Shown: piece after piece, positions 1-64,000 of the stretch
How positions within the stretch are numbered: the stretch's first letter is position 1
Layout of the letters: every line of letters begins with the position of its first letter
Assembly (NCBI GenBank): GCA_033816765.1
Contig: CM066290.1
Coordinates: forward strand, 1,922,001 to 1,986,000
DNA: 64,000 bases
From: Nothopassalora personata
Lineage: Eukaryota > Ascomycota > Dothideomycetes > Mycosphaerellales > Mycosphaerellaceae
Direction of reading: 5' to 3'
Position numbers and translations under genes: made by a program
Notes under the pieces: generated by a model
What the model saw: only the letters and a program-made list of their open reading frames with translations
What the model was told of the DNA's origin: nothing
The model's database searches: none

Positions 1-1
1 A

Positions 2-3000
2 GAACAGCTGGCCGACTTCAACGAGACCGCTGAGCAATACAAGGAAGAGACAGACCGTGTTATCGCCGAGAAGGACACCGAGATACAACAGCTCAAGCAA
101 CGCGTCGAGGACCTGAAGTCAGAACTCTCAGAGTCAAACAACGAACTGTCTTCGCTGCGTGGACAGGTCGAAGATCATAATCGTGTGCTCGAGCAGCAGA
201 AGTCAACATATGAGTCCGAGGTCAAGCGAGCACAGGACGATGCTGACGAACAGCGCGCTGCACATGCAGCCGTGAGAGAAGACGTCCAAGCACAAGCAAA
301 GATTGCCGTTGAAGCGCAGCAGAACTACGAAGCGGAGCTTGTCAAGCACGCCGAAGCCGCCAAGGCCCTCAGCACTGTCCGCAAGGAGTACAATGATCTG
401 CGTTCTGAGGTTGCTGAATTGAAGGCTGAAGCAGAAGTCGCCAAAGTCAGCCTCGAACGTGGCGAGGAGAGCTGGGCGGAACAACGTGAGCGATTTGAGC
501 AGGAACTGGAAGAAGCCAAGCGCAAGAGGCAGGATCTTGATGAACAGAACAAGATACTGCACCAGAACCTTGAAAGCTTCTCGAACGAGCTGGCTGCACT
601 CCGCCAAGGTCGCACTGTCGAAGGCGAGGCCCGAGAGGCTAGCCCATCTGCAAGCGGTGATGGCAACTTCCAGGAGGTCATCAAGTTCTTGCGCCGCGAG
701 AAGGAAATTGTCGACGTGCAGTACGAGCTTGTGTCTCAGGAGGCCAAGCGGCTGCAGCAACAGCTGGATTATGCAAACTCCCAACTCGAAGAGTACAGGC
801 AAAAGCTGGCACACGAGCGACGTCAGTCGGCAGACCGAGCTAACGCCGAGGGCAGTACGAACAAGTTGATGCAGACCATCAATGAGCTCAACACGTACCG
901 TGCTGCCACCACTACTCTGCGAAATGAGTCGAACCAAGCTCGTGACAAGCTCAAAGAAAAGGTCGAGGAGGTCGAGCGTCTTGTCGCAGAAATGGAGCCC
1001 CTCAAGGGCCGCGTCGGCGAGCTCGAGGCCGAGCTTGAGAGCAAGGAAGGCGAACTGAAGCTACTTCAAGACGACCGCGATCATTGGCGAGAGCGTACCC
1101 AGAACATCATCAGCAAGTACGATCGGGTCGATCCCGCCGAGATTGAGGACATGAAGAAGCAAATCGAGAACCTCAACGCCGAAAAGGAGCGTCTCGAGGC
1201 AGAGCAAGTACCTCTACGCGAGCAGGTTGAAGGTGTCGAAGCTCGTATTGCCGCAGAACGAGAGAATGCGCAAAAGGACAAGAAGCAGTCAAGAGAAACT
1301 TTCGTCGCTCAAGCAAAGGAACAAGATCGCAAGAGGAGAGAAGAGATCAAGGAGCTGAAGGAACAGAACCAAAACATCGCCGCTGAACTCGAGAAGGTCA
1401 AGGCAGATTTGGAAGCCACGAACACTGAACTGGCCACGACCAAGTCCTTGCTCGAGGAAGCACAGCAAGCAGCATCTGCCGCGAAGACACAGACAAGCGA
1501 TGCTGAGGATGGTCAGATACGAGAAGATGGCTCGGCAGCTGGCAACGAAGGGCACGCCGCCTTGCATGCCAAGGTCGCTGCAGCTGAGGCCACCGCCAGC
1601 GAACACGCTAGCCGTGCAGAGTCACTTAACATTCAAGTTCAAACGCTGCGAGCTCGTGTCGAAGAGCTTGAAGGTCAAGTGGCTGGACTGCAACAGCAGT
1701 TGGCAACCACTCAGGCTACCATACCTGCGGCTCCAGTTGAGAACACAGAAGCGTTCCAGCAATTACAGCAAGAGCTCTCAAATGCTCAACGTGAGGTGGA
1801 GACCCTTCGCGCAACTGCAGCGGCTGCTTCTACGCAACCTGTCGTCGACGCGGAGCCAGCGCCGGGTGAAAAGTCTGTCGCTGACCAGGTCGCCCACGAA
1901 GTCGCCAAGCTTCGCGCCGAGATGGAACAGCAGCACGCACTAGCAAAGCAACAAATGGAGAAGTCGACCCAAGACCGCATTGACAAGCAGAGGCAGAGCT
2001 TCACCAAGCAGATGATCGAGGCGCGCAACAAGATCACCGCCGATATGCAGCAACAGCACGCCGCCGACCTTCAGCGCATCAACGAAGAGCACAATGCCGC
2101 GATTGAGAAGCTCAAAGCTGATCATCAAGCAGAGCTCGAGAGGTTGTCGCAGCAAGGTAGTACTGCCGTCGAGAAGGCGAGCGGTGACAATGCTGTGAAG
2201 ACAGAAGCCACTTCCGCCGAGATCGACGTCTCGAAGCTTGAACTCTCGGACAAGCAAGTAAAGGAGCTGGTCAGGATGAACGCTGATGTGAATGCGCTTG
2301 TCAAGAAGAGCATCAGAAATAATGTGGAGAAGGAGACTGCGAGGTTCCAGGGAGAGATCGAGAACAAAACTGCCGAAATCGCAGAGCTCAAGCAGAAGAT
2401 CGAAGCCGTATCTTCTGGCGAAGCCGGGGAGATCACCGAAGACGATAAGGTGACCCGAGCAGAGTTGGAGCGACAGTTGGAGCTCGTGAGAAAGGAGAAG
2501 GACGAGGCTATTGCCCAGGCTGAGGTGCAAGCCGCCAGCAAGAAGGACGCGGCTGTGAAGCAAGCACATACCCAAGCCGAGCTGAAAGCCAAGGCCATGT
2601 TGTCTCAGCTTCCAATCAAGACCGCCCAGATCGCTGCGATCAGGCAGGCTGCCCTCGACACTCCCGACAAGCCCGTCAAGGAGGCATGGGAGGTCGCCGA
2701 AAAAGCGAAACCTCCGCCTGCAGCAAAGCCAGGCGTATCACCTTCACCGTCCCAGGCCAAGCCGGCGGGTACATTTGGGCAGCCAGGAGCCGCCTCGCAG
2801 TCACAACAGCCCTCAATTCCAGCACCGAACCCTCAAGCGCCGGCATTCACGCCGGCATCGAGTGTGGACTCGGCCGCCGCAGCATCGGGAACCGCGACTG
2901 CACCAAAGTCAGCGACGAATGCAGGCACAGGCCCCGCAGCTTTGCGCAGCATTGCCCAGTCCGGCATCCCACAACCCGGCGGCGCTGCGGCCGGGAGCAA

Positions 3001-3274
3001 GCTGCCCCGTGCTGGTGGACCACCCAGCCGCCAAGCCAGTATCGGTGGACCTGTTGGCCTGCAAATTCAGGGCGCTGCTGGCAGCCAACGTGGCGGAGGC
3101 CCAACAGGTCTTCCTCGAGGCGGCGGCACCTTCACCCGTGGTGGCCGAGGCGGTGGCCGAGGCGCTGCAACTGCTGCCAACGCAGGTCAGAAGCGTCAGC
3201 ATGATGGCGCATCGCCCGCAGGAGGTGACAACAAGCGGACGAGAGGCGGCCCGCCGTCAGGAGGCGCTTCATAG
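2..3274 (+). CDS. MLP1: Mlp1/TPR-type nuclear basket protein, 3' part
   Basis: The reading frame is open from base 2, so the gene starts upstream of the window; about 1,090 C-terminal residues are visible with no intron. Nearly the whole segment (to about 2,650) is charged heptad-type coiled coil rich in E, K, Q, A and L. After it comes a P/A/S-rich linker and a tail with G-R-G-G repeats and short KR-rich stretches (QKRQHDG, NKRTRGG), which looks like a nuclear-localisation and RNA-binding tail. This order, a huge coiled coil followed by a low-complexity basic tail, is that of Mlp1/Mlp2/TPR, filamentous proteins of the nuclear pore basket that act in mRNA quality control and docking. A different long coiled-coil protein cannot be excluded because the N-terminus is missing. 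The gene converges on MER3, with about 390 bp between the stop codons. Confidence 0.8.
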   Translation, partial: EQLADFNETAEQYKEETDRVIAEKDTEIQQLKQRVEDLKSELSESNNELSSLRGQVEDHNRVLEQQKSTYESEVKRAQDDADEQRAAHAAVREDVQAQAKIAVEAQQNYEAELVKHAEAAKALSTVRKEYNDLRSEVAELKAEAEVAKVSLERGEESWAEQRERFEQELEEAKRKRQDLDEQNKILHQNLESFSNELAALRQGRTVEGEAREASPSASGDGNFQEVIKFLRREKEIVDVQYELVSQEAKRLQQQLDYANSQLEEYRQKLAHERRQSADRANAEGSTNKLMQTINELNTYRAATTTLRNESNQARDKLKEKVEEVERLVAEMEPLKGRVGELEAELESKEGELKLLQDDRDHWRERTQNIISKYDRVDPAEIEDMKKQIENLNAEKERLEAEQVPLREQVEGVEARIAAERENAQKDKKQSRETFVAQAKEQDRKRREEIKELKEQNQNIAAELEKVKADLEATNTELATTKSLLEEAQQAASAAKTQTSDAEDGQIREDGSAAGNEGHAALHAKVAAAEATASEHASRAESLNIQVQTLRARVEELEGQVAGLQQQLATTQATIPAAPVENTEAFQQLQQELSNAQREVETLRATAAAASTQPVVDAEPAPGEKSVADQVAHEVAKLRAEMEQQHALAKQQMEKSTQDRIDKQRQSFTKQMIEARNKITADMQQQHAADLQRINEEHNAAIEKLKADHQAELERLSQQGSTAVEKASGDNAVKTEATSAEIDVSKLELSDKQVKELVRMNADVNALVKKSIRNNVEKETARFQGEIENKTAEIAELKQKIEAVSSGEAGEITEDDKVTRAELERQLELVRKEKDEAIAQAEVQAASKKDAAVKQAHTQAELKAKAMLSQLPIKTAQIAAIRQAALDTPDKPVKEAWEVAEKAKPPPAAKPGVSPSPSQAKPAGTFGQPGAASQSQQPSIPAPNPQAPAFTPASSVDSAAAASGTATAPKSATNAGTGPAALRSIAQSGIPQPGGAAAGSKLPRAGGPPSRQASIGGPVGLQIQGAAGSQRGGGPTGLPRGGGTFTRGGRGGGRGAATAANAGQKRQHDGASPAGGDNKRTRGGPPSGGAS

Positions 3275-3667
3275 GATGAGCAGCCAGAAGCGACCGGCGG
3301 GAACGCTTTCCCTCTGAGTGGAGCCCGTCGTCATTCGAGCCAGGATTCAGGTCCTTAGAAGCGAGGGCTTGGCACTGCTAAGACATAGAGATATCGGGGA
3401 CAATGGCATGGGTTTAGCAAACGGAGCACAGCGCGGAGTAATGGAGTAAATGGATGGCTGGGTGTGTGGCAAAAATGGCAGCATCGCACGCAACGGGCGG
3501 CTCAGCGTTTTAAATACGGTGTTGCTTCTTCCATGTGTTACATACAGCATAGCTACGGACAAGGGTGGAGCGAATTGATATCGCTAGCGTTCATTCATTC
3601 TGAGCAAGTTCCAAGACGGTGGTGGACAGATCGTATCTTTAATGTTCGGCATGTGCTCTTCGTGACT

Positions 3668-6600
3668 TCAAGTGAAGACAATGCCATCCATGCCGTACTC
3701 TCTGGCGAACCATTCCTGTAGATCGTGGAATTCAGCCTGTGGAGTCTCTGTCGGCAGCGCCTCTGCATTGATGGCTTCGTCAAAGGTAGCGAGTGCTTGC
3801 GAATCCTCTGTGGCACCATGCATCGACATTGCATCGGTCTTTTGCTTCTTGGTCTCATACTTGTCACACGGCTCAATTGCATCGTCTTGCAAGTAGTGCT
3901 TGGTACCGCCCAAGCGCTCCAGATCTTGCAGAGCTGATGGGTTGGGATCACTGCTGCTGCTCGTATCTGTGAGGAAGAGACCATGCTGCTTCGTCTTGAT
4001 GGCGGCCTGCTCTGAGCTCACGTTGACGGGATTGTCGTGGGAGCGGATAGGAGGAGGCTCAATGTCAGCTGTAAAACAAGAGAGATCGACTTGACCGTCG
4101 CCTTCGCCGTAGCTTGGGGTGTCGGTAGGGTACAGTCCGTCGCCTAGATCGTCGAGCATGTCGTCGTCTGCAGAGTTGGGAATGTCCATGTGTGGGGCGG
4201 GCTGGGTGCTGTCGGGGAAGTCGTCAGGGTCTAGGGTATCGAGGCCGTAGTCGCTTGTTGAGGCGGCGTCGTCTCCCAAAGCGGTCATGGTTCGAAGAGG
4301 TCCGGGGCGAGGACGCTTCGCGAAGGGTTTTTGCGTTTCCGTGCGGGGGGAGCTTTTCAGGATATTTACCTTCGGTGTTGCGCTCGGTATGCTATCGTGC
4401 AACCGCACAAGGCTTTGAGCTTCGCGAGAGTCCAAGTTCGCCTTGCGCGAAGGTGCGGTAGATGTCACGGACAGACCTTTGCTGGCAGGCTCCTGCTGGC
4501 GGATGCCAGTCTTCTTCTTAGTCAGGTCGAGCTGAGTTTGTTTGAGATCGGTCGGATCAGACTTCTTGGGTTCCTTTGCTTTTGGTGTCTTCGGTGGCTT
4601 ATCCAGGCCTTCGCGGCAGCAGAGATGCTTGCATGCCGCCTTATCTTGACATCGGTGATTGCATGCCCATCTGCCATTCTCCAGTTGGTGAGGTTCGCGA
4701 GTCTCAGCGGGAGCCTGCTTCGATCGTCCAGACTTCTTCTTTGTCTTTGTTTGCTCGTTGCCGGAATCATCAATGTCATCAATGTTCGTGAATCCGTCAT
4801 TTTCGGCGGCAGCGAGGTCGGCATCATCGATACCTGCGTCCCCAAATTCATCATCATCCTGAGCTCTAGGCTGCTTCGCAGCGTCTGCACGGCGCTTTGA
4901 CGTATTCGGTGCATTAACGTGCGCTGGACACTGCTTGCTGATGTCTTTGGTGCTCTTCAGAGTCGGGAACATGAAAGCTGGTATCTCCGACTTTAGTGTA
5001 GCTGTACGGAGTGTGCCCGCAATATCGTCGCACATGATGGAGCCGCGAACTGTCTGACCAGCTGCAGTCAGGTCTGCGCTGAACATCACTTCTTGTCCCT
5101 TGTTGAGCTTCTTCGCACTTATGCGAGCGAAGTGGACGAGATCGCCCTCAGATGTGTCCACCAAAAGACACACATACACTGCTTTGCGGTTAAAGACCTC
5201 GGGTACCTTGTCGTTCATGAAACCCATTTCAGCGTTGATCTTGACCGTAACGCCCTGACCCTTCTTGATTGATGGTTCGCCAACAGCCTTCATGGCGATG
5301 CGAAGGCGCGGGAAACCTTTAGCTCTCGCCTGTATCGTTGCACCAAAAGGTGGGTAGCGGCCAGTCGCGTGCTCAATGCGATGCTGTTCAGTATGCTCAA
5401 GATCCTCGATGGATTTCACACCAATCGAGGCGAGCTTGCGCACGAAGACAAGGCCGATGCCTTCGAGCTGCTTGATGTGCAAAGGCGAGTCATCCCAGAC
5501 CTGGGCGCCGAAGCTTCGTGCCAGCATCAAAGCATTGCGGGCCGACATCGCATCTTCAAGATAGAGCTGACAGTCGATGATGCATCGGATCAGACGATGA
5601 ATGTGCTGAAAGATAATGCCCTTGTTTGTGGAGTATTCTGTTTGGTGCCTCCTGTCTTCGGTTGGAAGCTCAATTGCACCCAGGACTGACTGTATGATCA
5701 ACGAGATCTTGTGAGCCGGCATGTCGATATTCACCGGGATGGGAAACTTGATGGAATTGTTCTTGTTCAGCTCTTTGTAGACTGATTTCTCACCAGCTCG
5801 GAAGCGAATCTCCTTGAACTCTGCTGCTTGTGACACCGCTGACAATATCTCTGAGATCTTTGCCTTCGGCGGCAGAGCAAGGCAATGCTTCATAGTGTCA
5901 AATTGCAGGCAATACCGTGCCATGGCATCACCGAACTCTGTACACTCTAGTTCGGTCGAGCCTCGCACGAGGTCATACTCCTCAAGCATCTGGATTGCCT
6001 TCCGGCAGATATTCTCCAGGCGCTCGTCGAGATTGCGGCCATCAGCATCGTTTCCAATCTTGTAGTGTTCTGGGTTGTCCTTAAGCCTAACGTACAGGAA
6101 AGTGCCCGAAAGCCACTTTTTCGCAGACGAGGCGTTAGTGACTGTGCCAAGGCCGATCTCTGCATTAAGGTGATCGATCAAGTTGAGATGCAGGCAGCTC
6201 TCGAGGAGCTCCTGACCCGATACCATCTTTTCGTAGAAGGGCACGCGTTGTATACGAGTCATTATGACTGCAACAGCACTGTCGTCGAACTGTGGTCGGC
6301 CAGCCCGTCCGAGCATTTGCATGATCTCCAGGTCCGAGTATTCTTTGACGGCACCAGTGGCAGTGTACGACACTGTGTTCTTGATGATGACCATGTGGCA
6401 TGGCAGATTGACACCTACCGCAAGTGTCGACGTACAGCAGATGACATTGATCTCACCTTGCAGGTAGTTCTGTTCAACGGTAGTGCGATCCTGGGTGTTC
6501 AGACCAGCATGATGGAAAGCAACCCCGGCTGGAACTGTCTTCTGCAAGTCTTTGTCATCAACCTTGACGTGAGAGCGTGGTGCTGTCCAATATCGATCCC

Positions 6601-8194
6601 GCGGACTTTTCATTGTCCACCAGTTGGCGAGCAGCTGCGCAGTGTCAACGCAACTCTTTCGTGTGAAGCAGAACACCATCAGTGGCTTGCGATGCGACCA
6701 CTTTGCAATGATGTCGGGCATTTTGGAGTTCAATGTCTTCTCGAAAGCGAAGTCATTCGAATTTGAAGCATACCCGCACACATGCTTCTGCAATCTCACC
6801 GGACGGAATTCCTCTCCGAACCTCTCGCGAGGTGCAGGTATGCCAGGGTTATTTGAGTCTTTGCCCAGCCAGGTGGCAATGTCTTGTGAATTAGGCACCG
6901 TGGCGCTCAAGGCAACGAAACGAACATCGGACCCGATTGACTTCATGCGGGAAACCACAGCTTCCAGTGTAGCGCCACGGTCTTCCTTCAAGATGTGGAC
7001 CTCATCGATGAGGAACAGTTTGACCATCTGCATGAGCTTTTGGTGATCCTTCCACTTTCGTGTCATGCTATCCCACTTCTCTGGTGTAGTGACAATTATG
7101 CTGGCATGCTGTACATTGCGCAGCTGTGCAATATCAGTGTCACCGGTCAGTTCAGCCACTTGTAAGTCGAGTGGACCAAATTTGGCTTGCCAGTCGCGTT
7201 GACGCTCACTACAGAGGGACTTGGTAGGCGCCTGATACACAATCTTGAAGGAGCCACTGGAAAAGCTGTTGATGAGTCGGCACATGGCAAGCTCCAGTAT
7301 AGCTGTCTTGCCGCTGCCCGTTGGCGCAGAGACGACTAGGTTGTCGTTGGTCTTGTAGGCGATGCTGAAGCACTTCGACTGAACAGCGTTAAGAAGTGGG
7401 AAGGGAAAGATAGCCCGGAATCGATCCGGAAGTTCTCGTGTTGAGACCAGGTGTATGCCTTGCACAATTGGCGGTGCGTGTCTGGTGGGACGAGCTGCTA
7501 CCGCGTTTGATGTGTAGTTTGGTCGAAATGCTGCCAGTGGCCGACGCAATGGATCGTCTGACAGAGGCTCGCTATCAGGCCCTGGCTCGTCGTGCAGGTC
7601 GAATCCATCATTGGTGGGGTGGCTGTCGAGTGCGTGCGGGAAGTGATCCTGCACGGCCTGGTGTGGTTGGAAATGTTCCCATGTCAGGTCTCCATGACGT
7701 TGAGACGCAGCAAAAGTAGGACTGAGGATTTGCATGGGTTGAGCAGATGATGAGCTCGATGGCTTCTGGTGGGACGATCTAAGGGCGAATCGTGACAAGC
7801 CGAAGGACTGCGAGTTGGCGGGAGCCGGCGTCATTTGGTCGGAACGAGCCGCTCTCCGTGGTATGTGTGCTGATGGCAGCGACAGCCTCGCTCTGCCGAG
7901 TGCGGCTTGTGCGTGTCGAGAATGATAGTCAGGCCGGTGCAGTAGCTGTTCATCTACTTTCTTGTCATTACCACGATCGACGTCAATAAGGCGTGACCTA
8001 CCGAACGAATCAAGCTCGTGCGGCTCGTGCAGGCACTCGTCCTGTGGAGCATGGTGGTGGTAATCTTGACTCTGCTGGTCGTCCTGCGTGAAGTGATGGT
8101 CGGGATGGAATCCGTTGTCGTACGCTGGTCCTGGCACAAGCTCCTGGTAGGGCCGGCCAAAGGCGTCAAGCTGAGTGGTGTCGTCCTCTTCCAT
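3668..8194 (-). CDS. MER3: Meiotic DNA helicase MER3/HFM1
   Basis: Single-exon Ski2-like superfamily 2 helicase of about 1,508 residues. It shows Walker A APTGSGKT (about residue 290), a DEVH box (about 398), SATVPN (about 430) and motif VI QMLGRAGRPQFDD (about 630), followed by winged-helix and Sec63 regions. Near residue 1,185 is a cysteine cluster (CNHRCQDKAACKHLCC), typical of fungal HFM1 proteins. In the family this enzyme unwinds recombination intermediates and promotes interfering crossovers in meiotic prophase; a meiotic role here is inferred from family. The N-terminal ~200 and C-terminal ~350 residues are low complexity and acidic. I place the start at the ATG at 8194 (MEEDDTTQ); another in-frame ATG at 8314 would add 40 residues, and an upstream exon is possible. 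The other Ski2-like helicases (Brr2, Slh1) are about 2,000 residues with two cassettes, so they do not fit. Confidence 0.9.
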   Translation of the reverse strand: MEEDDTTQLDAFGRPYQELVPGPAYDNGFHPDHHFTQDDQQSQDYHHHAPQDECLHEPHELDSFGRSRLIDVDRGNDKKVDEQLLHRPDYHSRHAQAALGRARLSLPSAHIPRRAARSDQMTPAPANSQSFGLSRFALRSSHQKPSSSSSAQPMQILSPTFAASQRHGDLTWEHFQPHQAVQDHFPHALDSHPTNDGFDLHDEPGPDSEPLSDDPLRRPLAAFRPNYTSNAVAARPTRHAPPIVQGIHLVSTRELPDRFRAIFPFPLLNAVQSKCFSIAYKTNDNLVVSAPTGSGKTAILELAMCRLINSFSSGSFKIVYQAPTKSLCSERQRDWQAKFGPLDLQVAELTGDTDIAQLRNVQHASIIVTTPEKWDSMTRKWKDHQKLMQMVKLFLIDEVHILKEDRGATLEAVVSRMKSIGSDVRFVALSATVPNSQDIATWLGKDSNNPGIPAPRERFGEEFRPVRLQKHVCGYASNSNDFAFEKTLNSKMPDIIAKWSHRKPLMVFCFTRKSCVDTAQLLANWWTMKSPRDRYWTAPRSHVKVDDKDLQKTVPAGVAFHHAGLNTQDRTTVEQNYLQGEINVICCTSTLAVGVNLPCHMVIIKNTVSYTATGAVKEYSDLEIMQMLGRAGRPQFDDSAVAVIMTRIQRVPFYEKMVSGQELLESCLHLNLIDHLNAEIGLGTVTNASSAKKWLSGTFLYVRLKDNPEHYKIGNDADGRNLDERLENICRKAIQMLEEYDLVRGSTELECTEFGDAMARYCLQFDTMKHCLALPPKAKISEILSAVSQAAEFKEIRFRAGEKSVYKELNKNNSIKFPIPVNIDMPAHKISLIIQSVLGAIELPTEDRRHQTEYSTNKGIIFQHIHRLIRCIIDCQLYLEDAMSARNALMLARSFGAQVWDDSPLHIKQLEGIGLVFVRKLASIGVKSIEDLEHTEQHRIEHATGRYPPFGATIQARAKGFPRLRIAMKAVGEPSIKKGQGVTVKINAEMGFMNDKVPEVFNRKAVYVCLLVDTSEGDLVHFARISAKKLNKGQEVMFSADLTAAGQTVRGSIMCDDIAGTLRTATLKSEIPAFMFPTLKSTKDISKQCPAHVNAPNTSKRRADAAKQPRAQDDDEFGDAGIDDADLAAAENDGFTNIDDIDDSGNEQTKTKKKSGRSKQAPAETREPHQLENGRWACNHRCQDKAACKHLCCREGLDKPPKTPKAKEPKKSDPTDLKQTQLDLTKKKTGIRQQEPASKGLSVTSTAPSRKANLDSREAQSLVRLHDSIPSATPKVNILKSSPRTETQKPFAKRPRPGPLRTMTALGDDAASTSDYGLDTLDPDDFPDSTQPAPHMDIPNSADDDMLDDLGDGLYPTDTPSYGEGDGQVDLSCFTADIEPPPIRSHDNPVNVSSEQAAIKTKQHGLFLTDTSSSSDPNPSALQDLERLGGTKHYLQDDAIEPCDKYETKKQKTDAMSMHGATEDSQALATFDEAINAEALPTETPQAEFHDLQEWFAREYGMDGIVFT

Positions 8195-8939
8195 GACGGG
8201 TCGGCGACCTTTGGCGCGGTGTACTCTGGTAGGATCGGTGCTGCCGAAGAGGTCAGGAACAAGAAATGGAGGTGCGAGACATGAAAGCAGCGTGGCAAAA
8301 CGTGGCGTCCTCATCGGTCTGAACAAGAGGCAGTCGCGTTGAGCGCTCCTTCCACAAACGCGAGCACCAGTGGTACCTCAGGCTCTGCCATACCGCACAT
8401 CCGCCCGCCCTCACAGACACCCAGCGGCGTCTGCTTTTCACGCCCATACCACACCACGGACTGAAGGATAATACTCTGCTTCGCTTTGGCACGTACCGGC
8501 GAGCGCTTCATTGTCCGATCGTTGGAACCCCCAACCTACATGCGCGCACGTTGCGACATATCCAAGATGCCAGTGCAGCTCCCAGTCGCCACAAGACCCG
8601 GACTAAGTGTGTATTGCACATCAAGTCATGCACATCCTCCTACTTTGGCATTATCGACATCCGATCCGAACTCCCTTTCCTGCTCCGAAGGCTCCTGCCA
8701 AAAGACGTGGCCGTTGCGTTCCAAAACGCAACAGCGACGTGAACCTGCATAGAGTGCGCTAAAGCACCTCGGATATCTGTAAAATTGTCGCAGTGAATTT
8801 GAAGCGACGCGCGCGCGTCGATGCTTTTCCTCGGCAAGCAGTCGGTGCGTTGCAGTGAGTCTATCGTGGTGATCAAGAGGCAATCAGTTCCATGTACGGG
8901 CGGCCATGTCTTTTATCGAGAGCCCTCGCTCTTTTGTTA
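8195..8939. other. Intergenic, MER3 upstream region
   Basis: This gap of about 745 bp lies between the MER3 start and the end of the transporter gene, both on the minus strand. It should hold the MER3 promoter and the transporter 3' UTR. I see no ORF with family resemblance, no RNA gene and no clear repeat. Confidence 0.5.
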
Positions 8940-10825
8940 TCATTGTCCCCGCTTCGTACTCTTAGACCTGAGATGCCGCTCTGAAACAGGTGTGCCAGGT
9001 CTGCTTGTGACCAACGCTTCTCGTACCGGATCTCGTAAAGGCGACCTGCCCGCCGTGGCAACGGCTTCGATGTCGAAGTAGCCTCGGCTACCATCTTTCG
9101 CGTATTGTTTGATGCTGATTGGTGGCGGTCTCGCTCTCTTCTCCTCTGGACTCGAGTTGTGCAAAAATGCTCCGCCGGTAGTGGCTATCATGCCGAGAAG
9201 ATACTGCACGAAGGTTAGCCGCATCAGGTTAAGCAAGTCGAGTAGATCGTACGAATAATGTCGTGTGGAACTCCAGGAACACCACGCTAGTCAAGAATGT
9301 GATGACTGTAGAAACGCTTGTTGCAAGACTCTTCGTCAAGCTGTCGCTGTAGTTGAGTGCCAAAGCCACCAGTACGCCACCTGCTGCCTGCAAAAAGATG
9401 ACAACCCAAACAACCCAGTTATACCCAGTGAAGAATCCGGTCTTCGACAGGTACTCGCCATCCTGGAAGAGTACGCCCAGAAAAAACGCCGGCCAAAGTG
9501 AGTAGAAGGAAAGTTGCACGTTGCGTACCCAGACGGATACCCGCGTGTCACTCTTGCTCTTCAGTGTCCTCTCGAGGTAGACACATGCCAGTCCTGACAA
9601 TATGCAGGCTACAACGGCGGCTGCCAGCCCAACTGAAGCATTCATCTTTGGATTGGCCGCAGCGACATCCTCGTCGATTCCCTCGTATGTCGCAGCTAAA
9701 AGATTCGGCAGTTAGCAGATGTCGAGCAACAGGGGGGGAAGAGACAACCTGTCGTATCCGAGCTAGCAACGTCTCTCAGCACGCACCTATGGGGCTCTGC
9801 TGAGGTGCGGTGGTGTCGCTGTCTAAAACAGCCAACCTACCTTGAGACGTTGCTAGCCTGGCCACGACTGTGTGTACTTCCTGGCATTTTCTCACATCTT
9901 TTGTTGAGCTGTCCCGCAGCTAGGTTGCCCTCAGCCTCCATATCCCAGATAGAGCGCGCAGACTTGAAGGATACTCCATCTCTCAAGTCCTTGATTGATA
10001 GGACGTAGCCCTGTCGCGACACGTACGACAGTTGGACAACCAGCACACCCACCGCCAGCACCACAATACTAAGCCATTTCCTTGGATTGAGCACGCGACC
10101 CATCAGCAGGATACCAAACATGGCGGTGGAGACGATCTTGAGCTGGTATGTGATCGCAGATGTAGCCGCGTCCAAGTTGCTTGCCGCAACATACTGGAGA
10201 CTGTTCGTCACTGTGAACAGAACTGCTGGAATCGCCAGCTTACAGCTATCCCCAGTGAACACAGCTCTTGACAGCGCCTGGGCTAGCTCGCTCACGGTTG
10301 ATGTGTCTGGTGTCTGCGGACTCGTAGCTATTTCGTATAACGCCATCGATAGGAAGAAAGAGAATTTGATGACTTCGGAGAGGAAAATGGCGGTGGAAGC
10401 GTAGTATCGGTCGCCATTGACAAGAGGCATGACCCTCGAGTAATGCATGAGGAGGATGAGAGCGGCATTTTGAACGATGAGCTGTTTCCCGATGGTCAGT
10501 ACAGAGCAGGATGCAAAGCGTGCACGCGACTTTAGTGAAAGCGGCCCAGCTTCAATGACGCAACAAACGCTCTCCTAAAATGACAATGTCTCTGCGTCCG
10601 AAGATGAGAGCATTCGACTCTCTGCGTCTCGCTCTGTCGAGCGCGTCAAGTCCGACGGCCAGAAAGTCTACGTTGCATAGTGTGCATTGCGAAGGGCAGT
10701 CTTTGGGTGAGCCGCTTTCACATATCTCTGCGTGGCGTGCTCTCACGACGTACCGCTGCCAGTGTTAGATGCTTGACAGGTATGCCAGCCAACGTGGCCT
10801 GACGGTGGGCAGAATCGGTAGCCAT
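8940..10825 (-). CDS. UDP-sugar (UDP-galactose type) transporter, SLC35A-like
   Basis: Multi-pass Golgi/ER nucleotide-sugar transporter rebuilt from four exons: 10825-10754, 10481-9896, 9695-9253 and 9203-8940, giving 454 residues. Phases agree at every junction, and the introns (272, 200 and 49 nt) have GT/AG ends with CTGAC or CTAAC-type branch sites. The ATG at 10825 opens a short exon ending HLTLAA, joining to LIVQNAALILLMHYSR. Family hallmarks are that segment, ATSAITYQLKI, and KRSATYEGIDEDVA followed by NASVG, the last restored only by splicing across intron 2. About ten hydrophobic segments are present. The ~85-residue C-terminal tail is hydrophilic and probably cytosolic. Such carriers exchange UDP-sugars for UMP to feed glycosylation; substrate specificity cannot be read from sequence, and UDP-GlcNAc is an alternative. 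Intron 2 belongs to introner-like family C. Confidence 0.87.
9696..9895 (-). repeat. Introner-like element, family C (transporter intron 2)
   Basis: This 200-nt intron starts GTGAGA and ends TTTTAG. It contains a perfect 14-bp inverted repeat, GCTAGCAACGTCTC at 9762-9775 and its complement at 9844-9857, enclosing a second shorter pair (CTCAGCA/TGCTGAG). Its core matches fasciclin intron 3 (17418-17628), including AGACAGCGAC and AGCAGAGCCC. It is about four times longer than the ordinary 49-nt intron in the same gene. Confidence 0.8.
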
Positions 10826-11069
10826 GTCGTGATGCTGCTGCTAGGTCTATGATTCCGGATGCTGCGTTGGTATTCGGACTTCCATGGAATACGATGTTGC
10901 TCTCGAGCTCAGTAGTAAATACAAGAAGTGCCAGCTCAAAGGAGTGTCGTGTGACCCCCCTAGCACTTCCAAGTCAAAAGAGTGTACAGCACAGCAAGAG
11001 AGCAGCTGACGTTGTGCACGTGGATCTTCACCAAGAATTAAAGTCTCGCTGTCTAACCCGGAATCTCGG
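10826..11069. other. Transporter upstream region
   Basis: About 240 bp between the transporter start codon and the transposon edge. It should carry the transporter promoter. The element inserted close to the promoter side, so the promoter may be cut short. Confidence 0.4.
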
Positions 11070-11071
11070 TA

Positions 11072-11097
11072 GAAGTCAGGTGCATGCGGTGCACGGT
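11072..11097 (+). repeat. Left terminal inverted repeat of the Fot1-like element
   Basis: Reads GAAGTCAGGTGCATGCGG, then TGCACGGT; it is the exact reverse complement of 13175-13200. Partial matches continue inward for about 25 bp (GCATGCG, TGCACG, CACCTT). The TIRs are GC-rich and barely mutated compared with the interior. Confidence 0.93.
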
Positions 11098-11849
11098 CGC
11101 ATGCGCTGCACGACACCTTAATCTCAACACGTGTTGTTCTTAAAGGTGTCTTACCTTAACTACTAGACCGATTGGCTTCGTATTTAGACAATATAGTCAT
11201 TAATATGTGTTCTTTTATTGCTATAACTATAGATGTTGTATCTTAAGTAGTTGTTTTACTGTCCGCCCTCGTCGCGTTTTAACCTAGATTAGGCTGTCTA
11301 CTACCTTAACTATATTATCTCCCTTTAGACATACCGGTAGCTTAACAATTAACTGCCTACGTCCTCGTGGCTTACGTGTTAACTGCTAAAGGTGTTGTTA
11401 TAGTTGTTAAGTAGCTGCTTTATCCTCTTTCTCTTACTGCTTTATAGCCGCTATTCTTGCCTTCTTAAGCTCCTTATTCTTCGCCTTCTTAAGGCGTTGT
11501 TCCTTCCTTAATTCGATAGCAACACGTTAGCTAAGCTGCTTAGCCCTCGTAGCCTCCTTCTTAAGTTGCTTATTAGTAATAGTAGTCTCTTTCTTAGCCT
11601 CCTTACGAGCCTATAGCTGCTTAGCCTAGTTAATCTTTAATAGAGAGAAGAATGTCGCTCCCTAGTTGTCTTAAGCTCGTAGCTCTTCGAATAAGCCCTT
11701 GCTACGCTTCCTTTTCTTCTTCTTAACGTTAAGGGTAGTAGCGAAGCCCTTGTTCTTAGCCTTAAGGAGGGCATTCTTAGTCGTAATAGCGTCGATAGTG
11801 TTCTAAAGCTTCTAGACCTTAGAGAGCTTAATATTATTAAGCTAATTAG

Positions 11850-12750
11850 CTATAACGTCCTTTAAGAGTCCTCGAAGCTTACGCTAGTTACTAGCCGATA
11901 GGATTAAGGTAGATAAGCTACTGCTTACTAGCCGTAGCTCGTAAATATGCTCTTCGAACACTGTTATAACCTTAGCTAGATTAAAGGGAATAAGGCCTGT
12001 CTTTCGCTATCCGCTTGCGATATTCTTCGTAGTAAAGGCCTTCGTCTACGCTAGCTAGAATAGGGCAAGGAAGTTACGCTTAGTAACACCTAAAAGGCCC
12101 TAATAGTTATATATAAATCGATCTAGTTCTTAGCTATAGTAGACGCTAAGGGGTAAGAATAGCGAGACATCTAGTAGCTATAGCCTATAAGTCGAATGCG
12201 GAGGGTAGACAGCAATAAGGATCTTGTGTTTATAGGCCTAATTAAGAAAGGCTATATTAATATAAGAGCTATAGCTATTAACATATAATAGCCTATAGTC
12301 TCTACGAGCCTTGTCCTTTGTATACCGGTAGAACACCTATTATAACTATACTAATCTAAGCTTGTTGTCCGTCTACCCTTTCTCTAAAGACGCGAAGAAT
12401 GCTTAATGCTACGCTAGGTCTAGATCCTGTACCTAAGTGTCTTAAATATTGCCTGTCTTAGCCTAGTAAATCAGAGCAGGTAGTAGCTATATAAGATTAC
12501 CGTATATACAAGCCAATATTGTAAGCTATTTACGGTTGCTATCTTATATATTGCCTAATAGCTTCTTCGACTTGTACTAGTCCTTAGAGACTATCCTTCT
12601 TGCCTTCGTAAGGAACCTAATAAGCACTCCCTTCTCGTCTATATTATACGTGTTTTCTGCCTTAATACTATACTTCTTAATCTTCTCTTTAACGAGCCGG
12701 AAATATAAGGCGTAGTGAGCCTTGCTATCGGCCTTCTTACGCTCCTTGTC
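11850..12750 (-). pseudogene. RIP-damaged DDE_1 transposase remnant
   Basis: Minus-strand translation around 12690-12600 gives the Fot1-type stretch NTYNIDEKG, carrying the first catalytic Asp, then LTKARRI. Further along come ALIYQAKTGNI, KDKARRDYRLLYV, KHKILIAVYPPHSTYRLQ and LDVSLFLPLSVYYS, the last around 12150-12200. All are conserved blocks of the pogo/Fot1 DDE domain. Many in-frame TAG/TAA codons interrupt them, mostly where the family has Trp or Gln. After LLYV the expected second catalytic Asp reads as Asn, consistent with G-to-A change. The N-terminal HTH/CENP-B-like part lies further right, to about 13070, and is less readable. Confidence 0.88.
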
Positions 12751-13174
12751 GAAGGGTTAGAGATATATCGAAAGAATCTTGTTCTAGTGCCAATTGCAGA
12801 ATCGCGACACCTAGCCTCGATATAGCCGTCTCTTTGCGATATCCTCGACAAAGTTAAGTAATATAGACGGTGTAGGAGGTAGGCCGCGCTCTAAAAGGGT
12901 GTTAATGTAGTGTAATAGGCTCTGTTCTTGCTAGTGATTCAAAATCATTAAATCCTCGTTCTGCTTAGCTACGGTTCTATAGACCTTGTTCTAGTGCCTG
13001 CTAAGGGTCGACCGCTCGATGCTATAACGCGTAGCTGTTTCTGTAATATTGGGCTTAATCTACGCATTTAAATCATCTATTGCTGGCTTGTATACGTCTA
13101 TTGTTTGTTAAGATATGTAGTGACAAAGATAATAACTGAAATAAAGGTGGAGCGCGCGACCGTGCATCGCATGC

Positions 13175-13200
13175 ACCGTGCACCGCATGCACCTGACTTC
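13175..13200 (-). repeat. Right terminal inverted repeat of the Fot1-like element
   Basis: Exact reverse complement of 11072-11097, followed by the TA target dinucleotide at 13201-13202. Just inside it lies a partly palindromic GCATGC/TGCACG-rich tract (13158-13190). Confidence 0.93.
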
Positions 13201-13202
13201 TA

Positions 13203-13857
13203 GCGCGAAGGGTCGATTCGGATGCCAAGTAGGTATGGATCGGGGGGACAGGAGACCCAGTGGCAACGGCCTCCTTGGCTGGACACATTCCTTGTACTTC
13301 CGTATGGAGTGTCATCTCACCATTAGACGCGGACGATAAATCATAGCAGCTGCTTTCGTTGGAGTGCTGAACGACGGCAAAGTCGTGAGAGCGGTATAAA
13401 TTTCCAAGCTGGGGCCAACGACACGAAACACTCTCGGCTTGCAGCCGATCCAGTCGAGCAATATCGCTCAACTTGGGAGGATGCACGGCTGTAAAGTTAC
13501 TCACTCACAAGAAGAGCATGACTGGGACAACGTGGCACAATTGCCGCAGCGGTGTAGGTTGCGAAGATTCCTGGCTAAGCTTTCGTTGCACATGCAGGTC
13601 CCTCCTGCTCAGATAAGAACTACAATAGTGGTCAATTGCCGCCAAGGTGATTGATATCCTCCAGTCGACCCTTCTTCGGCGGCATCGATTACCATCATTG
13701 CGGCAGGCACACGCATGACAGTCTGCACTGGAAGTCGAGCTGTCTGTCGACTCCGACTCCACATCACCGTCCACAACGCGGTTTACCCGATCGCCGCCTA
13801 GTAATTCTTACCAGCACAGAGACAACTTCCCGAGTCCTCCTAACCACCTACGAAACA
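13203..13857. other. Upstream region of the aminotransferase gene
   Basis: About 655 bp of normal base composition between the transposon and the aminotransferase start. It presumably holds the promoter and 5' UTR. I see no supported ORF, repeat or RNA gene. Confidence 0.45.
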
Positions 13858-15995
13858 ATGGCGGGACGTCCACAGAGCTCCATGCGCAACGCGCTGTCCG
13901 GCATAGACACCAAGAACACCGCACGACGTTTCTCGACCTCCAGAGCGTCAACACAAGGTAGGCTTCCGCTGGCGCAGCACAAGTCCCGACGCAGTCTGGC
14001 CAGAGCTTGGCTGTCGAGCTGCTACTCTACCTGTGCGAATATACCGAGAACAAATCGCCATTATTGTGGTTTGGCAGCTGAGCGTACGGTGGCGAGCGGA
14101 ATTTACAGAAAGCTAACAGCGTGTTCAAGAACTCAACTCTGCTGTGCATTTGCAGTTCCGTGAGGCTCATGAAGGCCACAAGCCACATGCGTATGTTTTG
14201 CATTCGTCTGGAGGACACCCTCAACGTGCTAATGCTACAACAGCGGACTGGACCCATCCCGTGCTTCGACCGGTGTAGTCTGGACCACCGAGCGAGCCTA
14301 CGAGCATGGCTTCGCAGAAGAACCTCACCTCTGGGCCAACCTGGGTCAAGGTGCTCCCGAAGTCGACGATGAAATCGAGGGGTGCTTCGAGCGTCCCCAT
14401 ACCATTGATATCTCCAGTGAGTAAGCTCAGCTACAGCAGCCATAGTACGACACCTAAGACACACTCAGAACGCTCATGGCTTCTGCCTGTTCTGTTTGAG
14501 ACACCTGAGCTGACCTACCTTACCTTCAGTGACTGGCCGAGAGTACGGACCAACCGCTGGTATCAAGCCATTGCGCGAGGCGGTTGCCCATCTCTACAAC
14601 GAGCACCATCGTCAAGGCCAAGAGAGCAAGTACACATACGAAAACGTGTGCATCGTTCCTGGAGGTCGTGCTGGCTTGATCCGGATTGCCGCTGTGCTCG
14701 GAAATGCTTACCTTGGCTTCTTCATTCCGGATTACACTGCGTACAACGAGATGTTGTCGTTGTTTAGGAACTTCGCGCCGATCCCTATTCCACTTGATCA
14801 CAGTGACCACTTCCAGATCCACGAGGAGAAGGTTGAAGAAGAGATTCGTCGTGGCACATCAGTCATCCTGACTTCCAATCCACGCAACCCCACTGGCCGC
14901 ATGATCAGCGTGCCAGAACTGGGCAAGATCCAAGATATCTGTCGGGATCGCGCCACGCTGATTATGGACGAATTCTACTCCGGCTACAACTATACCACTG
15001 AGTGTGATGGCAAGGTCATCAGCGCCGCTGCCAATATTGAAGACGTGGACGAGGACGATGTTCTCATTATTGACGGCTTGACCAAGCGCTTCCGTCTTCC
15101 GGGCTGGCGTGTAGCGTGGATCCTGGGTCCAAAAGGTAATATCAGGTCCAGCAGCCCTATTGCGACATCTGAGACTCTCAGAACGCTCATGGCTTCTGCC
15201 CATTCTTTCTGAACATCTAGGCTAACTTTACCTTTCCAGAGTTCATCAAGGCTCTGGGAAGCTGTGGTTCCTACCTCGACGGTGGCACCAACGTCCCATT
15301 CCAAGAAGGTGAGTGCACAGCGCGTGATGCAACGCAGCCCTCGAGTATAGCTGACTCTTCCACTAATCAAGCTGCTGTATCAATGCTGGAGCCGAACAAC
15401 GTCCGCCACGAAATGAAGGCGCTGCAATCTCACTTCATGATTAAGCGCGACTACGTGATTGGCCGTCTCGAAGCAATGGGATTTCAGATGGACTATAAGC
15501 CTGACAGCACGTTCTATCTATGGCTCAACCTTGAGAGATTGCCGAAGGCGATCAACGATGGGCTGAACTTCTTTCAAGCTTGCTTGAGAGAAAAGGTACG
15601 TTTTCTGAAGGTCGATAGCATGTGCTCTCGCACGCGGGGTCGCTTTGCACTCAGCGAGCCACTGACGTGTGCATTGGACGATGGCTAACATACTCGTTGC
15701 TGCAGGTGATTGTAGTCCCTGGAATCTTCTTCGATCTCAATCCAGCCCGCCGTCGCGATCTATTCGATAGCCCATGTCATCACTTTGTGCGTGTTTCGTA
15801 CGGCCCACGGATGGATGTGCTCAAGCACGGTCTGGACGGTTTCGAACGCATCCTGGAGAAGTATGTTGTGATGAAGCCCGTCGGAGCCTCAGACAACGAT
15901 GCTAACGTGGAGATAGATACAACTGCCTCCCAAAGAACTACGAACAGCATGCGACCGAGTTGCCAATTCGCGAGGGCCAAGGACAGCACCCATGA
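13858..15995 (+). CDS. Class I/II PLP-dependent aminotransferase
   Basis: Eight exons: 13858-13957, 14130-14190, 14244-14416, 14530-15135, 15240-15308, 15372-15595, 15706-15860 and 15917-15995, giving 488 residues with all phases consistent. Fold-type I signs are LGQGAPEVDDEIEG, EYGPTAGIKPLREAV, NVCIVPGGRAGL, SNPRNPTGR, the Asp/Tyr pair in MDEFYSGYNY, and the PLP-binding Lys297 in LTKRFRLPGWRVAW. The N-terminus (RRFSTSRAS) looks like a possible mitochondrial presequence. Reading past 15860 without the last 56-nt intron gives a composition-poor extension; splicing it gives a normal tail ending EGQGQHP. The amino-acid substrate cannot be assigned; an ACC-synthase-like or aspartate-type enzyme is possible. 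Introns 3 and 4 are introner-like family A copies. Confidence 0.9.
14417..14529 (+). repeat. Introner-like element, family A (aminotransferase intron 3)
   Basis: A 113-nt intron, GTGAGT to TTCAG. It contains CAGAACGCTCATGGCTTCTG, identical to the core of introns 15136-15239 and 31836-31958, followed by GAGACACC and a CTTACCTT tract before the acceptor. Confidence 0.85.
15136..15239 (+). repeat. Introner-like element, family A (aminotransferase intron 4)
   Basis: A 104-nt intron, GTAATA to TTCCAG, in the same gene as the 14417 copy. It shares the 20-nt CAGAACGCTCATGGCTTCTG core, an upstream GCGACATCTGAGA block also found in the CSC1 copy, and the 3' TTTACCTTT tract. Confidence 0.85.
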
Positions 15996-16636
15996 GCTTA
16001 GCGGAGACCACACTGATGCTGCGCAAAAAGGGCTCTCGGCCTGCTTCCGGACGTACATCCAGGCAAGGTCTACGTCAAGGTGCCACAACAGAAACGTGCT
16101 CTCGCAGAAGCTGATCCGAATGCTCAGTCTGGGCAGCCACGCTCGAAGTGTTCCAAAGCCGCAGACCAGACTGAGAATGTCAATGCTCTGAGCGATGTAG
16201 TGGAAAGCGACAAACCAGATTGCGGCCTTGTGTTGTTGCGTATGCCAAGAAGGCAGGGATTACTTGATGCTCACAGCACTTCTTTGGATGCCAAGCCCCA
16301 GCTGCCTGAGGCACCCACTTTCTTTAGCTCATATAAGACTTCTTCCATTATGCTACTGTCTACGCTGAACCCACACGCCCTTGTCCTTCATAAATCATAT
16401 TTCAAGATTAGGTTGGCTAGCGTACCGAGACGTCATGCTGCGTGATGACAGCAGTCGGCCACCGAGTACTGGCCCTTGTCAATGCGATTGACTCGAAGCT
16501 CCACACACTGGAGCTTGCACGGTTCAGCAAGCATTGAGTTCGAACAATCGCTCTCAGGGAATGACGGCGTTGCTGATTGCCGCGAAGTCGCTCTAGCGCG
16601 TCGGCCAGCGCGTGGGCCTTCGAATCAATGCAACCC
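15996..16636. other. Convergent 3' ends
   Basis: About 640 bp between the stops of the aminotransferase (+) and the fasciclin gene (-). One plus-strand frame stays open from 16080 to 16445, but its composition is not clearly that of a protein and I recognise no domain. It is most simply 3' UTR and spacer. Confidence 0.4.
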
Positions 16637-18401
16637 TTACATGCCGGCAATGTATGCGCCAGCGCCGAAGAGGGCGGCAGCGCCAATGGCGCCAGTAATC
16701 TTGGCTGCGCCAGCAGACGATGTTGCTGAAGCCTCGGCAGCGGTAGACGACTGGGCCGAGTTCAGGGCACCAGATGGAGCTGGAGTGTAGCCATCGGCTA
16801 CTGCATCAGTGGTAGGGACGGCGACAGTAGAGGTAGCCGTGACGGCGGTAGTATATGGAACGGCACCCGCAGATGCGCCTTCGAAGGCTGGTGCGCTCTC
16901 GTCCTGTCAAACAGGAGGGTGTTAGATATACTCGACAAGCACGTAACAGTGGCTTAGAGTGTAGTGCAGAAGCGGAGCGAGGCGCATCGTGCAACATATG
17001 TCTCGAATGCTCCGCTGCTGTCTAGGCTACCGCTCGATGACTTATGCCCTTCAGTACGTACCTCGTCTGGGTTTGGTGTGGCAGCGGTGTTGTTGGGGTT
17101 AAGGACGCCATCGATAAGGTGCACAACACCATTGGCGACCAAGATGTCAGCAGCCTGCAGAAGATTAGAACCACTCTCTCTGTGTGTGTCCCAAGATGTC
17201 TAACGGGTGAAGGGCTTCTAGTCAGGGGAACATACCACGACACGGGCGCTGTTTACAAAGACTTCTCCGTCGATGATAGAGACGGTTAAGTTCTGGCCGG
17301 TCATGGAGGGAACGCTGGAGCCGTTCTCCAAGAGACTGCTGTAGGCGACAGTGCCGTTGACGACATGGTAGCCCAGAATCGCGGAGGCCTGCTCGGGAGT
17401 GAGTGAGGCGAGAGCACCTATGATGATTAGAGAGTCAGTCGATGTCCGGCAATCCGGCGATAGATAGAGCCATGCTACCGTGGCCAAGCTAGCGACATCT
17501 CTTAGCACAGCCCCATAGGGCTCTGCTAATGTGCGCTCGTGTCGCGTCGCTGTCTGAGAGAACTCAGCCAGCTTGAGACGTCGCCGACCAAGTCACGATT
17601 GCATGTACTCCCTAAAATGACTTACTACCGATCTCCTCGAAGGCGGAGTTGACTGGTGCGAAGATGGTGACGTCGGGAGTGGTGTCGACGGCCTCTGTAA
17701 GATTGGTCGCTACCAGAGCACCGGCAAGGCCAGTCAGGCCAGCAAGCAGGGCAGTGTCGGATACGCTCACAGGAAGGGTGAGTACGGAATCGATAATGTG
17801 TACGACACCGTTGGCGACAGCCACGTCCTGAGAAATGCTTTAGCTTCCATTGCCAGTATTTTCTGTGTGGGTACTTACCGCCGTGGTGACATTGGACCTC
17901 TGGCCCAGACCGGAGATGATGGTTGCTGTGCCATCATCGCCGCTCACGAGCCTAGCACCGACCCTTTGACCGCCAGTAACATTCGCGTATGTCTCATTGC
18001 TGAGCAGAGAGGCTACGAAGGTTGGGGTTGATGTGATGTTCTCTGACCGGACGGTGCCATTGAGCACATGGTATGAGAGAAGTGCCATGAGGGTATCGTT
18101 GTTCATTGCTGCCGCCTGGTTCGCTGGGGACTCCATGAATGTCGCGAAGGCATCGTTGCTTGGTGCCAGGATGGTAATATCGGTGGCATTCGCAAGCATA
18201 CTAACCACTGATGGTCGATTAGCCTTGTGCATCGACTTTGCTTCGAGTTGAGTACTCACAGTCAGGGAACCCCGACAGGATAGTGTTGAGCTGGGACAGC
18301 TCCTGGGTGCTACTGAGGGCAGCAGCAAGCTCTGGCGGAGCATCTTGGGCGAGAGCAACAGCAAATGTTGCTGCGGCGGCGAGGAACTTCTTGGAGAACA
18401 T
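16637..18401 (-). CDS. Secreted GPI-type fasciclin (FAS1) protein, two FAS1 domains
   Basis: Six exons (18401-18260, 18207-17879, 17827-17629, 17417-17236, 17154-17062, 16903-16637) give 403 residues, all in phase. A signal peptide (MFSKKFLAAAATFAVALA) is followed by two FAS1 domains. The first has ITILAPSNDAFATF, LLSYHVLNGTV and ANGVVHIIDSVL; the second has VTIFAPVNSAFEEIG, ILGYHVVNGTV and ANGVVHLIDGVL. These are the family's H1, YH and H2 motifs in order. Many NxT/S sequons are present. The C-terminus is Ser/Thr/Ala-rich and ends in a hydrophobic stretch (AAALFGAGAYIAGM), consistent with a GPI anchor. Fungal FAS1 proteins act in cell adhesion and wall organisation; that role is inferred. 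Intron 3 is introner family C and intron 5 is family B. Confidence 0.92.
16904..17061 (-). repeat. Introner-like element, family B (fasciclin intron 5)
   Basis: This 158-nt intron runs from GTACGT to TTGACAG. It carries CCTAGACAGCAGCGGAGCAT, TCGAGACA, GCGCCTCGCTCC and ACGTGCTTGTCGAGTATA in the same order as CSC1 introns 2-4, although the host genes are unrelated and on opposite strands. Confidence 0.88.
17418..17628 (-). repeat. Introner-like element, family C (fasciclin intron 3)
   Basis: This 211-nt intron matches transporter intron 2 in a core with CGTCTCAAG, AGACAGCGAC and AGCAGAGCCC. It has an imperfect terminal hairpin between GCTAGCGACATCTC (17488-17501) and GAGACGTCGCC (from 17575). 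Ordinary introns in this gene are about 50-80 nt. Confidence 0.78.
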
Positions 18402-20193
18402 GATTGCTTCGCCTGGGTAGGACTAATAAAGGCTGAAGAAAGATGTACACAAATGGCAGAGGTTGTTATTGACTAGAAGACCGTACCTACTGCGAGTCCT
18501 TATGCTTATGAAGTCTACCTAAAGCTGCCTGACGTGGGCCGTGGTGTTGTGGAGCCATGATTGGTGACACAGTTCATGAAGCTTGAACCGCATGTGCGCG
18601 CCGCGATTCGCTTCACAGGCCCTGGGCGCTGAATCCCACGATACGCTAGCGGTGACTGACGGGCGTCCGCCGCGGCGTGGCTACCACTATCATACAAGTG
18701 TATGGTTCGCGACAGTGGTTTACGCGGCCGATGGTACATTGCCTTTGCCTGTTGAGCTGTGCAGTCGAGAAGATCTGGTACTCAGTAGAGTCACTGTCGA
18801 AATCTGAAGTGCCAATATGTTGGAACCGACCAGGTCGTCGAGCTCGCACTCAGTGTGTTTATTGATCAAGCTTCATGAGAATCCTCAGCATGTACCTTTG
18901 GCGACGTCTGTGCGGGGGCTCTCGAAGAGGCATTGACCAACTTCCCAGATCCTGCCCGATCTTGACAAAAAATGACCCCACTGCATCGCCTTGGCTACGG
19001 AAGAAAGTTGTCTTGGCCAGCAGCAAGAACAGCCATTGTCCTGGCGACTCGATCATGAGTTGACGCGTCCTTTGCTTGATCCACAGTTGGCGCTCACCTC
19101 AAGAGTCATTTCTTGTTTTGTTGTAAGACCAGAATCCTTCCACGAACCATCTTGCTGTTCAAGAGACGTGTGACTGCCTCTAAAATGCGGCGCTACTATG
19201 GCGACATTTGCAGCGCCTACTCAACTCCAGTGCCATATGTTTGGAGCCGCACACGCCTTCCAGTACCCTGACAGTAGCGTGTCTCGTGGAGGGATCGTGA
19301 CACGCCAGCAAATCTCTGCTACACAATGCTGAAAAAGGACTTCAATAATATGATCGGGACTGTTTTCGTGTCGGCTTCAAAGTTGTGTTTCGAACGATGG
19401 CAGGTATCGTTCCAACAGTGAGGATAATGCATGAGGCCACTGTGCCGCGGTGCATGCGCCCGTGAAGTAATTCTATCGGGCTCCGACTGAATAACTCAAG
19501 TCGCCGTTCCATGATCATGGGGTGAAAAACATGGAAGTCTGGTCGTAATCGGCGAAGATGAGAGCTTCGCTGTCGTGGATGCTGCAATGCTTGGGTCGGC
19601 CAAATAAAGCCGGTCGGACAGCCGCGGTCGCTTGGAAACATGAAGGCTTGGTGGTGGCGACTCGCACTGCGAAGCATTGAGGCCGAAGGATTCGCTTTGA
19701 TGTAGTCGTCATTGACCTGCAGGATATACGAAATGATCATCGATTGACCGCTGAACGTGAAGAGCTGGCAAAGTCGAAACATACTTAGCCTGAGCGGAGC
19801 TTCGACTCAGTCCTAGGCCATAATAGCCAAGCCCGGAGTGAACTCGAGTCGATTGAGTGGCTGATCTGAGACAATGACCAAGTGGTCGAAGAGCTCAAAG
19901 GTTCCAAAGCGAAGAGGTGAAGTGTTTATAAGATGCCGCATGCCGTCGAGTTTTCCGGAGTTCCGCCAACTTCCACTGCTTTCGGCAACATCCGACCATC
20001 ATAGCACACGCTCCAATGCTTTAGCAACGGGCTCAACGCTTGAGCAATGGGCATCTCCCAAGTCCCTCGACAACGCTGGTGGTCGCCTGTATATGGACAG
20101 AAATTCCCACTGGACGTTACGGTAGCCAAATTGCAGCGCAAAGGCTGCTTGTCGAGGGAAACACCAAAACGCGCCCACAGGTCAGAGCGTCGC
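18402..20193. other. Gene-poor stretch of 1.8 kb
   Basis: This lies between the fasciclin start and the end of the LRR-like gene. The part next to 18401 should be the fasciclin promoter. Several frames stay open for 60-145 codons, but none shows a domain, membrane segments or believable splice structure. I see no repeat or RNA gene. Confidence 0.45.
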
Positions 20194-21900
20194 TCAGTCA
20201 TGCTTCTCCGCCCAGCCAAAATCGAAGCATATGAAGTTACACGCTTTGTCGCGACGCGCAGAGTTGATTGTTCTGGCAGCGACATGAGCACGCGATTCCT
20301 TCTCTACCCAGATCTCCGCTCTCCGTCTCTCTACGTCGTAGATGTCTGCAGCTTGGTTGTCAATCCACCACAAACCGAGCGGGTCGAGATGTTCCAGGTA
20401 GCTATCGACGAGCTCTCGATGAGCATGGCACATGGTTTGTCGGGAAAGGGCTCGCAGACCTGCTGGTTTCGGAAGCCAGCCCTGACCGCAGCGTAGGACC
20501 TTCAGACCTTTCCAGTTGTGAGCGAATATCTTCGCGACGGCCGAAGACTGTGACCACGGGTTATCGCCATAAGATGTATGGCGAGAGCGCGAAGTGTCTT
20601 CCTCCGATCTATGGAAGGCCAAAGCTGGTATCCACTCACCTAAAAAGAAGGGTGTTAGCGATATTCGAACACCATGTGCCGATGCGGTAGCAGCCGCTAC
20701 TCAGCTGGGAACCCCGCGCGCAGGTGTCAGACGGACAATCCTGTCTGGTCGTTGGATTAACTCACTGCATCCTTCCAGGTCGAGCCATTGCAGACGTAAC
20801 AAGTTGCCGCTTAGCTGGCGGAGAATATTAGCTGGTTCGCTCCAGTCCTCATCCAGGCCAGAATAGTAGTGACTGCCGCCCGCGCGCACGGGCGGGCTGT
20901 GCTGGCTGGAGACCGTGGTAGTACGTAGATTAGGAGTGAGAGTAGGTCGAGGCCAGTAAGCAAGGGAGAGGTGAGTCAAATTTGGTGTTTGTTTCGACAA
21001 GGCCAGGAGGTCGCGCCAGAATGTGCCAGGGAGAGGATGTGATAACGAGAGATGCGTTAGTTGTGAGAAACGCGACACAGCCACATTTGGGGAAAGTGCA
21101 GCTTCCAGTGTCTCCCTGTGCTCCCAGGACTCTACCAAAGTAGGTTCGATTTCTTTCTCGACTGCAACCGAGGCTGTCTTCATGTGCTTGACCAATCGAT
21201 GAAGTGTAAGAGATGGTCCAAACAAGCCAGCCATGTCCAGACGAGTCATTGGCTCGCTGCCTATGGTAAGGGCTTCGAACACAGATATATCAATATCTGG
21301 CCCATAGTAACCAAGGTAGCTCAACAACTTCATTCGTAGGCGCAACGGGAACTCCGCCAAGGCAGGCAGGTCTGCCTCATCGAACATGTCCCACGACTTG
21401 GCAGCTGTCTTCAGGGCTAGATGCACTAGACTCTTTTTCCGCTGACCATCCTCGAACGCTCCATGCCCGGTCAACTTAGCGAAGCGCATCAACTCATCTG
21501 GTCTACTACGGTCATTGTTAGCACATGTATTGGAGCGCTGGCCGGTTCTGAATGGCAATGTTGGCGTCCACGCCGGATGTTTCGTCCAGCTTGCAGGTGG
21601 TGCAGGTCCGGGTGTGCGATTTGGCAGCCTGGTTCGCGGCCTATGCTTGGGGATGGGTGGTGCTGTTTCCGAGATTCCCATAATGGCTCCAAGCTCAGGT
21701 GGTAGAGCTGACCTTTGGCTGACAGCTTCAGCGAGCTCACGCTTCTTCCGCGCCGCATTCTTTCCCACTACCTTCCTCGACTCTGCCAGGCGCTCATTGA
21801 CGGTAGCTGTCTTCTGATTGCCATCTTGGCTGGCAGTCTGGTGGCTGCTCGAGGACGATCCTTGTAATTGTTTGTAGTTGAAGGCACGTTTCTTGGGCAT
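20194..21900 (-). CDS. Leucine-rich-repeat-like ascomycete protein of unknown function
   Basis: Two exons, 21900-20766 and 20639-20194, give 526 residues. The intron (GTGAGTTAAT ... TTTTTAG) joins GCS to EWIPALAF in phase, so the leucine-rich unit LQWLDLEGCSEWIPAL is completed only by splicing. I use the ATG at 21900 (MPKKRAFNYKQLQG). The N-terminal ~120 residues are basic, proline-rich and probably disordered. The middle contains LRR-like units (LTHLSLSHPL, LTHLSLAYWP, LQWLDLEGC) resembling F-box/LRR proteins, but no clear F-box. The C-terminal part is rich in W and charged residues (LKVLRCGQGWLP, ARTINSARRDK). I do not recognise a named family; a role as a protein-interaction scaffold is a guess from the repeats. 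Confidence 0.75.
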
Positions 21901-22230
21901 GAAGCACAAGAAACCGACGGTTATCCAAGAGGTCCAAGGTTCCTAGGGCCAGATTCCAGGTCATATACGGGTGGCCAGGTGTGACTCAGGTCCGGTTGTT
22001 GCTATTGTGAGAAAGGTAGCCACCACTCGTGAAGTGGCGAAGCTATGACCGAGGATTGCATCTCAGATAGAGCTACTGTAATGAGCTAGACCAAGAGCGG
22101 CTGCAGACCTACGGCCTTCACGCACGAGACGAACAACCGCAAGGCGGAATGTAAGTTTCACTATGTAGACAATGTGATGTGGATACGTCAACATGTTCAA
22201 CACATGTCCTGACTTTCCTCCTGTGCAATC
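21901..22230. promoter_or_regulatory. Divergent promoter region
   Basis: These 330 bp separate the starts of the LRR-like gene (-) and the calycin-like gene (+), so the promoters of both genes must lie here or overlap. No specific operator or TATA element stands out. Confidence 0.45.
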
Positions 22231-22913
22231 ATGTCGCCGATTGCCATGCGTCCGCCGACATTCCCCAAAGCAATGCCCGAACAGCCTCACTTTGCCCTGC
22301 CGGGACTTCCGTGGCTTGAAGAGACGTGGGTAAGTGCAAAGGTCCGATGAAAGAACATCGTCTCCGTTCACGTTGCATTTCTCTCACAGCATCTGTGACT
22401 AAGACACTCTCACTGCAGCATGTGACTTACTCGTCGCTGCCCATGTGGCGCAGCAAGAAGAACGTCCGGATACAGTATACACTTCTTCCTCCGTCGAGCC
22501 CCAAAATCCCTAAGGACAACACGGATCGCCTTGATGATCTCGTCTCCTATCAGAGCGAGCAGAGTGCCAAGGTTTCGACAGTGAAGGGTATCGACAAAGC
22601 AGCTGGCGCAGGGAATAGTCGAGGCGAATGGGACTGGAGGGGCAAAGGATGGCTCAAGATAGCCGGATCGCATTGGGAGATTCTAGGTTGGGGTGAAGAG
22701 GAGCACAACAGGAACAAATGGGTCGTAACAACCTTTGCGAAGACAATATTCACTCCTGCCGGCGTAGATGTATTCTCGAAAGCAAGAGAACGACTTAGTG
22801 TGAAGACTCTCGATGACATCAAATCAGCGCTGTCCAAAGTGGATGATGACGAGGTGCAGAAGATGGCTAGAGACTTGTTCGAGATTAAGAGCGATGATTC
22901 GAGGACGGACTGA
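22231..22913 (+). CDS. Calycin/lipocalin-like protein
   Basis: Two exons, 22231-22329 and 22419-22913, give 197 residues. The 89-nt intron has a GTAAGT donor, a TGACTAAGAC branch region and a CTGCAG acceptor. The ATG at 22231 gives MSPIAMRPPTFPKAMPEQ and joins LPWLEETW to HVTYSSLPMWRSKKNVRIQY. The G/E-x-W start of the first strand, the alternating strands and WDWRGKGWLKIAGSHWEILG resemble a small ligand-binding beta-barrel of calycin type found in ascomycetes. No signal peptide is visible, so it is probably intracellular. The ligand is unknown. The family call is from overall resemblance, not a diagnostic motif. Confidence 0.75.
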
Positions 22914-23184
22914 CGAGGATAAGTGGAAGTGTAGTGGCGGCCTTCGTTGAGAAAGGAAATACCATCCAGGGTATCATGCGCCAAAAGATGCTAACGCACT
23001 GCCGCCGACCACGCCCTCGCCATCATAGCTATGGACGATAATGGGCGGCCCTTGCGCCAGAGGCAACTTGGACGCTCGTGTCCCGAGCGCCTGCCATTCC
23101 GTCAGTCTGAGGATAGAGATGAGACCAAGCAGCTCCAATCTCTGTCAAAACCTCAAAATTTTCAAGCAATGCCTTGTCCGCCAT

Positions 23185-23600
23185 TCATTTGTTCTTGCAG
23201 TATTTTGCCGGTGTCGTGTCTGGATCCTCGGCCTCGACCAGTTGCAGATCGTTCAGCCGCATTACAGCAGGGAGGTCGTCTTTGGCTTCATCGTTTGTCA
23301 GTCTAAGAAGCGCGCAACACGATTTCGGGTGGTGGAAGGGCACTTCACTCACTTGACCCACAGGTACTCTTGGTCCGCGAGGCTGAAGCCAAACTGCGTA
23401 TACTGAGTGTCTTTGACTTCGACAATCTGCCAGTCCTTTCTCGTGCTGTCTGTACTGGAAATCTCCAGCAACACACGGCACTTCGAATAACTTGATTTGA
23501 GCTTCGCAGACGGTACACTGGAGTTTTCATCGACGGCTGGACTTTTCAGTCGCAGCTCAGGTGTGCCAACCAGATGTTTCTTTCCCTCGCAGATATACAT
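23185..23600 (-). CDS. Small conserved-looking protein, unknown function
   Basis: Two exons, 23600-23353 and 23302-23185, give 121 residues. The 50-nt intron (GTGAGTGAAG ... CTTCTTAG) keeps phase and joins EYLWVK to LTNDEAKDDLPAV. The protein is soluble and has no signal peptide or recognised domain. Alternating strands (CRVLLEISST, WQIVEVKDTQYTQFGFSL) suggest a small beta fold. It ends TTPAKYCKNK. Normal composition, a clean intron and an ATG at 23600 argue that it is real, but no function can be given. Confidence 0.55.
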
Positions 23601-24872
23601 CGTCCGGCCTTTTCTTTATATCTCAAAGTCACCATCGCGGCCAGGCGTGGTGACGATGTGGTATGTTGCAGCTGATGACCAGTCCGTTTTCAAGATTTAT
23701 ATCGAAAGACGTCGTTCCGGTCCCATGTGTATCTGTGATATGGCATCGTCTCACTAATTGAAATGTCCAGATATACCCTTCCCTATTTCCTCAGGCCATC
23801 ACTTCTATATACCTCCTGCTAATGTGCAAAGACAGGACACCATTCTCGCCAATGATCCTGCGGCAAGGCGACGTTCTTGCACGGATGTTCACTTCCACGG
23901 CGCCGATGCCATCTTGGGGCCAGAGATTGGCAACTATGCCTCATTTCGAAGCTGCCTCGTCGTGCAGCTTGCAACAATCGAATCCAATGCGTTCATCCGC
24001 AGGAACATTGAATCCTTCGGTACGAAAGTGGAGCGTAATGCGACGATTCCCAAAGCGAAGCGATGGCGCAGGCGGCATGTCGATCGTCATGCATCTTTGC
24101 TACCTGGACTAGGGTAGCAATGTCGGGACGAGGAATACGACGATGCTTCATGGTTGCTCATGCACAATTGCATCTTGCGTTCACCGGACAAAGCGAAGGG
24201 TTCTCATACACAAGCGCACAAAATCTCTCAGTCGACCAAGGAAACTTAACATGGCAACCTGCAAACGTCTCGAACGCGTTGTAGAGCACGCCGTTCAAGC
24301 TCAGTCGAAGAGGAACGGATTTGTTTTCGAGGCGATGCTGCACTATGCCAAGTCCACTGCGGGACAAATGGTGGAGTCTGAGAGGTATAAGGTCTCGGGG
24401 TTTCCGTATATTAGTGAGAGTGCTGCTTCGACGCAGCAGCTAAGTGTCGGGTGGGTTTGGGCTTGTTGTTGGTTCAGCGATGTTGATGTAGCGGGATGGA
24501 ATGAAGACGTTACTGCGGATGGCATCTACTAGAGCTGAAAATTTCTGTCGCGACTGGTTTCTTTTCGCACGCTTGGGTTGAGGTGCCAGCAATCGTGTTT
24601 GCGAGCCCAGGAGAACGCTCACCGGGTTCAGTATCGGGTGAGATGCTGTAACATGATACACATGGTGAAATGGTCACAACTCTGGCGCGGCCGCAGTTGG
24701 TGACGTTTGGAACCGGGATGTCCTGGCCGGCAAACCGGATCTCCCGCCTCGCCGATCTGCTGATTGCGCCACGCAAGAAGTACCGAGGCGCTGGCACTGG
24801 CATTTGATGTGTGGTACGGTACATATTCCAATCCATTGTAGTAGAAACATTATTGGCACCAAGACCACGATC
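23601..24872. other. Gene-poor stretch with possible eroded coding sequence
   Basis: About 1.27 kb without a supported gene. On the minus strand between about 24370 and 23760, broken frames give protein-like pieces such as RRITLHFRTEGFNVPADERI, IVANLWPQDGIGAVEVN and LRLSLNGVLYNAFETF, separated by stops and frame changes. It may be a decayed gene or an intron-rich one I could not assemble. No family is recognised. Confidence 0.35.
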
Positions 24873-26102
24873 ATGGCCGAACAACGAACGACACCTCATC
24901 TCCTCACGCTTCCTCCAGAGATCAGAGAAGAAGTCTGGCGCCTGATGCTCAACCCCGACGCCAACCGCCTCCACCACGAAGACGAATACACATCCTACAA
25001 CTACACCCCGTCCCTCGTGCTGTTCTACATCAACAAACAAATCTACTACGAGGCCCGCAAGATCTTCCGCAAACTGAACATCTTCGTTAGAGTCGACACG
25101 CCCTGGCCGGAAGCACAGAACCATGTCGCTATCGAGGGCCATGTGCCCATCATCGTTTCCAACGAAAGAGCAGTCGGCTTCCGGGATCATACCTTGAACG
25201 TTGCCATTGACGCGCCGGGACATGGCTCCATCGAGTGGGAAACGCAATGCTTCATCATCCTGCTGGAGGATCTGGATAAATTCACGCAGATGTGGTATTA
25301 TGCCGACTTGACACATCCCGGGCTGAATGAGCATCTGCGGTTGAAGTTGCAGTTACGAGATCCATATGCTGCCGAGTGGGAAGAGAAGCGGATACCGCGG
25401 GCATTGCAGCAGAGATTACTCTTGCCATTTGGGAAAGTGAAGGGACTGTATGGGACTATCTTTGAGGAAGTCGAGCAACAGGTGAAGCCGTATGCAAATA
25501 TTGAGAACGAGCTGAGGAAGCTACAGGCGACGCCACACGATAGCCCTGAGCACTGTTTGAGGGAAGCGACAAGGCTCAAGCTCGAAGGGAATGCAAAACT
25601 GAAAGAGGGACGGTATGAAGCAGCATTGGAGAAGTACAAGCAGTCGTGGACTGCCATGCATGTCGTTGTCAGGGGCCGACAACGATTCATCCATGCCGAC
25701 CACTTCTTCGGCCGTGAGATGCGGGAGGAACCATATCGTGGCAAGAATGGGCAATCAGAACGTCTTCTGCTGCGTGTACAGCTTGTTGCGAACACCTGTC
25801 AGGTTTACCTGAAGCAAGAGGAATGGGAGCTGTGTCGGCATTGGGGCATGAGGAGTATCGGTATGCTGAGGGAGGCAATGGGGGTAGACGAGCCGATGAG
25901 TCTCTCGCCAGAAGCCGAAGCGATTACGTCTTTCCCCGCCGCTGCGGAAATGGGGAAGATATACTATCGCACTGCTGTAGCGTGGAAGATGCTGGATGAG
26001 AAGAGTGAGGCGAGGAGATTGTTGAGGGTTGCGAAGATTTATCTACCCAACGACAAAGCTGTTGATCGTGAGATAGCCGCTACTGCACTAAGGCTCGGAT
26101 GA
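24873..26102 (+). CDS. F-box-like (2EXR type) protein with TPR-like C-terminal half
   Basis: Single exon of 409 residues from the ATG at 24873 (MAEQRTTPHLLTLPPEIRE), which fits better than an in-frame ATG 69 bp upstream because LLTLPPEIREEVWRLML is the usual start of this fungal F-box-like/2EXR domain. After it come VLFYINKQIYYEARKIF and a long helical region. Around residues 245-300 there is EATRLKLEGNAKLKEGRYEAALEKY, a classic tetratricopeptide helix pair, and the C-terminus (KMLDEKSEARRLLRVAKIYL) looks like another TPR. Dothideomycetes have many such proteins, often proposed as ubiquitin-ligase adaptors or effector-like regulators; the partner here is unknown. Confidence 0.8.
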   Translation: MAEQRTTPHLLTLPPEIREEVWRLMLNPDANRLHHEDEYTSYNYTPSLVLFYINKQIYYEARKIFRKLNIFVRVDTPWPEAQNHVAIEGHVPIIVSNERAVGFRDHTLNVAIDAPGHGSIEWETQCFIILLEDLDKFTQMWYYADLTHPGLNEHLRLKLQLRDPYAAEWEEKRIPRALQQRLLLPFGKVKGLYGTIFEEVEQQVKPYANIENELRKLQATPHDSPEHCLREATRLKLEGNAKLKEGRYEAALEKYKQSWTAMHVVVRGRQRFIHADHFFGREMREEPYRGKNGQSERLLLRVQLVANTCQVYLKQEEWELCRHWGMRSIGMLREAMGVDEPMSLSPEAEAITSFPAAAEMGKIYYRTAVAWKMLDEKSEARRLLRVAKIYLPNDKAVDREIAATALRLG

Positions 26103-26351
26103 AGGGGGAGATGTGCGCATAAAGATGCAACGAAGTTAGCATGGTCCAGCTACCTCTTTCTCCGACGCGCTGCTCGCACGTGCCCTGGGAAGTGGAGAAA
26201 CGGGAACCGGACGACAGCAAGGCTTTTGTGCAAGAGATAGGGTACTGCCACTACATGAGCAAGCTACTGGTCACGAACGCTACAAACGGGGGCAAGTAGC
26301 GCAAACCCGAAGCATCTGCTATGGTGAGCCGTCATCGACGACCTATCCCTC

Positions 26352-26927
26352 CTACGGATCTTCCTCCTTCTCCACAGCCGTCCTGCACTCAACCACATGC
26401 TCCTCACCCACGGCAGATACGACAGTAACAGCTGACCAGTCAGCACTTCTCGAGTCTTCTAGCACAAGACTCACTCACCAAGCTCTTTGCCCTCTTGCAA
26501 AGCTTCCCGAATCTCGAAATACAGATCGCCAGCACGCATTCGCACACTGTGCGTTGATCCATCGGCTTTCAAAAGCTCAAGAATACTTCGGTCGATATTG
26601 CTCTGACTCATGTCAGTAATGCTGATCTTGATTTGGGAGGTCGCTGAGTAGCAGGCTTACAAGCTTGTAATCTTGCTGGCTGACGATTGGGGTCTCGCAT
26701 TGCTCTGATGGGCCTAAGATGGCGCCGCCTTCTTCGCCAGTGAATATGTTGAGGGTTGTGAGTTGTACTAGATTGCTGTTGGTTTGGAGCTCGATGATTC
26801 GGCAGGGACGATCTTCCACCATCACGTAGTCTCCGACCACCAGTTTGCCTGCCAGTCTGTGTGAGGTATGGGTTTCTGATACGTCTGTCGTGGAGACGTG
26901 ATTGGTTTGTTCCTTGCTGTTGGACAT
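26352..26927 (-). CDS. eIF5A/Hex1-fold protein lacking the hypusine site
   Basis: Three exons, 26927-26661, 26602-26479 and 26431-26352, give 156 residues in phase; introns are 58 and 47 nt. Residues 24-89 match the N-terminal SH3-like barrel of eIF5A and the Woronin-body protein Hex1 (KLVVGDYVMVEDRPCRIIEL, NIFTGEE, QQDYKL). The C-terminal part (LELLKADGS, IREALQEGKEL, VVSAVGEE) fits the OB-fold domain. The loop at residues 48-57, where eIF5A has its hypusine lysine inside TSKTGKHGHAK, reads QTNSNLVQLT, so the modifiable Lys is absent, as in Hex1. It is too short for Hex1 and lacks its C-terminal SRL-type signal. It is therefore a divergent paralog of unknown role, unlikely to be a working eIF5A. 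Confidence 0.8.
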
Positions 26928-27136
26928 TGCTGGAAAGAGACCTCGCTTGTAGGAATGAGGGAGGTCTTATGATTTTCCATCACCGGAAGCAGCGGACCAA
27001 CGGCTTCTTTTGTACCGTTCACATCGTTGTTTGCTGTTCTCGAGGTTGTTATGGAATTTGCCACAAACCCGCCAGATTCGCAGGACTTCCATCATCAACA
27101 TCAATCCAACCAGAACACTCCATCGCACTCTTCGAA

Positions 27137-27844
27137 TCACCCTCCCCGCGTCTCAAAGCAATACAGACACCGCGAGCACTTCATCCGCCCACCAGATCCC
27201 TCCACTTCAATCGAACATCCGCAATTCGGACACTCTTTCACCTTGCCATCCTCCTTCAACCTCTCGATAACCTTCCCATCAACCGCGACTTCAACAAACC
27301 GCCTCAGATTCCCCTTCGCATACTCCTCATACGTCATTCCCTCATGCCAAAGTACCTCACAAGTGGCACAGCTCACAACCCGACACTTCCCACACGTGAA
27401 AAGATTCGACGGCGGCGGCCAATCCGGCGCAGCCGGCTTTGGCGGAACATGTCGTTGTCCAGAGTCACAGCTGGGACTGAGACACCATCGCCAGTCCGGG
27501 TTCTTGTCGTGGAAGATGCGATTGGAGACTTCCCAGACTGGAACTTGGTGGGTGCCGCCTGGTTTGAGGTCGGTCCGGGGGCAGATCTCTTCGGTGCAGG
27601 TGCTGTAGGGGCAGCGGAGGGAGGGGCGGAATTGGGAGGCGATGCTGGTGGTGATCCAGGTGTTGAGGCAGGGGTTGCAGATTGCGATTTTGTGTTGGCA
27701 GAGTTTGGTGGGTGTGCGCTTTGGGAAGGAGGTAGTGGGGAGGTCTTCTGTGCAGCAGATGCAGGGTTTGGTTTCGATGCGCATCCGTTGGTTGATGGGC
27801 GGTGCGGCCGGCGATGTGTAGGATTGGTGACGCGTGGAGACCAT
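27137..27844 (-). CDS. RING/IBR-type zinc-binding protein (RBR-like E3 candidate)
   Basis: Open frame of 235 residues from the ATG at 27844 (MVSTRHQSYTSP). Cysteine/histidine pairs run CICC, CQHKIAICNPC and CPYSTCTEEIC (RING-like), then WCLSPSCDSGQRH and FTCGKCRVVSCATC (IBR-like), then CPNCGCSIEVEGSGGRMKCSRC (start of a second RING/Rcat). This is the order of RING-between-RING ubiquitin ligases. The frame ends at CSRCLYCFETRGG, so the last module lacks its final C/H ligands. Either an intron near 27140 leads to an unseen last exon, or the protein is truncated. Substrate unknown. Confidence 0.75.
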   Translation of the reverse strand: MVSTRHQSYTSPAAPPINQRMRIETKPCICCTEDLPTTSFPKRTPTKLCQHKIAICNPCLNTWITTSIASQFRPSLRCPYSTCTEEICPRTDLKPGGTHQVPVWEVSNRIFHDKNPDWRWCLSPSCDSGQRHVPPKPAAPDWPPPSNLFTCGKCRVVSCATCEVLWHEGMTYEEYAKGNLRRFVEVAVDGKVIERLKEDGKVKECPNCGCSIEVEGSGGRMKCSRCLYCFETRGG

Positions 27845-28090
27845 GGTTGTTGGAGATGCCGATTGTAGTCTGTTGTCAGTTGTGTCTGGATGGAAGATGG
27901 AAATGCTTAATGTTTGTGAGGTGAAGAGGGCAGAGTCCAAAACATGCATGTGAGGGCGCACGGAGTACCATTTCTGCGGCAGGCAGCTGCGCGGTTCAGA
28001 GAGTGAGGTTCACGGATCCACATAGACATCTTCCAAGATCAAAAGTTATATCAGAACTATAGAAATATCTAGGCCTGTCTCATGGAAAAG

Positions 28091-28333
28091 TCAATAGCGG
28101 AAATCCTTCGGTAGACTTCTATGCCAATGGTTAGTAGACCGAAAGCGGCCACGACCGTCTTCCTCCTCGTCCTCGTTCTCTTCACCTTGCCCATTCTCTT
28201 GATCACCACGTACAACCTCGTCGCCTTCTTCGCCATCACTGACTTCTTGTTCTGAAGTGCTCGTGGTTCCCCTGGTCGGTGATGCTGACGGCACAGTTTC
28301 CGGATCAGTGTCACTGCCTGTGGTGCTGATGTC
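28091..28333 (-). CDS. Possible terminal exon of an unassigned acidic protein
   Basis: An open minus-strand frame follows a good acceptor (TTCGGTACAG) at 28334. It encodes 80 residues, very acidic in the middle (SDGEEGDEVVRGDQENGQGE, then NEDEEEDG) and ending LPKDFRY. A possible upstream exon around 28590-28470 reads RRRIADADKRARPRGVGMLC, QECANCPQ, but I could not join the two in phase. Low complexity makes chance possible. Confidence 0.25.
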   Translation of the reverse strand, partial: DISTTGSDTDPETVPSASPTRGTTSTSEQEVSDGEEGDEVVRGDQENGQGEENEDEEEDGRGRFRSTNHWHRSLPKDFRY

Positions 28334-29668
28334 CTGTACCGAATAAGGTATTGAATGAGCGGAGTCAGGTCAGCTGTCGGGTTTCTGGGTAATGTCGCTG
28401 GCCACTACAGGAGGAACCGGCGTCATCGTCCTCCATTTAGGACTGGGGTCACCACTCTCTACCTTGAGGACAGTTGGCGCATTCTTGACATAACATCCCA
28501 ACGCCTCTAGGACGTGCTCGCTTGTCTGCATCGGCTATTCGGCGGCGCAGAGACACTGCTGTTGCCATGCTTGACGGTATTGGACGATCTTGACGAGTGT
28601 GGTGAGGAATGCAAATCGCGGCGTGTTGTTGGAGGAAACGCGTCAATGGAAAGATATCTGAGTGCACACGGTCAGATCCACCAGCCGCATCCCAGCTCGG
28701 GTTATCCGTCCGCTGGTGAATGGCGCTCCAGACTTGCACACGACAGCGCTCTTGCTCACCTTCTGTCGTCTCTTTTCTTGGCCAGTCTTCATCGTGCGTA
28801 CTTCAAGTGGCGTCAGAACTGTTACGATAAGTCTATCACATCACTTCCTTGATGCATCACGTCGTGGCCAAGACGGCACTGGTCTGCAAGTGTTCAGCAT
28901 TCTCATGGTACGTCAGAGAGGCTCCCATCGCCCACGGAGGTCGTGAGCTCTCCATTCAGTAGGATGTTATTGCATGTCTCGCTGTCATCTCGTCTGTCAA
29001 CGCCGGGAGGTGAAGGGCAGAAACACGCTAGAATCAGAACTAGCGACCCTTGCAGACGACGATTTGCAGAAGCGCACCCGGTCTCGATTCTCCCAGAGAC
29101 ACATCAATCACCCGCTGAACGACTGCCTCTACAGTAGCTGATGAAGGCAACCTGCTGCACAGCAATCGGATGGCTCCTGCAAGCCAAACGACTGCGCCAC
29201 GGCTCTTTCTGGCCAGAGCAATGGAGCGCCACGATCGACCTGCCAGCACACGTCCCGACTGGTGACACAGCAGTCGCTAGCTCCATCGCACGATACAGAA
29301 GAAGTCGTGGCTGCGACGCGGATAGAGATGAGGTCGCGGACCGGCAGCCACAGCGATACTGACACTGACGCTGCATCACAATTTGTTGAATTTGATTGTG
29401 TCGCAAAGGCGAGCGCCACCGCAGTGCCTGCAGCGTTGGTCAAGAGAGATTAAGCTTGTGTCACTGGCGCCTGATGACGATGCTAAGTTCTATACCGCGG
29501 CAGACGCTTTCGTCGACATCCTTCAGCTAGTGCGTATGGTTGGCAACGGCCAAGTATTGGTTCTTGCCCTTCTTTGTTGTTTACTGGAATGGCGCTGGAA
29601 CTCCTTTTCTGCTACATTGCACCTTTCAACCACCCGCATCAACCATCAGCACCAGCATTATCGCCAGC
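28334..29668. other. Upstream region of the CSC1-like gene
   Basis: About 1.3 kb. The right end should be the channel gene promoter and 5' UTR. Several overlapping frames of 60-110 codons are present on both strands with no domain I recognise. I found no repeat or RNA gene. Confidence 0.4.
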
Positions 29669-32600
29669 ATGGATACCGCTGGCCACATGGCGATGCGCCT
29701 GGTCGCGCGTCAATCAGTATGCAGCCATCTCCGCGCGAGGTGAAGAGATTATCATACTGACGCGCAGACAGGGCGGCAACAATCAAGGGAGCAACCAAAA
29801 TGCACAAGGCTCATCAGTGTCAGGAATGGTCTCGACGCTTGTGCCCGTCGGTCTTCTCTCGGCCGTCATCTTTCTGCTCTTCTTGATTTTCCGCAACAAG
29901 TACGACCGGGTCTACCAACCGCGCACTTACTTGGGCTCGATTCGCAACTGGCAGCGCTCGCCCAAGCAAACGACTGGCCTGCTCGGTTGGAAGAAGGAGT
30001 TTACCGAGCTCAAGGACGAGTTTGTGCTTGGACATGCGTCCATTGACAACTACTTATGGCTGCGCTTCTTCAAGATGATGACGGTCATGTGCTTGGTCGG
30101 ATGCTTCATCACCTGGCCCATCTTGTTTCCCGTCAATGCCACTGGCAGTAACGCAGAGGCCACCGGACTCGACATCTTGTCGTTCAGTCACATCAACCCT
30201 GGCCCACGATACTTTGCGCAAGCCATTGTCGCAATTCTCTTCTTGTCTTGGGTCATGTTCATGATCACCCGCGAATCAAAGTTCTTCATACGTTTGAGCC
30301 AGCGATACTTCCTTTCGCCCTATCAGCGAAGCCGCATCTCGACAAGGACTCTCCTCTTCACCAACGTACCAGAGGCTGCCCGTAACGAGGAGCACATACG
30401 AAATCAGTACGCTGGCGTCAAGGCTGTCTGGCTGGTCAATGTCCCCGTGGATCTTGCCGAGAAGGTCGATGATCGCGATAAGGCCGCCAACAAACTCGAG
30501 ACTGGCGAGATCAAGATGATCAAGAAGCACTACAAGAGACAGCTGAAGTTGGAGAAGAAGGGCCAGGCCAGCGATCGTGTGAACCCGGAGCAGGGCGCTC
30601 GAGTCGAGGTGCACAAGAAGGTACGCACTAAAGGCGAGCGGTGGCCTAGACAGCAGCGGAGCATTCGAGACACACGCGGCACGACGCGCCTCGCTCTACG
30701 TCTACATCACCTTCTAAGACACTGCAACGTGCTTGTCGAGTATAGCTAACACCCTTCTGTTTGGCAGGACATTCCAACACACCGCCTGCCGAAGCTCAAA
30801 TTCCTGCCCATTGGCAAGAAGGTCGAGACGATCGATTGGAGTCGTGGCGAACTGCGTCGCTTGATACCGGAGATTACAACAGAGCAACGTGCACTGGTCG
30901 GCAACACCTCCAATACACAAGCCGCATGCTTCATCGAGTTTGACACCGTTCAGTCCGCTCACGCAGCGTGGACTCAGGCCGCAAACATGGGCCGCAAGGA
31001 GAAAGCCAAGTCGATGGCTAAGATGACACCCAAGGTAAGGCAGCGGCGGAGCATTCGAGACATTTATCGCACGACGCGCCTCGCTCCACGTTTATAGCCC
31101 TTTCTAAGTCGCTGCCATGTGCTTGTCGAGTATAGCTAATTTCCTTATGCCGGCAGGAGTTCGGCACAGAGCCCGCTGATGTTATCTGGAAGAACACCAT
31201 CAAGCCACTGTGGAAGACGAAACTGTTCAGCATCCTCGGCACGGCCTTTGTCTGGTTCTTGTGCATCTTCTGGACGATCCCGGTTGCAGTCATTGGTGCC
31301 ATCTCCAACATCACTTACCTCACCGACAAAGTATCATTCCTCGGCTTCATCAACAGTATTCCTCCGGTCGTTCGCGGTGTTGTCACTGGTCTGCTCCCTG
31401 TCATCCTGCTTGCAGTGCTCATGACTTTGGTGCCGATTATTTGCAACATTATCGCCAAGCTTTTCGAGCCAACCCAGAGCGCTGTCCAGATGAAGGTTCA
31501 GGGCTGGTACTTTCCATTTCAGGTCATCCAGGTACGAATTGAATTGGTATACCGCGTCAGCGGTGGCCTAGACAGGGGCGGCGCATTCGATACATGCAAT
31601 GCACGATGCGCCTCCCTCCCTCCACGTCTACACCATTTTCTGAGACACTGCTACGTGCTTGTCAAGTATAACTAACACCCTTCTGCATGGCAGGTCTTCC
31701 TTATCACCACATTCTCCTCTGGAGCTGCTTCAGTCGTCAACCAAATCATCAACCAGCCCAGTTCGGCGGCAACACTGCTGGCACAGAACCTGCCTAAGGC
31801 CTCCAATTTCTACATCTCATACTTTATCTTGTTCGGTGAGTAAGGTCAAGTACAGTGGTCACGATGCGACATCTGAGAGACAATCAGAACGCTCATGGCT
31901 TCTGTCTTTACGTATGAGACACCAACGCTACACCGACGCTAACCTACCTTACCTTTAGGGCTACAAACGGCTGCTATGCAATTCCTCAACGTAGTGCCCC
32001 TGTTGTTCGTGCTGTTCCTGGGCAAGATTCTGGACTCAACACCAAGAAAGATGTACAACCGCTACGTCAACCTTGCCGGACTCGGATGGGGATCGCTATA
32101 TCCAAAGTTTACCAACTTGGGTGTCATTGGTAAGCCACATTGCAGTCCCAGTTCGATACTTGCTAATATTTTCCAACAGCACTCTCATACTCCTGCATTT
32201 CGCCATTGATCCTGGGCTTTGCTACAGTCGGCTTTTTCCTGCTCTACCTTGCCTTCCGATACAGCGCACTTTTCACGCTAGGAACGACGGTGTCGACCAG
32301 AGGCCAATCTTACGCCCGTGCCATGAAGCAGCTTACCGTCGGCATCTACCTGTCCGAGATATGCTTGATCGGTCTGTTCGCCATTGGAATTGCCGAGAAC
32401 AGAATCTCGATCGGACCCATGATCATTATGATCATCTTCCTCGTTGCTACGATCATGTGGCAGGTCTGGCTCGGTCGATCCCTCAAGAGGCTTGAGAACG
32501 ATATGGTGGAGGACAGTATCGCACCGTCAGCAGTCACTGGCAAGCTCCGCGATAGCAGCGACGTTGAGAAGGCACCAGGTTCTGTTGATGAGACTCGCCC

Positions 32601-33051
32601 GGCAGGACTTGGTAATAACCAAGACCACCTTGCGAAGGACGGCTACGACCAGGCGAAGCCCGAAACGGACAACGCGGGCCACGAGCACTTGCGCCAGAAT
32701 CCAAGCGGAGAGGTTGGCCTCATGGCTCGTATCAAGCGCTACTTCAACCCCGAGGCTGCTGCTGTGTATGCCGTCCAACAAGTCTCGCCCCATCTGAGCA
32801 CTCCAGTTCGAGCTTACACGCAGAAGGAGCACGATGAGGCATACCTTCACCCTGCTATTATTTCCGAATGCCCAATCATCTGGATCGCAAGAGACAAGTA
32901 CGGTATTTCGAGGCAGGAGATTGCTGCTTCTCGGGAAGACGGTTACACGATGACTGATGAGGGTGCTGAGTTCAACGGGAAAGGCAAGATTGAGTGGAAG
33001 AACGATGATCCAAAGAATGCGCCCATCTGGAAAGATGAGCCAGTGTATTAA
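29669..33051 (+). CDS. CSC1/OSCA/TMEM63-type stress-gated cation channel
   Basis: Seven exons: 29669-29716, 29772-30620, 30768-31034, 31157-31531, 31694-31835, 31959-32129 and 32180-33051, giving 907 residues in phase. Exon 1 encodes MDTAGHMAMRLVARQS; its 55-nt intron has a CATACTGAC branch site. The architecture is that of the DUF221 superfamily. An N-terminal membrane segment (LVPVGLLSAVIFLLFLIF) is followed by further N-terminal helices (WLRFFKMMTVMCLVGCFI) and a cytosolic PHM7-type domain (TLLFTNVPEAARNEEHIR). Then comes a large multi-helix pore region (VWFLCIFWTIPVAVIGAIS, INSIPPVVRGVVTGLLPVI, ALSYSCISPLILGFATVGFF), and finally a soluble tail with YLHPAIISECPIIWIARD. Family members are hyperosmolality- or mechanically gated Ca2+-permeable channels in plasma or internal membranes. 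Introns 2, 3 and 4 are introner family B and intron 5 is family A. Confidence 0.93.
30621..30767 (+). repeat. Introner-like element, family B (CSC1 intron 2)
   Basis: A 147-nt intron, GTACGC to TTGGCAG. It shares GGCCTAGACAGCAGCGGAGC, ATTCGAGACA, ACGACGCGCCTCGCTC and CGTGCTTGTCGAGTATAGCT with the other family B copies. It is closest to the fasciclin copy at 16904-17061. Confidence 0.9.
31035..31156 (+). repeat. Introner-like element, family B (CSC1 intron 3)
   Basis: A 122-nt intron, GTAAGG to CCGGCAG. It carries GCAGCGGCGGAGCATTCGAG, CGCACGACGCGCCTCGCTCC and GTGCTTGTCGAGTATAGCTA in the same order as intron 2; the 5' end is shorter. Confidence 0.9.
31532..31693 (+). repeat. Introner-like element, family B (CSC1 intron 4)
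   Basis: A 162-nt intron, GTACGA to ATGGCAG. It carries CGGTGGCCTAGACAGG, GCATTCGATACA, GATGCGCCTCCCTCC and TACGTGCTTGTCAAGTATAA. It is the most diverged of the three copies in this gene. Confidence 0.88.
31836..31958 (+). repeat. Introner-like element, family A (CSC1 intron 5)
   Basis: A 123-nt intron, GTGAGT to CTTTAG. It contains CAGAACGCTCATGGCTTCTG, GCGACATCTGAGA, GAGACACC and a terminal CTAACCTACCTTACCTTT tract, matching both aminotransferase introns at 14417 and 15136. Confidence 0.88.
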
Positions 33052-33301
33052 AGCAGTGTAGTAATGCAGGCTTAATGTGATTTGTGTAATGCAAGAATGC
33101 CAGCTTGACGGGCATTCGTGAGGGACAAGACGAGACAACCGCCTGCAATAAGAACATGTTTTAGTACACGTGATCTTGCGCTCTAGCGCGATCTTGCACT
33201 AGCACGCAAATTTGCTTTGTCGAGCTTCTGCCTCTTTTTACACTTCAACGTCTCGCGCACCTCGCTGGCTCTTTCGAGCTCGCCATGCACGACCTGCCGC
33301 C

Positions 33302-33901
33302 ATGAACTCGAGACCGTCAGCGTCCTCGCGGCGCACAACCACAGAACCTGTCCCCAAGCCGCCATGCAACATCCACTCGCTCGTTGTCATCGCTGAAAAA
33401 GTGCAGATGACGGGCACGCACTCTGTCGAGATTGGCGAGAACACGATCCTGCATCCCTACGCGAAGATCAAGGCTGAAGGCGGCAAGATCACCATTGGAA
33501 AAAGCTGCATCATCTGCGAGGAAGCTGTTATCGGCTTCGCCGGGCCACGCTCAGTCGAAGGCACTGAAGGAATTCCCGTTGTCGTCGGCAATGGTGTCTC
33601 AATCGAGGCGAATGCTGTGGTCGAGGCACGAAGCATTGGTGATGGTACTGTCATCGAGGTCGGCGCCAAGATTGGTCGAGGTGCGCAAATTGGCAAGTTC
33701 TGCAAGATCACGCCGCTGAGTGTCATTTTACCTGGTGAAGAGCTTGCGGATTACACAGTCGTGTTTGGAAACAATCAGCGACGGGTGGATAAGACTATAG
33801 CTGAGAACCAAGAGATACAAGCGGCGAAGTGGAAGGGACATGTCATGCATCTTGAGCTATTGAAGACATTGATCCCAGACGCTTCGGCCAAGTGGCATTG
33901 A
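33302..33901 (+). CDS. Dynactin subunit 6 (p27), left-handed beta-helix protein
   Basis: Single exon of 199 residues from the ATG at 33302. Imperfect hexapeptide repeats (VEIGENTILHPYAKIKAEGG, ITIGKSCIICEEAVIG, VVVGNGVSIEANAVVEARS, TVIEVGAKIGRGAQIG) form a left-handed beta-helix like that of bacterial hexapeptide transferases. The end, DYTVVFGNNQRRVDKT followed by HLELLKTLIP, corresponds to the p27/DCTN6 C-terminus, where a helix packs on the coil. In the dynactin complex p25 and p27 cap the pointed end of the Arp1 filament and help dynein bind endosomal cargo, which in filamentous fungi supports long-range transport in hyphae. The first ~20 residues are basic and disordered. p25 is the main alternative but lacks this RRV tail. 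Confidence 0.9.
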   Translation: MNSRPSASSRRTTTEPVPKPPCNIHSLVVIAEKVQMTGTHSVEIGENTILHPYAKIKAEGGKITIGKSCIICEEAVIGFAGPRSVEGTEGIPVVVGNGVSIEANAVVEARSIGDGTVIEVGAKIGRGAQIGKFCKITPLSVILPGEELADYTVVFGNNQRRVDKTIAENQEIQAAKWKGHVMHLELLKTLIPDASAKWH

Positions 33902-34352
33902 GACCAACATCAACATTATCAGTGCACCACACGATCGAAGAAATCTCGAATGCAGCATCACAGGTCGCAGCGGCATAGCTGCTGCCAGATGATGAGGTGG
34001 CGATGATTGGGCGAACATAAGGCGTAGAGCTCGAGGTACGTCTTACTCTTCACTTCATCCGTTTCCCTTCCCATATGATGAGACATACAGCTGGCACCAG
34101 TCTGAGAAGACTTGTACTCTTTTGCTGCGGAATAGCTTTGCACGAGTGTAAACACTCTAAGTCTGACTCATGTTCCTTCACCATTCTCGCCAGAACAAAC
34201 AGGGAAGGAGCATGCGCTGATACATGCGCACAGAATCACTACCTAATCATGTCGCCGCTTGGCCTAGCAATAACTCGACCGGATATATTCAGCTCCATCC
34301 ATAGGCAGTCAGCACATACCTCATGACCATCTGCATATTCGGTCGCGCGTTG
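33902..34352. other. Spacer between dynactin p27 and an F-box-like gene
   Basis: This 450-bp region is a convergent 3' spacer between the plus-strand p27 stop and the minus-strand stop at 34353. I see no supported gene, repeat or RNA. Confidence 0.45.
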
Positions 34353-35195
34353 TCATGCTTTCCTGTACAGCGCCATACCCCAATCGAACCCGTATCTGTT
34401 CCAATACTCAGGTATTCCTGTTCCATCCTCACCGGCCGGGCTCCAGTGTAGCACTTCCCCATTGCAACTCAGATGAATCTCATCGACGAAACCCTTCAAG
34501 ACGCCGGTGCGCACAATTTGACCCACAATACTGCCAAGAGCATACAGCGTCGTCCTCGGATCAGTATCGCGCTCTGATAATCCATATGATGCGTGCTCGT
34601 CCTCCTCACCCGAGAAATCTCGTTTCACCACGATCACCCGAAGCTCCTTCAAATGAGTTGCCTTGGGTAGCAAGCGCTCCGAATCGAAGCGTGGACCACA
34701 GTGCACAAAGTGATTTAACGTCTGATACAACCCAGAAGTTATCCCATGTGGCCCACCAACCCCCCAGGCCTGGAACCCGCGACTCGCATTATAGTATGCT
34801 TCCAGACACCCTGCCTGGCTAGGTGAGCAGGGTATGCGACGCCATGTTGTCGCGCCAAGGGTCATCCCTCCTCGCGTCGCTTCGAGATCGAGAGTGTATG
34901 TGCCATTACCGTGCTGTTCTAGAAAAGAAGGCTCTTGCATCAGTGCGCGGAGCTCCAATGCGGTCGTTTTACAGGTCCGCATCAAGTTCACCCAGGGAAT
35001 GATCAGAGGTTGGTCGTGGTTGAGATCGGGTACGCTCTTGAAGCCTTGCTCGGCGGTATGTGTGTCGCGCCATTGCCGCAGGACCGTGTGCTGTAGATCG
35101 AGGTCGAAGACGTGTTGATAGATTTGGAGGCGGAGTTCGCGGGGAAGGCCGAGGAGGCTGGCTTGTTTCGGTGGTGAAGAGGATGTCTCTGCCAT
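34353..35195 (-). CDS. F-box-like (2EXR) domain protein
   Basis: Single exon of 280 residues from the ATG at 35195 (MAETSSSPPKQ). LLGLPRELRLQIYQHVF near the N-terminus is the fungal F-box-like/2EXR start motif, and PWVNLMRTCKTTALELRALM is the second conserved helix (x-x-CxxxxxE). The rest is a mixed fold with charged strands (LKELRVIVVKRDF) and several Trp residues. It is probably an adaptor of unknown partner. It is a different subfamily from the F-box-like protein at 24873, which has TPR-like repeats. The frame extends upstream of 35195, but with no other ATG. Confidence 0.75.
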   Translation of the reverse strand: MAETSSSPPKQASLLGLPRELRLQIYQHVFDLDLQHTVLRQWRDTHTAEQGFKSVPDLNHDQPLIIPWVNLMRTCKTTALELRALMQEPSFLEQHGNGTYTLDLEATRGGMTLGATTWRRIPCSPSQAGCLEAYYNASRGFQAWGVGGPHGITSGLYQTLNHFVHCGPRFDSERLLPKATHLKELRVIVVKRDFSGEEDEHASYGLSERDTDPRTTLYALGSIVGQIVRTGVLKGFVDEIHLSCNGEVLHWSPAGEDGTGIPEYWNRYGFDWGMALYRKA

Positions 35196-35497
35196 TCTGC
35201 GTCGCGGGCTCCGAGGGACGAAAACGATGCTATGCGCGGTGGCAGTACTGGTGGCCACATGGTGATATCAGCGCGAGAGACTATGGCGAGGTACAGCGAG
35301 CACTGTCAGTACATGACCTCATTCATGGGTGGGGCAATACCATGCACGCAGCTTATATATGTACCCGGTACTCATGTAGATCAAGGCACCGCCTGCTGTG
35401 AGACTAAACTGTTGGCGTTTGTGGTTTGCAGCGGACAGCATCATCGATTGGTGCAAGTATCTTCACAAATTGTACACAATCATTCGTCATTCCAGCA

Positions 35498-35722
35498 ATG
35501 GCTAGCAAAGACAGCTCGACGGCACGTACAGACGCGGAGAAAACGATACGCGATGCAGCCGTGGATGCTCTGCGAAATGGTCAAGATGCCGATAATCCAA
35601 CGATCCCAAGCTCAGCTGTTGATGCTGTGATGAAAGATCTTGGGCAAGCTGATGGGACGACAGATGTTGCGCATGGAAAGGATGGCGAGGAAAGGAAGGT
35701 CGTGAATGAGAGGCGCGATTGA
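35498..35722 (+). CDS. Small hydrophilic protein, unknown function
   Basis: A 74-residue open frame from MASKDSSTARTDAEKTIRD to KVVNERRD. It is very charged, with no hydrophobic core, and looks disordered or helical. The ATG lies about 300 bp from the divergent start of the F-box-like gene, so the two may share a promoter region. No intron is seen. It could be a short real gene or the first exon of a longer one running into 35730-35930. Confidence 0.4.
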   Translation: MASKDSSTARTDAEKTIRDAAVDALRNGQDADNPTIPSSAVDAVMKDLGQADGTTDVAHGKDGEERKVVNERRD

Positions 35723-36261
35723 TACCATCACTGCCGAGGAGAGGATGGCCGTCTCATGCTCTGTGGTATCGCCAGCACTATCCACCAGGAGGTGTGCTTG
35801 CGGATGGCAAGGCTGGTGATCGGCTGGGTTATGTCGGCATGCCCGTAATGGAGGCGCGAGTCTGGCCGTGGATGGACGGATCACCTTGAAGAAGGACGTG
35901 GAGAAAGATTGCTTGAGCGAAGCAGCATGTGAATGACGTCTACTTTCAACAGCGCTTCACTTGACCGTCTCGGCTGTTGAGGCGTTCGAGATTCCGTGGG
36001 TCGCACACCGCTGTCCGTTAGGCTTGGCAATCTGCTGCCTACTAGTCTGGCAGGAATAAAACGTGGAAGATGGCTTCACTTCCGATATGCCGTCATGCGA
36101 CAAAGACCGTGAACGTTTCCTGTTCCTCGATCGTCCGTCGTCGCAAGGGTCCACCCCTCCGCCGAGCCACAACTCAATCCCTGCTAGCGCCAGCAGTCGG
36201 TGTGGCCCCCACCAAGTGACGAGAGCAACAAGCAGGCGCGGCCCAGGCACAAGCACTTAAA
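35723..36261. other. Upstream region of the HAD gene
   Basis: About 540 bp without a supported gene. Its right side leads into the cytosine/adenine-rich leader of the HAD phosphatase gene. Open minus-strand frames here are short and show no domain. Confidence 0.4.
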
Positions 36262-36375
36262 TAATTTCCACTCAACCAACCTTCCTTCCTTCAACACCAC
36301 ACACTACTTCCAACACCACCTACAACCACACTCCACCACTCAAACACCACCCACATCAACACAAACACATTCACC
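36262..36375 (+). promoter_or_regulatory. C/A-rich leader before the HAD gene
   Basis: The 110 bp just before the ATG are almost free of G and consist of CAACC, CTTCC, CACCAC and CAAACAC units, ending CACATTCACC|ATG. Such purine-poor C/A/T leaders are typical of 5' UTRs of strongly expressed filamentous ascomycete genes. The C-ending codon preference of the coding region supports high expression. Confidence 0.55.
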
Positions 36376-37234
36376 ATGGGCAAGGTAAGTGTCTACCGCC
36401 GACAAGCTCAGCGCCATGGTCGATGCACCCATTGCGTCTTCTCACACGGTCGTGGAGCTACCTCAGTGGCAGCACTAGCTAAAACAGCCACCACAGGTCA
36501 AGTACATCCTCCTCGACTGCGACAACACCCTCTGCCTCTCGGAGCGTCTCGCCTTCGAGGCCTGCGCCGACCTCACCAATGAAGTCCTGGAGAAGTATGG
36601 TATTGATGCCCGCTACACCACCGACTCGCTCCTCGAGGACTTCGTTGGCAACAACTTCCGTAACATGCTCATCGGCCTTCAGAAGAAGCACAACTTCTCC
36701 ATGACCGACAAGGACGTCGACGAGTACGTGGACATGGAGCTTGGTCGTGTCACTGCCAAGCTGTCCGAAAAGTGCAAGGAGTGCCCTGGCGTCACTGAGC
36801 AGCTCGAGTGGGCCCAGGCTCAAGGCTACCCATTGTCCGTTGTCTCAACCTCAGCCAAGCCACGTGTCGTCGCCTCACTCCAGAAGACTGGCCTCATGCG
36901 CTTCTTCGAGGACAAGCACGTCTACTCCGCTGCCACCTCAATGGACAAGCCATCATCCAAGCCCGACCCAAAGATATACCTCTACGCTTGCGAGCAACTC
37001 GGTGTCAAGCCTGAGGAGTGCCTCACTGTCGAGGACTCCAAGTCTGGTGCCACCGCCGCCATGCGCGCGGGCATCCCACTCATCGGCTACGTCGGTGTCT
37101 ACGGCCTCGAGGAGGGCAAGGAGAAGGAGGAGCAGATGGCCAAGACCCTCACTGAGGTCACCAAGGCCGACGTGATCATGTACGACTGGAAGGAGTTCCC
37201 AGAGTGCGTGAAGAAGATTGAGGAGAAGCATTAA
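36376..37234 (+). CDS. HAD-superfamily phosphatase
   Basis: Two exons, 36376-36384 and 36497-37234, give 248 residues. Exon 1 codes only Met-Gly-Lys before a GTAAGT donor. HAD motif I is YILLDCDNTLCLSE (nucleophile Asp10, acid/base Asp12), motif II is VVSTSAKPRV, motif III includes SSKPDPKIYLYA and motif IV is CLTVEDSKSGATAAMRAG. An alpha-helical C1 cap (residues 20-90) lies between motifs I and II. This is the beta-phosphoglucomutase/phosphatase type (as in DOG, GPP and 6-phosphogluconate phosphatase), and it probably hydrolyses a small sugar phosphate. The exact substrate is unknown. Strong bias to C-ending codons and the C/A-rich leader suggest high expression. Confidence 0.9.
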
Positions 37235-38060
37235 GCAGCCCGTGATTGCTTCCCAGCGATACGACATGACACGAGTAACGACATGATGCATCGGCAGAGT
37301 TGCCACTTCTGGTCTGCAATCGAGCGACGGGCTTGAAGCAAAATAGACTTCAGACAATGAGATACCAAATGAAACGAGCCAGGAGCTCTACTGTACAAAG
37401 ACTCTTTCACTCCATTCCATCGTCGGCGTTTGCTTACTATTCCCACATATGCTAATGTTGACTTAGGATGAAGTCGGGATCACGGTAGTACCACGGGAGA
37501 CGCAAAATAGGAAGACACGGACATGGCCCACCATGACGAATTCTGCTACAGTATATCGATCGGTGTTCCCAGTGGATATGTCCTGATCGTTCGCATGATC
37601 CCACGAGGCAGAACGTCAGTCTCCATAGCACGGGTACGACGCCGTTCGACTCCACAACGACGACATATAAGTGGTTCGTCGAGACTAGCGACGTCCTATG
37701 TGTGCCAAGAAGCTTTGCTCATTGCATGCTGCCAAGATATTCTAGCGTGAAGGTCAGCGACAGAAAGTCAGCACGACGTCGTTGCTGAGCGAGTCGATGG
37801 CGGCCGTGGTCCGCGCGTGACAAGTTAGATCCCTCGGCCAGCAGTAAGGAGGTACCGTGCAGTACGTACACTGGGAAACTATCCCCTGACTATTACAGCT
37901 ACAGCTACAGCTACAGCTACAGCTGCACCATTTCACAGCAACATCTAGCAAGGGAAACTGGTGCCATGACTCTCCGATCCCTCACCCACCCGCTACCAAA
38001 CGGCGCCATCCCACCTCAATCTCGTCTGTCGATATATATATCTCCCGCATCTCCCGTCCC
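37235..38060. other. Spacer with a short microsatellite
   Basis: About 825 bp between convergent 3' ends of the HAD gene and the LEA-like gene. It contains a hexanucleotide repeat at 37895-37924. No supported gene. Confidence 0.45.
37895..37924 (+). repeat. (ACAGCT)5 microsatellite
   Basis: Five perfect tandem copies of ACAGCT. The unit contains the palindrome AGCT. Confidence 0.9.
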
Positions 38061-39173
38061 CTACTGCAAATTCTCCTCCACCCTCTTCGCGGCCTCCTTC
38101 AACCCCTTCTCAGTCGCATCTCCTCCACTCACCAGCGTCTCGCCCACATACTTGGCACTCCCCGCAACACTCTCGTTCTGCACATCCTGCAATTGCTCGC
38201 CGGCGTACCTTGCTCCCCCGCCAATTGTTTCTCCCGCGTAGTTGAGGCCGGCAGCGATGTATGAACCGGCGGTTCCCAGGGCGCTGCTGGCGCCCTGCTG
38301 CGTGCTGTCGGCGGCTTTGTTGGCTTGTGATTGGGCCTGGGAGGCGAGGTCGGAGGCTTGTCGTTGGGCTGTGCCTGCTGCTGAGCTTGCGGCTTCTGAG
38401 GCTTGAGATGCGAGATCAGAAGCTTGTCGCTGGGCTATACCTGCTGCTGAGCCTGCAGCTTCTGATGCTTGGGAGGCGAGGTTGGTGCCTTGCTTTTGAG
38501 CTTGGGAGGCGAGGTCAGAGGCCTGTTGTTGAGCCGTATCGGCTGCTGAGCCTGCAGCTTCTGATGCTTGAGATGCGAGATTGTTGCCTTGCTTTTGAGC
38601 TTGGGAGGCAATGTCAGAGGCTTGTCGCTGGGCTGTACCTGCTGCTGAGCCCGCAGCTTCTGATGCTTGGGAGGCGAGGCTGTTGCCTTGCTTTTGAGCT
38701 TGGGACGAGAGGTCAGAGGCTTGTCGCTGGGCTGTACCTGCTGCTGAGCTCGCACCTTCTGATGCCTGAGATGCGAGATTGTTTCCTTGCTGTTGGACTT
38801 GAGAGGCGAGATCGGAAGCTTGTCGCTGGGCTGTACCTGCTGCTGAGCCCGCGGATTCTGAAGTTTGAGAAGCGAGTTTAGAGGCCTGGTTTTGAGCTTG
38901 AGACGCAAGGTCTGAGGCTTGCTCTTGGACTGTGCCTGCTGCTTCTGAAGCTTGCTCTTGAGCTGTACTGGCGGCGGCGGACGCCTGCTTTGAGGCGGTG
39001 TTGGCGGTGTCTTCAGGTTGATTTGCGAGGGAGTTTGTGTCCTTCTGGACTGTCGAGGTAGAGGTGGAGGTCGTGGACGAGGATGTCTCTAGCGCATGAC
39101 CTCTGGCCATAGCCTCGTCGGCGAGTTTCTTGGCCCCTTCGTGGATTTCGCCGGTCGTGTTGTAGTCTGCCAT
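38061..39173 (-). CDS. LEA-like repeat protein built of 33-residue units
   Basis: Single exon, 370 residues (MADYNTTGEIHEGAKKLADE). Residues 85-249 are five complete 33-residue repeats of the type QASDLASQAQKQGNNLASQ plus ASEAAGSAAGTAQR, followed by one 22-residue unit. Each unit equals three 11-mers, the period of group 3 LEA proteins and other amphipathic-helix proteins. Composition is dominated by A, S, Q and G; there is no signal peptide or membrane segment. The tail (GSYIAAGLNYAGETIGGGAR, YAGEQLQDVQ) resembles CsbD/LEA-like stress proteins. Such proteins coat membranes or protect proteins during drying and heat; a stress role here is inferred. Length probably varies between strains because the repeats are nearly identical. 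Confidence 0.8.
   Translation of the reverse strand: MADYNTTGEIHEGAKKLADEAMARGHALETSSSTTSTSTSTVQKDTNSLANQPEDTANTASKQASAAASTAQEQASEAAGTVQEQASDLASQAQNQASKLASQTSESAGSAAGTAQRQASDLASQVQQQGNNLASQASEGASSAAGTAQRQASDLSSQAQKQGNSLASQASEAAGSAAGTAQRQASDIASQAQKQGNNLASQASEAAGSAADTAQQQASDLASQAQKQGTNLASQASEAAGSAAGIAQRQASDLASQASEAASSAAGTAQRQASDLASQAQSQANKAADSTQQGASSALGTAGSYIAAGLNYAGETIGGGARYAGEQLQDVQNESVAGSAKYVGETLVSGGDATEKGLKEAAKRVEENLQ
38361..38921 (-). repeat. 99-bp coding tandem repeat
   Basis: Five full 99-bp units and one 66-bp unit inside the LEA-like gene. The short unit lacks exactly 33 bp, one 11-mer, so the frame is kept. Units differ at scattered positions but share TCAGAGGCTTGTCGCTGGGC-type blocks on the plus strand. 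Confidence 0.88.
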
Positions 39174-39572
39174 TTTCAGGTTATTCTGTTAGGGTGTCCG
39201 CGTATGTAGTACTGGCTGAAGTAAAGGTGTGCTGCAAGTATCTTGTCCAAAAGCTGAAATAGGAAGTTGCGATTCCTGAGAGCAAGCGTGTTTATATACC
39301 ACCAACGACTGCGGCACAGAGTCAACACGAACGAGCCACGTACCAGATAGTCATTCTTTTGGTGACGTAAGGTCTGTGGGCGGGGCATATTGTGAAGAAT
39401 GCGACTTGGAAGTGAGTGGTTACGAAAGTGCGCCACGAAACAGGATTGTGAAAACTCTATTGTGAGCTGAATGCTATGCCTCCACTTGGGAATTGCTACC
39501 TAACGCCTTGCTGTGGTATTCTTGACTCTGTATGATTGGTTCTACAGATGTGTAGTGGCCGTCCGACCAAGC
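39174..39572. promoter_or_regulatory. LEA-like gene upstream region
   Basis: About 400 bp between the LEA-like start and the xylose reductase stop, both on the minus strand. It should hold the LEA-like promoter. No clear element is seen. Confidence 0.4.
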
Positions 39573-40639
39573 CTATGCAAAGATAGGAACCTGGATGCCG
39601 TACTGTCATAGACGTCAGCGAAATGTCCAATCTTGAGGCAAGGGTCAAGAATACATTGAGCGGATTGTTGAATCGGAGTCCTTGATCCAGGTCGCTGATC
39701 TGCTTGATCTCCTCGTCGCTGAGATCGAAGCTGCAGACGTCGAGATTTTGTGCCAGTCGTCCTTGGTCGTTGCTCTTGGGAATGACTGCAACGCCACGCT
39801 GGGTGGCCCATCGAAGGAGAACCTGCGCAGGAGTCTTGTTGTGCTTCTCTGAAATGCTCTTGACTGTGGAGTGATCAAACAAGAGCGGAGTATCCTTTGC
39901 CTGCTGCATGTTGAGCTCGAGGAATGACTGTGGGCCGAACGACGAGTAAGCGGTAACGGCAATCTTGCGGCTCTTGCAAAGTTCGAGGAGGTCTTGCTGG
40001 ACAAGATATGGGTGGTGCTCGATCTGAAGAGTCTGTGGCATGTGCTTGGCGTAGCGCTCAACATCCAGTACAAGTGAGCCGTTGTAGTTGCTGATGCCAA
40101 TTGACTTGATCAGACCCTCGTCGTACAGCTCTTCCATGGCGTGGTAGGTCTCCTGAAGAGGAGCCTTGCTGAGAGAAAGCTTGTCATTCTCGTCGAAGAA
40201 GCCTGGTGGGTATCGAACCGAGGGGTCGACATACTTGAGCGCAATCGGAAAGTGGATGATGAAGAGGTCGAAGTAGTCGATGCCCCAGTCCGCGAGCTGC
40301 TTTTTACAGATTGGCTTGACGCGCTCCTTGTCGTGGAAGCTGTTCCAAAGTTTGGACACGATGAAGAGCTCTTCACGCTTCACGAGACCATCCTTGATGG
40401 CCCTGGCAACGCCCTCGCCTGCCTCCTTCTCGTTGCCGTAATCGCAAGCACCGTCGAACAGGCGGTAGCCGGTCTTGATGGCGTTGTAGACTTGGTCGGC
40501 GCAGGTCTCCTTGGTGACCTTCCAGAGGCCGAAGCCTACTAGAGGCATCTATTCAACGTCAGACTCGTCGCAATACCCTTGAACAAAGCATTAATCTCAC
40601 CTCGCGACCATTGCTCAAAGTGACTGGAGGCGTAGACAT
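39573..40639 (-). CDS. xyl1: NAD(P)H-dependent D-xylose reductase (aldo/keto reductase)
   Basis: Three exons, 40639-40601, 40548-39655 and 39602-39573, give 320 residues, the usual length. The last exon adds only YGIQVPIFA and a stop; without its 52-nt intron the frame runs on into an unrelated tail. The catalytic tetrad is Asp45, Tyr50, Lys79 and His112 ([31 protein letters not shown]). [13 protein letters not shown] is the coenzyme-binding motif of xylose reductases, and GFGLWKV near the start is typical. The enzyme reduces D-xylose to xylitol, the first step of fungal pentose catabolism, and often also acts on L-arabinose. It should be cytosolic. No XDH or xylulokinase gene is nearby. Confidence 0.93.
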
Positions 40640-41318
40640 GGCGTCGTAATTTCGAGTAAATAATGCAGCAGGTCCTAAAGACAACGTTTAGCAACGCTAC
40701 CAACAATGCACCACAGAAGCAGCCCACCTTCTTATACCCTGCATGATCGACATGTGCGGCAAGCTAATACAGGGCCTCTGAGAACATTTTATTCAACCAC
40801 TTGCCGGCAAAATCGTCTTCGTGAACGCGTCCATTGCCCGTTATTGGCGTCGCGGGGCAAGGCACACCCCACCGACCGTGGCAAAATGCAACTCTGGAAG
40901 CCTCTCCACGCATTGCTCGCGGCTAAATTGGCGAAAATGGTAAATAACATTGGAAGCTTCTTGGCCACCGCTGCAGGTATTTAGTACGAGTGGCGTGCTG
41001 CGAACGTTGAGATGGCACCGGCAAGCGCTCTGCGCGCGCATGACATTTCTGGGTATCGAATTCACCACGTGGCAGGATGATCAGACATTAGACAGCCTCC
41101 GTACCTGATGCAAAAGCCCAACAGGCCAAAGGTGAAACGCTCATGATATGCTTATACAAGGTGCTGGAGTCTGAATGTTGCAAATGCAGTTCGATAGTCC
41201 CTGGGTACAGCTCAAGGCCGTGCCACCCAATGCCTTCTGAACGTCGAGACCGCTCGAGGACTGTGTCGCCAGACGGCATACTTCTGCCGCAGCGTTGCAG
41301 CTACCGCCCATATGTCCT
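40640..41318. promoter_or_regulatory. Upstream region of xylose reductase
   Basis: About 680 bp between the xyl1 start and the end of the Sec61 beta gene, both on the minus strand. It should contain the xyl1 promoter. I see no exact XlnR-type GGCTAAA site, although CGGCTAAATT occurs in the plus strand near 40919 and is worth checking. No gene is supported. Confidence 0.4.
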
Positions 41319-41929
41319 TTACGAAGAGAATCGCTTGGTGAACTTTGCAATTACTACTAATCGTCAGCCTGCCTCCTCCATCAAGCGACACAACGACTTA
41401 CTGTGCAGCGCTACCACTGAGATGATGAATCCGATCGAAAGCACCATGACCACGAATGGATCGACCTTGAGTCCTGGGGATTCATCGGTATACAGCCCTG
41501 CACGCCTTATTAGCCTCCCCCATTCAGGGCAATCCACATCCTATAAGACGTACTCAACATCGTGCTGCTGCTTCCTCCCGCACCTGCGGCGCGTGTCGAT
41601 GCTGGGCGGGCATTTGCGATTTTATCTGCGCGGTCTGCGGCTGCCTTCCTCCTGATCGCGGTCGCTGGGCCACCTGGTGCTTTCGGCGATGCGGGACGTG
41701 CGGTCGTTGTGCCTGTGGTGGGGTTGTTCACAGGTGAGGATGGTCGTGGTGAAGACTATGGACGTTGTGCGTCAGCATGTGCACCGAATCAATTGATTCA
41801 AGCGAGATGGTCTGTGACAACGCAACGCGACATATGGTAGTGTATTCCATCGTGCAATCGTCATTTGGCCGCGTGGTATGGTGTAGTCGTGCGCGGGACC
41901 TGGTGCTTGTACATAGCGTGGCTTACCAT
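41319..41929 (-). CDS. SBH1: Sec61 complex beta subunit
   Basis: Four exons, 41929-41927 (the ATG alone), 41755-41554, 41497-41402 and 41356-41319, give 112 residues in phase. The protein runs MSSPRPSSPVNNPTTG, TARPASPKAPGGPATAIRRK, STRAAGAGGSSSTML, LYTDESPGLKVDPFVVMVLS and ALHIVIAKFTKRFSS. These are the conserved parts of Sec61 beta/Sbh1: a disordered Ala/Pro-rich cytosolic N-terminus, the RAAGAGGSSSTML motif, and one C-terminal tail-anchor helix. It is the small subunit of the ER protein-translocation channel. Introns are 171, 56 and 45 nt with CTGAC branch sites. The intron directly after the ATG (ATG|GTAAGC) makes the gene easy to miss; an ATG-less model starting at 41731 would be wrong. 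Confidence 0.92.
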
Positions 41930-42767
41930 GTTGAAGACGTGGTCGTGGCAGGCAGGCTAGTGCTGGGTTCTCCTCGTTACAATCGTCGCTATGTGATCGA
42001 TCGGATGCGTGGTGAGTCGCGTCGAGTTGTAGACTTCGTTGTTGTAATGAGCGTGAGGACTGGACAGAGGACAGACAGATTCTCTTCAACGTACAGGAGA
42101 GCCATAGCTGGCCTTCGCCAAGGGTCTTTGGTTGGAACCTAGCCGCTTTCAGGCTCCCGGCCTCAGGCCCCAGGCCTCGCGCCAAACCACGTCACCACAT
42201 TCACCACGCGTGGGACGCATACAACTTATGCTGCCAATACCGATTTCATCGTCATGGTACACCAACAATCACAGAAGGTAGACACATGAAGAAGACCGCA
42301 CCGCCAGCTCTCACGCCAACCATTTTCGTTGTAACCCAGACCGCCTTCCAGCAGGGTATTACTCGCGAATAACAACTGATGACATATGGATATGGCCCAG
42401 ACAAACTCCAACCCGTGCCGTCCCTCACTTTGTCCCAAGCTCGAAAAGCAGATATGTGCCCACATCACCCATGTACCAAGAATCAGGCAACGCAACACCT
42501 ATCCCAAATATGCCGAGTCCCACCCGCATCGCAGAATCATGGTCGACGCTCCCAAGCTCCATAATGCATGCACCCCCCGTTGCACCCACCCAAAAAGAAC
42601 AGCCGCATAACCCGCGTCGCAAATTGGTATTGCAAGCAAATCCTGGACACCGGTCAACGCAATGAAAGTCGCAAGTTCCTCCAACTCCACTGCCACCCCT
42701 ATTTTGAAGGCCTCTGTGCTTCTCCCGTCGCCCCAGCCCAGAGCTGGACCTCGCAAGCTATACTGAC
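41930..42767. other. Spacer upstream of Sec61 beta
   Basis: About 840 bp between the Sec61 beta start and the stop of the next minus-strand gene. It should include the Sec61 beta promoter. A short AGGC/CCTC-rich imperfect repeat lies near 42148-42182. Frames here are open for 60-90 codons without recognisable content. Confidence 0.4.
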
Positions 42768-44004
42768 TCAACCCCACACAGATGGTTGTACGGCCAGTGT
42801 GCTCTTTCCGGAACCCCAGTTGGCGCTGTTGTTGCTCCAGTTACCGAGACCGCTAGCACCGAGTGCAGCGTTCGATGCAGCCGAGTTCGAGCGCTCGTCT
42901 TTGGGAGCATTCTGCGCATCTCCGGCGTTGAAGCCGAAGCTGAGCGAAGATGGCGTAAGCGGTGTTGTCGAGCGCTTGTTCAAGCCTGGTGCGCCGCCGG
43001 GTCCTTGCGCCGGTCGAGTTCCAATTGGCATCACGTTGCCCTTCTGCTGCCCAGCAGTCGGAGGAGATCCACCCTGGGATGAGTTTGAGGTGCCCCTACT
43101 TTGCTGGGGCTCGTTTAGTAGCCCAAAAGATGGCTGTGCGGGCGCGTTCGATGCCGGAGACGCGTTGTTTTCGGGCTGGTCGCGAGGAGGCATCTGGACC
43201 GCGCCTTCTGCGCCAGATTGGGCTTGAGCACCGAATGGGTCGTAGGCATGGGGAGATGGGCCTCTGGCTCCGCTAGGAATTCGAATGTCCTGACTGCCAC
43301 GACGCGATCCGTCCGCAGAGTACAAGCTCGAGTTATCGCCATAAAGAGCACGATGCTGACGGGCAATAAGATCACGGCGGTCGTCCTCGCTCATCGTGTT
43401 CGGACTCATGGATCGATCTGTCTTCACCCCGGATACAGCTAGTCAATATGTATTAGCCGGCGCGACTGACGCACGCGCAACACCACGACTTACTCCGATT
43501 GTACTGCTGCTCTTGATGGTAGTTGCGAAGCTCGCGCTCGCGTTGTGCCGCCATCCTGCGCTTTGCCTGGAGGACCTGCTCAGCCTCTGATTGACGCCCT
43601 CCTGGGAAACGCTGGCCAGCGAAATATCCCTGTAGACCAGCCGAACCCGGTCGACCGCCGTCGGAAGAGTACTCGCTGACTGACTGATGTCTGGAGGGCC
43701 CACCAATCAATCGGGGATCTGCGTTATAGTCGTAGCCTCTAGCCATCGCAGGAATGCTGTCCCTTCGTGGCGGGAGACCACCTAGACCGACACCGCCCTG
43801 TGCCCCAGGCGCCCACTTGCCACTCTTCATGAGATTGTCCGTCGCACGTTCGATCTCTTCGAATTGCGATGCGAATGCCATCGGTTCGGTCGACTGGGAC
43901 ATGGTAGATCCAGTCCCCGATTGCGAGGGAGGCGCAGGCTGTTCCCAAGAGGTCTGACGTCCAGGTCCAGACCAGGTATGGCTATCGGGTTCGTAAAAAG
44001 ACAT
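42768..44004 (-). CDS. Conserved ascomycete low-complexity protein, unknown function
   Basis: Two exons, 44004-43494 and 43438-42768, give 393 residues. The 55-nt intron (GTAAGT ... TTGACTAG) joins QQYNRT to VSGVKTDRSMSP in phase. The protein is rich in G, S, P, N and Q and largely disordered. Conserved-looking islands are MSFYEPDSHTWSGPGRQTSW, FASQFEEIERATDNLMKSGK, the basic helix VLQAKRRMAAQRERELRNYH, and MSEDDRRDLIARQHRALYG. As I recall, this combination occurs in one-to-one orthologs across filamentous ascomycetes annotated only as hypothetical. There is no signal peptide or membrane segment. A link to RNA granules or cell-cycle regulation would be speculation. Confidence 0.8.
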
Positions 44005-44423
44005 GTTTGTGTATAGCGTTTGTGAACCACGATTTCGAAAAAGATATGCGACTCTGCTCGCGATGGGAGTTCGGCGAGATGTGGAACGAGGCCTAGTGCA
44101 GAAAGAGCGTTGTCAGTCGAGCCATTGTGATGTGCGTCGCCGTTGCCATACGTGCAAGGCGTTGTCGTTGGTGAAGGCAAGGCCGGGTGCATAGAGTGTG
44201 CTGGGCGCTGGGCGGCGGCATCGCAGCGATGATGAGAGTCTGCTTTTGTCACACGTTCTGTGCCGGCCGGAAGGCTTCTCGGAGGATTGTTGGGGAATGC
44301 TGCGTGCGTACCTTCAACACACGCCGCCACCGCTGGCAGGAATTAGGTAGTACTGGAAAGGAGCGACGACGTCTCTCTCAGGCAGGAGATGCAGAGGAAG
44401 AGGGACAGAGAGCAGCAGTAGCG

Positions 44424-44454
<31 letters not shown>

Positions 44455-46149
44455 GCATGGGGGAGTAGTCCCTCCTCAGCAGGAGCGCACACTACTTCGA
44501 GGTGCCTTTCCACAAGTAATCTCGTTGGACTCCGCTCGCTGGCTCGGCAGCCGCTTGGGCCGCCTTCTAAAATGTTTCTCATTTCCTTCTCCGACGGCCA
44601 CTTTATAGTGCATCGTTCGGCCGCAACGTCTCAACCATAGCATGAACTGCTGCGGACCTCGAAGAACTGACGATGACACGCCGAATGCCATCACTGACAC
44701 TGTGAAACGTTCCTGTGTCGCAAGCCACGAGCTGGCCACGGTCCTCGACACGGATGCAAGCTTTTCCCACGCTATTTCCGATGCAAGTGCCCGGTCTCGC
44801 GAGTGGGCAAGTGGGGTCTGTCGCCGTCAACAACCACATCCGACACGAATCGACGACATTCGATATCGGACCAGTTCTGCGAGACCAACTATGCGTGTCG
44901 CCCCACGGTATCGGCATGACTATCCATGCGCGCGCTGCGTCTCCAACCAGCGACCCGTTCGTATCTCCCGACCGGCAGCATACTCTCGGAGCTCCGCGGC
45001 GACATCACGATGCTTGAAGCAGGTTGCTCCAATAGCGTCAACAGTCGCTCTACGACCCCGCGCGTGGAATACCTGACTGTGCACCGCACGCGGCGTGTAA
45101 TGACTATTTGACTGATGCGGAAGACCAAGCGGCGAGTTGCAAAGGTAAGACGACGGCTGGCGGGTCCTCTAACAGCACGTGCGCTCGGTGGTCAGGAACG
45201 GCGATAACTCGCCTGACGCTCCAGGCCGGTCTTCTATGACAGCATCCCTCGTCTATTATGCGAGTATCAATAGGGAGGAAGGATGTGCTTTTAATGCACG
45301 TGGCAGCTCATCGCAGCTCGCTAGGATCTCCATACACCCGTGCGGGATGTCGTGTGCTTCAGAGACATGTGGTCAGCATGGATGCTTCGAAATCACATGC
45401 AACAGAAAGCGCGGCTACCGACCGCTGCCGCCTGCACGGACTTCAACACACCCGCGATGCCACAGATTACCAAACGATGCAAGTACACGGCTGCAGGTCG
45501 CCGCCTTTCTGGAAGCTCTTTAAGGCCGTTCTACTTCTGCTTGTGCGCCGCCGCTGTGGAACGCTGCGTTCACGTGCCGCACCGCGAACCGGTCGCTGCA
45601 TGAGGAAGTCAGCCAAGATGACTTCGATCTGACCTGTTGCACTTCACACCCTCAAAAAGAGTCTGACGATGATACAAACTCGTCAAAGAAAAGGGCCGCT
45701 GCGTTGCAACATGTCGTCGCTGCACTTTCCTTGAACCTGTTTGTTCGCATCAAGCGCCCGGCAAACCGGTTTCCATCAGTGTCACGACAAGCTAACCGAC
45801 GAATTCTTGCGTTTCATATCAACACCTCTGCAATGAAGACGCGACACAATGCGTCCGTGAAAGAATCGATCTTGGTTTGGGCACGCGCGAATCGATGGCT
45901 GAGTCAAGCTACCGAGTGCATGGCAAAGGGGTGTGACAACCACATCATGTTTGTCTCGTGTGACCGCGATGTGAGCAGGCTGCCTATCACGTATGCACAA
46001 CAGGTCATCTCTGATTGCATTCTTGGTCTATGTAAGTATGTTTCGTTGCCGCTTCACTGCACTCCAAACCCTCCTGCCTGACACAGAAACTCATTCTGAA
46101 CTGGAGCGATCACGACTTCCTTGTGATTTCCCACGAACCGCTCAAGGCC
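44005..46149. other. Gene-poor stretch of 2.1 kb
   Basis: It starts with the promoter side of the 42768-44004 gene, including a (GCA)9 microsatellite, and ends at an F-box gene. Frames of 60-145 codons overlap on both strands, none with domain, membrane or signal features. I could not support a gene, RNA or mobile element here. Confidence 0.45.
44424..44450 (+). repeat. (GCA)9 trinucleotide microsatellite
   Basis: Nine GCA units preceded by looser AGCAGCAGTAGCGG. It lies about 420 bp upstream of the start at 44004 in non-coding DNA, so it is not a polyglutamine tract of a supported gene. Confidence 0.85.
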
Positions 46150-46758
46150 ATGCACATCAATACCAAAGCTAGTCTTGGCAACCTGCCAGTCGAGCTGTTC
46201 CTTCATATCGCATCATATCTCTCGAAATCGTCGCTGTTGTCGCTGCGCCTGGCACATATCGACTTTCGACTCCTGCTCCAACATAGCTGGAAGCAAGTCT
46301 CAAGGCAGTCGACACTTAGCTTCTGCGAAAGAGTGGCCATCGATCGATACACGTTCGAGGAGGATGACTTCAAGCGTGGACGGCGGAAATGTGTGATATG
46401 TGGCACGCACGGCCTCAAAACACAATTCCAGTCTTCTGCACCGATATGCAATGCGCATCAGGGTCGCTTCACGCGCTGGCACGTTCCCAGGAAACGATCG
46501 GCGTGGAACTTGGCGGAGTACGAGCGTGATGCTGCGAAGGAAGCTGTCTGGGTTACTGTGAAGAGGCCGTTCTGCGTACACGAGCAGAAGATAGTTGGGT
46601 GGGATGTCGAGCTCTGTCGTTGTGACTGCTCGGACTGCGGTCACTTCATGATGGATTGCCGGATCCGCGTGCAGCTGGAGGATAAGAAGATGTCATATTG
46701 TGGCGCACCAAGAGCCGTTGACACTTTGGAGGGTAAACACTGTGTCTGTGGCGCGTAG
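46150..46758 (+). CDS. F-box protein with cysteine-rich C-terminal part
   Basis: Single exon of 202 residues from the ATG at 46150 (MHINTKASLGNLPVELFLHI). LGNLPVELFLHIASYLSKSS followed by LLSLRLAHIDFRLLL is a clear F-box helix set. After it come cysteine pairs (RKCVICGTHGL, APICNAHQGRF, PFCVHEQKIVGWDVELCRC, DCSDCGHFMMDCR, GKHCVCGA) that look like a zinc-binding fungal domain. F-box proteins bring substrates to SCF ubiquitin ligases; the substrate is unknown. An open stretch continues upstream without ATG, so a short upstream exon cannot be ruled out. Confidence 0.72.
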   Translation: MHINTKASLGNLPVELFLHIASYLSKSSLLSLRLAHIDFRLLLQHSWKQVSRQSTLSFCERVAIDRYTFEEDDFKRGRRKCVICGTHGLKTQFQSSAPICNAHQGRFTRWHVPRKRSAWNLAEYERDAAKEAVWVTVKRPFCVHEQKIVGWDVELCRCDCSDCGHFMMDCRIRVQLEDKKMSYCGAPRAVDTLEGKHCVCGA

Positions 46759-46903
46759 GTGAGTGACCATGAGAGACAAACCAAGGGCTTTGCTGGAGTG
46801 CTGACATGTCCAGGGAGCTGTGCAATACGATGCACTCAACGGATTGGCGAGGACGGATCTCGAGAGTACGGCATGCGATTCATAATAACATCATGTTTGT
46901 CGT

Positions 46904-47554
46904 TCATAATATGTCATGACGGGCACTCTTCTCATCCGGATGGGAACTTCGTCCCGACGTGTCCACTCCTCTTGCCGGCCGATCCATTTCCTTCGCATGC
47001 CGTCTCATCATCACAGCCAGCGAACCTTGCCCGGCAGTCACGCCCATCAGCCCACATATCAAGACCACCTGAACCGCACCAAGCACTGCGCGACAGCTTC
47101 CTTTGTGGTTCGAGCGCCACAGATGCTCTTGTTCCCATTGCACGCTCGTCCCGATGTCATGCCTGAAGTTCTGCGGACTCCAGATCGGCTCATACCCTCC
47201 CGTGCAGATGTTGTGCTCGTAGAACGATTCGATGAAGAATTGGACGATGAGTAGCCGGCATGTCGCGGAGACGATGGTATCGATGAGCAGGAAGTGCGCA
47301 AAGGATGTGACTAGTATAGGTCGTTTCTATAGAGCACATGTTGGAAGATGTTACATCTACTTGATATTTTTTAACTTACTGCGACAATGCCGGCCAGTCC
47401 GATAACACTCAAGACGGTTCCTGACCATGCATACAAGCTTATACCCAAGCGTATGCCGAGAGGGTCATCTGGCATGTAGTTGCTCGCCACAGCGACAAGC
47501 GCATTGTAGACACACGACAACAGTGCAACTGTGGCAGCGAAACTCGTGCTCTTA
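46904..47554 (-). CDS. Small four-helix membrane protein, 5' end unresolved
   Basis: Two visible exons, about 47554-47380 and 47326-46904, are joined by a 53-nt intron (GTAAGT ... CTATAG) in phase. They encode about 198 residues with four hydrophobic segments: FAATVALLSCVYNALVAVAS, LGISLYAWSGTVLSVIGLAG, ILVTSFAHFLLIDTIVSA and AVLGAVQVVLICGLMGVTA. The third loop has CTGGYEPIWSP, and the tail is basic and hydrophilic. The topology recalls fungal tetraspan proteins, but I recognise no named family. The first exon has no ATG. It follows an acceptor (GTGTGTAG) at 47555, so a start exon should lie upstream, perhaps MVLLSFFSSLCG near 47753, though the phase does not fit well. Confidence 0.6.
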
Positions 47555-48204
47555 CTACACACGACAACCGTCAGTCAGCTCCACAATCAACCAACAGCCC
47601 AAGCAGAGCACGCGACCAAAAAGACCGACCTCTCGGGAGTATCTCGACACCCCGTCATTTCAGCTCAGCTGCGAACCAAATCCCTCCAAGATACGATCAC
47701 CAGAAAGTGTACCAGCCACTATCACATACTCCGCACAAGGACGAGAAGAATGACAGTAAGACCATGGTGCCGGTGTGCTGGTAATAAAACCTGAAGCTGC
47801 CCGCGGATGACAAACTCTCGGACCATTTCTTCCAAACGTTCCAGTGACGATATGCAGCTGTGCAGCTGCGAGGAATGATCAACGGCTTCCGCGCGAATCC
47901 GATCCGAGTGGTCCGACTTGGTGCGGTCATGCTGATAAAGTGAGATTCGATCGCACTGCAGCCAGTGCCTTCGTGTTTTGCTGGATTGTGAACGGCGGGG
48001 TTCTATTCGTTCCTGTGCGAGATTCTCCACGGGCGTGTCACCTTCGTCTCGCCTTTGTTGGAGTGCCTCTTTTCGGTTGGAGGGACTCCACTTCATGTGT
48101 ATTGTAGGTGTGATTTTCCTCGTGAGGGCCGAGAATCGATTTAGAGGATGTGGCAAGACTCTCCTCGGAAGCGATCCGTTGTCGTGCTCGATCTCTGTAC
48201 TGTA
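47555..48204. other. Region upstream of the four-helix protein
   Basis: About 650 bp that probably includes the missing first exon and promoter of the membrane protein gene. A minus-strand frame 48156-47722 is open for 144 codons (MKWSPSNRKEALQQRRDEGD) but shows no domain. Confidence 0.35.
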
Positions 48205-48675
48205 CTAGTTCAACATGTGGATCCGAAAGAGGTGTGGTTCGACTCTCTCGATCCTAGAATGGCTGCACTCGGCAGCATGGCAAGTGGATGCTTCATGCTC
48301 CATCTGTTGACGCTTACGCGCATGTCGGTGTGCAGTGGCGTGCGGGCGTCGCAGCAGTAAACGGATGCTCTGCTTTGACATCCGCTCTCCACAAGTCCCA
48401 ACCATGATCAGGCTGTTGATCAGAATAACACCCTCTCTAGAGCCCACCTTGCAAGCGAAAAGCCGCTGTTCATACCACATAGCCCAAACAGTATCAATGT
48501 CATAATGGCAGGCACGTACTTCTCCCGACTCCGGAAACTCCGTCAGACATTCTTGCCATCGATTACGGCGCCTGCTATCGAAATCCTCTGCGCGCATACA
48601 CTGAAGCACAGCTACCTGGCGAGGATTGTAATGATTCGCGCAAGGGCATAGGTAATGAACTTTATGAACAGCCAT
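48205..48675 (-). CDS. Hypothetical protein, weakly supported
   Basis: A 156-codon open frame from the ATG at 48675 (MAVHKVHYLCPCANHYNPRQ). The first 80 residues have balanced composition with spaced Cys and Trp (VAVLQCMRAEDFDSRRRNRW, VRACHYDIDTVWAMWYEQRL) and look like real protein. The rest is rich in R, H and S and may be read-through past an intron beginning near FACK|GTGGGC. No family is recognised. Confidence 0.35.
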   Translation of the reverse strand: MAVHKVHYLCPCANHYNPRQVAVLQCMRAEDFDSRRRNRWQECLTEFPESGEVRACHYDIDTVWAMWYEQRLFACKVGSREGVILINSLIMVGTCGERMSKQSIRLLLRRPHATAHRHARKRQQMEHEASTCHAAECSHSRIERVEPHLFRIHMLN

Positions 48676-49044
48676 TGCGCTCAAACTCGGCGTCAGAAGC
48701 CGTATATTCGATATGGCGCGAACCCAGTTCGATCATCGAAATGCGTACCTACTGCCGAGGGATAAAGCTGCCATCAAGAGAATCGCATTGTCTTCTACAA
48801 AGGTCTGGCAAACAGCCTTGTGCATTGTGCTTCTCATAAGGTCCTTTGTCCTGCACGTCATGTCCCACTCCTTGTCCGGGACGTACATATAACGCGGTCC
48901 TACGCCATCGCTCAAGTACAACACACACACACACACCAAGTCACCCAGTCTCTCCAATTCTTCTCAGGAAAGTACACGAGACCACCAGCCAATCCACAGT
49001 AAGTAGCAGGTTCTACTTCCACGCCCAGCACCCACATCATCATC
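48676..49044. other. Spacer with a short CA tract
   Basis: About 370 bp between divergent starts. It contains a (CA)n tract of about 16 nt at 48924-48941, just before the small membrane-protein gene. No other feature. Confidence 0.4.
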
Positions 49045-49386
49045 ATGGGCGCCACTTCAGGGGCTGATAGTAAGAGCACTTCAATTGAAGTCGCAGCCAT
49101 CGCAGCAACCCTTGCCATCGTCGTCATCGGCCTCGCCCTCAGTCTTTGGCGCTGGCGTGAAGCGGTCGAGATACGCAAGATCAAGGCCGCGAAGGAGGCG
49201 GGCACGCCGATCTTCGAGCAGAATGGATTTGTCTTCCAGAAGCACAAGCTCGAGGATCCGTCTCACTTTGACCTTGAGGCTCAGGACTATAGCTCTCAGA
49301 GCAGCAATACATCAACAATTCCGTTGGTTGATCTCAGGCCTTCTGTGCCGGCTCTCATCAGGACTCCGGCTACCGGGTCTATGTAG
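49045..49386 (+). CDS. Small single-pass membrane protein, unknown function
   Basis: Single exon of 113 residues (MGATSGADSKSTSIEV). One hydrophobic helix, AAIAATLAIVVIGLALSLW, is followed by RWREAVEIRKIKAAKEAG, so by the positive-inside rule the C-terminal ~75 residues should face the cytosol. The tail is acidic and Ser/Thr-rich (LEDPSHFDLEAQDYSSQSSN). There is no cleavable signal peptide. Its size and layout resemble many lineage-specific fungal membrane proteins. A GTAAGT after the stop at 49390 suggests a 3' UTR intron or a slightly different end. Confidence 0.6.
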   Translation: MGATSGADSKSTSIEVAAIAATLAIVVIGLALSLWRWREAVEIRKIKAAKEAGTPIFEQNGFVFQKHKLEDPSHFDLEAQDYSSQSSNTSTIPLVDLRPSVPALIRTPATGSM

Positions 49387-49695
49387 ATGGTAAGTATCGC
49401 GTGACGATGAGTTGGGACTGCGATAGTGTTGTAGATCAAATGCATATTCTTCTTATGCCAATCAGCCTCCATGTTTCTTTCCTAGCGTACGTTTGGTCTT
49501 GCATATGTGTACATCCGAAGCGGCGGCTCAACTGACTCATCAATTCCGCGGGGTCTGCTTTGTTCTAAGAAATGTTCAACCAACCTACTTTGCTTCACTT
49601 GACGACACCGAACTTTAGATTCATTCTACCGGACGCGTTCTCCCACCAGCAAAGCACATTCATCAACGCTAGCACCTGGCTACTTTGCGACAAGA

Positions 49696-50646
49696 ATGCC
49701 AGCGACGCGCAAGCGCAAAGGCTCGCCGAGCCTCGAGGAGACGGAGGAATCGGCCAAGCGACGTTTTGCAGAGAGCGAAGAGGCAGCTGCGTCACAAGCG
49801 CCGACAGCAGAAGTCGAGCAGGAAGCGCAAGATGCAACAGCGGAACAATCAGAAGCACAACACACGCCTGCAGAAGATGCAGCACCGACGCGGCCAGCGA
49901 ACGACCGCGCCGCCAGATTCGCTGCTCTTCGCGCCCGCAGCGCGGCCAGTCGCAAGTCGAACCTCGCAGAGACCAAGAACGAAGTGCATCGCTCGACCGT
50001 AGACCCTTCGCAACTGACGTCTCTCCATCGCAAGAAGGACATCGCCCAGCACAAACTCCTCAAAGCAGAAGTGGAGGAGAGCGGCGCAGATTTCGAGCGT
50101 AAGCGAGCCTGGGACTGGACGATCGAGGAAAGTGAGCGCTGGGACGAGAGAGTCGCGCAGAAGAAAGCGAATCGCGACAAGAACGCCTTTCAGGATTACA
50201 ACCAAGAAGCGGGGAAAGTCTACGAGCGTCAGCTCGGACAGATGCAGAAGGGCGGCTTTGACGAGAGAATGCAAGCCTACGAGAAAGACAAGCGGGACGC
50301 GATTGATCGGGCGGTGCAGAGTGGCGGGCTGGAGGTTGTCGAGACCGCTGACGGCGAACTCCTCGCCGTAGACAAAGACGGCAGCTTCTACAGCACAGGT
50401 GACAGCTCGACGTTCACAAACAACAAGCCCACGAAAGATGCGGTGGATCGGCTGGTGGACGATATTAAGAAGGCCGAAGAGACGCGCTTGAAGAAGAGGA
50501 GAGAACGCGGAAGACCTGACGAGGATGGCCAGGACGTGACGTATATCAACGAGAAGAACAAGCAGTTCAACATGAAGCTGGCGAGGTTCTACAACAAGTA
50601 TACGGCGGACATCAGGGAGAGCTTTGAGCGGGGTACCGCGATATAG
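49696..50646 (+). CDS. SYF2: Pre-mRNA-splicing factor SYF2
   Basis: Single exon of 316 residues. The N-terminus (MPATRKRKGSPSLEETEESA) is basic then acidic and disordered. From about residue 110 the SYF2 domain is clear: HRKKDIAQHKLLKAEVEESG, DFERKRAWDWTIEESERWDE, FQDYNQEAGKVYERQLGQM, RLVDDIKKAEETRLKKRRER and DVTYINEKNKQFNMKLARFY followed by NKYTADIRESFERGTAI. SYF2 is part of the Prp19/NineTeen-associated spliceosome and stabilises the activated complex; in yeast it is also linked to the cell cycle. Length fits filamentous fungal orthologs. The gene converges on the DDX60-like helicase with about 225 bp between stops. Confidence 0.95.
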   Translation: MPATRKRKGSPSLEETEESAKRRFAESEEAAASQAPTAEVEQEAQDATAEQSEAQHTPAEDAAPTRPANDRAARFAALRARSAASRKSNLAETKNEVHRSTVDPSQLTSLHRKKDIAQHKLLKAEVEESGADFERKRAWDWTIEESERWDERVAQKKANRDKNAFQDYNQEAGKVYERQLGQMQKGGFDERMQAYEKDKRDAIDRAVQSGGLEVVETADGELLAVDKDGSFYSTGDSSTFTNNKPTKDAVDRLVDDIKKAEETRLKKRRERGRPDEDGQDVTYINEKNKQFNMKLARFYNKYTADIRESFERGTAI

Positions 50647-50870
50647 GTAGAAGCTGCCTGCCAATGGACGAAGTTATGATATAGAACTGCCACTAAAGGA
50701 CCGAGCGAGGGCATCATCAACAGCATTTGTTGGAACGTGATGGAAACCAGAATTCTACGCCAAATAACCTGAATGGCTGCGAAGGCAACGAAACATCTTT
50801 GTCTATCTGTACTCCAAAGAAGCCCCGAAAGCCCAAACACACGACCCAGTAATGCCAAATAGCCTTTATT

Positions 50871-53800
50871 CTATGCCCACATAGCCTTGAACTTCATGTT
50901 GAACTCGGCATGCAATTTCTGGAACGCCTTCAGCACATCCTTCAAACCCTGCCCACCCTCGCCATCCCACGAGTTGAGCTCCGCCGCAGCAGCCTCGGCC
51001 TCAGCACTGAGCTGCTTTCGCGTAGCAGCATCAGCCATGGCATCTTCTTCCTCGGCAAGGTCCTCCCAGCTGTCCGCATTCTTCGCCTTCTTCTTGGTAG
51101 TAGCAGCATCGACCTTGGTGCGATCGGGCATGACGATCCCAGAGTCCGCAGCGCTGGGACCAGAAGCGACGCTCTCGGCCTCAACGGCAGCGACCTTGTC
51201 GTCCTCTTCCTCTTCGTGAGCATCGAGACGACCCATGACGTCGAGCATATCCATGTCGCCTTCACCTTCGGTCAGTTTCATGAAGTTCATGACAGAAGTG
51301 ATGATGGTAGCCAAGACGAGGGAGAAGTCGTTGAGCAAGAACCAGATGTCTGCGCGACGGACGCCGTTGGCACGTTCGATGGTCATGACATCGCCGTGCT
51401 TGAAGAAATCCAGAAGGTATGCGTTCAGCGGCACTTCCATCTCCTCGGGATAGACGTCCATGTGCGGAATGACGGCTTCCTCCAGGAACACGCCGTCTCG
51501 TGTCGTGGCACATAGATCGTGAATAGATGCGAATTTGTCATCGGGTCCCGACAGGGCGACGAAGGACGAGCGAACGTGTGTAGGCGGTAGATGATCGATG
51601 TTCGCGGGCAGCTTACCGGTCTCGGCACCGATCTTGACCTGCGAGAGTGGCAGAGTACGGTCGTAGTCGTGAAGGTGCTGATCAACGAATGTCTCGACAT
51701 ACGCCTTGTACACAGCTAGCGTCTGCTTGTTGTGATCGATGAGAATTTCAGAAGCCTTCTTTGGCAACGGTGGCAGGAAGACGATCGAAGAAGACGGCTT
51801 GACCACCTTCTCCCGATACTCTGCGTCGGCCTGCTTGCAAGCGATGCGACTGAACAAGTGAGACATCACAAGCATCAACGTCTCGAGAGTCGGCTTCTCT
51901 TCTGTGTGGATTTTTGCGCAGAGCTCGTGGAAATAGCCTTCCTTTAGCAAAGCATGGAACGCGAATGATGAGTTCTCGGTAAAGTAGAGATGGCTGACGA
52001 GACCAGCAAAGTTGAGTGGTGCACCATCTGATCCTAAGAGCTGTTGCCGACGCAAGTACTCGATCGAGAAACGCAAGTGATGCATGACTTCGTCCTTGAA
52101 CGAGGCGCCGCCCAAGTAGAGTCTTGGCTGCGAGAGTAGAGCGTTGATGGCGCTGACAGCGTACTTTGCATTATTGGACTCGTGTAACAATGTGAATAGT
52201 CGCAATACCAGTGTAGTCGTGATCGGGAAGTGTCCGTTGAGGTCCGGCAGGCGTGAGCTGATCAGTCTACAGACCTTCTGCCTGGACACACCCTGGAATA
52301 CCACGTTTCCTAACAGATCGAAGCCACGACGTCCAGCTCGACCAGCGCACTGGCGGTAGTTGAGCGCCGTGAGGAAGATCGAGTCGCCCGAGAAGACAAC
52401 GGTCTTACAAGGCATGTTGATACCCAGCGCAAGCGTGCCCGTTGCGACAATCACACGGAGGAAGCGCTTGCGGAAGAGGATCTCCACGACTTGCCTGTAC
52501 TTGCGATTCATACCAGCGTGATGGACACCAACACCACGAGCCAATGCATCGATGAGCCATTGCTGCAGGTCGCGGCGTCTCAGTTGACGGATGTATCCTT
52601 CCAGCTCGGATGCTTGTAGAGCAGTGTGGTCGGCAAAATGGTAGCCATCTTGTGGCGCTTCTGGGTCGAAGGACTCCCACTTTGAGTCCTCACTGCCGGC
52701 AGCATCCTTCTGTAGATCGAGCTTGGATGCCTTCTCATCATCGCCGTCGTCATCGCCTTTACCCTTCTTGGCCTTTGTGCCGGCTTTTGGCGCCTTCGAA
52801 GCTGCCTTCAGCTTCAGCTTCTTCCACTCCTCCCAGCGCTCGAGTGTCTTCTCCCACTTGGGGCCGGTCTTTCGTTGAATAGCTTCTGCCTGCGCTAATT
52901 GCTCCACCACGATCCTGCAGATCTTCTCACACTGGTGGCGATCGTAGTTGAAAAGAATGGCTGGCAATGCATCTTGCTCGTTAAGACGGCAAAGCATCGG
53001 TAGCGTGGTCTGAATGAGATCTTCTGGGTTGATCTCACCGTCAGATGCTCGAATGCTTTGAGCCGGCTGTGCCGGGTAGACCTCTTCTCGATTCTCGTCA
53101 CGGAAGCTCTGCTCAAGAGTATGCAGGAGTTTGTCGTAGGGCGAAGACGGATCGCGGAGCCAAGTACGTAAGAGGTCCTTCAAGTCCTGTTCCCACTTCA
53201 ATATGTCGACCTTGCGCGACACTTCCGGGAGTGCTTTGGCAGGATCTAAGCCTACAGGAACGGTATACTTGTCGTCCTGTACCTTGATCATTGCTTGCCA
53301 TAGCAGAAGACAGTCTCGAGGCTCAAGTGCGAGATCTTCTGGGATACCGCGCGACTTGTCCACCAAGCCGGCAACAGGATGGATGAAGTTGAACCCCGTA
53401 ACACCTTCCAACCCGAGTGATCCGAATGCAGACTTCTCTGGAATGCCTTGGAAAGCGAAGTGCTTCGGAGGCTGGTAGTAGTACTTTCGCAGATCAGAGT
53501 ACCGGTAGGGATGTTGCACCGTGACGAGCTCCTTGCCGATTGCTTGTTGCGTGGTCGCGAGCCAATCGCTGAACTCGCCTGGGTTTCCCACTGTCGCTGA
53601 CAATGCAATGATCGGGCATGGTGCCATCAGGAGCAATTGCTCCCACACAACACCATCCTCTGCTTGACCAATGGAGTGAATCTCGTCGAAGATGATTCGC
53701 TTGACTCTGCTAGCCCAAGAATTGGCGTTCGATGGAGCGAGTAGCATAATCTGGAGCACGTGTGGTACGGTGACCAAGACCTGGCAGCCAGTCGGGTTGT

Positions 53801-56621
53801 TGATGCGGTAGTCGCGCGTGTGAATGGCCCACACAGACTTGCCACCATACTTGAATTTCTTCGAATAACGAGCCTGCACTTCTGCAGCGATCTGGTTGAC
53901 CAACGCCTTTGTGGGCGCAACATACACCAGCACGCCATCGTCATCGGCTTCTAAAACCTTACGCATGGCGTAGAAGGAGATGAAAGTTTTACCCGCACTG
54001 GTTGGGGCGACGACGAACGTGCTTTGGTCGGCGTCTATGCTGTCCAGTACCTTCCTCTGCCAGCCGTCAGGTTGAAAATCCACACGTGAATCAGGTCTGG
54101 AATCGAAGCTCCGCTCGAGATATGGACCACATTCTAGCAGCTGAAAGTCTTTCGATGGCAGCTTCACCGATAAAGATTCCACTTTCGTTGGTAGTGCAAA
54201 CGTGAAAGCCAGCTTCTTGTCGTTGCCACCTTCTGTGACCGTGGGAATAGGCGGAAGTGCGAGGGTTTCAGTGGTAGTCTCGAGGCATTTTGCGATGGTC
54301 TTCGTGAGAGGGCTGCGCTGGGCGATGCTGCGTGCATGTGACCAGATCAGGGCTGCCACTTGGATTCGTTGCTTCTGTTGCCCTTGACGACAAGCCTCGA
54401 TCCAGTACAGTAGAAGTGAATTCACCAAGTACAGCTCGACTTCGGCGCCTACGACCTCTTTCCAAGCGGTTTGAAGGTTGATCAAATACACTCGAGCCTT
54501 GCGGTAGCGAGTACGCGGATCAGCCTCGGCTTGAAAGCCTTTGCAGACAAGTTGCCACGAGCTGAAGATCTTGTCGCCGGCACTTTCGTCCTTCTTAGCT
54601 TTATCAGCGGCAATGCGATTGAGCATAGCTTGTTTACCAGCATTCTTAGCAGCGTTCTTGCCGCCACCACCGCCACCCTTTTTCTGACCAGCCTTGCCCT
54701 TAGTCTGCGAGGACGCACCACTGTCAGACTGATCCGAGTCGGCGGGCGACTCCGTGCCAGTCTTGCTCTTGGTTGGTCGCGGAGCACCAACGATGATGGT
54801 TTCCGGCTCCAAGCTCTTTCCAACAGCGTTGGTCAACGATGCTGCATACGTCCTCATCTCTGCCATGAACCATTGATTGCGTCTGGCTTCACGACTCGCC
54901 TGTCTTGCATCTTGTGGCGTCTCAGGAGCCTTGACTTTGATTGGCCGCTTTGCGTTGTGCCAATGCGTGACCTCCTGGAAGATCTTCCGCGAGGCGAGAG
55001 AGCGCTCACTCTCTGCTGCGGCATCTACTTCGATGCGCACAGATTCGAGGTGCTTGTCAAACACCTTGTTGGAGAACGGGAGAACTGATATGTCGTCGTG
55101 GCTGGGGGTAGTAGTCTCAGCACCGGCGTCAGGCAGTGTCCTGGCCTCCGCGACTTGTGGTAGGCCAAGGCTCGAGGTTTGCATCAGACTACCCACGGCA
55201 TTGAGCATGTTCTCGAACGTCGTCTTGACGTCCGCAGTCACTTCTGGCTGGGCGTGTGCGACCTTCAGAAACAGACGACCATCTATGGCGTCCATGACGT
55301 CCCTCGTTGTGTCCCACTGCACCATGATCGTCTGCCAAGAAGTGCTGTTCAGAATACTCTCGGCTGTAGACACTACCTTGATAAGCACTCTTGACGCCTG
55401 CTCCGCGCCCGGCACTGCGTCTACTCTCCTGGTAGAGAGGGATGCGTATTGCAAGAGGGCTTGATGCAGTAGCAGAGCTGCGGCATCTTGAGGTGCCAAG
55501 GCATCTCCACCACCTAGTAACTTGCTGATGGTTATGATAAGTAAAGCGGATCTCTCGGTGAGGGTCGATTTGTACTTGCTGAGCTTCTCGAGCTCCACAG
55601 ACACATCCAAAGTGGGACGCGCTGGGGACTTGAGAGCGTCACGAACAGGAGCTTGTTCGACCGACGATCTACGACGAGCCTCAAGCACCATTGTCATGAC
55701 CTTAGTGTCTCTCCACTCGAGCCCGTTGACCAGGCCCACATTGTAACCTCGTCCGATGAAGGAGATGATCATTTGTCGCAGGGCCACTCGCTGCGCTGTG
55801 GACTTACTGCTGTCATCGCCAACGTGTTTGGCTTTGCGACCGGCTGATCGCGCGCCGTCGTGGGCCATGATGAAGTATGGTGCCGACCGCTGCAGGTAAT
55901 CCACGAATTCTGGCGCATCCCATGACTTGAAGGCAGCGAGTTTAATCGAGGGATGAGTCTTGACATTTGTGAGATGTCGGATGACGACCGAACGCGCGAA
56001 GAAATACTTTGCGGCATTGTTTTCATCAACGTTTGATGGAAGGCATAGCTGCCTGTTGCTGTCGAAGAAGATGATGTTGAAGTGGCATTTGCGTTGTGCC
56101 AAGTTGTGAAGGAAGTGCTCGACGTTGTAGACGGCGTGCAGAAGCTGAAGACCGTAGTCGAAGTCGAGCTTATCGTCTTCGAAGCATCTCAAGAGCATCG
56201 AGTCTCCCTCGATGAGGAAGAGTTCGTCTCCAGCATAGTCGCCAACGAGGTCTACACGTCTTGACAATAAGTGGCGGTAAGCTGTCAAGATTTTTGTGTC
56301 TTCTGCCTTGACATTCTCGTCCTCGAAGACAAGGTCTTGGTCATCTTCGACGTCCGAGTCGATGCGGTCTTTCTCGTCGGGTGCTGCTGTGCTCGTATGT
56401 CCACCGTTTACCGCTTGCTGATACTGATTGCCGCCATTTTGCGGCTGTTGAATGCTCATCGAGCCTTGAGCGGACTTCTTCTTTTGCTTTTTTCTCGAGA
56501 GATACGATGTCTTACGCCCCTTTAGATCGACAGATAGCGAGTTCGGCTGTGATTCTGGCGCGGCTTTGGTGGGTTGTTTGTACTCGTGGTGAGAATTCGA
56601 ATTGCTGTTGCTCAACGTCAT
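50871..56621 (-). CDS. DDX60-like Ski2-family DExH RNA helicase
   Basis: A single uninterrupted frame of 1,916 residues. The N-terminal ~60 residues are polar and basic. Residues about 80-260 (LLSRRVDLVGDYAGDELFLI, FNIIFFDSNRQLCLPS, FIMAHDGARSAGRKAKHVGD) form the PIN-like region of DDX60 proteins. The helicase core has VAPTSAGKTFISFYAMRKVL (motif I, about 873), FDEIHSIGQ (motif II, about 978), ALSATVGNPGEFSDWL (motif III, about 1,010), ATGTLALGINMPCKTVVFSG and YRQCAGRAGRRGFDLLGNVV (motifs V and VI, about 1,400-1,430). The helical C-terminus is typical. Two low-complexity Lys/Gly inserts occur. Animal DDX60 is an interferon-induced antiviral helicase; fungal members are cytosolic and poorly characterised, so RNA surveillance or Ski-complex-like work is inference. 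The ATG at 56621 is the first in frame; one at 56459 (MSIQQPQNGG) is an alternative. Confidence 0.9.
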   Translation of the reverse strand: MTLSNSNSNSHHEYKQPTKAAPESQPNSLSVDLKGRKTSYLSRKKQKKKSAQGSMSIQQPQNGGNQYQQAVNGGHTSTAAPDEKDRIDSDVEDDQDLVFEDENVKAEDTKILTAYRHLLSRRVDLVGDYAGDELFLIEGDSMLLRCFEDDKLDFDYGLQLLHAVYNVEHFLHNLAQRKCHFNIIFFDSNRQLCLPSNVDENNAAKYFFARSVVIRHLTNVKTHPSIKLAAFKSWDAPEFVDYLQRSAPYFIMAHDGARSAGRKAKHVGDDSSKSTAQRVALRQMIISFIGRGYNVGLVNGLEWRDTKVMTMVLEARRRSSVEQAPVRDALKSPARPTLDVSVELEKLSKYKSTLTERSALLIITISKLLGGGDALAPQDAAALLLHQALLQYASLSTRRVDAVPGAEQASRVLIKVVSTAESILNSTSWQTIMVQWDTTRDVMDAIDGRLFLKVAHAQPEVTADVKTTFENMLNAVGSLMQTSSLGLPQVAEARTLPDAGAETTTPSHDDISVLPFSNKVFDKHLESVRIEVDAAAESERSLASRKIFQEVTHWHNAKRPIKVKAPETPQDARQASREARRNQWFMAEMRTYAASLTNAVGKSLEPETIIVGAPRPTKSKTGTESPADSDQSDSGASSQTKGKAGQKKGGGGGGKNAAKNAGKQAMLNRIAADKAKKDESAGDKIFSSWQLVCKGFQAEADPRTRYRKARVYLINLQTAWKEVVGAEVELYLVNSLLLYWIEACRQGQQKQRIQVAALIWSHARSIAQRSPLTKTIAKCLETTTETLALPPIPTVTEGGNDKKLAFTFALPTKVESLSVKLPSKDFQLLECGPYLERSFDSRPDSRVDFQPDGWQRKVLDSIDADQSTFVVAPTSAGKTFISFYAMRKVLEADDDGVLVYVAPTKALVNQIAAEVQARYSKKFKYGGKSVWAIHTRDYRINNPTGCQVLVTVPHVLQIMLLAPSNANSWASRVKRIIFDEIHSIGQAEDGVVWEQLLLMAPCPIIALSATVGNPGEFSDWLATTQQAIGKELVTVQHPYRYSDLRKYYYQPPKHFAFQGIPEKSAFGSLGLEGVTGFNFIHPVAGLVDKSRGIPEDLALEPRDCLLLWQAMIKVQDDKYTVPVGLDPAKALPEVSRKVDILKWEQDLKDLLRTWLRDPSSPYDKLLHTLEQSFRDENREEVYPAQPAQSIRASDGEINPEDLIQTTLPMLCRLNEQDALPAILFNYDRHQCEKICRIVVEQLAQAEAIQRKTGPKWEKTLERWEEWKKLKLKAASKAPKAGTKAKKGKGDDDGDDEKASKLDLQKDAAGSEDSKWESFDPEAPQDGYHFADHTALQASELEGYIRQLRRRDLQQWLIDALARGVGVHHAGMNRKYRQVVEILFRKRFLRVIVATGTLALGINMPCKTVVFSGDSIFLTALNYRQCAGRAGRRGFDLLGNVVFQGVSRQKVCRLISSRLPDLNGHFPITTTLVLRLFTLLHESNNAKYAVSAINALLSQPRLYLGGASFKDEVMHHLRFSIEYLRRQQLLGSDGAPLNFAGLVSHLYFTENSSFAFHALLKEGYFHELCAKIHTEEKPTLETLMLVMSHLFSRIACKQADAEYREKVVKPSSSIVFLPPLPKKASEILIDHNKQTLAVYKAYVETFVDQHLHDYDRTLPLSQVKIGAETGKLPANIDHLPPTHVRSSFVALSGPDDKFASIHDLCATTRDGVFLEEAVIPHMDVYPEEMEVPLNAYLLDFFKHGDVMTIERANGVRRADIWFLLNDFSLVLATIITSVMNFMKLTEGEGDMDMLDVMGRLDAHEEEEDDKVAAVEAESVASGPSAADSGIVMPDRTKVDAATTKKKAKNADSWEDLAEEEDAMADAATRKQLSAEAEAAAAELNSWDGEGGQGLKDVLKAFQKLHAEFNMKFKAMWA

Positions 56622-56929
56622 TAAACTTTGGCCAGCAGACCCCCAAATGCACTATACCCCATACTTGAAATAGTGGGCCTGAGACGATTACAACTGAGAA
56701 TAACAAGGCACTTTTTGACCTATATATATTCACTCCCACACATACTCCTATTTCGATGTCTCCTTTCAATTATCATGCAGCGAGCGAGGCAACCCTGAAA
56801 TCTTCAGGAAACAAAGATGTAATTCATCGGCTCATCGAGGTTAGGCCAATTGCTGCTTTTATTTCCTCAGCTGTACACTCTAGAACACCTCATAGCTGTC
56901 GTCGGGTATCATAAGATCACAAGCTACAG
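56622..56929. other. Upstream region of the DDX60-like gene
   Basis: About 310 bp between the helicase start and the stop of the cysteine-rich protein. A TATATATAT stretch lies at about 56721, about 100 bp upstream of the start codon, and may be a TATA-like element. Nothing else stands out. Confidence 0.4.
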
Positions 56930-57690
56930 TCATCCCCTCCTCATGAAAAATACTCCACCAATTACTTGCAGTCCCACCAGTACCACCAGCAGCTTTGCCC
57001 ATCCAAGCGCTGCTTTCTGGACGGCGTCCGCCTCCACAATCAATATCGTCCCACACTGGCCAGCTTGCGTGGTGGGCAGCCCAGGTCCTACGGCGACCAA
57101 TGTGGAGCAATAACCACCATAGCCGATCACGGTCGTAGCAGCAGGCGCGACATAACCACCTCCTCCATACACAGTCGTCGCGGGAGGTTGCCATGTCGTC
57201 GTTGGAGCCCAGTACTGGGTCGTCGTTTGTACGTATCCTCCTCCAGCTGCTGCTATGCCGCTACATGTCTTGCCATTGGGACAGCATGCAACGACAGAGT
57301 TGGCCCATGAGCATGTGTTATCGGATGGACAGCAGCTGGATCATCATTAGCATGCAATAGCGCTATTATGCCCTGGACCACTCACTAATATGGCTGCTGG
57401 ATATTTGTACAGCTTACAGGGTGATCCGCCGGACATTGCGCCTGTACCGCAGTGCTTCCCGTCCCACTTCCGCCGCTATTCTGTGTGTTTGACACGCTGC
57501 TTCCATCGCCGTAGATTGCTAGCGCTCCGGTGAACTGGTAGTTCTGGCGCTCTTCAAGTACTATGTCTCCGTCCCGTTCTAGAATGTCGTACGCCTGTGC
57601 TGCAGCAAGCGATGCGAGAAGCGACCACGCGAGGGTAACGTGTAAGCTTAACGCAGAGCTCCAATGCACAGCGCTGCTGTGGTGTGACAT
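56930..57690 (-). CDS. Secreted cysteine-rich surface protein with C-terminal hydrophobic anchor
   Basis: Two exons, 57690-57386 and 57335-56930, give 236 residues. The 50-nt intron (GTGAGTGGTC ... GATCCAG) joins CTNIQQPY to CCPSDNTCSWANSVVACC in phase. The N-terminus (SLHVTLAWSLLASLAAAQA) is a signal peptide after a short basic lead. The mature part has QCPADHPVSC, CCPSDNTC, ACCPNGKTCSG, then a Thr/Tyr/Gly-rich linker (TTTQYWAPTTTWQPPATTVY). It ends with a hydrophobic helix LVVLVGLQVIGGVFF and RRG. This Cys pattern resembles small fungal cell-surface proteins carried on a GPI anchor or a membrane tail. Function unknown; a wall or host-interface role is only inference. Confidence 0.78.
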
Positions 57691-58413
57691 TGCGATTGGT
57701 GCTGCCTCGATCTGGGCAGGCTGGCAAGCTGGATGCTCGAGGGTTGGGCGTAAGTGTTGTGGTTCTTGCTTTTAGCGAATGTAGAGTTGTGGCAAACTGT
57801 AAGCAGGTACGCAGAATGCGCAATCAGCTCCGGCAAACAATCTCAAGTAGTACGAAACGGATGGTAAGAAGGGAAGACGATCTTGAAGTGGAAGAGGCTG
57901 GCTTGAGCTTCGGTGCATGATGAGGCGCATAGCAAGTTTTCGGTTGCGGACTTGGTGCATGAATGCCGAATGCTCCGCGCAGTGTCAAGGTCACCCTGGT
58001 GACGCATCGATGCGTTGGGCGGTCTGGCCGAGGCGTTGGGCACAGTCAGGCATTGGTGAAGCCTTCGTCGTCGCGGCGAACACGGAAATGCTGCTTGGAA
58101 GCGATGTGGAAGACCGGCTACTCACACGAAGAGCTGTGCCGCCGTACACATGCTGAACGACCCGGAGCTCAGCAACCTTGAAGGTGGGAAGAAGGTTCGC
58201 GGCTGAGAGATAGGCTTCAGCGACAAGGAGCTATCCCTGCAAGCGCGTGCGGTATCTTAGCCCCGCCGTGACGATCCAACCATGAACCATACCGCACCAA
58301 GCAGCCCTTCGCAACAACCTCAGCCGTCTGTCTTCGCAGCGTACTTGCGCACCAGCATCCCTGAGCAACATACTGTCCGCTGATATGACTCCATTTTCAT
58401 CGTCCTCCTCTCT
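57691..58413. other. Spacer, cysteine-rich gene promoter side
   Basis: About 720 bp between the cysteine-rich gene start and the caleosin stop, both minus strand. I see no supported gene or repeat. It should include the promoter of the cysteine-rich gene. Confidence 0.4.
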
Positions 58414-59388
58414 TCAGTTCTCCCAAAGCAGCCGCTTGAAATGCCTGACAGTACCGTCCACATGCGCTTTCCTGAGTTCTTGCAACCGCTTCTTCCTCGC
58501 ATTTTCGTCCGCCTTTTGCTGAAAGATGCTCCCATCATAGACTCGTCTGACATCCTCCTTCTTCAAGATACCGTCTTCGGGCCATAGTAGAAGGTACACA
58601 GCAAGCCACTCGAGGAACGTAGCGCTCCAGCCGAAGAAGTCGAACACCAACCGTTGTCCCTTGTGCATCCGTAGCAAATCGCCCACGTCCAGACCACTTT
58701 TATTTCCGCGATCGTATTTTGCGAATAAGTCTTCGAAGTTCTGCGCTCGGAACCGTCCTTCGTTGTCGTATGACATGGAGTCGCTGCCATGCTTGTCTTT
58801 GTGGACGTTGTTGATCCAGATTCTGAAGAAGGGGTCTGGGAGCCAAGACGGCGAGGTCGGATAGCTGAGGTTGAAGTTGATGATGAACATGGCCAAGGCA
58901 GCAAGAAAGACACTCCAACCCCATTTGCGGCAGGCGTGGTAGGTATCAGATGGCCAGATGACTCCGTCGCCATCTTGGTCGAAGTATGCGCAGTGTTGCT
59001 GCAGCACACTCTGCTCCTTGTGCTTCTCGGCCCATTGACCTTGGGTGGAGCCCTTCGGTGCTTCTTGTGAGGCGGCGACGTTGGCTCGTGCGGTGCCTGC
59101 GTCTATAAGTCTCGAATCGGTTGGAGGGAAGTATGGCACCCTTTCGCTCGTAACTGGCACTGTCTCAAGAGTGGCGGCAAAGCGCTCGTCAGGTGGATGA
59201 TCGTCCTGTCTTGCTTGAACCGCCTCAACGTTATCATTGGCGATGTGCTGGCCATGGCTCTTATCCGGCAAGCCTTCAGTAGCTGTCAAAATGGCCTTGT
59301 CGACTTTGTGTTTCATCTGCATGAGCGGCATTTTCGAGGTGGTGACGTTGCGCGGACGGTCTGCGCTCCAAGTCTTGTGTGCAAACAT
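58414..59388 (-). CDS. Caleosin-family calcium-binding peroxygenase
   Basis: Single exon of 324 residues. The caleosin core starts at about residue 128 (VLQQHCAYFDQDGDGVIWPS): a heme-ligand His132 followed by a canonical EF-hand loop (Asp137 to Asp148). Then come a hydrophobic segment (VFLAALAMFIINFNLS), a proline-knot-like PTSPSWLPDPFF, and the second heme motif INNVHKDKHGSDSMSYDNEG with His196 and His200. The C-terminus has FDFFGWSATFLEWLAVYLLL and GILKKEDVRRVYDGS. Caleosins sit on lipid droplets or ER and use hydroperoxides to oxidise fatty acids; fungal ones take part in oxylipin signalling. The first ~125 residues are disordered and unusually long, and may carry targeting information. 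Confidence 0.93.
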   Translation of the reverse strand: MFAHKTWSADRPRNVTTSKMPLMQMKHKVDKAILTATEGLPDKSHGQHIANDNVEAVQARQDDHPPDERFAATLETVPVTSERVPYFPPTDSRLIDAGTARANVAASQEAPKGSTQGQWAEKHKEQSVLQQHCAYFDQDGDGVIWPSDTYHACRKWGWSVFLAALAMFIINFNLSYPTSPSWLPDPFFRIWINNVHKDKHGSDSMSYDNEGRFRAQNFEDLFAKYDRGNKSGLDVGDLLRMHKGQRLVFDFFGWSATFLEWLAVYLLLWPEDGILKKEDVRRVYDGSIFQQKADENARKKRLQELRKAHVDGTVRHFKRLLWEN

Positions 59389-60149
59389 TCGTGGGTCTAC
59401 GCCGGATCTGCGTCGCCTAGCAGCTTTTGTATATCACCTCGCCGGTGTCACAGTGATGGCGCTTTTGCGTCATCTTCGTGAGCACTTCGGATCGAATTCC
59501 GCTCATATCGTGTATCGTGTAGGCCGACGAAGGCTGGTCGCTGATCATCGTGCTGAGGCTTGTCTCGACGCTTCTCGCAAAATGCGAGAACCTCCATTAT
59601 TTGGTGTACTAGCACTCAGGTCAATCTGATGCTTGTTGTCTCAGCATGTCGCAGAATCTGATGTAACAAGCCGGTAACACTTCGGTCACCGGTGATGCTG
59701 TTCTCTGATCTCTCTTTCTTGTATCCTGTCAGAGCAGCATCCACCAACGCCGCAGAGGCAATGATAAAGCTTATTCTAGGGTCACCTATGAGGCGCTTCA
59801 GGACTGCGCTGCCATTGTAGACCGCTTGTGAGGATAACCTTCATGATTGCTGGATGCTGTGGAGGCCCGGAACATAATAGAGCTCTAATGCCTTGGCACG
59901 CTTGGCAGGGAGCATAGGAGGTACGGCGATCTAATATCGTGCAGACGTGAGCAAGGCATATTGGTTCACGAGAAGTAAGCACGTTGAGATTGATCTATTG
60001 AACAAGCCCAGAGCAAATCAAAATGTTTCCACGACATTGTCTAACAGCGCTGTGCTTCTCCTGTCCGTTCGTGTTGCAGCTCCTAGCAAAGCAGTCCTCG
60101 AACGACATACATCAAACGCTACAGGGCCTTAGTCCACGACGCTGTTGCA
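59389..60149. other. Spacer before the pseudogene
   Basis: About 760 bp. The left part should be the caleosin promoter. Nothing else is supported; short frames on both strands show no resemblance to a family. Confidence 0.4.
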
Positions 60150-61470
60150 GAGGCGATCGCCATCGAACATACCACATCTGATCCTTTTGAACCCAATTGG
60201 ATTGGGCCCTCACGCGCCTCGAAGGCCGTCTGTTAGCGGGAAGTACATTGCACCATTACTGGTCTGGAATTATGCACCGGACAAAAGTGGCTCCGTGACA
60301 TCGTCAGATGATTCTCTAGAGTCTGGAGACTACCAAGCATTCTTCCTCGCCCGCGATGGCCATTAGTGGCTGGCTGAACCAGTTGATGTCCTGTTCAAGG
60401 CTCCTCCTGCGGACTTTTACTTTCAGGTAGAGTCTACATCTCTGCACAATGCGCGACAGGGCGACCAGTATGTAGCGAAGATTGCAGGACTGGTTCTCGG
60501 CCAAGGCAGAGATACCGTCACTTTTGCAAAGATCACTGGCGACGACTGCGTCAACGTGAGCTCCGAGGGCATGATCACAGGCACACCCAGCCAGATTTCG
60601 AGCGAGTCATCGAAAATCACAATCCAGGCCGCAGCAGGTAATGGAATAAACAAGACCATCCGCCTGATAGTCTCTATACAAGGAGACTCCCAGCGCCTAG
60701 TCAGCAACCTCAAAGTCATGGCCTACAACCTCTGATACGGACTGCCATGAGAAGCAACTCCGCTTCAAACTGAACTACGGCGCAGACGCGATATCACACA
60801 AGAGGCCTCATCTGAAGACGCAATCCGCCTTGGCCAAGCTCAGGGCTGGTATCACTGCCAGAGCAGCCGCAGCGTGGGTGTGATAAGCCGCTGCCCCATT
60901 ACGGAAGAAGACGGCAAGATCCCAGCATCGGGTGGTGTTCGCAGTGACTTGGACAGCAGTCGCGAGGTGGACAGATTCGAGATCAATGTCTGAAGCTCGC
61001 ATCTGGGCTACACACCCTGCGGTCCTTTCGACTTTGGTTCGACAATATGACTAAGTAAGAAGTCCTTGTCTGCGAAGCAGACTCTGCACATACGCCACGA
61101 ATCGCCGCCTTCCTGGAGGGCATCGAAAGTCAGCTACAGAACCCACAGAGCGTGCCACTTTTCCTGACAGGTGACCGAGATGCTCCATTCCACCTTGACT
61201 GGGTACCCGCACTGCAGGAGAAGAACTGTGGTGTCAACAATTTTAAATGGCTCAGTTCTATCCTGCCGATTGAGCGTGGCATGATTGACTCCTACCAAGT
61301 CGCGCATCCAGACCCTGTTGCGGAGCAGGCTATGACATAGTCGCCAATGATCCCGAAACATGACGGTGCCAACGACAGGGATGGGCCTCAAGATCGGAAC
61401 GACGTCGTTATCATACGAAAGACAGACTGCGAGTCGTTGGTTCGGAGCGCACGGTCGTAGGTTCATCGGT
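60150..61470 (+). pseudogene. Endonuclease/exonuclease/phosphatase-family pseudogene
   Basis: Plus-strand pieces in shifting frames match one secreted-type EEP protein. An N-terminal beta-rich part reads YIAPLLVWNYAPDKSGSVTS and DYQAFFLARDGH, then AKIAGLVLGQGRDTVTFAKI. The EEP domain follows: LKVMAYNL, KQLRFKLNYGADAI (other frame), GQAQGWYHCQSSRSVGVISR, SSHLGYTPCGPFDF, LTGDRDAPFHLDW (family consensus GDFNAPSHLDW) and MIDSYQVAHPDPV. Stops interrupt it: TAG at 60364, TGA at 60733, TGA at 60991 and TAG at 61338, the last three where the family has Trp. At least two frameshifts are needed. It is clearly non-functional; the sphingomyelinase-like or nuclease substrate cannot be told. Confidence 0.82.
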
Positions 61471-62871
61471 CATAGGGACAATGAGTGGGATCGGATCATG
61501 CTGAGGTGCTTACGCACTATCAGTTACTGTCGTGCGGAGATCGCCATGTGATGATGTGTGAGTGCCAATGTCAGAAGCCAATAAATGTACTGAGAGCCTG
61601 TGTCGTCCCACTGCGCAGTGGTGCCAACGCGTCATATCATCTTGCAATAATCCCGGTATTTGTAATTGGTCAGAACTGTTTGGTCTCTACAAGTGTCTCG
61701 GGACTCCAGCTCTACGGCAACTATGTGTCCTGCACAACAGACTTGAGTCTAGCAGAGTGATGTAGCTGGCGAGGTCGGAGGGACCGCGAGCGCTCCGTGC
61801 CTGTGCTCTGCCCCAATGTCCTCTGCTCCAATGTCCTCTTGAGGCCGGTATGTATCCGTGGCCGTGGTTGATGTGGTACGTCCCAATGTTTGACGCCACT
61901 CAAGCCGTACGCGTGAGAAAACACACTGATAGCTTGGCAACTGCGGTCGACCATGCGAATCATGTCGACGGAGGACGCCCCGTCAATCGAAATAGCCAAG
62001 TGGACTGATCGTCTGGCTACTGCTCGATCGTCGGCCTCGATGCCATTCGGATCGGTATGCCGAAGGTCGGCAGTTGTCACACGCAGATCTGCCGCAAATC
62101 CTAACGCTCGAAGTCTTGTAGCGAGCATGACAGATCCTCAGCCATTCTTCCACTTGCGAATAGGCTCTTGGGGCTGCATCCTTATCAGATCGGGCTGCGA
62201 TGCTATGTCATGCACGATGCCCATCCGTTTTCATAGTCTAGTCAGCGGGCACGGAAGCCTTGCTAGGGTATGGCCAGGATGCGCGGTGTTGTCAATTTGG
62301 TCGCATTCTACCAGATGTATTGAGACTGAGATGAATTATCGTGCGGTTTGTGGACGTGACCTTTTCAGGCCGAGCTACCAAGCATGGCGTGCTCGAAAAA
62401 TTGCCGATGTAAGCAATCGAAAGAGATAGTGATATGCGGTTGAGCAATGCCTTCATGCACGTCTTGGTCAGCACCATCTTACAACTACCGCAATGACGTC
62501 CAGCAGCTCGAAGTATCTAGGCGCCCGTCCATCACAATGCTAGGCTTACTAGGATATTGAATCGTTCCGCCTCACTTCGCCGGAGGAGCAATCAGTCAAG
62601 TACCCTGGTACCGCCTGCGTCTTGTCTGGATGCATCAAGTCCCGTCTAGAATGCCTTGAGATCTCCATATATGCCGCAGGCAGCCCCATATGCTTAGCAG
62701 AATACCGTGCCGAGGAAACTCGTCGGGCTTTGTGCCCGAAGATCTACACTTTGGTCGAGTAAGCAGCGAGCTAACAGGAGCTGTGCCAGTCCAGATAGCG
62801 TCCGAAAAAGCAGAGACAGCAGCTCCAGTCTGAATCATTCCCGTGAGACATCCGTGCCATGTCCGGTGGTA
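61471..62871. other. Gene-poor stretch of 1.4 kb
   Basis: A minus-strand frame 62128-61721 and a plus-strand frame 61953-62429 stay open for 135 and 158 codons but overlap each other and show no domain. The region follows the EEP pseudogene and may be decayed sequence as well. A short direct repeat lies at 61807-61832 (GCCCCAATGTCCTCT / GCTCCAATGTCCTCT). Confidence 0.4.
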
Positions 62872-63624
62872 TCAGAATCGAAAAAGCTTTAACGAGTTCT
62901 CCCATGTCGCCGTCTTCACTTCATCAAACGATAGTCCTCGTATACCAGCGACAATACTCGCCACCTGGGGTATTGAACAACTCTCATTCCGATCCTTGAC
63001 CATCAATCCCTTTTCAAACTTGTCCCTCTTCTTACTGGCTGGCGAGGGTATCGGCGATGGAAATTTCTTTGCAAGCTCTCCATTTGCTGGGATGTTGCCC
63101 CATGGAGCATCCGTCTCGAGCAAGAGCTTGTCGAGTGGAATGCTCTTGACCATGTCCAAAGAGGTGGCATCCTGGAAGGAGAATCCATTGACGCTGATAT
63201 GTAAACCCAGGTCGACTAACACGTTCATCTCTGCCGTAGAGCCCACAAAGGAGTGAACAAGTCCACCTCTAGGGAGATGCGGTACGTACAGTCGAATAAG
63301 TTCCACAAAGTCCCCGAACGCTGCTCGGCAGTGCAGGAACAGAGGGAGATCCAGCTTCTCAGCCACGAACAGATCCAGCTGGGCTTTGAACGTGCGGATC
63401 TGCACTTCTACGGAAGCATGTCCTGTCCGATCATAGTCCAGTCCCAGCTCTCCAAAAGCAGATACGAAGCCAGAGTTCTCCGCCACGAGGCATCGGAGTT
63501 TGGAGAGCATCTTCTGGAAGTACTCAGGATCTGACTCTGGCTCCGTGGCGTGGTATGGGTGGCAGCCGAAGGACAAGGCCATTTGACGGCAGCGAGTGCT
63601 GTAATTGATGACAATGTCTTGCAT
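62872..63624 (-). CDS. TatD-family metal-dependent hydrolase, N-terminus not found
   Basis: Open frame of 250 residues from the ATG at 63624 (MQDIVINYSTRCRQMALSFG); the frame is open further upstream without another ATG. TatD/Scn1-type motifs are SFGCHPYH, AFGELGLDYDRTG, LPLFLHCRAAFGDF, GLVHSFVGS and LLLETDAPWGNIP, giving the His, Glu, His, His and Asp metal ligands. The family's first strand with the AHCHPTD-type motif should lie 50-70 residues upstream, and I could not find it in 63625-64000 in any frame. Either it sits in an exon beyond the window or the gene is truncated. TatD enzymes are 3'-5' exonucleases or phosphodiesterases; the Scn1 group interacts with APC/C subunit Cut9 in fission yeast. 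Confidence 0.75.
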   Translation of the reverse strand: MQDIVINYSTRCRQMALSFGCHPYHATEPESDPEYFQKMLSKLRCLVAENSGFVSAFGELGLDYDRTGHASVEVQIRTFKAQLDLFVAEKLDLPLFLHCRAAFGDFVELIRLYVPHLPRGGLVHSFVGSTAEMNVLVDLGLHISVNGFSFQDATSLDMVKSIPLDKLLLETDAPWGNIPANGELAKKFPSPIPSPASKKRDKFEKGLMVKDRNESCSIPQVASIVAGIRGLSFDEVKTATWENSLKLFRF

Positions 63625-64000
63625 GTGGGAGTTGTTTAACCAAGAAGGTGCTGTCGTCAAAGTGTGTTTGTGGTTCAGGGATGAGGAAGCATAGACGTCA
63701 AGAATTGGTCTGCACTTTTTTGCTCTCGACCTTGTTCCTCCTCGTCAGCCAGCATACGCGTTGTTGATTGCTCACCGGTGGAACACTGGGACATGCAGCC
63801 TTGTGCGTGCTCGAATTGGGTGCCGACCCAACATGCCGTTGGTTGAACACGCGATCGGAGATGTGAGGAAGTCGGGCCTGATTGTCGCATCGGCATCACA
63901 ATACTGCTGGCCCAAGCAGCTGGTTGTTCGCAGCAAAGGCAGGTGTCCGCGTCAGACGAGAAGCGACAGTCTCCTTTCGGTGACGTTTCGGCCAAGCAGC
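63625..64000. other. Right edge of the window
   Basis: A minus-strand frame (63995-63675) is open for 106 codons and rich in Cys, Ser and Gln, but I see no match to a TatD N-terminus or any other family. It may be intron, upstream exon or spacer. Confidence 0.3.

Follow-up and report, generated by a model that had tools for sequence, protein, structure and literature searches.

The locus described here raises the question of how introns of two unrelated genes come to be copies of one sequence, and whether that sequence has spread as an intron in its own right. By the window we mean the whole stretch of DNA analysed, 64,000 nt of contig CM066290.1 of Nothopassalora personata.

One intron sequence in two genes of the window

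Introns 2, 3 and 4 of a CSC1/OSCA-like channel gene and one intron of a gene for a fasciclin-domain protein (so identified by a domain match) are copies of one ~158-nt intron, here family B (Table 1), which bears out what the first-pass annotation had claimed of these unrelated genes. The fasciclin intron matches CSC1 intron 2 at 85% over 136 nt, a CSC1 query recovers it with E=6.4e-37, and the alignment of all four runs from the 5′ GT to the 3′ AG save for the gap in intron 3. The ordered blocks that the annotation described as shared hold overall, except that intron 3 has the CCTAGACAGCAGCGGAGCAT block incomplete and intron 4 has the variants CCTAGACAGGGGCGGCGCAT, TCGATACA and GTGCTTGTCAAGTATA. 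Its further statement that the flanking exons are unrelated stands for the three CSC1 introns, whose 60-nt flanks show a mutual identity of 27–32%, the comparison covering the CSC1 introns alone.

The spliced CSC1 frame is continuous and carries the Pfam domains RSN1_TM, PHM7_cyt, RSN1_7TM and PHM7_ext (residues 19–168, 192–385, 398–668 and 789–879); OSCA channel structures also match its translation, and the top database protein match is from Dothistroma septosporum at 81% identity. Aligned with seven fungal homologues, the protein shows 0 gaps at the five junctions, and length-variable stretches lie just ahead of the junctions at residues 283 and 372. A paralogue of CSC1 on contig C9 (main block 42% identical) reads in a single frame through 5/5 intron positions (residues 283, 372, 497, 544 and 601). 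This paralogue may serve as an empty-site comparison, loss of the introns there being also conceivable.

Two repeats of other kinds were also seen in the window, namely a direct-repeat array at 38302–39042 with 99-bp spacing and six register copies of a 246-nt reference, and a 34-nt inverted repeat, 94% complementary, whose arms (11064–11097 and 13175–13208) lie 2.1 kb apart.

Table 1. Host gene and repeated introns in the window (a slash marks an exon–intron border; genome matches include the copy itself)
Feature	Position	Strand	Length	Match	Ends or borders	Remarks
Host gene, CSC1/OSCA-like channel	29900..33051	+				First base read to stop; start codon not fixed
CSC1 intron 2, family B	30621..30767	+	147 nt	HMM 143.4 bits, model 1-158	AAG/GTACGC..GGCAG/GAC	Phase 0 at aa 283
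CSC1 intron 3, family B	31035..31156	+	122 nt	HMM 105.5 bits, model 39-152	AAG/GTAAGG..GGCAG/GAG	Phase 0 at aa 372; ~35 nt of the 5′ part absent, near the 5′ end
CSC1 intron 4, family B	31532..31693	+	162 nt	HMM 130.4 bits	CAG/GTACGA..GGCAG/GTC	Phase 0 at aa 497
CSC1 intron 5, family A	31836..31958	+	123 nt	25 genome matches	GTGAGTAAG..CTTTAG	Phase 1 at aa 544
Fasciclin-gene intron 5 (first-pass numbering), family B	16904..17061	-	158 nt	HMM 152.5 bits, model 1-158	GACGAG/GTACGT..GACAG/GACGAG	Exonic GACGAG on both sides
Family A copy	14417..14529	+	113 nt	32 genome matches	GTGAGTAAG..CTTCAG	
Family A copy, diverged	15136..15239	+		72.5-bit match		Ends set by eye
Fasciclin-gene intron, family C	17418..17625	-	208 nt	15 genome matches	GTAAGT..CATAG	
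Family C, partial match	9740..9882	-		77% over 143 nt to L017 1378-1520		
Family D copy	20640..20765	-	126 nt	8 genome matches		

Family B across the genome and its behaviour as introns

The first-pass annotation put the family at four members, a number that did not survive, as the genome holds many more; the genome search that had been set beforehand as a possible refutation of the introner-like reading turned up many further copies. In the 54.5 Mb searched, the original stretch as query gave at least 40 scored matches, CSC1 itself included (one of them, L023, is an exon of a CSC1 paralogue without a family B copy), and a BLAST search with the consensus found at least 40 family B elements. 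The pattern GTGCTTGTCGAGTATAGCTAAC, with up to three mismatches, matched 47 times versus 0 for the reversed control, and TTGCACGACGCGCCTCGCTC matched 56 times versus 3 for its control. A further pattern, TCGAGTATAGCTRAC, was dropped from the counting, 6 of its 38 matches (L092, L093, L095, L096, L097 and L099) being one repeat. That repeat, more than 2 kb long with copies ~90–96% identical, contains, perhaps coincidentally, the 15-mer TCGAGTATAGCTAAC that belongs to the 3′ module of the introner.

An HMM trained on the first copies matched 99 times at E ≤1e-3 in the fetched loci, 61 of the matches reaching 60 bits or more; as these loci had been chosen for their B matches, the 61, which include one duplicate and one fragment, are no genome-wide census. 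With the segmental duplicate L063 and the fragment L040 removed, 59 copies scoring 60 bits or more form the working set. L063 (C5:4928558-4930977) and L046 (C1:500400-502513) share 2114 bp at 99.9% identity with a family B intron inside, which is a very recent duplication. The L040 match (positions 1065-997, C8:2977796-2977728) is an internal piece of family B across which no clear gene was seen; on its two sides stand CCACATGTC and, as the reverse complement of that sequence, GACATGTGG.

Family B has a 5′ GTACGT, a branch-site-like GCTAAC and a 3′ GGCAG. Its copies are well diverged, the median pair among 54 aligned copies differing at 33%; since even the nearest pair is 12% apart, the burst is probably over and the family inactive.

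The copies are bounded by splice sites, with GT exactly at family position 1 in 50/59 and with GT within -8/+11 and AG within -10/+7 of the family ends in 55/59. Taking out these 55 introns restores reading frames: with 60-, 90- and 120-nt flanks the frame is open in 53, 49 and 45 of the 55 when spliced, versus 6, 4 and 3 when unspliced and 37, 26 and 20 when read antisense, the antisense contrast being weak. These counts contain CSC1 intron 3 at a wrong GT (offset +10) and L058 (C4:3368958); the sets of 54 copies used for distances, folding, symmetry, flanks and k-mers are the same 55 minus this L058 copy. Among 20 spliced host translations picked by eye from the 54 as recognisable, 19 have a Pfam match, to varied families, and in 12 the match crosses the splice junction (L030 included, from its junction at residue 95).

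Some family B copies are not working introns. Splicing fails to open the frame in 6 of the 55 copies (90-nt flanks), and no splice-site pair was found in 4 of the 59 (L009, L011, the L058 copy at C4:3370030, and L060). The copy in L011 (C4:3068196-3068345) is 89% identical to the consensus, lacks the GT start and lies in surroundings with no clear split gene. For the remainder, splicing in vivo is a prediction from splice sites, frames and homology. The introner-like reading of the first-pass annotation gains support from the further genomic copies with their splice-site borders, from the variety of the protein genes that hold them and from the CSC1 paralogue that lacks introns at all five positions compared.

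Insertion sites and a proposed route of spread

As three copies occupy consecutive introns of CSC1, local tandem duplication or gene conversion might have copied one intron into its neighbours. The CSC1 pairs are indeed nearer than many others, with p-distances of 0.171, 0.254 and 0.279 (0.5th, 16th and 26th percentile), and by raw distance no copy is nearer to intron 4 than intron 2. However, a tree of 44 copies separates the three and joins each to copies from other contigs: C2:935205 is the partner of intron 4 (support 98/81), a C8 copy is that of intron 3 (89/79), and intron 2 is grouped with copies from C3, C1 and C4 (80/75). End branches of this tree are long (median 0.15), few of its forks are well supported (4 of 41 starred), and its bootstrap is rough according to the program. 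The CSC1 exon flanks are not duplicated, and in two other loci with several copies, L065 (96th percentile) and L072 (56th to 90th), the copies are not nearer to each other than pairs taken at random. Local copying is accordingly a very improbable account of the CSC1 introns, and the three copies look like separate insertions.

Their target sites have a common feature, as an exonic AG stands directly before family B in 44/54 copies, compared with a background of 0.066 in the flanks, and a G directly after it in 31/55. Border repeats of 3 bp or more, scored first in three fixed registers and then as any shared k-mer within 12+12 nt, are not above expectation: exonic k-mers of 4, 5, 6, 7 and 8 nt common to both borders occur in 14, 5, 1, 0 and 0 of 54 copies, where pairings of different copies predict 13.7, 3.2, 0.75, 0.13 and 0.02. 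The sole shared 6-mer is the GACGAG of the fasciclin copy (expected 0.0 in exact register and 0.75 for any 6-mer within 12+12 nt), which may be chance or the trace of a duplication. A duplicated AG (2 bp) would be indistinguishable from the AG that any 3′ splice site requires. No terminal inverted repeat was seen by eye, the consensus opening with GTACGTACT and its reverse-complemented end with CTGCCAAAC, and self-complementarity is weak, with z -0.9 under strict and 1.2 under lenient scoring (25/200 shuffles as good in the latter).

These borders bear directly on a second reading, in which family B would be a MITE-like introner, a short non-autonomous DNA transposon that brings or recruits its splice sites and depends on a transposase to move. 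TSDs or TIRs are present in most introner families outside ascomycetes (PMC9860276, in excerpt), a 2-bp AG duplication is compatible with our data, one copy does stand between 6-bp direct repeats, and the copies include at least one fragment that is not an intron. Against this stand the border k-mers at their expected level, the want of a visible terminal inverted repeat or marked self-complementarity, and the fact that copies in the tested genes read as sense introns. The 3–9 bp TSD and/or TIR of DNA-transposon introners was thus not found in family B, with the fasciclin repeat as the sole exception, and we regard movement by a transposase as unlikely.

It could also be supposed that these are old introns kept alike by an RNA they encode, such as a snoRNA or a ribozyme, since introns can host snoRNAs and the family has conserved blocks. 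Yet no Rfam match at gathering score falls on these introns; within the window a snoRNA at 34073–34167 (+ strand; C/D-box, Afu_190, 58.5 bits) alone reaches that score. Nor do the copies fold better than shuffled sequence: the consensus has an MFE of -50.1 kcal/mol (z 0.21; 116/200 dinucleotide shuffles as good), and the 54 copies have a mean z of -0.006. RNAalifold on the 54 copies gave no pairs, a result of little weight as the column-shuffle control likewise gave zero. With host genes so varied, and a CSC1 paralogue that does without all five introns, conservation for an encoded RNA is hardly credible.

In our judgement family B is likely an introner-like element (ILE), that is, a non-coding and complete spliceosomal intron of ~158 nt that spread in sense orientation into exons of unrelated genes, mostly after an exonic AG, and presumably by way of spliced-out RNA. 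Intron-exact ends, the sense orientation in the tested genes and the lack of regular duplications are together most in line with RNA-mediated reverse splicing, which has been proposed for fungal ILEs (PMC9860276 and PMC8469720, both in excerpt). By this route the spliced-out intron RNA would be the spreading form; it would be reverse spliced into transcribed DNA, perhaps at R-loops, and the inserted RNA would then be converted to DNA.

Companion families, shared host genes and known introners

Family B shares the window with three further intron families, A, C and D (Table 1). The fasciclin gene holds a C as well as a B intron; its frame is open across both, and the Fasciclin domain spans the C intron. 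In the D copy at 20640–20765 the 3′ part resembles B (17.7 bits with the B HMM on the last part). B and D have a common 3′ part, from branch site to AG, and different 5′ parts (the D copy of the window, L053, L027, L083 and L122), as if modules had been exchanged.

In rows with splice sites and 60-nt flanks the spliced frame is open in 23/24 for A, 10/11 for C and 6/6 for D, and the unspliced frame in 6/24, 0/11 and 0/6, some rows being repeats of one copy. The families differ in their sites, as AG precedes the intron in 1/17, 2/10 and 1/6 distinct copies of A, C and D (rows taken by hand) versus the 44/54 of B. They also differ in their starts, with GTGAGT in most of A and D, GTAAGT in most of C, and GTACGT in B. 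GTGAGT and GTAAGT pair well with U1 RNA, and B may depend on the AG of the exon for efficient splicing.

Copies of these families were found close together far more often than uniform placement predicts. Genome-wide searches gave a list of 134 matches (A 35, B 76, C 15 and D 8) with 21 pairs at 2 kb or less, of which 19 have both members on one strand and 14 join different families; with the window excluded, 125 matches form 12 such pairs (11 same-strand), 9 of them between families, the 12 and the 9 being hand counts from the match list. Placed uniformly in a 25 Mb target, 1.24 pairs are expected overall and 0.74 between families, and 0/5000 simulations reach either count; with a 12 Mb target 0 and 1 of 5000 reach the two counts, and with 6 Mb 52 and 25 of 5000. 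The list leaves out C5:4929758 (segmental duplicate of C1:501388), six weak matches with a short HMM match at most (C8:583382, C8:1898179, C9:1907420, C9:2035335, C10:2773221 and C11:2285710), the 30-bit fragment C1:7469525 and the matches of TCGAGTATAGCTRAC; its B part retains weak pattern matches, the fragment L040 and the D-like member C1:7468963, and the family A matches L109 and L110, which have flanks in common, probably represent a single duplicated locus. Two loci were examined as single genes, the fasciclin gene described above and L017 on C2; the latter has B, C and A introns, and its frame is open for 248 codons once they are removed.

Given this excess of close pairs over the simulations, the genes that carry these introns do not represent a random draw from the sequence. 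The co-residence might stem from targeting, from tolerance or from expression; some genes might be especially open to, or tolerant of, insertion, which would bring unrelated families into the same genes. More tentatively, insertion could be aimed at particular genes and not at sequences, the families A, B, C and in part D, dissimilar in sequence and in splice context, having time and again entered the same genes, always in the sense direction. Were this so, intron gain would be directed at a property that these loci share, such as transcription-linked single-stranded DNA (R-loops, for example) or transcripts available to the spliceosome. Already in print are four genes that each hold two ILEs and a peroxidase gene that was invaded in three species and may attract ILEs (PMC4457414, in excerpt). 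The excerpts of PMC4457414, PMC9860276, PMC3443670, PMC8469720 and PMC3510045 contain no genome-wide test of co-residence across families, the main ILE papers of 2011–2013 lying outside this set. ILEs are a documented source of new fungal introns; with four families in one genome, family-specific site preferences and co-residence, gene-level targeting becomes testable.

Family B is a further set of members of the introner-like kind known in Mycosphaerellaceae. ILEs of Fulvia fulva, Dothistroma septosporum and relatives were reportedly described by van der Burgt in 2012. Published accounts of ILEs from D. septosporum and relatives (Collemare 2015, PMC4457414, and PMC3510045, in excerpt) likewise concern this group. 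Fungal ILEs and the families described here are alike in being similar canonical introns in unrelated genes, with several families per genome, and genes with two ILEs occur both in the published species (PMC4457414, in excerpt) and here. An AG/GY site preference is recorded for fungal ILEs (cited in the excerpt of PMC8469720), and of this pattern family B shows the AG before and the G after the intron. Stable RNA structures have been reported for fungal ILEs (cited in the excerpts of PMC3443670 and PMC8469720), whose mark would be greater stability than in regular introns; the folding of family B, for which shuffled sequence was the yardstick, does not exceed it. Families that are 98–99% identical occur in F. 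fulva and Z. tritici, and family B, with its nearest copies 12% apart, is more diverged, in which it is more like the D. septosporum families as these are described.

Outside this group, the introners of Micromonas, Aureococcus, Symbiodinium and other eukaryotes are, as here, ready-made introns inserted genome-wide (PMC9860276, in excerpt). TSDs and/or TIRs are frequent among those families, in contrast to family B, where none of at least 3 bp exceeds expectation; in this, the 2-bp case aside, it agrees with ascomycete and other fungal introners, reported without TSD or TIR in the same excerpt. Finally, the repeated stwintrons of Hypoxylaceae (PMC8469720, in excerpt) are also repeated fungal introns on the coding strand with no flanking duplication, but there the introns are nested twins whose internal symmetry is strong, and the symmetry of family B is weak.
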